A program made the translations under genes and the position numbers. From Patescibacteria group bacterium (GTDB lineage: Bacteria; Patescibacteriota; Patescibacteriia; UBA2591; UBA6264): DNA of 36,205 nt. This document shows, piece after piece, positions 1 through 36,205 of this stretch. Positions within the stretch are counted from its first letter, which is position 1; each line of letters opens with the position of its first letter. The DNA is taken from NCBI GenBank assembly GCA_021735685.1, contig JAIPGN010000006.1:1-36205 (forward strand), read 5' to 3'. A model generated the notes under the pieces. It had not been told where the DNA came from. It was given only the letters and a program-made list of their open reading frames with translations, and ran no database searches.

Positions 1-471
1 GTTTTTGCTCAAAATCTAAAATCTCAAATAAAAGGACTGGAGGAAAAATTGGATACTTTGCTTGACGCTCATTTGGACGGCACAATTACAAAAGAAGAAT
101 ACACCGCCAAAAAACAAAAAATCCTCAACCAAAAGATTGGGATTTCTGAAAAATTGAAGGATTTTGAGCAAAACGGCAATCATTGGCTCGAACCTGCCAA
201 AAAATTCATTTTAGACAGTAAACAAGCCGAAATTATCGCTTTTCAGGAAAATCTTTTTGAGAAAAAAGATTTTCTAAAAAAGATTGGCTCGAACCGAATT
301 TTGCGGGAACGGGAATTGGTTTTTGAGCCACGCGGAGCGTGGCAAATCCTTTTAAAATCAGACCTTAGCACCCGCAGGGCGCGTGCCGAGGCGCTTTGCG
401 CCGAGGCAACAAACGCCGAACATACAATTTGGCTCCGGAGGTGGGATTCGAACCCACGACAAACTGGTTAA
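1..471 (+). CDS. Serine site-specific recombinase, C-terminal fragment (5' end beyond window edge)
   Basis: Frame open to position 1 (VFAQNLKSQIKGLEEKLDTLLDAHLDGTITKEEYTAKKQKILNQK...), typical of large serine recombinase C-terminal coiled-coil region; last codons (RRWDSNPRQTG) are antisense to the tRNA-Asn 3' half. Confidence 0.75.
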   Translation, partial: VFAQNLKSQIKGLEEKLDTLLDAHLDGTITKEEYTAKKQKILNQKIGISEKLKDFEQNGNHWLEPAKKFILDSKQAEIIAFQENLFEKKDFLKKIGSNRILRERELVFEPRGAWQILLKSDLSTRRARAEALCAEATNAEHTIWLRRWDSNPRQTG

Positions 472-505
472 CAGCCAGTTGCTCTGACCCCTGAGCTACT
501 CCGGA
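430..505 (-). tRNA. tRNA-Asn(GUU), CCA encoded
   Basis: Reverse complement TCCGGAGTAGCTCAGGGGTCAGAGCAACTGGCTGTTAACCAGTTTGTCGTGGGTTCGAATCCCACCTCCGGAGCCA folds as a cloverleaf; anticodon loop CTGTTAA. Confidence 0.95.
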
Positions 506-513
506 TCATTAAT

Positions 514-777
514 TTAAGATTGATGATTTTTGATTGATGATTTATTTTTTATATATTCACGACCAGAACCTGATTTGAGATATTTTTCGCGTTCACGAGC
601 GATAATTCTATTTTCCAATTTTTCAAAATAAATCAATTTAAATGGACCTCTATTCTTTGTTGAAGGCGTAGAGGCAACACCATTATTGTGTTCTTTAACC
701 CTTCTTTCTATATTATTAGTCATCCCGACATAAAACTTACCGTCTTTCTCGCTTTTCAAAACATAGACGAAATACAT
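514..777 (-). CDS. GIY-YIG family nuclease (small single-domain)
   Basis: MYFVYVLKSEKDGKFYVGMTNNIERRVKEHNNG...REREKYLKSGSGREYI is the typical short GIY-YIG protein pattern. Confidence 0.92.
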   Translation of the reverse strand: MYFVYVLKSEKDGKFYVGMTNNIERRVKEHNNGVASTPSTKNRGPFKLIYFEKLENRIIAREREKYLKSGSGREYIKNKSSIKNHQS

Positions 778-801
778 AGTTAATTATTAACAGCCAGTTG
801 C

Positions 802-839
802 CCCTCCTTCAGCGAGTGAACTCGCTTACGGCGGGTAAA
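802..839. repeat. Short palindromic insertion in displaced tRNA-Asn copy
   Basis: 38 nt absent from the intact tRNA; contains GCGAGT-TC-ACTCGC hairpin flanked by CCGCC...GGAGG. Confidence 0.65.
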
Positions 840-850
840 TCTGACCCCTG

Positions 851-882
851 TCCTCCTGTGAGGCGGATCAGCCTTTGGCTGA
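851..882. repeat. Second short palindromic insertion in displaced tRNA-Asn copy
   Basis: 32 nt absent from the intact tRNA; TCAGCC-AAA-GGCTGA hairpin followed by TCCGCC-TCACA-GGAGGA. Confidence 0.65.
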
Positions 883-923
883 AGCTACTCCGAAACAGTA
901 ATTTATGATTTACGATTTAAGAA

Positions 924-1283
924 TTATGATTGATTATTTTTAATTGACGATTTGCGTGAAGAAACCATAATCGCCACAATCTCGTTAGTTTCTTTCAATA
1001 AAGCATTCAAAAAATCGCTTTTTATTATAGCATTCTTTTTAATAATTTCAAGCCAAAAGGCTGATTCATCAGCTTCTTCAATAACAACGCCAAGCTTTGA
1101 TATAAACTCCGCTTTTGATCGAGAACGACAAACGGCTCTATAGTTAGCTCCAACCGAAGTTCCGCTTCTAATTAATTGATTTCCTATCACTCGCCCCTCC
1201 ATTGTATTTGGCAACATTTTCACTAATTTAATTATACTCAAGGCATATTCTTTTGTTCTCTCCTTCAAAATTTCCGAGTTCAT
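924..1283 (-). CDS. Four-helix bundle protein (S23 / 23S rRNA intervening-sequence protein family)
   Basis: ...RVIGNQLIRSGTSVGANYRAVCRSRSKAEFISKLGVVIEEADESAFWLEII... matches the family signature. Confidence 0.93.
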   Translation of the reverse strand: MNSEILKERTKEYALSIIKLVKMLPNTMEGRVIGNQLIRSGTSVGANYRAVCRSRSKAEFISKLGVVIEEADESAFWLEIIKKNAIIKSDFLNALLKETNEIVAIMVSSRKSSIKNNQS

Positions 1284-1318
1284 AATTAAATCTTAAATTT
1301 TAAATCTTAAATTTTAAA

Positions 1319-2620
1319 TTAATAATAGTCTTGAATCTTTTTAATGCCTTTTAATTGCCGTATTCTCTCCAACGCCCTGGCTTCAATCTGCCTAATCCTT
1401 TCCCTGGTTACTCCAAAAACCTGCCCCACCTCTTCTAAAGTGTGAGCCACTCCATCTGATAAACCAAACCTGATATCTAAAATTTTCTGCTCCCGCGGAG
1501 AAAGATCAACAATAATCTCCTTAATATATTTACGCAATAAAACTAAAGCTGCAGCTCGATCTGGGGCCATAGTCTTGATATCCTCAATGAAATCAACTAA
1601 TTCCGACTCTTTGCCGTCATCATCGCCTCCAATAGTAGTCTCTAAAGAAATAACATCTTGAGAAATTTTCATTAAATAACGAGCTTCACTGGTTTCAATC
1701 TCTAGCTCAGCAGCTATCTCTTCTGGCGTCGGCTTTCTTCCTAATTGTTGTAATAAATAGCGGTCAGCGCGATGAAATTTTCCTAAAATTTCAACTACAT
1801 GTACTGGGATTCGAACAGTTCGTGATTGGTCAGCCAAAGATCTAATAATGGCCTGCCGAATCCACCAAGTGGCATAAGTAGAAAATTTATAACCCCTTTT
1901 CCAATCATATTTTTCTACAGCACGAAATAAACCAATATTGCCTTCTTGAATTAAATCTAAAAAAGTTAAACCATAACCAGCAAACTTTTTGGCAATGCTA
2001 ACCACTAACCTCAAATTAGCTTCAATTAATTTTTGGGCCGCCTTTTTGTCCCCAGCATCTTTTTTTTGAGCCAATTCTACCTCTTCCTCAGAATCAATTA
2101 AAGGCACGTGACCAATTTCTTTAAGATACATTTGAATAGAGTCAGCCGAAAGCTTAGTGAGGTCAAAAAAGAGCTCTCCTTTCTTTTCTTTTTTTTCCGA
2201 AGAAAGGCTTAAAAGATCATTATCAGATTCCATCACTTGAATACCAGCTTTCTTTACCTCCTCTAGAAAGGCCTCGTAATCGGGCAAATATTTTTCTACT
2301 CGTGGAAAAGCATAAAGAATTTCATTTTGAGTGATAAATCCCCTTTGTTTTCCTTTAGCCATCAACTCTTGGGCTGCTTCTTGGGGCCACTGAAAACGAG
2401 AAGCTCTTTTCTTTTTTGGAGAAGTCTTTTTTGCTTTCTTTTTTTGAGGTTTCTTAATAACCTTCTTACTTGTTTTTTTGCTTTTTGAGCCAGCTTTCTT
2501 TTTTAAAGAAACACTAGCCTTGGTTTTCTTGCGAGAAGAAACCTTTCTAGCTTTTTTTCTCTTAGAAGAAGAGAACTTCTTATTTTTTTTACTCTTAGAA
2601 GAAGAGGTTTTCTTTTTCAT
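1319..2620 (-). CDS. rpoD: RNA polymerase primary sigma factor (sigma70)
   Basis: [83 protein letters not shown]-terminal [25 protein letters not shown]; Lys/Ser-rich N-terminal extension. Confidence 0.97.
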
Positions 2621-2624
2621 AATT

Positions 2625-4433
2625 TTAATCTGCTAAATCTTGAGATATTTTTGTTATCCTTTTACTAGCTTTTTCAATTAATTTTTTTTGACCAGCTTTC
2701 TCCGCTTCCCTTAATTCATTCATAGCTTCATCCATTCTTGCCCGCAAATATTTCTTTTTCAAAGCCAAGAAAAAGGAAGAAATGGCTTGGCTAATTTCAA
2801 TATCATTACTCTCGGTAAAATTCTTTTCGGCTAGAAATAATAAGAAATCATAATAATTCTCTAATTTGCGATCCTTTATCTTATTCTTGATCTTAAGTTG
2901 ATCAATTTTTTTATATTTTTGATAATAATCTCTAATCAATCCTGCTATTTTTTGAGATTCCAAAGAGGGAAAAATATCCAATAATAAATTTTGCTTTTTA
3001 AAAAATTCAGCTCCCAATTTAGGGTTTTTTAAAACTAAACCCAAAAATCCCTTAGCAGATTGCTCTTCCATAGACTCCTTTTCTTTTGTTGGCTTCTTGA
3101 CCTCTCGAGAATTAGAATAAGAATAAGGAGTTTTCATCTTTTGTAAAGCATCTCGCAAAAAAACCTCTGAGACTGACAATTCTTCGGCCAATTTCCTTAA
3201 CCATAAACCCTGTTCCACTGAATCTCCAAGCTTAGCAATAACTGGTAGAAGTTTTTTGGTAATTTCTTTTTTGTCTTCGATTTTTAATAATTGCTTGCCT
3301 TTACTTTGGTAGGGCTGGAAGGCTGAAGAAAAATAATATTCCATAATTGGCAAAGATTCGATCAAAGCCTTTTTCCACCCTTTGCCATCCTTTTGAATAA
3401 ATTCATCCGGATCCTTGTGCTTGCCTAAATTAACAATTTTAACATTTAATCCTTGGCCTAAAAGAACATCAATGCCTCTCTTAGTAGCGTTCTGGCCCGC
3501 CATATCCATATCAAAGGCCAAAAGGATATTAGGGGCATAACGTTTCAAAAGCTGAGCTTGTTCTGTGGTCAAAGCAGTTCCTGAAGAGCAAATCGTGTTT
3601 TTGTAACCAGCCTGATGACAAGCCAAAACATCCATATTGCCTTCAACTAAAATAAAATATTTTTTCTTTTTGGCTTCTAATTTAGCTTTATCCAAGCCAT
3701 AAAGAACCCGACTCTTGTTGTAAATCTCTGTTTCCGGAGTATTGATATATTTAGCTATTTCTCTTTCCTCTTTTTTCTTTTTGCTCGGCAAAACCCTACC
3801 AGTAAAACCAACCACCTGACCGTGAGCATCATTGATTGGAAACATAAGCCGACAACGAAAACGATCATAATAACCAGAACCCTTTTGTTTAGAAACCACT
3901 AATCCCGCCGCTTCTATTTCTGAGCCTTGATATTTTCTTTTGCTCAAAAACTTAAATAAAGTATCCCATTGGTCAGGAACAAAACCTAATTGAAATGCAG
4001 CAATAGTTTGAGAAGAAACTCCTCGTTTTTCTAAATATTTTCGTGCTTCTTCTGCGGAAGATGATTCTAGTAAAATCTTGTGATAAAATTTAGCGCTTAG
4101 TTCACAAATATCCAATAATTTTGTTCTCTGACTAGTATTATGAGAATCGTATTGCTTGATTTCCACCCCAGCTTTCTCAGCTAAAATTCTCAAAGCTTCG
4201 GGAAAATCAACTCCTTCAATTTTTTGAATAAAACTAAACATATCTCCTCCCTCCCCACAACCAAAGCAGTGATAAATTTGTCGGTCTGGAGAAACAAAAA
4301 AGGAGGGGGTCTTTTCTTGATGAAAAGGGCATAAGCCACGAAAATTACTCCCGCTTTGTTTTAATTGCACATACTCAGAAACAACATCCAAAATATCTAA
4401 TTTGGACTTTATCTCTTCAACGTGATCAGCCAT
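2625..4433 (-). CDS. dnaG: DNA primase
   Basis: CHC2 zinc motif ([30 protein letters not shown]) and Toprim region ([15 protein letters not shown]...[12 protein letters not shown]). Confidence 0.97.
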
Positions 4434-4451
4434 AAAATATTAAATAAATAA

Positions 4452-5735
4452 TTATTCTTGATTGGGATTCATCACCCGACCTAAGAACAAAATATTACCT
4501 GAATCTTTTTGTTGAATCATGAAGATAAAAGGATGATCAGCTCGGAAAACTGGAATTTTTGAACCTGGTCCAGCGCTAAGCAATTCCATTACCACCGCAG
4601 TAGCGGCGGCGGCCTCTGTCCCCTCTTCATTGACATCAACAAAGGCCTGATGAATTACTTCACTGATGAACAAATCTTTTTCTCCAGTCATGCCAGAAAA
4701 ATCAGCTAAATTAGAAAAAGCAGAAGACATGCCCAAATCTGATAAATCTTTCTTCATAAAATATTTAGTCTCAAATTTAAACTTAGGTAAATAAACCTTC
4801 ACTCTCTGTTCTCTTAACTCTTCTTTCCATTCTTCTATTTTCTCTACGATCAAAGTGTCTCCTAAGGCGTCAATATCATTCCCTTGTGGCAAAAAAATCA
4901 ACATTGACAATTCTTCTCCCTGATAAGGTAATTCCAAAATTTGTAACTGCTCATTTTCGAGATAATTAAACTCGGCCTCTTCGTCTGTACGTTGCATCAT
5001 TTCTGCCCTAACAACTTCACTTTCAGAAACCTTGAAATCCCTTTCCGTAGTTTGATCTTGATCAAACTCTTGTAACCAATTTCCCTTAAAATAAATAGCG
5101 TTAGTTAAAATTAGCCTAGTTAAGGGATTAATAGCACCAGCAGGGATTAAATCTTTAATTTTATCCTCGGTTTGTTCCCCTACCCAATCGTTAATAGTAA
5201 GACGTGATTCCTCGGCATTATTCTTAAAATCAAGATTAGTTATCTCAGCACCATAATATCTGTTAACTAAATTAAAATACTCAGTCAAAAATTCAAAATC
5301 TTCTTCAGCCCACAAAGCATTAGCTACCCTTAACTGATAATCCTTATCTTCTTGATTAATCACCTGATTGAGACTCTGGTAACCGCTTCTTAAATATTCT
5401 TCGCTCTCCGGAAAATGAAAAACAGATCTCATTTCTTCGGCAGTTTCTCCCCGAGCTCCTTCGTAAGTCATGGCTAAGGCACTAGAAATGCTATAGGGAG
5501 AGAAAAATATATTACCCTCTTCCTGTGCTTGATACCTCTGATAAAGATCAAGAGCAAATTCATTGTTAGCGATCACCACTTCTATTAGAGCTTCTTCTTG
5601 ACTGGCTGTTCCTAATTCTTCCTCTGGAGGAACCAACTCCATTTCTTTGGGAACGCAAGCCGTTACAAAAATACCTAAAAAAGCAAACATTAATAACAAG
5701 CTTGTAGTTTTGAAAAAACTTTTCTTTTTAATCAT
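4452..5735 (-). CDS. Serpin (serine protease inhibitor), predicted lipoprotein
   Basis: FFSPYSISSALAMTYEGARGETAEEM, NAIYFKGNWLQEF, hinge EEGTEAAAATAVVMELLSAGP, FRADHPFIFMIQ...ILFLGRVMNP; N-terminal hydrophobic segment ending in TAC. Confidence 0.95.
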   Translation of the reverse strand: MIKKKSFFKTTSLLLMFAFLGIFVTACVPKEMELVPPEEELGTASQEEALIEVVIANNEFALDLYQRYQAQEEGNIFFSPYSISSALAMTYEGARGETAEEMRSVFHFPESEEYLRSGYQSLNQVINQEDKDYQLRVANALWAEEDFEFLTEYFNLVNRYYGAEITNLDFKNNAEESRLTINDWVGEQTEDKIKDLIPAGAINPLTRLILTNAIYFKGNWLQEFDQDQTTERDFKVSESEVVRAEMMQRTDEEAEFNYLENEQLQILELPYQGEELSMLIFLPQGNDIDALGDTLIVEKIEEWKEELREQRVKVYLPKFKFETKYFMKKDLSDLGMSSAFSNLADFSGMTGEKDLFISEVIHQAFVDVNEEGTEAAAATAVVMELLSAGPGSKIPVFRADHPFIFMIQQKDSGNILFLGRVMNPNQE

Positions 5736-5743
5736 GATAATAT

Positions 5744-6250
5744 TTAATTAATTTTATTTTTTAAAATTTTAATTGCTGGATACATCACAAAATGACATTT
5801 TTTCTGACCAATCTCTTCCAAGGGAACCCATTCTACTCTTTCCACTTCATTGGGCTCTAAAGAATTAATTACCTCTTTGTCCTGCTTTAAAGAAGTAAGG
5901 TTAGCTTCATAAATCAAATTAATGGAATGACAAAATTTTTGCATACAGTAAAAATTCGTTTCTCCCACATAAAATGGTTTTGTCCCTTTAATCTTAACAC
6001 GATAGCCGGTTTCTTCATAACATTCTCTAATAATTCCCTCTTCAACAGATTCATCTAAATTAATTTCTCCGCCCGGTAGAATCCAAATATCTTTATTGTA
6101 CTGAGGAACTACTAAAAGAATTTTTTTCTGTGGAGACCTGATTAAACCGTAAGCAGAAATCCTCCAAAAAACCTGATCTCCTTTTTTTCTTTTAATTAAT
6201 TGCTGATTAACGTCGAAAAAATCATTATTCATGGAAAAAATTATAAACAA
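5744..6250 (-). CDS. NUDIX hydrolase
   Basis: Nudix box GGEINLDESVEEGIIRECYEETGY. Confidence 0.93.
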   Translation of the reverse strand: MFIIFSMNNDFFDVNQQLIKRKKGDQVFWRISAYGLIRSPQKKILLVVPQYNKDIWILPGGEINLDESVEEGIIRECYEETGYRVKIKGTKPFYVGETNFYCMQKFCHSINLIYEANLTSLKQDKEVINSLEPNEVERVEWVPLEEIGQKKCHFVMYPAIKILKNKIN

Positions 6251-6267
6251 ACCCTTGGTAAAAATTC

Positions 6268-6359
<92 letters not shown>

Positions 6360-6368
6360 TTGATAAAC

Positions 6369-7235
6369 TTATTTTTGATAAAAATGTCTTCTTAATTGCC
6401 CGCAACCAGCTTTAATATCAGTTCCCTTGGAAATGAAACGGCAAGTTTCTATTTCGTGCGAATGTAAGATTTTCTCAAAAAGATCAAATTTACTTATTTT
6501 AGATGGCTCTAAACCACTACAATTACCATTAAGACTACTTAATTTAACAATAAAAGGATAGGGTTTTATTAATTTCGCCAGCTCAAGAGCGTTTTCCGAA
6601 GAATCGTTTAAATCTTTAATCAAAATATAATTAACTTTCATTGGGGCTTTCTTGATCTCAGCAAAACTCTTTAAAGCCTCTAACCCCAACTTAATCGGTT
6701 GAGCAGAAGGAAGTATTTTCTTTCGTAATTTATCATTAGGGGCGTGTAAAGAAAAATGCAACTTCAAAGCAAGGTTAATGTCTTCTTCAGATAACTTTTT
6801 CATTAAGTCTGGCCTAGTCCCCAAGGTGGAAATAGTTGCCCGAGAATTAGGAAAAATTTTAGCTAAATTTTTAATACTCTCTACCACATTCTCGTAATTC
6901 AAAAGAGGTTCTCCCATTCCCATATATGATAATAGAATTTTCTTACCTTTTAACCGACCTTCTTTTTTTAAAAAAGAGAAAACATTCTTGATCTGATCTT
7001 CTATTTCTTGGGCAGTTAAATTACGAAAAAAAGCTTGATCAGCTTGCAAAGAGTCAATTGACTCTGCAGTGACGCAAAAAATACAACCCATAGAACAACC
7101 AATCTGACAAGAAATGCAAATTATCTCTTCGTCTAAATCATAATAACCCGTTTCAATAATATGATTATCTTTGGTTTGTTGTAAAAACTTAATACTTTTC
7201 TGATCTTTTGATTCTAAAAATTTTAATAATTCCAT
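6369..7235 (-). CDS. Radical SAM rRNA methyltransferase, RlmN/Cfr family (short form)
   Basis: CISCQIGCSMGCIFC radical SAM motif, SYMGMGEPLLNYENV, C-terminal KGTDIKAGCGQLR. Confidence 0.88.
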   Translation of the reverse strand: MELLKFLESKDQKSIKFLQQTKDNHIIETGYYDLDEEIICISCQIGCSMGCIFCVTAESIDSLQADQAFFRNLTAQEIEDQIKNVFSFLKKEGRLKGKKILLSYMGMGEPLLNYENVVESIKNLAKIFPNSRATISTLGTRPDLMKKLSEEDINLALKLHFSLHAPNDKLRKKILPSAQPIKLGLEALKSFAEIKKAPMKVNYILIKDLNDSSENALELAKLIKPYPFIVKLSSLNGNCSGLEPSKISKFDLFEKILHSHEIETCRFISKGTDIKAGCGQLRRHFYQK

Positions 7236-7272
7236 TTTTTGTCAAAAATTAAACTAAGAACATTAAATAAAT

Positions 7273-8172
7273 TTAAATTTTCATTCCTCGCAAAGCTCGA
7301 ATTCTCTCCCCAACTTCTGGATGAGTCATAAATAATTTAGCAAACCAATTTTTATTCTCTGGCCCCCGCAAAGGAGAATGAATAAAAAGATGGGCATTGG
7401 CTTTGGAGGCGGTTCGCAAAGGGGCTTGATCTTTTGATATTTTTTCCAAAGCTTGAGCTAATCCCTCTGGATATCTAGTTAAAAGCGCTCCGGAAGCGTC
7501 TGCCAAAAATTCTCTTTTGCGCGAAACCGCCATTCTGATTAAACTAGCCGCTAAAGGAGCTAAAATTGCAGCCAATAGCCCTAAAATTAAAATTAGAACC
7601 CCTAATTTTCCTTCATTCCGACGATTCCCGCCTCTTCTAAAAAAACTAATCCTTAAGAAAAAGTTAGAAAGCAAGGCAATGGTTCCCGCCAGAATAACAA
7701 TCATGGTTTGAAGGAGCATGTCTTTATTACCAATATGAGAAAGCTCATGAGCAATTACTCCCTCCAGCTCCACTCTTTCTAGCTTGTCTAGAAGTCCCTG
7801 CGTTACCGCCACTACCGCATGCTTAGCATTGCGGCCGGTGGCAAAAGCATTAGGTTGGCTTTCTGGTAAAATAAAAATTTTAGGAAGAGGTAAACCGGCA
7901 GTTAAGCAAAGATTTTCTACAATTCGATAAAGCTCTGGATGGTCTTTTTTTTCAATAGGATGAGCCTTAGTTGTTCTTAAAACAAGTTTATCTGAAAACC
8001 AATAACTAGAAAAACTCATCAAAACACTAAAAACTACAGCAATGACTAGAATTAAAGAGCTTTCTAAAATATAACTAAAGAGCCATCCTAAACCAATAAC
8101 TAATACCAAGAAAAAAGTAACCAAAAGCCAAGTTTTGCGAACATTAGAATCCGCTTGCTGATAAAGGGTCAT
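7273..8172 (-). CDS. htpX: HtpX-family M48 zinc metalloprotease
   Basis: GVIAHELSHIGNKD motif, membrane segments, PNAFATGRNAKHAVVAVT. Confidence 0.93.
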   Translation of the reverse strand: MTLYQQADSNVRKTWLLVTFFLVLVIGLGWLFSYILESSLILVIAVVFSVLMSFSSYWFSDKLVLRTTKAHPIEKKDHPELYRIVENLCLTAGLPLPKIFILPESQPNAFATGRNAKHAVVAVTQGLLDKLERVELEGVIAHELSHIGNKDMLLQTMIVILAGTIALLSNFFLRISFFRRGGNRRNEGKLGVLILILGLLAAILAPLAASLIRMAVSRKREFLADASGALLTRYPEGLAQALEKISKDQAPLRTASKANAHLFIHSPLRGPENKNWFAKLFMTHPEVGERIRALRGMKI

Positions 8173-8185
8173 TTTCTAAATTTAA

Positions 8186-8737
8186 TTAAAATTTAACTGC
8201 TGGCGCTTGTCGAGCTGCTTCATCTTTAAGCTCAAAAAGATTCCTTTTACTAAAATTAAAAATTTTGGCCACTAAGTTTGATGGAAAACTTTCAATCTTA
8301 ATATTCAAGTCACGAACATTAGAATTGTAAAAACGTCGCGCTGCTTGAATTTTATCTTCTGTATCTCTTAACTCTCTCTGTAGTTCTAAAAAATTCTGAG
8401 AAGCCTTCAGATCTGGATAATTTTCCGAAACCGCAAAAAGAGATTTCAGGGTTTCAGTTAATTCATTCTCTGCCTTAGTTTTTTCTTCAACGCTCTTTGC
8501 TCCCATAGCTCTTGTCCTTGCTTCTGTTACTTTCTCTAAAACTCCTTTTTCGTGCTGAGCATAACCCTTAACACTTTCAATTAAATTGGGGATTAAATCA
8601 TATCTCCTCTTTAATTGAACATCAATATCTGCCCAAGCTTCCTGAGTTCGATTCCTCTTCTTGATTAAACCATTGTAGATCGCTATTAGCCAAAGGAAAA
8701 TTAAAACCAATAAAGCAATTAGATAATAAATTGACAT
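8186..8737 (-). CDS. lemA: LemA family protein
   Basis: YNGLIKKRNRTQEAWADIDVQLKRRYDLIPNLIESVKGYAQHE. Confidence 0.95.
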   Translation of the reverse strand: MSIYYLIALLVLIFLWLIAIYNGLIKKRNRTQEAWADIDVQLKRRYDLIPNLIESVKGYAQHEKGVLEKVTEARTRAMGAKSVEEKTKAENELTETLKSLFAVSENYPDLKASQNFLELQRELRDTEDKIQAARRFYNSNVRDLNIKIESFPSNLVAKIFNFSKRNLFELKDEAARQAPAVKF

Positions 8738-8761
8738 AAAATTTAAATTAAAATTAGTTAT

Positions 8762-9466
8762 TTATTTTTTAAGATAAAATTTTCTTTTAACCGGATTAAA
8801 TTTTTCTATAGAATAACGCAACATGGTTCGTGGCATTTTCTGATAATGCTTTTGTAAGAATTTTTCTTCTTGAGCTTGATCCCTTTTACCCACCTCTCTA
8901 AGCATCCATCCTGTAGCCTTGTGAATTAAATCATGCTGATCATTTAAAAACAAGGTGGCTATTTTTAAAGTATCAGTAAATTGATTATTTTTAATAAAAG
9001 CGTATGTAGCCACAATAGCTATCCTTCTTGACCAAAGATGTCTAGAGCGAGCCAGTTGATAAAGTACTTTTTTATCTTTTTCCAACAAAAAATCACCAAC
9101 AATCTTAGAGGCAGACAAATCTACTAAATCCCAATTATTTATATATTCCACCTGCTTTAAATAAAAATAAAAAATTTCTTTTCTTTTTTTATCACCGGCT
9201 TTTTGATATTGATCAACTAAAATAAAAAGAGCAATTTGGCGATATTCGTGAAACCTGCTTTGGGTTAATTTCTCTAAATCAGTCAAAGACAAATCTCTAT
9301 ATTTTTTTCCTATTTTTCTCAACAAAGGTACTCTGGCTCCCAAAAAAATATCACCTTCTCCATATCCTCCTTTGTTTGTTTTAAAAAAAATCTGTAAAAT
9401 TTTCGCTTTCTGAGGATTGGCTATTTCTAGAATTTCTTTTTTGAGAGAAATTAAGTTATTATCCAT
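8762..9466 (-). CDS. DNA alkylation repair protein (AlkD-like HEAT repeat)
   Basis: FFKTNKGGYGEGDIFLGARVPLLRKIGKKY...NNWDLVDLSASKIVGDFL...LIHKATGWMLREVGKRD. Confidence 0.9.
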   Translation of the reverse strand: MDNNLISLKKEILEIANPQKAKILQIFFKTNKGGYGEGDIFLGARVPLLRKIGKKYRDLSLTDLEKLTQSRFHEYRQIALFILVDQYQKAGDKKRKEIFYFYLKQVEYINNWDLVDLSASKIVGDFLLEKDKKVLYQLARSRHLWSRRIAIVATYAFIKNNQFTDTLKIATLFLNDQHDLIHKATGWMLREVGKRDQAQEEKFLQKHYQKMPRTMLRYSIEKFNPVKRKFYLKK

Positions 9467-9557
9467 AAAAACTTGATAAAAATATCTTTTTGTCTTTCTT
9501 GGAAGTGATTATTTACAACAATCAAATATCATAAATGACTATCTTGATAGAAAAAAA

Positions 9558-9914
9558 CTACTCTTTTTCTTCATCTTCTTGGTCTTCTTCTGGAGCAGGA
9601 GTCATACTTTCAATTAGCTCTCTTAAAATCTTTTTATCTTCTGAACTAAGGTCTTCTTTCTTCAGGTAATCTCCTAAAAACTCTCTGCCAATTTCGTTCA
9701 TTACTTCTTCTTCTCTCCCTTTAGTAAGGCGAAACAATCTTTTTTCGTACTTCAGTCTTTGACGAAAATCATATTCCGGAACCTGAAGATGCTCTGGCAA
9801 AGAATCATTCAAAATTCTAATTTTCCCCTGCACACAAGAATCAATTTTATCTTTTAGAAAAACATCTTCCCTTTTTTCTTCAGAAAAATTATTTCCTTTT
9901 TTTTCAAAATTCAT
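9558..9914 (-). CDS. Hypothetical acidic protein
   Basis: ORF call only; no recognised domain. Confidence 0.5.
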   Translation of the reverse strand: MNFEKKGNNFSEEKREDVFLKDKIDSCVQGKIRILNDSLPEHLQVPEYDFRQRLKYEKRLFRLTKGREEEVMNEIGREFLGDYLKKEDLSSEDKKILRELIESMTPAPEEDQEDEEKE

Positions 9915-9973
9915 AATTAAAAAATATTAAACTAATTAAATCTAATAACTCCATAAAAATTTTACGAAGTCTC

Positions 9974-9994
9974 ATAGAGGCCGGACCTCCATAA
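9974..9994 (-). terminator. Possible hairpin/terminator downstream of tRNA-Ser(GGA)
   Basis: Minus-strand TATGGAGG-TCCGG-CCTCTATG; T-rich tract only some 15 nt further on, so weak. Confidence 0.3.
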
Positions 9995-10000
9995 ATCAAT

Positions 10001-10086
10001 TGGCGGAGAGGGCGGGATTCGAACCCGCAAGTCCTAAGGGACGCCAGTTCTCCAAACTGGTGGAATAACCGTTATCCGACCTCTCC
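10001..10086 (-). tRNA. tRNA-Ser(GGA), CCA encoded
   Basis: Reverse complement GGAGAGGTCGGATAACGGTTATTCCACCAGTTTGGAGAACTGGCGTCCCTTAGGACTTGCGGGTTCGAATCCCGCCCTCTCCGCCA; long variable arm; anticodon GGA. Confidence 0.93.
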
Positions 10087-10101
10087 ATTATTTTCAAAAT
10101 T

Positions 10102-11133
10102 TTATAATTTTTTCTTTAAATTTAAAAAATTTTTCAACCTTTTGGAATGATATGAGTTACTAAAGCCAATCTCTTGATAATATCGCAGAACTTCATGTTT
10201 CCTGTATAGACGAACGCTACTACCTCCCTGCTTTTTCGGAGAAAAATTATATATTTCTAATGTATTGTAAACAAAATCTAACAAGGGAATAGATTTATTG
10301 GTAAAAGCCAAACCAATATTATAATGATTATATCCATGACTATTGTGTCTGTGCCCGTAGACACAACCGTCAGTATCTATTAATCCCCGAAGGCAACTTT
10401 TAGAAAATTTTTTATTTTTTTTAATCCAGATAGGAACACCTACCTGATTTTTGACCTTATTCCCTTTTTTTAAGCCTCTTGCTAACAAAAAATCTACTAA
10501 GTTGCTGCTGGAAATTGTTATTCTAACCACTTTTTTACTTTTTGGTGATTGAAGACAATAAACAGCTGGAGTTAATTTGAATAAATTTTTAATCAAAGAA
10601 CAAATAAAACCAATATATTGACGACCATTTTCTTTATGCACGGTAACAACTACTTGATAATCGCTACCTATTCCTCCATCCCCTAAAATAATTCCTATGA
10701 ATTCTGCTAATTCTGTGCTATTACCAGGCCTAGATATATCCTTTTTTAAATTACATTTTCTGTAAAATTCAGGATATTTTTTTCTTCTCTGTTGAGAAAT
10801 CAATCCTCCCCTTACTCTCCCTTTTGGCGTCCCGGGGTTACCATGCCTTTCGACAACTTTTAGACCTCCTTTGCGTGCCGCCCTTGATGCGCTCCAAAAG
10901 TCTGGCAACATTTTATATTCAGGAATCTTAGTCTCTTTATTTTTCAACCCTAAACATATCCCAAATGCCCTATTAGACATTGTAAATTTTTCCCTGCGCC
11001 AATCAAACAACGTTCTTCTATGAATATTTAGTTCATTGGCTAATTGTGACCAGGTAAAGTTAGAGTGTCTGTAAACATTATTTAAAAATTTAGATTGACG
11101 CCCTTTTTTAAACTTAACTCTAGGCATATACAC
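10102..11133 (-). CDS. LAGLIDADG endonuclease with N-terminal helix-turn-helix-like region
   Basis: Two LAGLIDADG-type motifs (LAEFIGIILGDGGI and LRGLIDTDGCVY); N-terminal WSQLANELNIHRRTLFDWRREKF is HTH-like. Confidence 0.88.
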   Translation of the reverse strand: MYMPRVKFKKGRQSKFLNNVYRHSNFTWSQLANELNIHRRTLFDWRREKFTMSNRAFGICLGLKNKETKIPEYKMLPDFWSASRAARKGGLKVVERHGNPGTPKGRVRGGLISQQRRKKYPEFYRKCNLKKDISRPGNSTELAEFIGIILGDGGIGSDYQVVVTVHKENGRQYIGFICSLIKNLFKLTPAVYCLQSPKSKKVVRITISSSNLVDFLLARGLKKGNKVKNQVGVPIWIKKNKKFSKSCLRGLIDTDGCVYGHRHNSHGYNHYNIGLAFTNKSIPLLDFVYNTLEIYNFSPKKQGGSSVRLYRKHEVLRYYQEIGFSNSYHSKRLKNFLNLKKKL

Positions 11134-11176
11134 ATATTATAATACAAACCTCTAGCTAAAATTTCTCTAATTTCTT

Positions 11177-11192
11177 ACTCAGCCACCTCTCC
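11177..11192 (-). pseudogene. Displaced tRNA-Ser 5' fragment
   Basis: Reverse complement GGAGAGGTGGCTGAGT matches the canonical 5' end of bacterial tRNA-Ser; the rest of the tRNA is absent. Confidence 0.6.
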
Positions 11193-11200
11193 TTTAAAAT

Positions 11201-11743
11201 TTAAAAACGATAAATATGAATTGGTTTTTCTCCTTTTCTATTAGGTTGATGTACTTTTTCTGGAGTTAATCCTTTAATGGGAAAGCCATAAGCAATCACT
11301 CGAGCGCCTTTTTTTAATTCTTTCTCTAATTTAAATCTTAATCTCTTTTCTAAAACCTTGGGCATACCATAAACATAAATAGCGTCTGCTTGAGATAAAT
11401 CTTCGAAAAATAAATTTTTCATTTTAAAAATTATCCCCTGACTTTCGCTGACAAAAAGTTTTTTTATCCAAGAGTAAAGAAAAAACAAAAAACTCATTTC
11501 AATGCCAATAGCTTTAACTGGAAAATGTTCTCCGGCGTAAAAAACAACCCGACCATCTCCTGAACCCAAGTCATAGAAAACTTCCCCCTCTTTTAATTGA
11601 ATAGCTTCAAAAATACGAGGTAGCTCTCTGCGAGAACAAGGAACAAAAGGAGCAAAAGATTTACTAGAGTTATGAAAAGTAATTCCGACCAACAAAAGAA
11701 AAATGGCTAAAACAGAATAAACAAAAAACGAAAAAGTTACCAT
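11201..11743 (-). CDS. Class I SAM-dependent methyltransferase with N-terminal membrane segment
   Basis: VFYDLGSGDGRVVFYAGEHFPVKAIGIEMS (motif I). Confidence 0.75.
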   Translation of the reverse strand: MVTFSFFVYSVLAIFLLLVGITFHNSSKSFAPFVPCSRRELPRIFEAIQLKEGEVFYDLGSGDGRVVFYAGEHFPVKAIGIEMSFLFFLYSWIKKLFVSESQGIIFKMKNLFFEDLSQADAIYVYGMPKVLEKRLRFKLEKELKKGARVIAYGFPIKGLTPEKVHQPNRKGEKPIHIYRF

Positions 11744-11751
11744 AAAGAAAA

Positions 11752-14142
11752 TTATTTTTTCTTAAGATTAGCTATCCTCATCGTGGTTTCAATAATAGTG
11801 TCTGGAAGTAAAGAAATAGAATCAATCCCCTCTTTAACTAAAAATTCTGCAAAATCGGGAAAATCGCTCGGTCCCTGACCACAAATTCCCACCTTACAAT
11901 TATTTTGATGAGCAACTTTAATTAACTCTTGAATCAATTTCTTTACCGCTTCATTTCTCTCGTCAAAAAGATGAGCCACTAAACTGGAATCCCTGTCTAA
12001 ACCTAGAGTTAATTGCGTTAAATCATTAGAACCAATAGAAAATCCATCAAAAAGTTGAGCAAATTCCTTGGCTAAAACAATATTAGAAGGAATCTCAGCC
12101 ATAACATAAATTTGTAAAGGCTTTTGTTTTTGATATTTCTTTCTTAAACCACTTTCTTCAATAATTTTCAAGACTGAACGGGCCTCGCCAATAGTTCGAC
12201 AAAAAGGCACCATCACGATCACATTATCTAAACCAAATTCTTCTCTCACTTTCTTGATGGCTTCACATTCTAATTGAAAAGCTTTTTTAAATTTAGGATC
12301 ATTGTAACGACTCGCCCCTCGCCAACCAATCATCGGATTAGCTTCTTCGGGTTCATAAATAGAACCACCAACCAGATTAGCATATTCATTGCTTTTAAAA
12401 TCAGAAAAACGGACAATCACATCTTTAGGGTAAAAGGCAGCAGCAATTGTGCCAATTCCTTCAGCTAATTTATGAATATAAAAATCAACTTTGTTTTGAT
12501 ATCCTGCTGTAATTTCGTTAATTTTTTTCTTTATCTTTTGATCTTTAATTTTTTTAAAATTAATTAAGGCCAAAGGATGAATTTTGATATGATTATTGAT
12601 AATAAATTCTTCACGAGCTAAACCCACTCCATCATTAGGAAGAAAAGAAAGACCAAAAGCTTGACTCGGCTCCGCTAAATTAAGCATCACTTTGGTTTCA
12701 GGTTTTTTGAAATTCTTTAAACGAGTCTTCTTTACTTGAAAAGGAAGTAATCCCTGATAAACACGCCCCACTTCACCCTCAGCACAAGAGACTGTTACTT
12801 TTTGCCCACTTTTAATTTTCTGAGTAGCATCACCAGTTCCCACCACACAAGGAACTCCCATCTCTCTGCTAACAATTGCAGCGTGACAAACTCTTCCTCC
12901 ATCATCAGTAATAATTGCCGAAGCAATTTTCATAATCGGCACCCAGTCTGGATCAGTCATTTTGGTCACCAAAACTTGACCCGGTTTAAACTTAACAATA
13001 TCTTTAGCACTTTTGATAACATTAACTTCGCCTTGACCAATTTTTGAACCCACAGCCACACCGGTAATTAAAACCTTTTTTTCTTCCTTTTGAGGCTTAA
13101 AAACAAATCTTTCTAAAACATCTACCGATTTCAAAGACTGGACTGTTTCCGGTCGAGCCTGAAGAATATATAATTTTTTATCTTTTCCGTCTTTACCCCA
13201 CTCCATATCCATGGGTCGGCCGTAGTGTTTTTCAATTAAAACCGAATAACGAGCTAACTCTAGAACTTCCTGATCAGAAAGAGTAAACTTACTTCTTTCT
13301 TGAGGGGTGGTCTTAATATTTTTAACCGCAGTCTTGCCTTTCTCGCCATAAGTCATTCTCCACTCTTTTCCGCCCAGCCTCTTATTAACAATTGGTCGAT
13401 ACCCTTGGTCTAACAGTGGTTCAAAAACCATAAATTCATCCGGACTAACCTTGCCCTGAACTACATTTTCTCCCAACCCCCAAGAAGAATTAATTACAGT
13501 TACATCTGCAAATCCAGACTCAGTGTCACAAGAAAACATTACTCCGGAACAAGCCAAATCTGAACGAACCATTTTTTGAACTCCAATGGAAAGAGCCACT
13601 TCGCTATGTTTAAAACCTTTAGACTGGCGATAAACAATAGCTCGATTAGTAAAAAGAGAAGCCAGGCATTTATGAGCAGCTTTTAAAAGATTTTCTGGAC
13701 CCTGAACGTTAAGGTAAGTTTCCATTTGGCCAGCAAAACTAGCATCTGGCAAATCTTCGGCTGTAGCCGAGCTTCGTACAGCGACGTCCACTGCTTTAGT
13801 TTTGTATTCTTGGGATAATCTTTGGTAAGCTTTTTTTAATTCATCAGCAAGTTCTTGACTTAAGGGAGTTTTTAAAATTAACTTGCGAACTTTCTCGCCT
13901 CGCAAAGCTAATTCTTTAACATCTTGCACGTCTAACCCCTCTAAGATTTTTTCAATCTTTTCGCCCAAAGCATCTTGTTGCATAAATCGCCAATAAGCTT
14001 CAGCTGTAGTAGCAAAACCATTCGGAATTCGCACCCCTTGCTTGCCTAATTTTTGATACATTTCTCCCAAAGAAGCATTCTTGCCACCTACTTGAGGGAC
14101 ATTTTTTAGAGTTAATTCCCTAAACCAAAGTATTGTTTGCAT
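11752..14142 (-). CDS. ppsA: Phosphoenolpyruvate synthase
   Basis: VPQVGGKNASLGEMYQ, AVRSSATAEDLPDASFAGQ, DDGGRVCHAAIVSREMGVPCVVGTG, SIGSNDLTQLTLGLDRDS. Confidence 0.96.
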   Translation of the reverse strand: MQTILWFRELTLKNVPQVGGKNASLGEMYQKLGKQGVRIPNGFATTAEAYWRFMQQDALGEKIEKILEGLDVQDVKELALRGEKVRKLILKTPLSQELADELKKAYQRLSQEYKTKAVDVAVRSSATAEDLPDASFAGQMETYLNVQGPENLLKAAHKCLASLFTNRAIVYRQSKGFKHSEVALSIGVQKMVRSDLACSGVMFSCDTESGFADVTVINSSWGLGENVVQGKVSPDEFMVFEPLLDQGYRPIVNKRLGGKEWRMTYGEKGKTAVKNIKTTPQERSKFTLSDQEVLELARYSVLIEKHYGRPMDMEWGKDGKDKKLYILQARPETVQSLKSVDVLERFVFKPQKEEKKVLITGVAVGSKIGQGEVNVIKSAKDIVKFKPGQVLVTKMTDPDWVPIMKIASAIITDDGGRVCHAAIVSREMGVPCVVGTGDATQKIKSGQKVTVSCAEGEVGRVYQGLLPFQVKKTRLKNFKKPETKVMLNLAEPSQAFGLSFLPNDGVGLAREEFIINNHIKIHPLALINFKKIKDQKIKKKINEITAGYQNKVDFYIHKLAEGIGTIAAAFYPKDVIVRFSDFKSNEYANLVGGSIYEPEEANPMIGWRGASRYNDPKFKKAFQLECEAIKKVREEFGLDNVIVMVPFCRTIGEARSVLKIIEESGLRKKYQKQKPLQIYVMAEIPSNIVLAKEFAQLFDGFSIGSNDLTQLTLGLDRDSSLVAHLFDERNEAVKKLIQELIKVAHQNNCKVGICGQGPSDFPDFAEFLVKEGIDSISLLPDTIIETTMRIANLKKK

Positions 14143-14217
14143 AAAAAATTAATTTTATCTTCTAATTAATTTATTCTTATTTTCCCTTATCTTTTTTCCT
14201 TATCTTTTTTCATGTTT

Positions 14218-14360
14218 CTCAAAAACGTCAGTTTTTTAACATTTTTTCCCGGGGTCTGACCCCAAAAACAGCTTCTCTAAAACCCTTTCCTGGAAAAGAC
14301 ATTAAGGACGATTTTCTAAAAACGTCAGTTTTTTAACATTTTTTCCCGGGGTCTGGCCCC
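14218..14360. repeat. REP-like repeat: one full ~97 bp unit plus partial flanking unit
   Basis: aaaacgtcagttttttaacattttttcccggggtctg(a/g)cccc occurs twice, with palindromic GGGGTCTGACCCC at 14251 and GGGGTCTGGCCCC at 14348. Confidence 0.85.
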
Positions 14361-14362
14361 AA

Positions 14363-14722
14363 TTAAATTTTGATTTCTTGGGAAATTTTTTTAATAACAG
14401 GGATAGACCATTCTTGACCCTGAACTGCTTTTAAGACTCCTCGCAAAGAAAGCAAAATGCACAAAATCCAACCCAATAAACCGATTAACCAGCCCACAAA
14501 AGGAACGACCATAATTAAAGTAAAAACGATTTCTAAGCCAAATAAAACTAAACCTTGCCGCAAATGACAAGAAGCGGGTTTTTCTTTATCTCGCCAAATA
14601 AAAACAAGTAAAGATAAAACTCCTAAATAAGATAAAATGTCTTTAAACCTGTCTTTCCAGAGAACATTTTCTTCTTTTTTTAGAAAAGAGCTAATCTTTT
14701 CCTTAATTTCTTCTTTTTTCAT
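14363..14722 (-). CDS. Small membrane protein, hypothetical
   Basis: Two hydrophobic segments (LVLFGLEIVFTLIMVVPFVGWLIGLLGWILCILLSL). Confidence 0.6.
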   Translation of the reverse strand: MKKEEIKEKISSFLKKEENVLWKDRFKDILSYLGVLSLLVFIWRDKEKPASCHLRQGLVLFGLEIVFTLIMVVPFVGWLIGLLGWILCILLSLRGVLKAVQGQEWSIPVIKKISQEIKI

Positions 14723-14739
14723 AATTTTAAATTAAAATT

Positions 14740-16419
14740 TCAAAATGAAACTATTACTTTTGGTTTTTTGCCAATCCGACTTAAAATAGAATCGCTTAAG
14801 CTGTGAGCAATTTTTTGCCCTGAACCTGGCCTTAATCCATGACGTTTAAACAAGCGACTAGCTTTCTTCTTTAATTCTGAAACTAGTTCTTCATTTAAAG
14901 CAATTCCCTGAGAAGATATTTTAACTCTTTCTTCTTTGTTTTTTGATTTCTTCTTCTCTGATTTTCGTGAAAAAGAATGGGATGAAACAAAAGAAACAAA
15001 ACAAATTCCATTCTCAGCTAAGCGTTGACGTTCTTCTAAAATTTGCTCATTTAAAACCTCGGTTCGACTTCCTTCGACCACAACCATATTATGAGATGCG
15101 CGAAAAGAAGAATCCTTTTTAATCTCCTTTCTTTCGTTAATTTCCAAAACTTCTCCATTCTTAAGCATAAAACAATTTTTTTTCTTAATTCCAAATTTTT
15201 GAGCTAATTTAATATGTTCAGCTTGCATGTAATGAGCTCCTTCAATCGGCACAAAAAATCGAGGACGAATCAAGGACATCATTTTCAAAAGATCTTCTTG
15301 CTGAGCATGTCCCGAACTATGAATGCCAGAACCTAAAGCTTTTCGAAAAATTATCTCTGCACCTTGATCAACTAAACCATTCATCACCGAGCTAACAGCA
15401 ATCTCATTGCCAGGGACAGTAGAAGATGAGAAAATAACCGTATCTCCAGATTTAATCCTTACTAAACGATGCACATTTTGAGCAATTCTTTCCATAGAAG
15501 AACCTTCCATTCCTTGAGATCCGCCCGCAATAATAAAAACTTTATGCGGAGGAAATTTTTTGATATCTGTAATGTCAATCAACATCTTGGGCGGGATTTT
15601 AAGATAACCTAATCCTTGAGCAATAGCTACTGTTTTTTGAACAGAAAGGCCAATTAAAGCCACCTTTCTTTTGCATTTCTGACAAACGTCAATTGCTTGC
15701 TGAATACGACTAATTAGACTAGCAAAGGTTGTGAAAATAATCCTTCCTTTAATTCCTTTGATCAAAGAAGAGATCATCTCTCCCACTTCTTTTTCAGAAA
15801 CCACCTCCCCGGGAACAGCGGCATTAGTGCTGTCCGACATTAACAATAAAACCCCTTCATCTCCTACTTTTTTTAAGAGCTTTTCGTTAACTGGTTTTTG
15901 GTCAGCTGGAGTTTTGTCAAATTTAAAATCTCCGGTATGCACGATAGATCCTAAAGGAGTTTTAATAATAAAACCAACACTATCAGGAATATTATGTACC
16001 ACGGCAAAAGGGAGAAGAGAAAAGGCTCCTATTGAAAATTTCTCTTCTGGCTTAATCACTTTAAATTTCGCATCTTGAAAACCCAGCTCTAAAAACCTGT
16101 CTTCAATTAAACCTATAGTCAAGGGAGTAGCGTAAATTGGAGGATTTCCCAACTGATTAATAAAATAAGGCAAAGCTCCAATATGATCTAAGTGTCCATG
16201 AGTAATAACTAGACCCTTAATCCTTTCTTTATTTTTTTTCAAAAAGTCAACATCAGGAAGAACGTAGTCAACGCCTAATAAATTTGGACCAGGAAAGTCC
16301 AGGCCCATGTCAATTACCATAATGTCTCCTTTTTTTTGCCCTGCAGGCAAAAGTTCTAAAGCTAAACAGTTTTTGCCAACTTCTTCAAATCCACCTAAGG
16401 GAATAATTCTTAATTTCAT
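14740..16419 (-). CDS. rnj: Ribonuclease J
   Basis: ITHGHLDHIGALPYF, GDFKFD, SDSTNA, GSGIHSSGHAQQEDLLKMMSLIRPRFFVPIEGA. Confidence 0.95.
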   Translation of the reverse strand: MKLRIIPLGGFEEVGKNCLALELLPAGQKKGDIMVIDMGLDFPGPNLLGVDYVLPDVDFLKKNKERIKGLVITHGHLDHIGALPYFINQLGNPPIYATPLTIGLIEDRFLELGFQDAKFKVIKPEEKFSIGAFSLLPFAVVHNIPDSVGFIIKTPLGSIVHTGDFKFDKTPADQKPVNEKLLKKVGDEGVLLLMSDSTNAAVPGEVVSEKEVGEMISSLIKGIKGRIIFTTFASLISRIQQAIDVCQKCKRKVALIGLSVQKTVAIAQGLGYLKIPPKMLIDITDIKKFPPHKVFIIAGGSQGMEGSSMERIAQNVHRLVRIKSGDTVIFSSSTVPGNEIAVSSVMNGLVDQGAEIIFRKALGSGIHSSGHAQQEDLLKMMSLIRPRFFVPIEGAHYMQAEHIKLAQKFGIKKKNCFMLKNGEVLEINERKEIKKDSSFRASHNMVVVEGSRTEVLNEQILEERQRLAENGICFVSFVSSHSFSRKSEKKKSKNKEERVKISSQGIALNEELVSELKKKASRLFKRHGLRPGSGQKIAHSLSDSILSRIGKKPKVIVSF

Positions 16420-16461
16420 AATTAAATTACTTTACTTTTATATACAATAATATTTAATTTC

Positions 16462-16477
16462 TCTGCCTACCGGCAGA
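16462..16477. repeat. Short palindromic element
   Basis: TCTGCC-TACC-GGCAGA in the intergenic region upstream of the RNase J gene. Confidence 0.5.
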
Positions 16478-16525
16478 CAGGAACGTTCTGCGAACAAGGT
16501 GAGCGGGTTGTTATAAATTTATTTT

Positions 16526-16831
16526 TTATTCTTTTCTGATTTTAATGTCTTTTAAGTTTTTTTCGTAAATTGATTCTTTTTTCATAATAGTTTTATAGAG
16601 ATTTTCAATAAAATCTCCCCCAGCGTAACCAACAATAAGGGCAAAAACCTCATTACCAGCAATTAGATAAGCAGCAGCTAATCCAATAATTCCAGAAAGA
16701 AAAACCATTAAAAAGAAATAACGAGCATTAAAGCCAATATTCTTGTAAGAATATTGATATTTAATAAAACCAAAAATACCTCGGATTGCTCCTCCAGCAA
16801 AACCGGCTATCAAAATTGGCAAAAAAGACAT
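16526..16831 (-). CDS. Small membrane protein, hypothetical
   Basis: Gly-rich hydrophobic segments. Confidence 0.55.
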   Translation of the reverse strand: MSFLPILIAGFAGGAIRGIFGFIKYQYSYKNIGFNARYFFLMVFLSGIIGLAAAYLIAGNEVFALIVGYAGGDFIENLYKTIMKKESIYEKNLKDIKIRKE

Positions 16832-16845
16832 ATTTTTAATTATTA

Positions 16846-17601
16846 TTATATTTCGTAACTTAAGTTTACAGTTACAGAAATCTTTGTTTCTCCAGCCTCA
16901 ACTTGCGCTGGGATTGGAGCCCCTCCGCCTACACCGTCCATCTCTTTCATGCTATAAGCCCGAGTCTCTGGGTAAACGCCACCACCTTCATAGACTGAAA
17001 CATTAATTAATCTTCCTAAAGACAAACCAGCTGCCTTGGCAATATCTTGGGCTTTTTCCTTAGCTTCAGCAATGGCCTGATCTCTAGCTTCAGCCAAAGC
17101 TTCATCTCGATCCTCAACGCTAAAATTCAAAGAATTAAGACGATTTGCTCCCGTCAAAGTCGCCTTTTCAATAATTTGACTTATTTTCTCAAAGTCTTTA
17201 GTTTTAACTGAAATACTGGCACTAGCTTGATAACCAGCTAATCTCCTCTCTCCGCTATCTCGATCGTATTCATATCGCGGATTAATACTATATTGATTAG
17301 TCTTAATGTCTTTCTCTTTTACCCCCAACTCTTTTAAATCAGCAATCAATTTATTATTCACTTCTGTAATTAAATTTTGAGCTTCAATAACTTCATCTGC
17401 TTCTTTTTCTACTCCTAAAGAAATTTCCGCTAAGTCTGGCTTGACGTAAATCTCTCCTTCAGCGCTAACCACAAAAGGACTTTCTTTGGGAATAGTCACC
17501 GTCCGAGAAGACCAAGTTAAGCCGCTCCCGTATTTCAAAAGACCTAAAATGGCTAAAAAAATTACAAAAACATTGAATAAAAATTTTCCATTTTTCTTCA
17601 T
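16846..17601 (-). CDS. SIMPL (DUF541) domain protein
   Basis: VSAEGEIYVKPDLAEISLGVEKEA...IKTNQYSINPRYEYD...AIAEAKEKAQDIAKAAGLSLG. Confidence 0.92.
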   Translation of the reverse strand: MKKNGKFLFNVFVIFLAILGLLKYGSGLTWSSRTVTIPKESPFVVSAEGEIYVKPDLAEISLGVEKEADEVIEAQNLITEVNNKLIADLKELGVKEKDIKTNQYSINPRYEYDRDSGERRLAGYQASASISVKTKDFEKISQIIEKATLTGANRLNSLNFSVEDRDEALAEARDQAIAEAKEKAQDIAKAAGLSLGRLINVSVYEGGGVYPETRAYSMKEMDGVGGGAPIPAQVEAGETKISVTVNLSYEI

Positions 17602-17699
17602 ATTTTTTTAATAATTAAAAATTGATTAACTGTTTCTAGTATAACAAACAAAAGGGGCAAAGTCAACAACAAAAAATTCTCTCTGGCTCTCTATTTCTG

Positions 17700-18512
17700 T
17701 TAAGCCCTCATCTTCTGAAACGTCAATAAAGTTACTTCTGGCCGGGAATTAAAACGTACCGGCAATTTGCGGGTACCAATGCCTTGATTAATATACATTT
17801 GCGCGCCCTTAACCAAAGAGAGACCCCTGATATATTTAAATTTATACTTAGTCGGCGCCCAAAGAACTGGAATTCCAGGAATATTCACTTGCCCACCATG
17901 AGTATGACCCCCTAAAATCAAATCCACATCTCCTGGACTTAAATCTTCTATAATCTCTGGACTGTGAGACAAAAGAATTTTAATAGTCGAATTGTCAGTT
18001 CCAGATAAAGCTCTTTCTAAATTGTGATGATGGGTGTGAGGGTCATCCACTCCTAAGAGCCAAAAACATTGTTTATCTTTACATAATTTTACGTTTTCAT
18101 TTCTTAAAACTTGCCAACCAACTTTTTCTAGGGTCTTTTGAAAAAAATCCGGTCTCATCTTCTTGTCTTCAAAAAGATGATTGCCGAAAACAACATAAAC
18201 TGGAGCTAAATCTCTTAATTTCTGCCAAAAAACAGAGCAAGAGTCGATTTCTTTCAAAAAAGCTTCATTGATATCACCAGTTACAAAAATAAAATCAGCC
18301 TTTTCTTGACTGATAATTTCTAAGACTCTTTTTTCTCTATAACCAAAATTAGAAGAATGTAAATCACTTAAATGAATTATCTTCAAGCCTTCCAATTTAG
18401 TTGGTGATTTTTTTAAAAAAATATCTCTTCTTTTTAAGGTCAACCAAAAGGGTTCAATTAAAAAAGAATAAATAATTAAAAAAATAAAAAGTAAAATAAA
18501 TATCCAAATCAT
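17700..18512 (-). CDS. Membrane-anchored metallophosphoesterase
   Basis: IIHLSDLHSSNFG, VTGDINE, FGNH, LILGGHTHGGQVNIPGI. Confidence 0.93.
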   Translation of the reverse strand: MIWIFILLFIFLIIYSFLIEPFWLTLKRRDIFLKKSPTKLEGLKIIHLSDLHSSNFGYREKRVLEIISQEKADFIFVTGDINEAFLKEIDSCSVFWQKLRDLAPVYVVFGNHLFEDKKMRPDFFQKTLEKVGWQVLRNENVKLCKDKQCFWLLGVDDPHTHHHNLERALSGTDNSTIKILLSHSPEIIEDLSPGDVDLILGGHTHGGQVNIPGIPVLWAPTKYKFKYIRGLSLVKGAQMYINQGIGTRKLPVRFNSRPEVTLLTFQKMRA

Positions 18513-18516
18513 AAAA

Positions 18517-19248
18517 CTATTTACCGAATCGCCTTTTCCTTTGAGAATAATCAGTTAAAATCCGATCAATGTCTTTCTCTTTAATGCTGGGCCAATATTT
18601 ATCCAAGAAACATAACTCGGCATAAGCTGATTGCCAAAGCAAAAAGCCAGATAATCTTTTCTCTGAAGTACGAACTACCAAATCCGGATCCGGTAATCCT
18701 TGAGTCCACAAATACTGGCTAATTATTTCTTCATTAACCTGAGAAGCCTTAATTCCATCCCTAAGCATACCTTTAAAAGCATGAACAATCTCCGAGCGAC
18801 CCCCATAATTAAAAGCTAAATTCACTATTCCTCTTTTATTGTTCTTTGTTTTTTCTTGGGCAATTATAGCAATTTTTTTGATCTCGGGCTCCAGTTGCGG
18901 ATCATCAATCCAGCCAGAAATAGATAATTTAACTTCCTGATCCATTAAATATTGCAAATCTTCTTGAAAAAGCCTCTTAATTAAACTCATTAAATGAGCA
19001 ACTTCCTTTTTGCTTCTTTTCCAATTCTCCGTAGAGAAAATAAAAAAACTTAAAACCTTAACTCCTTTTTTTAGACACCATTCAATGACATTCTTTACCC
19101 TTTCATATCCCTTTTGATGCCCATAATTAACTGGAAAAAAATATTGACGCGCCCAGCGACGATTACCATCTACAATAAAACCAATATGTTCCGGGATTAT
19201 TTCCTTTTTCGAGTCAGAACCCTTTGTTTTGGATTTCTCTTTTTTCAT
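18517..19248 (-). CDS. uppS: Isoprenyl transferase (undecaprenyl diphosphate synthase family)
   Basis: PEHIGFIVDGNRRWAR, GHQKGYERVKNVIEWCLKKGVKVLSFFIFSTENWKR, DPDLVVRTSEKRLSGFLLWQSAYAEL. Confidence 0.96.
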   Translation of the reverse strand: MKKEKSKTKGSDSKKEIIPEHIGFIVDGNRRWARQYFFPVNYGHQKGYERVKNVIEWCLKKGVKVLSFFIFSTENWKRSKKEVAHLMSLIKRLFQEDLQYLMDQEVKLSISGWIDDPQLEPEIKKIAIIAQEKTKNNKRGIVNLAFNYGGRSEIVHAFKGMLRDGIKASQVNEEIISQYLWTQGLPDPDLVVRTSEKRLSGFLLWQSAYAELCFLDKYWPSIKEKDIDRILTDYSQRKRRFGK

Positions 19249-19253
19249 ATTAT

Positions 19254-19664
19254 TTATTTTTTAACAATAGTAATGTTTGGTCCTTGCCCATAAAAAGGAG
19301 AAACCATTTTAAATTTTTTGCGCCGAGCAATTTGAGGCCAAGCTTTTTTAATCAAACTTTCATTAGTTTGCCCTGGGAAAAAACTAACCCCACACACCGG
19401 GATAGACAAAGCCCAACCCAAAGCATTAGCTAAAGAAAGAGCAATTCTAATGCCAACAAAAGAACCTGGTCCATTAACCACCACAATGCCCTTTAAGTCT
19501 TGAGATTTCTTTTTTTTCTCAATTAAGGCCTTTTCTAAAACTTCCAAAACATTTTCTCGCTCCATCCCTTTCTCTTCTTTTTCATACCAATAAATCTTTT
19601 TGGGATTAGAAAAAAGGGCTAAAGTAATTTTTCTAGTTTGAAGAGTGTTGATAAATAAGAACAT
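19254..19664 (-). CDS. tsaB: tRNA t6A biosynthesis protein TsaB (short form)
   Basis: GIVVVNGPGSFVGIRIALSLANALGWALSIPVCGVS. Confidence 0.8.
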   Translation of the reverse strand: MFLFINTLQTRKITLALFSNPKKIYWYEKEEKGMERENVLEVLEKALIEKKKKSQDLKGIVVVNGPGSFVGIRIALSLANALGWALSIPVCGVSFFPGQTNESLIKKAWPQIARRKKFKMVSPFYGQGPNITIVKK

Positions 19665-19724
19665 TTTTTTATTTTAGCAAAATTATTTTTTTTAAGCCAC
19701 CTCTTCTTCCACACCAAAAGGTTA

Positions 19725-19753
19725 TTTACATAAGCAGAGGTTTATATTATAAT
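19725..19753 (+). promoter_or_regulatory. Sigma70-type promoter
   Basis: TTTACA (19725-19730), 17 nt spacer, TATAAT (19748-19753), upstream of the plus-strand ORF at 19781. Confidence 0.75.
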
Positions 19754-19780
19754 AAAGAAAGATTAATAAACAAAATTTAT

Positions 19781-21787
19781 ATGAAAAAAGAAGTTCAAAT
19801 TGGAAATTTTTGCTTTTCTGATCCTCAGGAATCTAATGCCTATTCTTCAGTTTATATTACTAAACCCACAGAAAAATTTCTTCAGAAATTTGGCAAATTA
19901 GCTATTTTAAGTAATATCAATTTCAAAGACTCAGTTGACTCAAAAACTAAGAATTGGGCCGAAGAATGGATCGAAAAAATGGCCAACTTGGCTAAAGGAA
20001 ATTTTTACCAAAACCGATCAAATTCAATTAGATTAGAAGAAAACTTAGAAAACCTTTTACAACAACTCAATGTTTGGCTTTCTCAAGAAAAGGTTTCTCA
20101 ACCTAAGATTTTTGAAGAAAAAATAGAATCTTACGACTTTACGGTTCTGGCCCTTAAAGATAAAGAAATTCAATTCAGTCAAATTGGCACAATTAAAGCT
20201 ATTTTAATTGAGAATCAATCTTCAGAAAATTTAGGAGAAGAAAAAAAACCTAATAAAACAGAAAAGTTTACAAATATTATTAGCGGAAATTTACAAAAAA
20301 ACAATATCTTATTTTTCGCCAATGAAGAGGTTTTGGACTATTTCTCCGTTGAAAAAATAATTCAGATTTTGAAAAATACCCCCCTTGATCAAATTCAAAA
20401 AGAATTCAAAAATTTAATTAAAGAGGAATCTCCTTCTCTTAATATGATCGGACTAGCTCTCTCCTCTCGTTCAAAAATTCAGAAAGAAGAAAGAGAAAAA
20501 GAGGTCAAAGAAAAGACTACGAAAGTAAAAGAAGTAAAGAAAAGAGAAAAAAAAGAAAAAGCAAACAAACCTACCACCCCTTCATCAACCTCAGCTCCTC
20601 TTCCCCGAAAAAAAATGACCTTTTCTCGCCCCCAAAATAAACAAAAAAAATGGTTGAATAAATTATTGTTAGGTGGAATTCTAATTTGCATTGTCCTTTT
20701 TGGCGGAAGCTTAGTATTTTTAAAACGACAGCAAAAAATTGCCATGGAAAGAGAACAATACGCTCAAACCCTTAATAATATAGAAAAAAAACAAGAACAA
20801 TTAGAATCTGCCCTTCTTTCCTCTTTAGAAGAAGCTCCGACGCAAGTTGGTGAAATTTTCCAAGAAATTAAAACCATGATTCAAGAACTTCCCCGGCGCA
20901 CCGAAGAAGAAGAACAAATTTTCCAAAATTTTACCACTGAGTATAAAGAAAAATTTAACAATTATTATCAAATAAAAGAAATTTCTAACCCTCTGCAAAT
21001 CACGGACTTAAAATTAATTGACCCTGAAGTCAAAACTCAAGGCTTAGCACTAGTTAAAGAGAATCTTTATATTTTTAACCCAGAAAATAATTATATCTAC
21101 CGTCTTGATCTCAGCGATAACCAAACTGAAATCATTAATAAGATTTCAGCAAACGTGGGTTATTTACAAAAATTATACCCCAAAGACGAGGACAGTTTAA
21201 TCGGCTACGATCAGAATCAAAATTTAAATGAGTTTAATATTATTGATAATCAACTTTCAGAATTAAATTTAAGTACCGATCATCCTAAAACGGAAATTGC
21301 TGATTTAAAAATTTATAATCGTCGCCTTTATCTTTTGCAGCCATCCCTGAACCAAATCTATAAATATCAAAAAACTATTGATGGCTTTGGCCAAGAAGAA
21401 GCATGGCTTAAAGATGAAAATATTGATATCTCTCAAGGGGTCAGTTTAGCCATTGATAGCTCTATTTACGTTTTACAAGGAAACGGCTCTATTGAAAAAC
21501 TATATCAAGGTGGAAAAGAAAACTTTAGATTAGATCACTTTCAACCTCAACTCTCTCCAGGCTCTACTGGAAAAATTTTGACTAATGATGAATTAAGTAA
21601 AATTTATATTTTGGACCCAAGCACCAAAAGAATAATTATTTTAGACAAACAAGGACAATTAAAACAACAATTAATCTTTAATTCTTTAGAAAATAACGAG
21701 ATTAAAGACTTTGCAGTCAATCCTCAAGAAGATAAAATATGGATCCTAAGTGGTTCTCAGGTCCTAGAAATTGAAATCGATTTCTGA
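19781..21787 (+). CDS. Hypothetical transmembrane protein: degenerate PP2C-like N-terminus, single TM helix, beta-propeller-like C-terminus
   Basis: TVLALKDKEIQFSQIGTIKAILI and NNILFFANEEVLDYFSVEKII resemble PP2C strands; TM LLLGGILICIVLFGGSLVFL; repeated YxLxxSxNQIY-type blade sequences. Confidence 0.6.
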   Translation: MKKEVQIGNFCFSDPQESNAYSSVYITKPTEKFLQKFGKLAILSNINFKDSVDSKTKNWAEEWIEKMANLAKGNFYQNRSNSIRLEENLENLLQQLNVWLSQEKVSQPKIFEEKIESYDFTVLALKDKEIQFSQIGTIKAILIENQSSENLGEEKKPNKTEKFTNIISGNLQKNNILFFANEEVLDYFSVEKIIQILKNTPLDQIQKEFKNLIKEESPSLNMIGLALSSRSKIQKEEREKEVKEKTTKVKEVKKREKKEKANKPTTPSSTSAPLPRKKMTFSRPQNKQKKWLNKLLLGGILICIVLFGGSLVFLKRQQKIAMEREQYAQTLNNIEKKQEQLESALLSSLEEAPTQVGEIFQEIKTMIQELPRRTEEEEQIFQNFTTEYKEKFNNYYQIKEISNPLQITDLKLIDPEVKTQGLALVKENLYIFNPENNYIYRLDLSDNQTEIINKISANVGYLQKLYPKDEDSLIGYDQNQNLNEFNIIDNQLSELNLSTDHPKTEIADLKIYNRRLYLLQPSLNQIYKYQKTIDGFGQEEAWLKDENIDISQGVSLAIDSSIYVLQGNGSIEKLYQGGKENFRLDHFQPQLSPGSTGKILTNDELSKIYILDPSTKRIIILDKQGQLKQQLIFNSLENNEIKDFAVNPQEDKIWILSGSQVLEIEIDF

Positions 21788-21894
21788 AAAAAATTATTAA
21801 TTGGATAAATAAATAATCCTTTTACAAAAAAAATTTGACTAGATTAAACCTAGGCATTACTTAGGAGCCAAACCCCTAAGTGCTTTTATAAAAA

Positions 21895-21933
21895 AATTAC
21901 TGAGAATTTTCATCTCAGTAATTTTTTTTGATA
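21895..21933. terminator. Bidirectional intrinsic terminator between convergent genes
   Basis: AATTACTGAGA-ATTTTCA-TCTCAGTAATT flanked by A-run and T-run. Confidence 0.85.
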
Positions 21934-21948
21934 GAAATAAAACTTTTC

Positions 21949-22536
21949 CTATTTCAAAGTCACATTAGCCCCAGCTTCCTCTAACTCTTTTTTCATTTTT
22001 TCTGCCTCTTCCTTGGCTACTCCCTCTTTAACCATGGCTGGTGCAGAATCAACTAAATCCTTAGCTTCCTTAAGACCAACTTGAACAAAGTTTCTGATTG
22101 CTTTAATCACGGCAATTTTATTGCCCCCGGCTTCCGTAATTTCTACATTAAAAGAACTTTTCTCTTCTGCTGCTGAATCCTCTGCTCCTCCAGCTACAGC
22201 TGGACCAGCTACCGCCACCGGAGCCTGCGCAGAAACTCCAAACTTGTCTTCTAAAATTTCAACCAATTCAGCTAAATCAATCACGCTTAAGTTTTCAATA
22301 GTCTCTACTAAACTCTTAAACTTAGCGGGAACTTTAACTTCTTTTTTCTCTTCTTTTTTTTCTTCCTTTTTTTCCTCTTTCGGCTCTTCTTTTACTTCTT
22401 CTTCCTTTTTCTCTTCCTTAGATTCTTCTTTTTTCTCTTCTTTCTCTTCCTTGGATTCTTCTTTTTTCTCTTCTTTTTTTTCTTCTTTCTCTTCCTTGGA
22501 TTCTTCTTTTTTCTCTTCTTTTTTTTCTTCAGTCAT
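21949..22536 (-). CDS. rplL: 50S ribosomal protein L7/L12 with long Glu/Lys-rich N-terminal extension
   Basis: [37 protein letters not shown]...[42 protein letters not shown]. Confidence 0.95.
22326..22535. repeat. Degenerate tandem repeat encoding the L7/L12 E/K extension
   Basis: Repeated gattcttcttttttctcttctttctcttccttg-type units. Confidence 0.8.
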
Positions 22537-22557
22537 AAAATTAAAATTAATTTATTT

Positions 22558-23073
22558 TTATTTATTAATACTTGATAAAATATAGACTAATCCTCTTAAA
22601 TTGCCCTTAAGCACATAAGCTAAATTATTAATAGGCGCCTTAATTGTACTTAAAAGCTTGGCAATTAACTCTTCGCGAGAAGGAAGAGTGGACAGAATCT
22701 TTGCTTTTTCCGAAGCCAAAAACTCATCTCCCATAATGCCACCATTAATTTTCACCTCGTCATTTTCTTTAGCAAATTTAAAAGCAACTCTGATTGGAGC
22801 CACTTCATCCTCTAAAGAATAAGCCAAACCTAAGCCTCCTTGAATCTTGCTTAAATCAATATGACCTAAGCCAATTTTTTGAAAAACAAGATTTAAAAGA
22901 GTCTTTTTGGCCACAAAATATTGACAAGAATTTTCTTTGAGATTTTTCTTAAGTTCATCTACTTGGCCAACTTTTAATCCTGAATAATCCACAAAGACTA
23001 AACTCTTGATTCCCTTTAAGTCTTTCTCTAATTGATTAACGATTTCTTCTTTTTGTTTTCGCGTTTTGGCCAT
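22558..23073 (-). CDS. rplJ: 50S ribosomal protein L10
   Basis: KEEIVNQLEKDLKGIKSLVFVDYSGLKVGQVDELKKNLKENSCQYFVAKKTLL. Confidence 0.95.
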   Translation of the reverse strand: MAKTRKQKEEIVNQLEKDLKGIKSLVFVDYSGLKVGQVDELKKNLKENSCQYFVAKKTLLNLVFQKIGLGHIDLSKIQGGLGLAYSLEDEVAPIRVAFKFAKENDEVKINGGIMGDEFLASEKAKILSTLPSREELIAKLLSTIKAPINNLAYVLKGNLRGLVYILSSINK

Positions 23074-23099
23074 AAATTATTAATTAAAAAATATTAAAC

Positions 23100-23241
23100 A
23101 AAAAAACTGCTTACGCAGACTTTATTTTCGAAAAAACAAAAAATGTTTTTAGTCTCGGCAGGCCTTTCATCTTCTAATTTTGGAAATAAAATTAAAAAAC
23201 AAAAGTTTAAACTAATGTCAGCACCTACGGTCTGCGACAAC
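23100..23241 (-). promoter_or_regulatory. Ribosomal L10 leader (RF00557-like) with overlapping terminator hairpin
   Basis: Minus strand GCAGACCGTAGGTGCTGACATTAG...AGGCCTGCCGAGAC...GTCTGCGTAAGCAGTTTTTTT; resembles the L10 leader consensus and sits upstream of rplJ. Confidence 0.8.
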
Positions 23242-23247
23242 ACTATT

Positions 23248-23275
23248 ATGATAACAAAGAAGAGGTCTTTGTCAA
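23248..23275 (-). promoter_or_regulatory. Sigma70-type promoter of rplJL
   Basis: TTGACA - 16 nt - TATCAT on minus strand. Confidence 0.75.
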
Positions 23276-23294
23276 ACCATATTTATCCACAATA

Positions 23295-23702
23295 TTAAAG
23301 CTTTTTGGTTGATTTCCAATGATAAGCATATAAAGGCAAACCAATCAAAATTAAAGCCAAACTAACTGAGGCTTCTCGATGACGACGGCTAGTCAGGGGA
23401 TCAATCTGAGAGCTTTTTTCTTCCCAATCTTGATAAGACTCAACAATGGATGTAATCGCTTTTTTTTCTTCATCGCTTAGTTCTTCATCTCCCCTTTCTT
23501 CCACTTTTTGCAAATAATCTACAGGATAACTAAGAGAAGGTCGAGAATAATTTATTCTATCTTGCTCTTCAGCTTGTTTAAAAACAAAGGCCTTGAGTCC
23601 CATATCCAATAAACGAACACTACCAATAATTAAAAGGACCAGGCCAACTAAACTAAAAATATATAAATAAATTGCTTTTAAGGTTTGATGAGAAGAAGAC
23701 AT
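23295..23702 (-). CDS. Membrane protein, hypothetical
   Basis: Two hydrophobic segments flanking a charged loop. Confidence 0.6.
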   Translation of the reverse strand: MSSSHQTLKAIYLYIFSLVGLVLLIIGSVRLLDMGLKAFVFKQAEEQDRINYSRPSLSYPVDYLQKVEERGDEELSDEEKKAITSIVESYQDWEEKSSQIDPLTSRRHREASVSLALILIGLPLYAYHWKSTKKL

Positions 23703-23712
23703 ATAATAAATT

Positions 23713-24408
23713 TTATTTAATAATTGTGCCTTTAAATTTTTGAGAGGCTAGACATTTTTTTAAATTTTCAACATCTCGCCCATTCAAAATAACCACCTCT
23801 AATCCTAATTTTTGAGCTAATAAGCTCGCCGGAGGACCAAAGGGTGCTGACTTACGAGGAGACCATTCTCGTCCGACAATTTTTAAAAAATTTCCCCAAC
23901 TTAATTCAGAAAGCGGCTTAGCGTCAGGGAATTTATCTGGATCTTGATCATAAACATAATCAATATCGCTTAAATTAAAAACTCGACTCGCTCCCAAATT
24001 ATCAGCCCATAGAACCGCATCTTTATCACTGGAACAACCCGGCTTCCAACCCGAGGCAACAATTAAATTGTATTTATTGTCCACTTTAGTGTGCGGATCA
24101 ATTAAAACTTGAGGATAAGCTAAATCGCCGAAAAGACAACGCACAAATTCCGCATTAAGTTTAGTTGCTGCAATGCCCAACCAGTCCAAATCTAAATCTT
24201 TAATTTTTGCAATAGACTGAGCCGCTTGATTATACTTACGATTAACTCCTCCCCCGCCCGTAATTAAAACTAAACGATAATCTTGCTTTAGTAAATCAAT
24301 TATTAACTCTCTTATTTTTTTTAGAAAATCAACATTAATTTCTTCCTGAGGAATAATAAGAGACCCCCCTAAAGAAAAAACTAAAGTTTTTTTATTTTTT
24401 TCAGACAT
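23713..24408 (-). CDS. pyrH: UMP kinase, archaeal-type amino acid kinase
   Basis: VFSLGGSLIIP...LVLITGGGGVNRKYNQAA...VASGWKPGCSSDKDAVLWADNLGA...LSDIDYVYDQDPDKFPDAKPL. Confidence 0.88.
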   Translation of the reverse strand: MSEKNKKTLVFSLGGSLIIPQEEINVDFLKKIRELIIDLLKQDYRLVLITGGGGVNRKYNQAAQSIAKIKDLDLDWLGIAATKLNAEFVRCLFGDLAYPQVLIDPHTKVDNKYNLIVASGWKPGCSSDKDAVLWADNLGASRVFNLSDIDYVYDQDPDKFPDAKPLSELSWGNFLKIVGREWSPRKSAPFGPPASLLAQKLGLEVVILNGRDVENLKKCLASQKFKGTIIK

Positions 24409-24418
24409 AAAACAAAAA

Positions 24419-26161
24419 TTACATTTTAGAAAGAACTTTAATTCCCAATAGTTTCAATCCATTTTCTAAAACTTGGGCAACGCAAAGCAAAAATTGAAGT
24501 CGAGCAGCCTTTAAATCGGGTTGCGATTTAAGAATATTGCTTTGGTGATAAAACTCATTAAATTGGTGCCCTAATTTTAGCAAATAATGAGCCAATAAAG
24601 AAGGATTGCGTTCTTGACTAGCTCTTTTAATAATTTCAGGAAAAAAAGACAAAAACTGGGCTAAATTAATTTCAGTATCCGTGCCAAGTAAAGAAAAATT
24701 TATCTCTTGTTCTTTTTCTTTTTTTTCTTTTGAATTTTTAGTTAAAATACTTTGGATTCGAGCATAAGTATATTGCAAATAAGGACCAGTGTCTCCCTCA
24801 AAGGAAAGAGAATCTTCTGGGCTAAAATTAACTTTCTGATCTGGTCGGAATTTTAAAAAGAAAAAACGTAAAGCAGCTTGGGCAATAATCTGAGCCCGCG
24901 TCGATACCTCTAAAGGGCTCAAGTTTGGGCTTCTTTTAAAAACCTCTACCTTAGCCATTTGTTCCATTTTTTTAACCAATTCATCAATATCTACCACCTC
25001 TCCTTCCCGAGATTTCATTTTTCCCTCCGGTAAAAAAACCAAGCCATAAGAAAAATGTTCTCTTTGAGGTCCTTCTTGATTTAAACCAAAAATATCCAAA
25101 ACCTTAAACAAAACTCGAAAATAATGATTTTGTTCGGAAGCAACCACATAAATAAAACGATCTAGATTAAAATCATTATAAATTTTAGCCAAACCAATAT
25201 CTTGAGTAATATAAACACTAGTTTGATCTGGACGTAAAAGAACCTTTTTGCCTAAATTATACTCCTCTAAATCAATTTCAATAGCTCCGTCTTCTCTCTG
25301 GCAACAAAGATCTTTTTTCAGAGCCTTATTAACAATGTCTTTTCCCGAGTTATAAACATCACTTTCAAAATTAACGTGATCGAAACTAATGCCCAATTTT
25401 TGGTAAGTTTCTTCTATTCCCTCTAAAGCCCATTTGTTCATCTTTTGCCAAAGATCAAGCACGTGTGGATCACCCTCTTCCCATTGTTGTAACATTTCTT
25501 GAGCTTCTGTTAACAGGGAAGGATCTTCTTGTGATTTTTGCTCAAATAAAACATAATAATTGCCCACAAAATGATCTCCTTTTATTTTTTCTGACTTCGG
25601 TGTCTTCCCCTCTCCCCATTTTTGGTAAGCCAACATTGACTTACAAATATGAATCCCTCGATCGTTGATTAAGTTAAAAGTTGAGACCTTGAGCCCTTGA
25701 GCCCTAAACAAACTCGTTAAACTATCTCCTAAAAGATTATTTCTTAAATGTCCCAAATGTTGAGGCTTATTAGTGTTAGGGGCTGAATACTCAATGCCAA
25801 TTTTCTGCTTTTGATTATCTGAAGAGTAACCAAATTTATCCTTTTCTTCTAATATCTGCTGACAGATTGCTTTAAAAAAATTAGTTTTTTTAATAAAAAA
25901 ATTAAGATAAGGGCCTACATTTTCAATTTTCTCTAAAAAATCAATATTCTTTCGATCTAATTCTTTTTTGAAATGTCGAGCTAATTCTTTAGGATCTTTT
26001 TTTAAAACCTGAGAAAGTTGAAAGCAAGGAAAAGTAAATTCTCCTTGTTCTAATTGCTCAGATCTTTCTAAATTGAATATAAAGTCTGTTGGCAAATCTT
26101 CTGTGATTGCCTCTTTTAAAGATTCAACAATTTTTTTTTGAATTTCTTTTATTTTCACCAT
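24419..26161 (-). CDS. argS: Arginyl-tRNA synthetase
   Basis: IEYSAPNTNKPQHLGHLRNNLLGDSL; EGKMKSREGEVVDIDEL; C-terminal anticodon-binding DALR-like region. Confidence 0.96.
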   Translation of the reverse strand: MVKIKEIQKKIVESLKEAITEDLPTDFIFNLERSEQLEQGEFTFPCFQLSQVLKKDPKELARHFKKELDRKNIDFLEKIENVGPYLNFFIKKTNFFKAICQQILEEKDKFGYSSDNQKQKIGIEYSAPNTNKPQHLGHLRNNLLGDSLTSLFRAQGLKVSTFNLINDRGIHICKSMLAYQKWGEGKTPKSEKIKGDHFVGNYYVLFEQKSQEDPSLLTEAQEMLQQWEEGDPHVLDLWQKMNKWALEGIEETYQKLGISFDHVNFESDVYNSGKDIVNKALKKDLCCQREDGAIEIDLEEYNLGKKVLLRPDQTSVYITQDIGLAKIYNDFNLDRFIYVVASEQNHYFRVLFKVLDIFGLNQEGPQREHFSYGLVFLPEGKMKSREGEVVDIDELVKKMEQMAKVEVFKRSPNLSPLEVSTRAQIIAQAALRFFFLKFRPDQKVNFSPEDSLSFEGDTGPYLQYTYARIQSILTKNSKEKKEKEQEINFSLLGTDTEINLAQFLSFFPEIIKRASQERNPSLLAHYLLKLGHQFNEFYHQSNILKSQPDLKAARLQFLLCVAQVLENGLKLLGIKVLSKM

Positions 26162-26167
26162 ATATTT

Positions 26168-26818
26168 TTATGGTAATAATAAATCAACCAAAGCTTGGCC
26201 AAATCTTTCTGCAGCCAAAGGACCATTAGCTGTTACTATTCGAGAATCGATCACTACTGCTTGATCGACATACTCTGCTTCTTTTTCTTTTAAAGCCTCA
26301 ATCGTCCATTGGTTGTCTGGGTCGGACCAAACTGTAGCTTGATGACCCGCCAGAACTTCAGCTTGCGCTAAAATAACTGGAGCTAAACAAATTGCTCCCA
26401 AAACTTTATCTTTTTCAACAAATTGATGCACTACTTGATGAACTTCTTGATCTTCAATGTAATCAACAGCGCCCGGACCACCAATAAAAACCAAAGCACC
26501 AAATCGATTTGGATCTAAATCAAAAAGATTTCTTTCTATTTTAACTATCTGGCCAAATTTTCCCTGAGCTTCGTTTCCTTGAGAACTAACAGTAACAATT
26601 TCTAAGCCTCCGGCCTCCAAGACCTTTTTAGTATTTTCGTACTCTAAATCTTGAAAACCCTGTGGAGCAACTACTAAAGCTACTCTCTGATTAAGGTTAG
26701 ACTCTAAAGGCATCATATTGTTTTCTTCATTATTACGAGATGGCTCAAATAAACGACAAGCCGTTAAAAGGAAAGTGATAGTAATAAAAAATAAAAATAG
26801 TTTAATATTTGATTTCAT
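26168..26818 (-). CDS. DJ-1/PfpI family protein, predicted lipoprotein
   Basis: VALVVAPQGFQDLEYENTKKVLEAGG...ALVFIGGPGAVDYI...VLGAICLAPVILAQA; signal FLLTAC. Confidence 0.88.
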   Translation of the reverse strand: MKSNIKLFLFFITITFLLTACRLFEPSRNNEENNMMPLESNLNQRVALVVAPQGFQDLEYENTKKVLEAGGLEIVTVSSQGNEAQGKFGQIVKIERNLFDLDPNRFGALVFIGGPGAVDYIEDQEVHQVVHQFVEKDKVLGAICLAPVILAQAEVLAGHQATVWSDPDNQWTIEALKEKEAEYVDQAVVIDSRIVTANGPLAAERFGQALVDLLLP

Positions 26819-26821
26819 TTT

Positions 26822-27637
26822 TTAAAATTTCAACTCATCTAAAGGAACTTCCAAGAACTCATTTTTGGTCTTAATAATAACAATTCTTTCTAAGACCCGA
26901 TAACCCTTGACTTGGCCAGGGCCTTGCTTAGTCTTAACCTTGCTCCCCAAAGAAGGTAAATCTTTAAGCGCTTCTTTATAAGCTTCTTCTTCAAAAGAAA
27001 GGCAACACTTGAGGCGACCGCAGATTCCCGATAACCTTTCTGGTCCCCTCTGAGAAAGGCTTTGATGAGCCATCATTTCTGTAGTTACTTGTCCTAAATT
27101 TTTTAAAAAACTTAAACAACATAAGGGTCGGCCACAAGGTCCAATATCTCCCATCAAACAAGTTTCTTGCCGCGCACCCACTTGATGCATTCGAATTGAT
27201 TTATGGAAACGATGAGCTAAATCTTTAACCAAAAGACGAAAATCAACTCGATTAGGTGCCACAAAAGCAAAAGTAACCCTTCCTCCGTCAAAACTAAAAA
27301 GAGCGTCAATAACTTTTATTGGCAACTCTCTTTTTTTTGCTAAATCCTCACAGGCCTTAATTGCCTTTTTTTTAGCTTTATTCTTTTCTTGGAAATTTTT
27401 TATATCCTCTGCGCTCGCTTTTCTTAAAATAATGACTTTCTCTTCTTGGTCAGAGAATTCCTTGCCTTCTTCTGTCACTCTCACTACTGTGCCTAAATCT
27501 GTACCCTTCTTTGATCTAATAATAACCTTTTGGCCCGCTTGTAAATCTCCAGCCAAAATTGGCTTTCCTTTCTGATTTAAAATAGCGCCATAAAGACCTT
27601 CCCAGGAAGCTAATTGTACTAAAACTCCAACACCCAT
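26822..27637 (-). CDS. PSP1 domain protein (RicT/YaaT-like)
   Basis: RVDFRLLVKDLAHRFHKSIRMHQVGARQETCLMGDIGPCGRPLCCLSFL...GICGRLKCCLSFE. Confidence 0.93.
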   Translation of the reverse strand: MGVGVLVQLASWEGLYGAILNQKGKPILAGDLQAGQKVIIRSKKGTDLGTVVRVTEEGKEFSDQEEKVIILRKASAEDIKNFQEKNKAKKKAIKACEDLAKKRELPIKVIDALFSFDGGRVTFAFVAPNRVDFRLLVKDLAHRFHKSIRMHQVGARQETCLMGDIGPCGRPLCCLSFLKNLGQVTTEMMAHQSLSQRGPERLSGICGRLKCCLSFEEEAYKEALKDLPSLGSKVKTKQGPGQVKGYRVLERIVIIKTKNEFLEVPLDELKF

Positions 27638-27673
27638 TTAGATTTCAAGTATTTATTTCTTTGATCTTAAAAA

Positions 27674-28255
27674 CTATAAAGCGAAACGAACGAATCTACG
27701 AATCTGAATATTTTCACCAAGTTTAGCAATCATCGCCTGAATTAAATCAGTAATCGTTTGTTGATCGTCCTTAATAAAACTTTGCTCCAATAAACAGGAG
27801 GTGCTATAGAATTTTTCTATTTTATTTCCTAAAATTTTATCAATAATTTCAGCTGGTTTTTTTTCTTTTTCTAGATTTTCTCGATAAATTTGCTTTTCCT
27901 TTTCAATAATTTCAGCTGGCACCTCTTCCCTTTCTTTCCAACGAGGATTTGCCGCCGCAATATGTAAAGCAATTTCGTGAGCCAATTTTTTAAACTCTTC
28001 ATTTCGAGCCACAAAATCAGTCTCGCAGACTAATTCCAGTAAAACTCCAATTTTGTTATTGCTGTGAATATAGGCCTCAACTAGCCCCTCTTTGGTTTCT
28101 CTCAAACCCTTATCGCTGGCCATCTTTTGCCCTCTTTTCCTTAAAAATTCAATTGCTTTTTCTAAATCATTATTACTTTCTTTTAAGGCCTTTTGGCAAT
28201 CTAAGATGCCTGCCCCAGTAACTTGACGTAATTTTTTGATAATTTCAGAACTCAT
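27674..28255 (-). CDS. tsf: Elongation factor Ts
   Basis: MSSEIIKKLRQVTGAGILDCQKALKES...VCETDFVARNEEFK; the ORF-track start at 28381 is upstream of the likely ATG at 28253-28255. Confidence 0.93.
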   Translation of the reverse strand: MSSEIIKKLRQVTGAGILDCQKALKESNNDLEKAIEFLRKRGQKMASDKGLRETKEGLVEAYIHSNNKIGVLLELVCETDFVARNEEFKKLAHEIALHIAAANPRWKEREEVPAEIIEKEKQIYRENLEKEKKPAEIIDKILGNKIEKFYSTSCLLEQSFIKDDQQTITDLIQAMIAKLGENIQIRRFVRFAL

Positions 28256-28256
28256 A

Positions 28257-29132
28257 TTATTTTTCTTTTTTATCTTTATCTTTTTCTTTTTTATCTTTTT
28301 TATTTCCTTTTTTTGTTTCCTTCTTGTCTTTCTCTGTCTTTTTTGCTTCCTTTTGCTCGCCTTTAGACTCTTTTTCCTCACTTTTCTCTTTTTTTCCTTT
28401 TTCTTTAGCCACTAAGGAAGGATTCTCTGCTTGGCCAATAATAACAGCTTCAGTAATTAATTTAGTTATTATTTCAATTGTTTTTAAAGAATCGTCATTA
28501 ATAGGAATAGGAAAATCAACTAATTCTGGATTAGCATTAGTGTCCACCATAGCCACTACTGGAATTTTACACTTCTGAGCCTCCTCTATTGCTGTTTTTT
28601 CGTGAACAATGTCAATAACATAAATTAAGTCAGGTTTCTTTTTTAAATCCTTAATTCCGCCAATCATGGTTTCTAATTTTTTGAGCTCTCTTTCCATTTC
28701 TAAACGTTCTTTTTTCGTATATTTCTCCCATTCTCCTGATTGCGAATCTTTGGTCATTTTATTAAATTTTTTAATCAATTTAGAAATAGTAGCAAAATTA
28801 GTTAAGGTGCCTCCTAGCCACCGTTGATTAACATAAGGAACTCCGGACTCTAAAGCAAACTTAGTAACAATATCTTTGGCCACTGGTTTGGTGCCTAAAA
28901 AAAGAATCTCTGCACCAGCAGCTACCTGCTCTCTAACAAAATTAACAGCCTCTTCTAATTTTAGAAGGGTTTTTTCTAAATCAATAAAATGAATATTATT
29001 TCTTAAGCCCACAATAAAAGGTTGCATTTTGGGCAAACATTTATTTTTGAAATGCCCTAATTGCGCTCCCGCTTCAGCTAGTTCATCTACAGAAGGTAAG
29101 GACAAGGTTTTCTTCGATTGCTTGGTTGTCAT
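28257..29132 (-). CDS. rpsB: 30S ribosomal protein S2 with Lys/Glu-rich C-terminal tail
   Basis: AGAQLGHFKNKCLPKMQPFI...IHFIDLEKTL...VNQRWLGGTLTNF...PVVAMVDTNANPELVDFPIPIND. Confidence 0.96.
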   Translation of the reverse strand: MTTKQSKKTLSLPSVDELAEAGAQLGHFKNKCLPKMQPFIVGLRNNIHFIDLEKTLLKLEEAVNFVREQVAAGAEILFLGTKPVAKDIVTKFALESGVPYVNQRWLGGTLTNFATISKLIKKFNKMTKDSQSGEWEKYTKKERLEMERELKKLETMIGGIKDLKKKPDLIYVIDIVHEKTAIEEAQKCKIPVVAMVDTNANPELVDFPIPINDDSLKTIEIITKLITEAVIIGQAENPSLVAKEKGKKEKSEEKESKGEQKEAKKTEKDKKETKKGNKKDKKEKDKDKKEK

Positions 29133-29167
29133 AAAATAAGTAAATAAAAAATTTTTAAGCTTTTGAA

Positions 29168-29196
29168 ATTATAACAAAATCTCCTCAAAAGAGCAA
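29168..29196 (-). promoter_or_regulatory. Sigma70-type promoter of rpsB-tsf
   Basis: TTGCTC - 17 nt - TATAAT on minus strand. Confidence 0.65.
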
Positions 29197-29211
29197 GACT
29201 TGTTTTAAGGC

Positions 29212-29239
29212 TTGACAAAAACATTGACTCCTGTATACT
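29212..29239 (+). promoter_or_regulatory. Sigma70-type promoter of a standalone small RNA
   Basis: TTGACA (29212-29217), 16 nt spacer, TATACT (29234-29239). Confidence 0.8.
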
Positions 29240-29245
29240 ATTGAT

Positions 29246-29374
29246 ACTAAATTAATGGAGGAAAAATATTTTTAGGGAGGTGAGCGAGAAAGTCCGGGAA
29301 AGAAGAGTCCTCCTTTCATCAATAAAGATCGCTCGCTTCCCTTGTCTTAATTGCCCTTCGGGGCAATTTTTTTT
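29246..29374 (+). ncRNA. Unassigned structured small RNA with intrinsic terminator
   Basis: Strong promoter upstream; near-perfect 14 bp stem (29274-29287 with 29329-29342); terminator AATTGCCC-TTCG-GGGCAATT + T-run; no plausible CDS. Confidence 0.7.
29349..29374 (+). terminator. Intrinsic terminator of the 29246 small RNA
   Basis: aattgcccttcggggcaatttttttt. Confidence 0.92.
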
Positions 29375-29385
29375 ATTCTGAAAAA

Positions 29386-29631
29386 CTAAAGCCCTTCTTT
29401 AATTTTAGACATTTTTGAAGCCAAGTCTCCCTGCATCTTCTTCAAAGCCTGATTAAAACATTTCTGAATAACCTTTTCTTGTTTTTCTTTTTCTAATTCT
29501 GGGTTTAATTGAATCTCCAAAATTTCCATTTTTCCATTTATTTTTATCTTTACCCCTTCTAATTCTTCTTCTACCTCAGATTGACTTAATAAAGATTGAA
29601 TTTGTTTTAATTGTTTTATTTTCTCAAACAT
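29386..29631 (-). CDS. ybaB: YbaB/EbfC family nucleoid-associated protein
   Basis: Small ORF ending ...EKVIQKCFNQALKKMQGDLASKMSKIKEGL, with the KINGKMEILEIQLNPEL core. Confidence 0.75.
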   Translation of the reverse strand: MFEKIKQLKQIQSLLSQSEVEEELEGVKIKINGKMEILEIQLNPELEKEKQEKVIQKCFNQALKKMQGDLASKMSKIKEGL

Positions 29632-29752
29632 ATTTTTTTATAATTTAATTTATTTTATAATCCCCTAGGAACCCGTTTCCCCAGTCATTTATTGCACAGG
29701 TTGAACCTGTGTATTTTTTTAACTTCAACTCCTAAGAAATATTTTGATAAAC

Positions 29753-29844
29753 AAAAAAGGGTGTTAAGTTAGAATCAGGCGAAGCCTTCAACCAAGAGAT
29801 AATTAAGTAAATAATCATCCTGAGAAATAAATCCCCCTAACACC
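29753..29844 (-). ncRNA. Unassigned small RNA of about 92 nt
   Basis: Minus-strand promoter TTGTTT-16 nt-TATAAT places the start at GGTGTTAGGGGG; 3' end is TTAACACC-C-TTTTTT; 5'/3' ends pair GGTGTTA:TAACACC, with inner hairpin AGGC-TTC-GCCT. Confidence 0.6.
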
Positions 29845-29851
29845 ATTGCTT

Positions 29852-29879
29852 ATTATAACAACCTCTATCAGAAAAACAA
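29852..29879 (-). promoter_or_regulatory. Sigma70-type promoter of the 29753-29844 small RNA
   Basis: TTGTTT (29874-29879), 16 nt, TATAAT (29852-29857) on minus strand. Confidence 0.6.
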
Positions 29880-29997
29880 CTTTCTAAAACTGTGGACAAT
29901 CATAGCCAATCCTCTTCGACAAATAAACCGACAAGCAGAAGGCGACTATCAACTCTTAGGAGCCGAGCTCCTAAATAAAATAGCTTTTAGGAATAGC

Positions 29998-30023
29998 AAA
30001 AGCCCGGGCAAAAGCCCGGGCTT
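29998..30023. terminator. Terminator-like hairpin downstream of the surface protein gene
   Basis: aaagcccgggc-aaaa-gcccgggcttt, strong GC stem. Confidence 0.8.
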
Positions 30024-30099
30024 TCTAATTAGCGAATATTTTTAGTATATTCCTAACTGTGAATCGGTTTAAACGCTCCGATCAAAACGTTAAATCTAT

Positions 30100-33000
30100 C
30101 TATTGAGTCCAGCTAGACCAATCAGAAGGCAAAGTATCTACATAAGTACCAGCACACCAATCATATTCAGTGGTGTCGTTGGCAGCACTATGAGTAACTC
30201 CTTCATAATGATCTGACCAGATCAAATAACTATCTCCACTTAAAGTGTTGTAGTTAGTAAGCTCGGTAGCGTCAGTATTGACCTCTTCGGCAACTCGGAT
30301 AGAGAAAGAATCATCTTCGGCAAAGCCTTGGCCAGTACCCTTTAAGGTATAGGTTCGGGTTTCGCCAGCTGGAATGACTTCTTCCTTAGCAGTCAACCAA
30401 GAAACGGACAAGACATCAGAAGTAGAGGTGGTATTAGAAATATCACTAATAGTACCAATGTCTGTGCCTTGAACAATCTTAGTGGAACCACGATAGAGCT
30501 CAATATTATTGACAGAATTACCAGCGCTAGTAGCGTCAAAAACAGAATAGTCGAAACTAATTCTCTTTAAGGCTACGTCTTCATTAGCGTCAGCACTAAC
30601 CGTAAAGGTGATCAAATCCATTTGTTTATTGCCTAAAGCACCACTGTAATCGCTAGCAGCGATTGTTGGTTTAGTGCGTCGGACATACATAGGATTAGCA
30701 CCAAGCAAACCACCAGAGAGAGACAAATCATAAATTGTTTCACCAGAGGAAGAGCCAACAGCTTCAAAGTAAGTGCTGGTATCATTTTCCCTGATTCCTA
30801 AATTAATGACATTGCCAGAAACAGCTTGACCAGACCAAGTATTGAGATTAGCTTTAATGGTTAATACTGTAGTTCCATCTTGAGGAACCTCAATATTAAG
30901 GCCACTAATCGTTTTTTGGCCACCAGTCAAATCAAGACCAGTGCGAGAACCGCCATCCCAATAGAGATCTATAGAAGAAATCTCCGTGGTGGTAGCAAGA
31001 GCACTACCAGCGGCATTTAGATTTAGCACGGTCAATTTGTTAATGACATAACCCTCATTAGTAGCAGTAAACTTAACTTTACTTACTTCTTGAGCGCTAT
31101 TTCCCATAACCACAATCGTGGAGTCAGGAGAATTAGCATCCAAGGCTGCGGTTAAACCACCTTGCTCAGTAACAGTAATAGCGACGGTATTAGCAGCGTT
31201 AGCTGAACCGCTAACATCAACGTCACGAGAATCCTGATCATAAGCAATGATGATAGAATCGCTAGCAGCTGAAGGATCAACCTCAAAATAAAGGAAAGTA
31301 TTGCCACTATTTAAATAAGTGGAAGAAATGCTGGAAGAAATATTAGCCTTGAAATTAAGGGTTTTAGATTCTCCAGCTGGGACCGTAATGTCTAAGCTAT
31401 CAAAGATAGCAGCATTTTTGCTAGAGCTATAATTCTCTAAGCCTACGGTCTTAACTAAAGTGTCTCCATCATAGATAGAAATACTATCCACTGCGTTTTT
31501 AGCGTCATAAGCAGAGCCAAAAGCAGTGCTGGTGTCATCAGCATGTAAGTAACCAGTAATCTTGGAAACATCAATATCATCAGCTTCGCCAGCAGTTAGG
31601 ATTAGACCCAAGACCGGCACGTCAGTAGCACCAACTACAAAAGTGTTACTAGTCGGTAATGAAGAGCGAGAAGCAGCTAAAGTAGGAGCTTCTACGGTCT
31701 GAGCATTACCAGTAACAGAAGTTGGAACAATGTCTGATTGGCTAATGAATTCATTAGAGTCGTCATCTTTAACATAATCCGCAGTAGCGCCTAACTCAAT
31801 ACCAGCAGTGATTTGAGCATCAACCACAGTATCGGTGTTGGCGGTATCAATAGTCACAATAAAATTGCGAGTATTGTTAGCAGAAATACTAAAGTCGTCA
31901 GACAAATTAAAGGTGTTGGTGTCAGTGCCATCATAAGAAGTAGCTCCACCAAACTCAACATAAGTAGCGTCAGTATAGGTGACGGTACCTAAGCTGCTTA
32001 AAGAAGCTAAGGTAGATCCAGTATCAGCATCCTTAACCTTTAAGTCAGAAATATCACCAGCAACCACACCTTCGCCAGCTTCATAAACTTTTAAAGTTAC
32101 ATCTAAGTCCTTGACCGTAACATTGGTTTCTGGAGTAATAGAGAACTTTAAGATAGTGACATCGTTGGCGTTTTTAGTGATTTTGCCAGCATTAGGGCCA
32201 TTTTCTGCAATCGTGATTGCTCCACCCTGAAGATCAATTCGACGAGCGGTAACATTTTGCTCAGCCGTAGTATCAACATCAGTGTTGTCAACAGCAGCGC
32301 TAACATTATAAAGCAAGTCAGTGGCATTTAAATGGCTATCTTCTTCAATCATGGCATAGAGGTATTGGGCAACCTTGCCCAAGACATCAGCCTTGACAGA
32401 GAAACGCATAGCATTGCTATCAGCAATGGCATAAGGAGAGCTGAAATTAAAAGTAGCTCTATCTTTAGCGCCAACAGAAGCAACGCTAGAAACTAAATCA
32501 CCATTTTGGTCATAAAGCTTAAGATTGCTGACTTCAGAGGTAGACAAAGTTCCACCAAAGGTAACTACTAATTGATTAACGCTAATATTGTTAGCGCCAG
32601 CTGTAATTTTAAAGTTAGCAACTTCTACATTATCAGATCCTACTGAAGGATCAGAGGGATTGGTTCCCATAGAAATAGTAACACTGCTCACATCTTGAGC
32701 GCCAACTTCCATGGTATTACCATTTAAAGGTAAACCATTAACAGTGGCCGTAGTATCAACTGTAGTTAAACTAAAAATATGACGATTGCCTTGATCGGCA
32801 GTACCTAAAGCGGCTAAGTCACCTTTTAAAGTAACAGTCTTGTAAGAATTAGCCGGAACGTTTAAACCTAAACCAGAAAATTCAACAGTGTGATTGTCTG
32901 TGCTTAAAGTTCGGCTATTAGTGACACGACTGGAATCCACGTCTAAATATAAACCGGTCCAATCATCAGTATCACCAATTCCACTTCTCTTAAAGGTCAA

Positions 33001-33855
33001 AGAGTCAACAGAAACAGCTGAAGAGCCAGCAGTTAATTTAACTTGCAAAAGACCATTATTGGTGGAATTACCCAGCATTAATGAAGGAGCAAAAGTATTG
33101 TATAAGCTCGCAGTTAAAGCTGAAGTAGTGGTGCCGGAACCAGCTAACCAACCTGGAGTTAATAATCCAGATTCTACGCCAGTAATAGCAGCACCGTCGG
33201 CATAAACTTCGTCATTGTCAATAGTGACAACAGAAGTTTCAAGATATCTGTTGGCGCTGAAAGCAGCGTCAGAGATAGCTCTTTTCTTGCCATCTTGAAT
33301 CAGATATCGTTGGGAAGAACCGGCATATTTTACAATAGTGCCGTCAGGATGGGTGGCGGATGAAGTTAAGTCTGAGCCCATATCATAGTTGAACTTAGAC
33401 AATAAATCATCAGGAACCCAAGTTACTCTTGCCCAATTAGGATCGCTAAACAATCCTTGATAAACTTGCTCTGATAAAACAGGGCGAAGTTCGCCGTCTT
33501 CTACGTAGAAAACAGCAGTAGCGTCTTTCCCTTCTAAACTGGTGGTAGTCCCACGGAAAAGAGAGCCATCACGAAATGGCATGGGGTTTTCATCAGTATA
33601 GGCAGCTAATTCTGAAGCACTTACTGTTTTCACAGTAGAGAAATCCTCAGGATAGCCCCAAGAGAGATAGACGTTAAAGTGAGGAAAAACTCGCTTACTG
33701 GAACCCTGAATGTAATAAACAGCTGAACTGTCAGCAGTCTTTACTAGGTCGCCATCAACAATGGTCGCTGCTTGAGCAGGAATGACCATGCCGAAGGACC
33801 AGAGTAACATAGTAGCGGTAGTTCCTATTGCAATCAATTTTTTTAATCTACTCAT
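30100..33855 (-). CDS. Very large secreted surface protein (S-layer-like), multi-domain beta-rich
   Basis: Signal peptide (LIAIGTTATMLLWSFGMVIPAQAA), repeated GxxVKxxxSxxxYxIxxGxKR motifs at the N-terminus, many Ser/Thr/Asp/Val-rich Ig-like repeats, few Cys. Confidence 0.75.
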   Translation of the reverse strand: MSRLKKLIAIGTTATMLLWSFGMVIPAQAATIVDGDLVKTADSSAVYYIQGSSKRVFPHFNVYLSWGYPEDFSTVKTVSASELAAYTDENPMPFRDGSLFRGTTTSLEGKDATAVFYVEDGELRPVLSEQVYQGLFSDPNWARVTWVPDDLLSKFNYDMGSDLTSSATHPDGTIVKYAGSSQRYLIQDGKKRAISDAAFSANRYLETSVVTIDNDEVYADGAAITGVESGLLTPGWLAGSGTTTSALTASLYNTFAPSLMLGNSTNNGLLQVKLTAGSSAVSVDSLTFKRSGIGDTDDWTGLYLDVDSSRVTNSRTLSTDNHTVEFSGLGLNVPANSYKTVTLKGDLAALGTADQGNRHIFSLTTVDTTATVNGLPLNGNTMEVGAQDVSSVTISMGTNPSDPSVGSDNVEVANFKITAGANNISVNQLVVTFGGTLSTSEVSNLKLYDQNGDLVSSVASVGAKDRATFNFSSPYAIADSNAMRFSVKADVLGKVAQYLYAMIEEDSHLNATDLLYNVSAAVDNTDVDTTAEQNVTARRIDLQGGAITIAENGPNAGKITKNANDVTILKFSITPETNVTVKDLDVTLKVYEAGEGVVAGDISDLKVKDADTGSTLASLSSLGTVTYTDATYVEFGGATSYDGTDTNTFNLSDDFSISANNTRNFIVTIDTANTDTVVDAQITAGIELGATADYVKDDDSNEFISQSDIVPTSVTGNAQTVEAPTLAASRSSLPTSNTFVVGATDVPVLGLILTAGEADDIDVSKITGYLHADDTSTAFGSAYDAKNAVDSISIYDGDTLVKTVGLENYSSSKNAAIFDSLDITVPAGESKTLNFKANISSSISSTYLNSGNTFLYFEVDPSAASDSIIIAYDQDSRDVDVSGSANAANTVAITVTEQGGLTAALDANSPDSTIVVMGNSAQEVSKVKFTATNEGYVINKLTVLNLNAAGSALATTTEISSIDLYWDGGSRTGLDLTGGQKTISGLNIEVPQDGTTVLTIKANLNTWSGQAVSGNVINLGIRENDTSTYFEAVGSSSGETIYDLSLSGGLLGANPMYVRRTKPTIAASDYSGALGNKQMDLITFTVSADANEDVALKRISFDYSVFDATSAGNSVNNIELYRGSTKIVQGTDIGTISDISNTTSTSDVLSVSWLTAKEEVIPAGETRTYTLKGTGQGFAEDDSFSIRVAEEVNTDATELTNYNTLSGDSYLIWSDHYEGVTHSAANDTTEYDWCAGTYVDTLPSDWSSWTQ

Positions 33856-34200
33856 ATATTAATTAATCCTCTTTATGATCCGCCTTAAAACAAATATCAA
33901 CGAGTACTGCATTGATATCTTAAAATGTTTTAAAGACGCATCTTATATAATATTTCCCCGCTTAGTTCTCGATCTTCTCAACACTTGCGCGCCAAGACGA
34001 TAAAGGAAATTCTCAGGGGATATCCCGTTCTGAGACCTTCCCCGTTGAATTAAATGAAATCATTTAATAGAACACAAGAACCAAAACTCGACCTTTAGTG
34101 TCAGCCGAAGCTGACTCGGCCTGGCCCGACAAATATTGACCTGAGTGAATGCCGGGTGAACCGAGGAGGAATTAGTAATTAGTAAGATATTTATTATAAA
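33856..34200 (-). promoter_or_regulatory. Long hairpin-rich leader of the surface protein gene
   Basis: Successive inverted repeats at 34100-34115, 34049-34068, 34011-34035, 33919-33935 and 33894-33918. Confidence 0.55.
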
Positions 34201-34213
34201 TTAGTTAAAAGAT

Positions 34214-35248
34214 TTATTGGTCTTCTCTAATCAAACCGGTTTGCAATTCTTGATCTGGATTTTCTACTCTTTTTATATTAATACCTTGAAAAACTTCGCC
34301 AGTAGATGCCGGTGGAAGTGAGGGACTAGGTTTAATAATTTCTGCCGGCTCAGAAGTCTCTGAAGATAAATCCTCTTCTAAGAGAGAATCTTCCAATGTG
34401 CCTTCTTCGGTAATCGGCTCTTGAGGCTCAACTAAGTTTGACGAATCCTCAGGAATAAAGTCACCTTCAATTTCATTATCTAGTGAATTCTTTTCTGTTT
34501 CTTCTAGTAAATCGTTAAGCTCTTCTTCAATGGTGGGATCTGAGGAATTTTCCAAATATTGCATAGCTTCTTCAATATTATTTAAAGCTGCCGAGAAATT
34601 TCCTACATTCAAGTAATCAGAAGCTTCTTTTAAAATTCTAGCCAGAGCATCTCCTTGCAGGGAACCAAAAATTTGTCGGCCATCTTCTACCGGCAAATTA
34701 TCTTCTTCTAAGTCGTCTTCTATATATAGAAGCTCATCTTCTGGAAAAGTGTCAACACGAGCAGTTAATTCTTTTTTTAAACTTTTAATCTCTGTAGAAA
34801 CTTCTTGAGCCAAAATATTTAAATCTTCTTCTTGTTCAACACTTCCCTCTTCTATTCCTTGGGCTAAAATTTTAGCCTCTTGTAAACGGGTGGTTAAAAT
34901 GTCAGCCCGCAAAACAGTTTTTTTGCTTTGATTGAAAGCTAAAACTAATTGAGTTTTCTCAGCCACTCTTTTAACGGTGTATAAGAATTGACCGGGCACA
35001 GCGTTTTCTGAAGCCTTAACTAAACCAAAACCACTGATGAAAATAACAAAAAAGGCCATTAGGCTTATCGCCACTGGCTTTAAAGATAAATAGAAATTCA
35101 TTCCAATCTTTGGGCTTCCGGGAAACATCTCTTTAAAAGATCTTAAAAGCATATCATAAGACTCCCTTTCTTTAATGGGGTCTTGTTTCGCAGATTGATG
35201 AAGTCTTCCTAATTGTTTTAAAGATTTTATAATCTCTTTTTCGGTCAT
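34214..35248 (-). CDS. DUF5667-like membrane protein, probable anti-sigma partner
   Basis: Cytosolic N-terminus, TM LMAFFVIFISGFGLVKA, then SENAVPGQFLYTVKRVAEKTQLVLAFNQSKKTVLRADILTTRLQEAK. Confidence 0.65.
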   Translation of the reverse strand: MTEKEIIKSLKQLGRLHQSAKQDPIKERESYDMLLRSFKEMFPGSPKIGMNFYLSLKPVAISLMAFFVIFISGFGLVKASENAVPGQFLYTVKRVAEKTQLVLAFNQSKKTVLRADILTTRLQEAKILAQGIEEGSVEQEEDLNILAQEVSTEIKSLKKELTARVDTFPEDELLYIEDDLEEDNLPVEDGRQIFGSLQGDALARILKEASDYLNVGNFSAALNNIEEAMQYLENSSDPTIEEELNDLLEETEKNSLDNEIEGDFIPEDSSNLVEPQEPITEEGTLEDSLLEEDLSSETSEPAEIIKPSPSLPPASTGEVFQGINIKRVENPDQELQTGLIREDQ

Positions 35249-35322
35249 GTTTATCCCGTTATAAATTTAATAACTCATTCACTTATTAAGACGAAGGAAT
35301 CTCAAAAATGTAACAACAAAAA

Positions 35323-35871
35323 CTATACCGAATATTTCTGTTCGTTATCAATTATTTCTTTCACTTTCTTAATTCCCCTATGAGCCAACATCCTACAATT
35401 CCCTAAGGATTTGCCCGTGGATTGACTAATCTCATCAAAACTAAGGCCATCAACAAATCTAAGAATAATTACTTCTTGATAGTCATTTGATAATTGTTTA
35501 ATTGCTGTAGCAATTTTTTCTACTTCCAATTTATTATCAATCTTTTCGTTTACATCCTCTTTGGAAACAATTTCAGAAATAGAATCTAAAGAAATATTTT
35601 TTTGGTGAGTACGATAAAAATCAATAACTGAATTGCGTGCTGTTTTATACAAAAAGGCCCGAAAGTTATCAATATCATGGCCATCCCTCAAATAACGATA
35701 TACTTTTAGAAAAGTGTCGTTTACTAGATCGTCTGCTTTTTCTTTCCCAGGAACTTTGAAATAAATAAAACTATAAATTTTGTCCTTATATGTATTATAA
35801 AACTGGGCGAACGCTTGTTCGTCCCCTTTTTTAATTTGATTGATTAAAATTTTCTCAAAAATATGAAGCAT
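35323..35871 (-). CDS. ECF-type sigma70 family RNA polymerase sigma factor
   Basis: FAQFYNTYKDKIYSFIYFKVPGKEKADDLVNDTFLKVYRYL...AFLYKTARNSVIDFYR...EVIILRFVDGLSFDEISQSTGKSLGNCRMLAHRGIKKVKE. Confidence 0.93.
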   Translation of the reverse strand: MLHIFEKILINQIKKGDEQAFAQFYNTYKDKIYSFIYFKVPGKEKADDLVNDTFLKVYRYLRDGHDIDNFRAFLYKTARNSVIDFYRTHQKNISLDSISEIVSKEDVNEKIDNKLEVEKIATAIKQLSNDYQEVIILRFVDGLSFDEISQSTGKSLGNCRMLAHRGIKKVKEIIDNEQKYSV

Positions 35872-36070
35872 AGGTTAGGTACTTAGGCAATTGGAATTTT
35901 ATATTAAATTATTAATCACTAATAATTGATTACTGATTATTGATTATTGAACATTGCCTTCCTTGTATATAAAAGAAGACGATAGTTTCTTTAATATTAT
36001 ACAAATTTTAAGCTTAAAATCAAGAAAAATTTCTCATCCTTCTAATCTTTTTTTAAATAAAGAAATTAAA

Positions 36071-36101
36071 AATTGCGGAGAAACATCTTTTCTCCGCAAT
36101 T
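36071..36101. terminator. Perfect 13 bp inverted repeat, terminator-like on minus strand
   Basis: aattgcggagaaa-catct-tttctccgcaatt followed on the minus strand by a T-rich tract. Confidence 0.7.
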
Positions 36102-36105
36102 CTCT

Positions 36106-36205
36106 GGGGCCAGACCCCAAAAACTGATTCTCTAAAACCCTTTCTTAGAAAAGGTTTTAAGAGCGATTTTTCAAAAACGTTAATTTTTTAACGCTTTTTT
36201 AAGTG
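36106..36205. repeat. Diverged copy of the REP-like repeat seen at 14251-14360, truncated by window end
   Basis: ggggccagaccccaaaaactgattctctaaaaccctttcttagaaaaggtttt...caaaaacgttaattttttaac aligns with the 14251 copy in the same orientation. Confidence 0.85.

What the first reader, a model, noticed from the sequence alone, without database searches (positions are those of the whole stretch)
430..892. GIY-YIG gene sits between a broken tRNA-Asn 5' half and an intact tRNA-Asn
On the minus strand the order is: tRNA-Asn 5' half (892-787, ending GCAACTGGCTGTTAA, exactly at the 3' edge of the anticodon loop), GIY-YIG ORF starting 9 nt later, ORF stop at 514, then complete tRNA-Asn from 505. The anticodon-loop breakpoint is where group I introns and many integrases target tRNA genes. 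The arrangement fits a homing-type insertion into the tRNA with regeneration of a full tRNA downstream.
Basis: partly seen in the sequence, partly recalled or inferred. Interest (0 to 1): 0.75.

Follow-up and report, generated by a model that had tools for sequence, protein, structure and literature searches.

The report
tRNA-invading GIY-YIG gene cassette
A tiny (about 320-base) probably mobile nuclease gene has inserted itself into an essential tRNA gene and kept that tRNA working by duplicating the gene's front part, and the same trick, matched to the kind of tRNA invaded, recurs in dozens of bacterial families.

Summary
The insertion reading is supported. rpoD followed by one tRNA-Asn is the ancestral layout (18 of 29 rpoD loci). 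In the window the native 5' part lies next to rpoD's end, and GIY-YIG plus a complete tRNA-Asn follow. The layout recurs. Of 203 relatives sampled by similarity, 84 end within -65..+70 nt of a same-strand tRNA (0 opposite strand, about 1 expected). In 61 of these 84 a copy of that tRNA's 5' part lies upstream of the GIY-YIG gene, nearly always hairpin-interrupted. A sister species shows clean empty sites; the filled sites carry a 20-34 bp duplication. GIY-YIG clades follow the amino acid of the invaded tRNA across host families (39/84 versus 6 expected). An unrelated small ORF family sampled the same way shows no such adjacency (0/29). I read these as approx. 300-bp isoacceptor-tuned mobile nuclease cassettes that regenerate the tRNA 5' part. 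Insertion and duplication are shown; cleavage and homing route are inferred. No description found in the open-access library. Closest known kinds: SegB, and fungal-mitochondrial endonuclease ORFs with partial gene duplication.

The parts
787..894 (-). remnant copy of the tRNA-Asn 5' part (positions 1-38), hairpin-interrupted, ending at the 3' edge of the anticodon loop
851..882 (-). hairpin insert 1 (32 nt) after tRNA position 12
   Evidence: mfe -13.1, z -3.4
802..839 (-). hairpin insert 2 (38 nt) after tRNA position 23; related hairpin (agatttacccgccg..ggcggg) at the same place in the nearest relative L249
   Evidence: mfe -17.7, z -4.2
514..777 (-). GIY-YIG nuclease ORF, 87 aa, intact, catalytic residues conserved
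430..505 (-). complete tRNA-Asn(GUU)
1319..2620 (-). rpoD (primary sigma factor); ancestral upstream neighbour of tRNA-Asn, marks the native side
1..471 (+). C-terminal part of a serine-recombinase-like gene (cut by contig end), antisense over the tRNA 3' half, stop codon in the anticodon loop; separate visitor of the same tRNA, not part of the GIY-YIG cassette

Best explanation
A small mobile nuclease cassette. A GIY-YIG gene entered the tRNA-Asn gene behind rpoD at the 3' edge of the anticodon loop. The insertion came with a duplication of the tRNA 5' part, so the original 5' part stayed on the rpoD side as a dead remnant and a complete tRNA was left directly behind the GIY-YIG stop codon (insertion and duplication shown comparatively). 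The remnant carries GC-rich hairpins in its D-arm or anticodon loop; they seem to belong to the cassette, because type and position are shared within GIY-YIG clades, and probably stop the remnant from acting as a tRNA, as a cutting site or as a repeat for excision (inferred). The cassette is probably transcribed with the tRNA from the native tRNA promoter (inferred from constant orientation). Most likely the nuclease, related to UPF0213/SLX1, cuts empty tRNA genes of its preferred isoacceptor, and repair installs the cassette while copying the host's own tRNA 5' part (inferred; a local duplication is favoured because remnant and intact copy share host-specific variants).
For: Ancestral rpoD-tRNA-Asn synteny. 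Filled/empty sister-species pairs for Ser-tga, Gln, Met, Arg with a 20-34 bp duplication at the filled site. 203 GIY-YIG loci: 84 with same-strand tRNA at -65..+70 nt, 0 opposite; chance about 1. Own tRNA 5' part found upstream in 63/84 versus 57/2100 mismatched tRNAs. 67 inserts in 61 remnants, 55 with z<-1.5; strict hairpins 34/61 versus 5/476 control segments, one exact 20-nt palindrome in 21/84 tRNA-linked versus 0/119 other GIY-YIG loci. Clades follow tRNA amino acid: 47 changes versus at least 59 shuffled; best hit in another host family shares amino acid 39/84 versus 6. Nearest relative (66% identity) also sits at tRNA-Asn with the same break at 38. Catalytic positions invariant. IVP control 0/29. 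GIY-free genomes: 0/66 tRNAs with 5' copies, own genome 5/36. Remnant fits own host tRNA better than partner's in 116/134 comparisons.
Against: No cleavage, expression or transfer was measured. Three tRNAs of this genome (Ile, Val, Thr) have 5' copies without a GIY-YIG gene, so 5' duplication might arise independently. Remnants end anywhere from about position 16 to 60, not at one defined site. Why the remaining intact tRNA is not cut is unexplained. About a quarter of tRNA-adjacent GIY-YIG genes show no detectable remnant. Loci were sampled by similarity to the window protein, so the 41% rate is not a population estimate. The tree has 84 columns and many unresolved forks. Only two GIY-free genomes were checked for 5' copies.
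Confidence: 0.74

Rival explanations
1. Safe-haven model: partial 5' tRNA duplications arise on their own (replication slippage, tandem duplication and decay) and GIY-YIG genes later settle between the two copies because nothing is harmed there.
For: 5' copies without GIY-YIG at tRNA-Ile, -Val and -Thr of the same genome and at tRNA-Ser of G018.
Against: None in 66 tRNAs of two GIY-free genomes; 5' copies at most tRNAs with GIY-YIG (61/84 by both criteria) versus 4/134 tRNAs without one (test, run with 63/84); no 3' copies; GIY-YIG clades match the tRNA amino acid; the G018 relic contains what looks like collapsed ends of an inverted-repeat GIY-YIG element; empty sister sites have one tRNA copy.
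Confidence: 0.12
2. Integrase model: the two tRNA pieces are attachment-site repeats left by the serine-recombinase element that borders the locus; the GIY-YIG gene is leftover cargo.
For: A recombinase reading frame runs antisense into the tRNA 3' half and stops in the anticodon loop at window 1-471; a relative has the recombinase zinc ribbon domain. G023 has both features.
Against: Recombinase-like tails are found at only 7 of 78 GIY-YIG-tRNA loci and occur at tRNA-Asn genes without any 5' remnant (L009, L013, L021, L029). The recombinase frame overlaps the 3' half, while the duplicated part here is 5'. The cassettes (285-515 nt) have no room for one.
Confidence: 0.07
3. Regulatory model: the hairpin-bearing 5' half is a functional leader kept to control the GIY-YIG gene or the tRNA, the nuclease being domesticated.
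For: Remnant pieces are almost always identical to the host tRNA; hairpins are nearly universal; RNA hairpins regulate translation of T4 homing endonucleases (PMC2988022).
Against: Patchy presence, empty sister sites, arrival at many tRNA species, remnant length not conserved.
Confidence: 0.07

Closest known systems
Phage T4/T6 SegB, free-standing GIY-YIG homing endonuclease in the tRNA cluster (PMC2988022, PMC13096335)
   Same: GIY-YIG nuclease gene without intron, next to tRNA genes; cleavage inside tRNA genes; tandem tRNA-nuclease repeats in escape phages, comparable with the tandem cassettes L049, L071, L084.
   Different: Phage, not chromosomal; I found no report there of a 5' tRNA remnant with hairpin or of a one-nuclease-one-tRNA cassette; the window protein is a single-domain 87-aa protein only distantly like phage proteins (at most 37% identity).
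Fungal mitochondrial mobile endonuclease ORFs with duplicated gene end (Allomyces atp6; Glomus atp6, atp9, cox2, nad3; PMC3630166)
   Same: Endonuclease gene inserted into a host gene together with a copy of part of that gene, so that a functional gene is kept and the native part is displaced.
   Different: There it is the 3' end of protein genes and the copy is foreign; here it is the 5' part of tRNA genes and the copy matches the host; hairpins in the displaced part are an addition.
GIY-YIG insertion sequences in CPR rRNA genes (PMC11270868)
   Same: GIY-YIG ORFs in structured RNA genes of CPR bacteria, not introns; insertions there lie mostly at the top or base of stem-loops.
   Different: rRNA, no gene-part duplication in the passages I read; that paper doubted homing for them.
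Integrative elements using tRNA genes as attachment sites (general knowledge)
   Same: tRNA gene restored at one end, displaced piece at the other.
   Different: No recombinase in the cassette; 5' part duplicated; cassette about 300 nt.

Membership tests
Free-standing GIY-YIG homing endonuclease | GIY-YIG catalytic domain with conserved active-site residues | tested here: met
   PF01541 E=1.1e-16; Y5, Y16, G18, R26, H30, K68 in 100% and E64 in 98% of 84 tRNA-linked relatives
Free-standing GIY-YIG homing endonuclease | optional presence at a fixed site, with empty alleles in relatives | tested here: met
   rpoD-tRNA-Asn intervals without GIY-YIG; four filled/empty pairs G006/G018
Free-standing GIY-YIG homing endonuclease | site-specific cleavage of the empty allele and preferential inheritance | not testable with these tools
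   needs biochemistry and crosses; indirect support from clade/tRNA matching
Free-standing GIY-YIG homing endonuclease | sequence relationship to the Seg/Tev proteins | tested here: inconclusive
   partial PHROGs homing-endonuclease hits E=5e-5; TIGR01453 25.6 bits, below cut-off 56; closest solved UPF0213 and SLX1
Group I intron with endonuclease ORF | group I ribozyme around the ORF, exons joined by splicing | tested here: not met
   no Rfam intron match in the window at gathering threshold; downstream tRNA is complete
Integrative element with tRNA attachment site | element encodes its own integrase between the repeats | tested here: not met
   only GIY-YIG between the repeats; recombinase tail outside, at 7/78 loci
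Mitochondrial-type endonuclease ORF with partial host-gene duplication | insertion plus duplicated gene part that keeps the host gene whole | tested here: met
Mitochondrial-type endonuclease ORF with partial host-gene duplication | duplicated part is foreign, native part is displaced | tested here: not met
   both copies fit the host tRNA and share variants absent from the sister, e.g. Met D-loop deletion and Arg C17 in G006
CPR rRNA-type insertion sequence | insertion in a stem-loop of a structured RNA | tested here: met
   remnant ends in the anticodon loop; other GIY-YIG genes in RNase P RNA hairpins. The family itself is defined on rRNA genes, which this is not

The most novel reading that the evidence does not exclude
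A previously undescribed class of minimal (about 300 bp) mobile elements spanning several bacterial phyla: each lineage of single-domain GIY-YIG nuclease targets one tRNA isoacceptor, rebuilds the tRNA 5' part by duplication, and carries a dedicated hairpin that disables the displaced 5' part; the hairpin is a working component of the element, not debris.
Probability: 0.5. Interest if true: 0.87.

Novelty: new variant of a known kind. Interest (0 to 1): 0.8.

Why it matters
tRNA genes are essential and nearly universal; an element that can break into them without loss, needing only about 300 bp and one 87-aa protein, would be among the smallest self-sufficient mobile units and could cross phyla because its target is so conserved. 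It gives a testable use for the many small GIY-YIG genes in CPR and Bacteroidota genomes, explains odd partial tRNA copies in those genomes, and may offer isoacceptor-specific nucleases. One case lies in a named strain (Echinicola salinicaeni P51), so it can be tested.

Tried and rejected
Group I intron: no Rfam match. Integrase attachment repeat as the cause: recombinase independent of the cassette. Tandem whole-tRNA duplication and decay: only 5' parts occur, sister sites hold one copy. 23S-rRNA IVP ORF upstream as part of the system: 29 IVP loci show no tRNA within 70 nt downstream. Palindrome CCTGCCTGCCGGCAGGCAGG as a ubiquitous repeat: rare, 0-12 copies per genome, most other copies away from tRNAs. 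Copies of the tRNA 3' part behind GIY-YIG genes that lie downstream of a tRNA: none convincing. Viral source: only two weak IMG/VR matches, distant phage relatives, not beside a tRNA in the one inspected. Literature searches found no description; only open-access papers are covered. Some remnant calls (L061, L337, L355) came from non-5' matches; I use the stricter set of 61. Searches were malformed and gave nothing.

Full report
What is there. On the minus strand the window reads rpoD (2620-1319), a 23S-rRNA-IVP-like ORF (1283-924), a tRNA-Asn 5' part (894-787), a GIY-YIG ORF (777-514) and a complete tRNA-Asn(GUU) (505-430). It ends at position 38, the 3' edge of the anticodon loop. The window begins at a contig end.

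Native side of the locus. rpoD followed by a single tRNA-Asn is found in 18 of 29 rpoD loci from relatives across the class, usually less than 400 nt apart. The remnant thus holds the native position behind rpoD, and GIY-YIG plus the complete tRNA follow. G023, from another family, has the same order with a different hairpin: broken tRNA-Asn 5' part, GIY-YIG, intact tRNA-Asn.

The layout is recurrent. All GIY-YIG relatives found in the 26 genomes of the order were fetched, then samples from the class and from named genomes. Of 203 distinct loci, 84 have a tRNA on the same strand starting -65..+70 nt from the GIY-YIG stop and none has one on the opposite strand; about one is expected by chance. 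They cover 33 isoacceptors. Scoring only the first 50 nt of each tRNA, its own 5' part is found upstream of the GIY-YIG gene in 63/84 loci, against 57/2100 with tRNAs of other amino acids. Sixty-one pass both criteria used; these cassettes are 285-515 nt long, median 327, in about 40 host groups including Bacteroidota, Omnitrophota, Chlorobiota and several CPR groups, one being the named strain Echinicola salinicaeni P51. A control family of small ORFs (IVP) sampled in the same genomes gives 0 of 29 with a tRNA close behind (p=2.5e-5). The loci were sampled by similarity to the window protein, so rates are not population frequencies.

Empty sites. G006 and G018 belong to one genus. For tRNA-Ser(UGA), -Gln, -Met and -Arg, G006 has the cassette and G018 does not. 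The two flanks of the G006 insertion align to overlapping stretches of the G018 site, 20-34 bp, which include some bases upstream of the tRNA. So the insertion duplicated the start of the tRNA. In the Met and Arg cases both G006 copies share variants absent from G018, which favours copying of the host's own sequence. In general remnants fit their own host tRNA better than the same isoacceptor of another filled host (116 of 134 comparisons, 6 ties). Tandem cassettes exist (L049, L071, L084).

Remnants without GIY-YIG. In the window's genome tRNA-Ile, -Val and -Thr have 5' copies ending at 35-39 with no GIY-YIG gene; two GIY-free genomes have none in 66 tRNAs. In G018 the tRNA-Ser(GGA) remnant is followed by an inverted repeat that looks like the joined ends of an inverted-repeat-flanked GIY-YIG element such as L098. 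I read these as relics, but the safe-haven model stays open.

Hairpins. The 61 remnants hold 67 inserts of at least 10 nt, 55 with folding z below -1.5, mostly after tRNA positions 8-26 (D-arm) or 30-40 (anticodon arm). Strict GC hairpins occur in 34/61 remnants against 5/476 neighbouring control segments; the exact palindrome CCTGCCTGCCGGCAGGCAGG is found before 21/84 tRNA-linked but 0/119 other GIY-YIG genes. Related cassettes share hairpin type and place: L101/L356 (Asn), L085/L363 (Glu), and the window with its nearest relative L249 (Asn; agatttacccgccg...ggcggg directly before gcaactggctgttaa). The hairpin therefore seems to be part of the cassette. Its role is inferred: silencing the remnant, protecting it from cutting, or hindering excision between the repeats.

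The protein. Single GIY-YIG domain with invariant catalytic positions; nearest solved structures are UPF0213 proteins and SLX1, a structure-specific nuclease. GIY-YIG clades follow the amino acid of the invaded tRNA: 47 changes on the tree against at least 59 with shuffled labels; the best hit in another host family shares the amino acid in 39/84 cases against 6 expected. The tree is short (84 columns) and only partly resolved.

Mechanism. Shown: insertion, duplication of the tRNA 5' part, retention of a whole tRNA, hairpin-bearing remnant, target matching. Inferred: the nuclease cuts the cognate empty tRNA gene, repair brings in the cassette, and the native tRNA promoter serves both genes. 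Not explained: why the intact tRNA in a filled genome is spared, and how the host's own 5' part is copied.

Compared with known systems. It works like a free-standing homing endonuclease such as SegB (PMC2988022, PMC13096335) combined with the partial-gene-duplication strategy of fungal mitochondrial endonuclease ORFs (PMC3630166). It differs from both: 5' rather than 3' part, tRNA genes, host-like copy, hairpins. It is not a group I intron, and the neighbouring serine-recombinase-like gene at 1-471 is an independent visitor. GIY-YIG insertions at stem-loops of CPR rRNA genes are known (PMC11270868). No description of the tRNA cassette was found in the open-access library.

Noticed in passing
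window 10102-11133 (-) with tRNA-Ser 10001-10086 (-): A LAGLIDADG_3-like ORF (PF14528, E=1.7e-5) ends 15 nt upstream of tRNA-Ser(GGA); just upstream of the ORF lies GGAGAGGTGGCTGAGT, a canonical tRNA-Ser 5' end that differs from this tRNA after base 8. An unrelated nuclease family may use the same trick.
   Followed up: partly
L056 (G012:C87) and L348 (G096:C1): GIY-YIG ORFs lie inside RNase P RNA genes, in the loop of what looks like P3 (L056) and of another hairpin (L348).
   Followed up: partly
L100, L324, L361, L362, L372, L379: GIY-YIG genes lie a few hundred nt at most behind tmRNA genes on the same strand in six genomes.
   Followed up: partly
L046, L047, L054, L062, L063, L067, L068, L093 and others: Many GIY-YIG genes away from tRNAs are bracketed by 14-23 nt inverted repeats, so the ORF sits in a hairpin loop.
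   Followed up: partly
window 1-471 (+): Serine-recombinase-like reading frame whose last codons are antisense to the tRNA-Asn 3' half and whose stop lies in the anticodon loop; same at several tRNA-Asn genes without GIY-YIG.
   Followed up: partly
G000:C3:20691, C3:18946, C6:22300 (L132, L135, L137): tRNA-Ile, -Val and -Thr of the same genome have 5' copies (ending at 35-39) without a GIY-YIG gene; the Val copy has no hairpin.
   Followed up: partly
L027 (G033) and L016 (G056): tRNA-like 5' fragments, one with a hairpin and one inverted, in the rpoD to tRNA-Asn interval without a GIY-YIG gene there.
   Followed up: no
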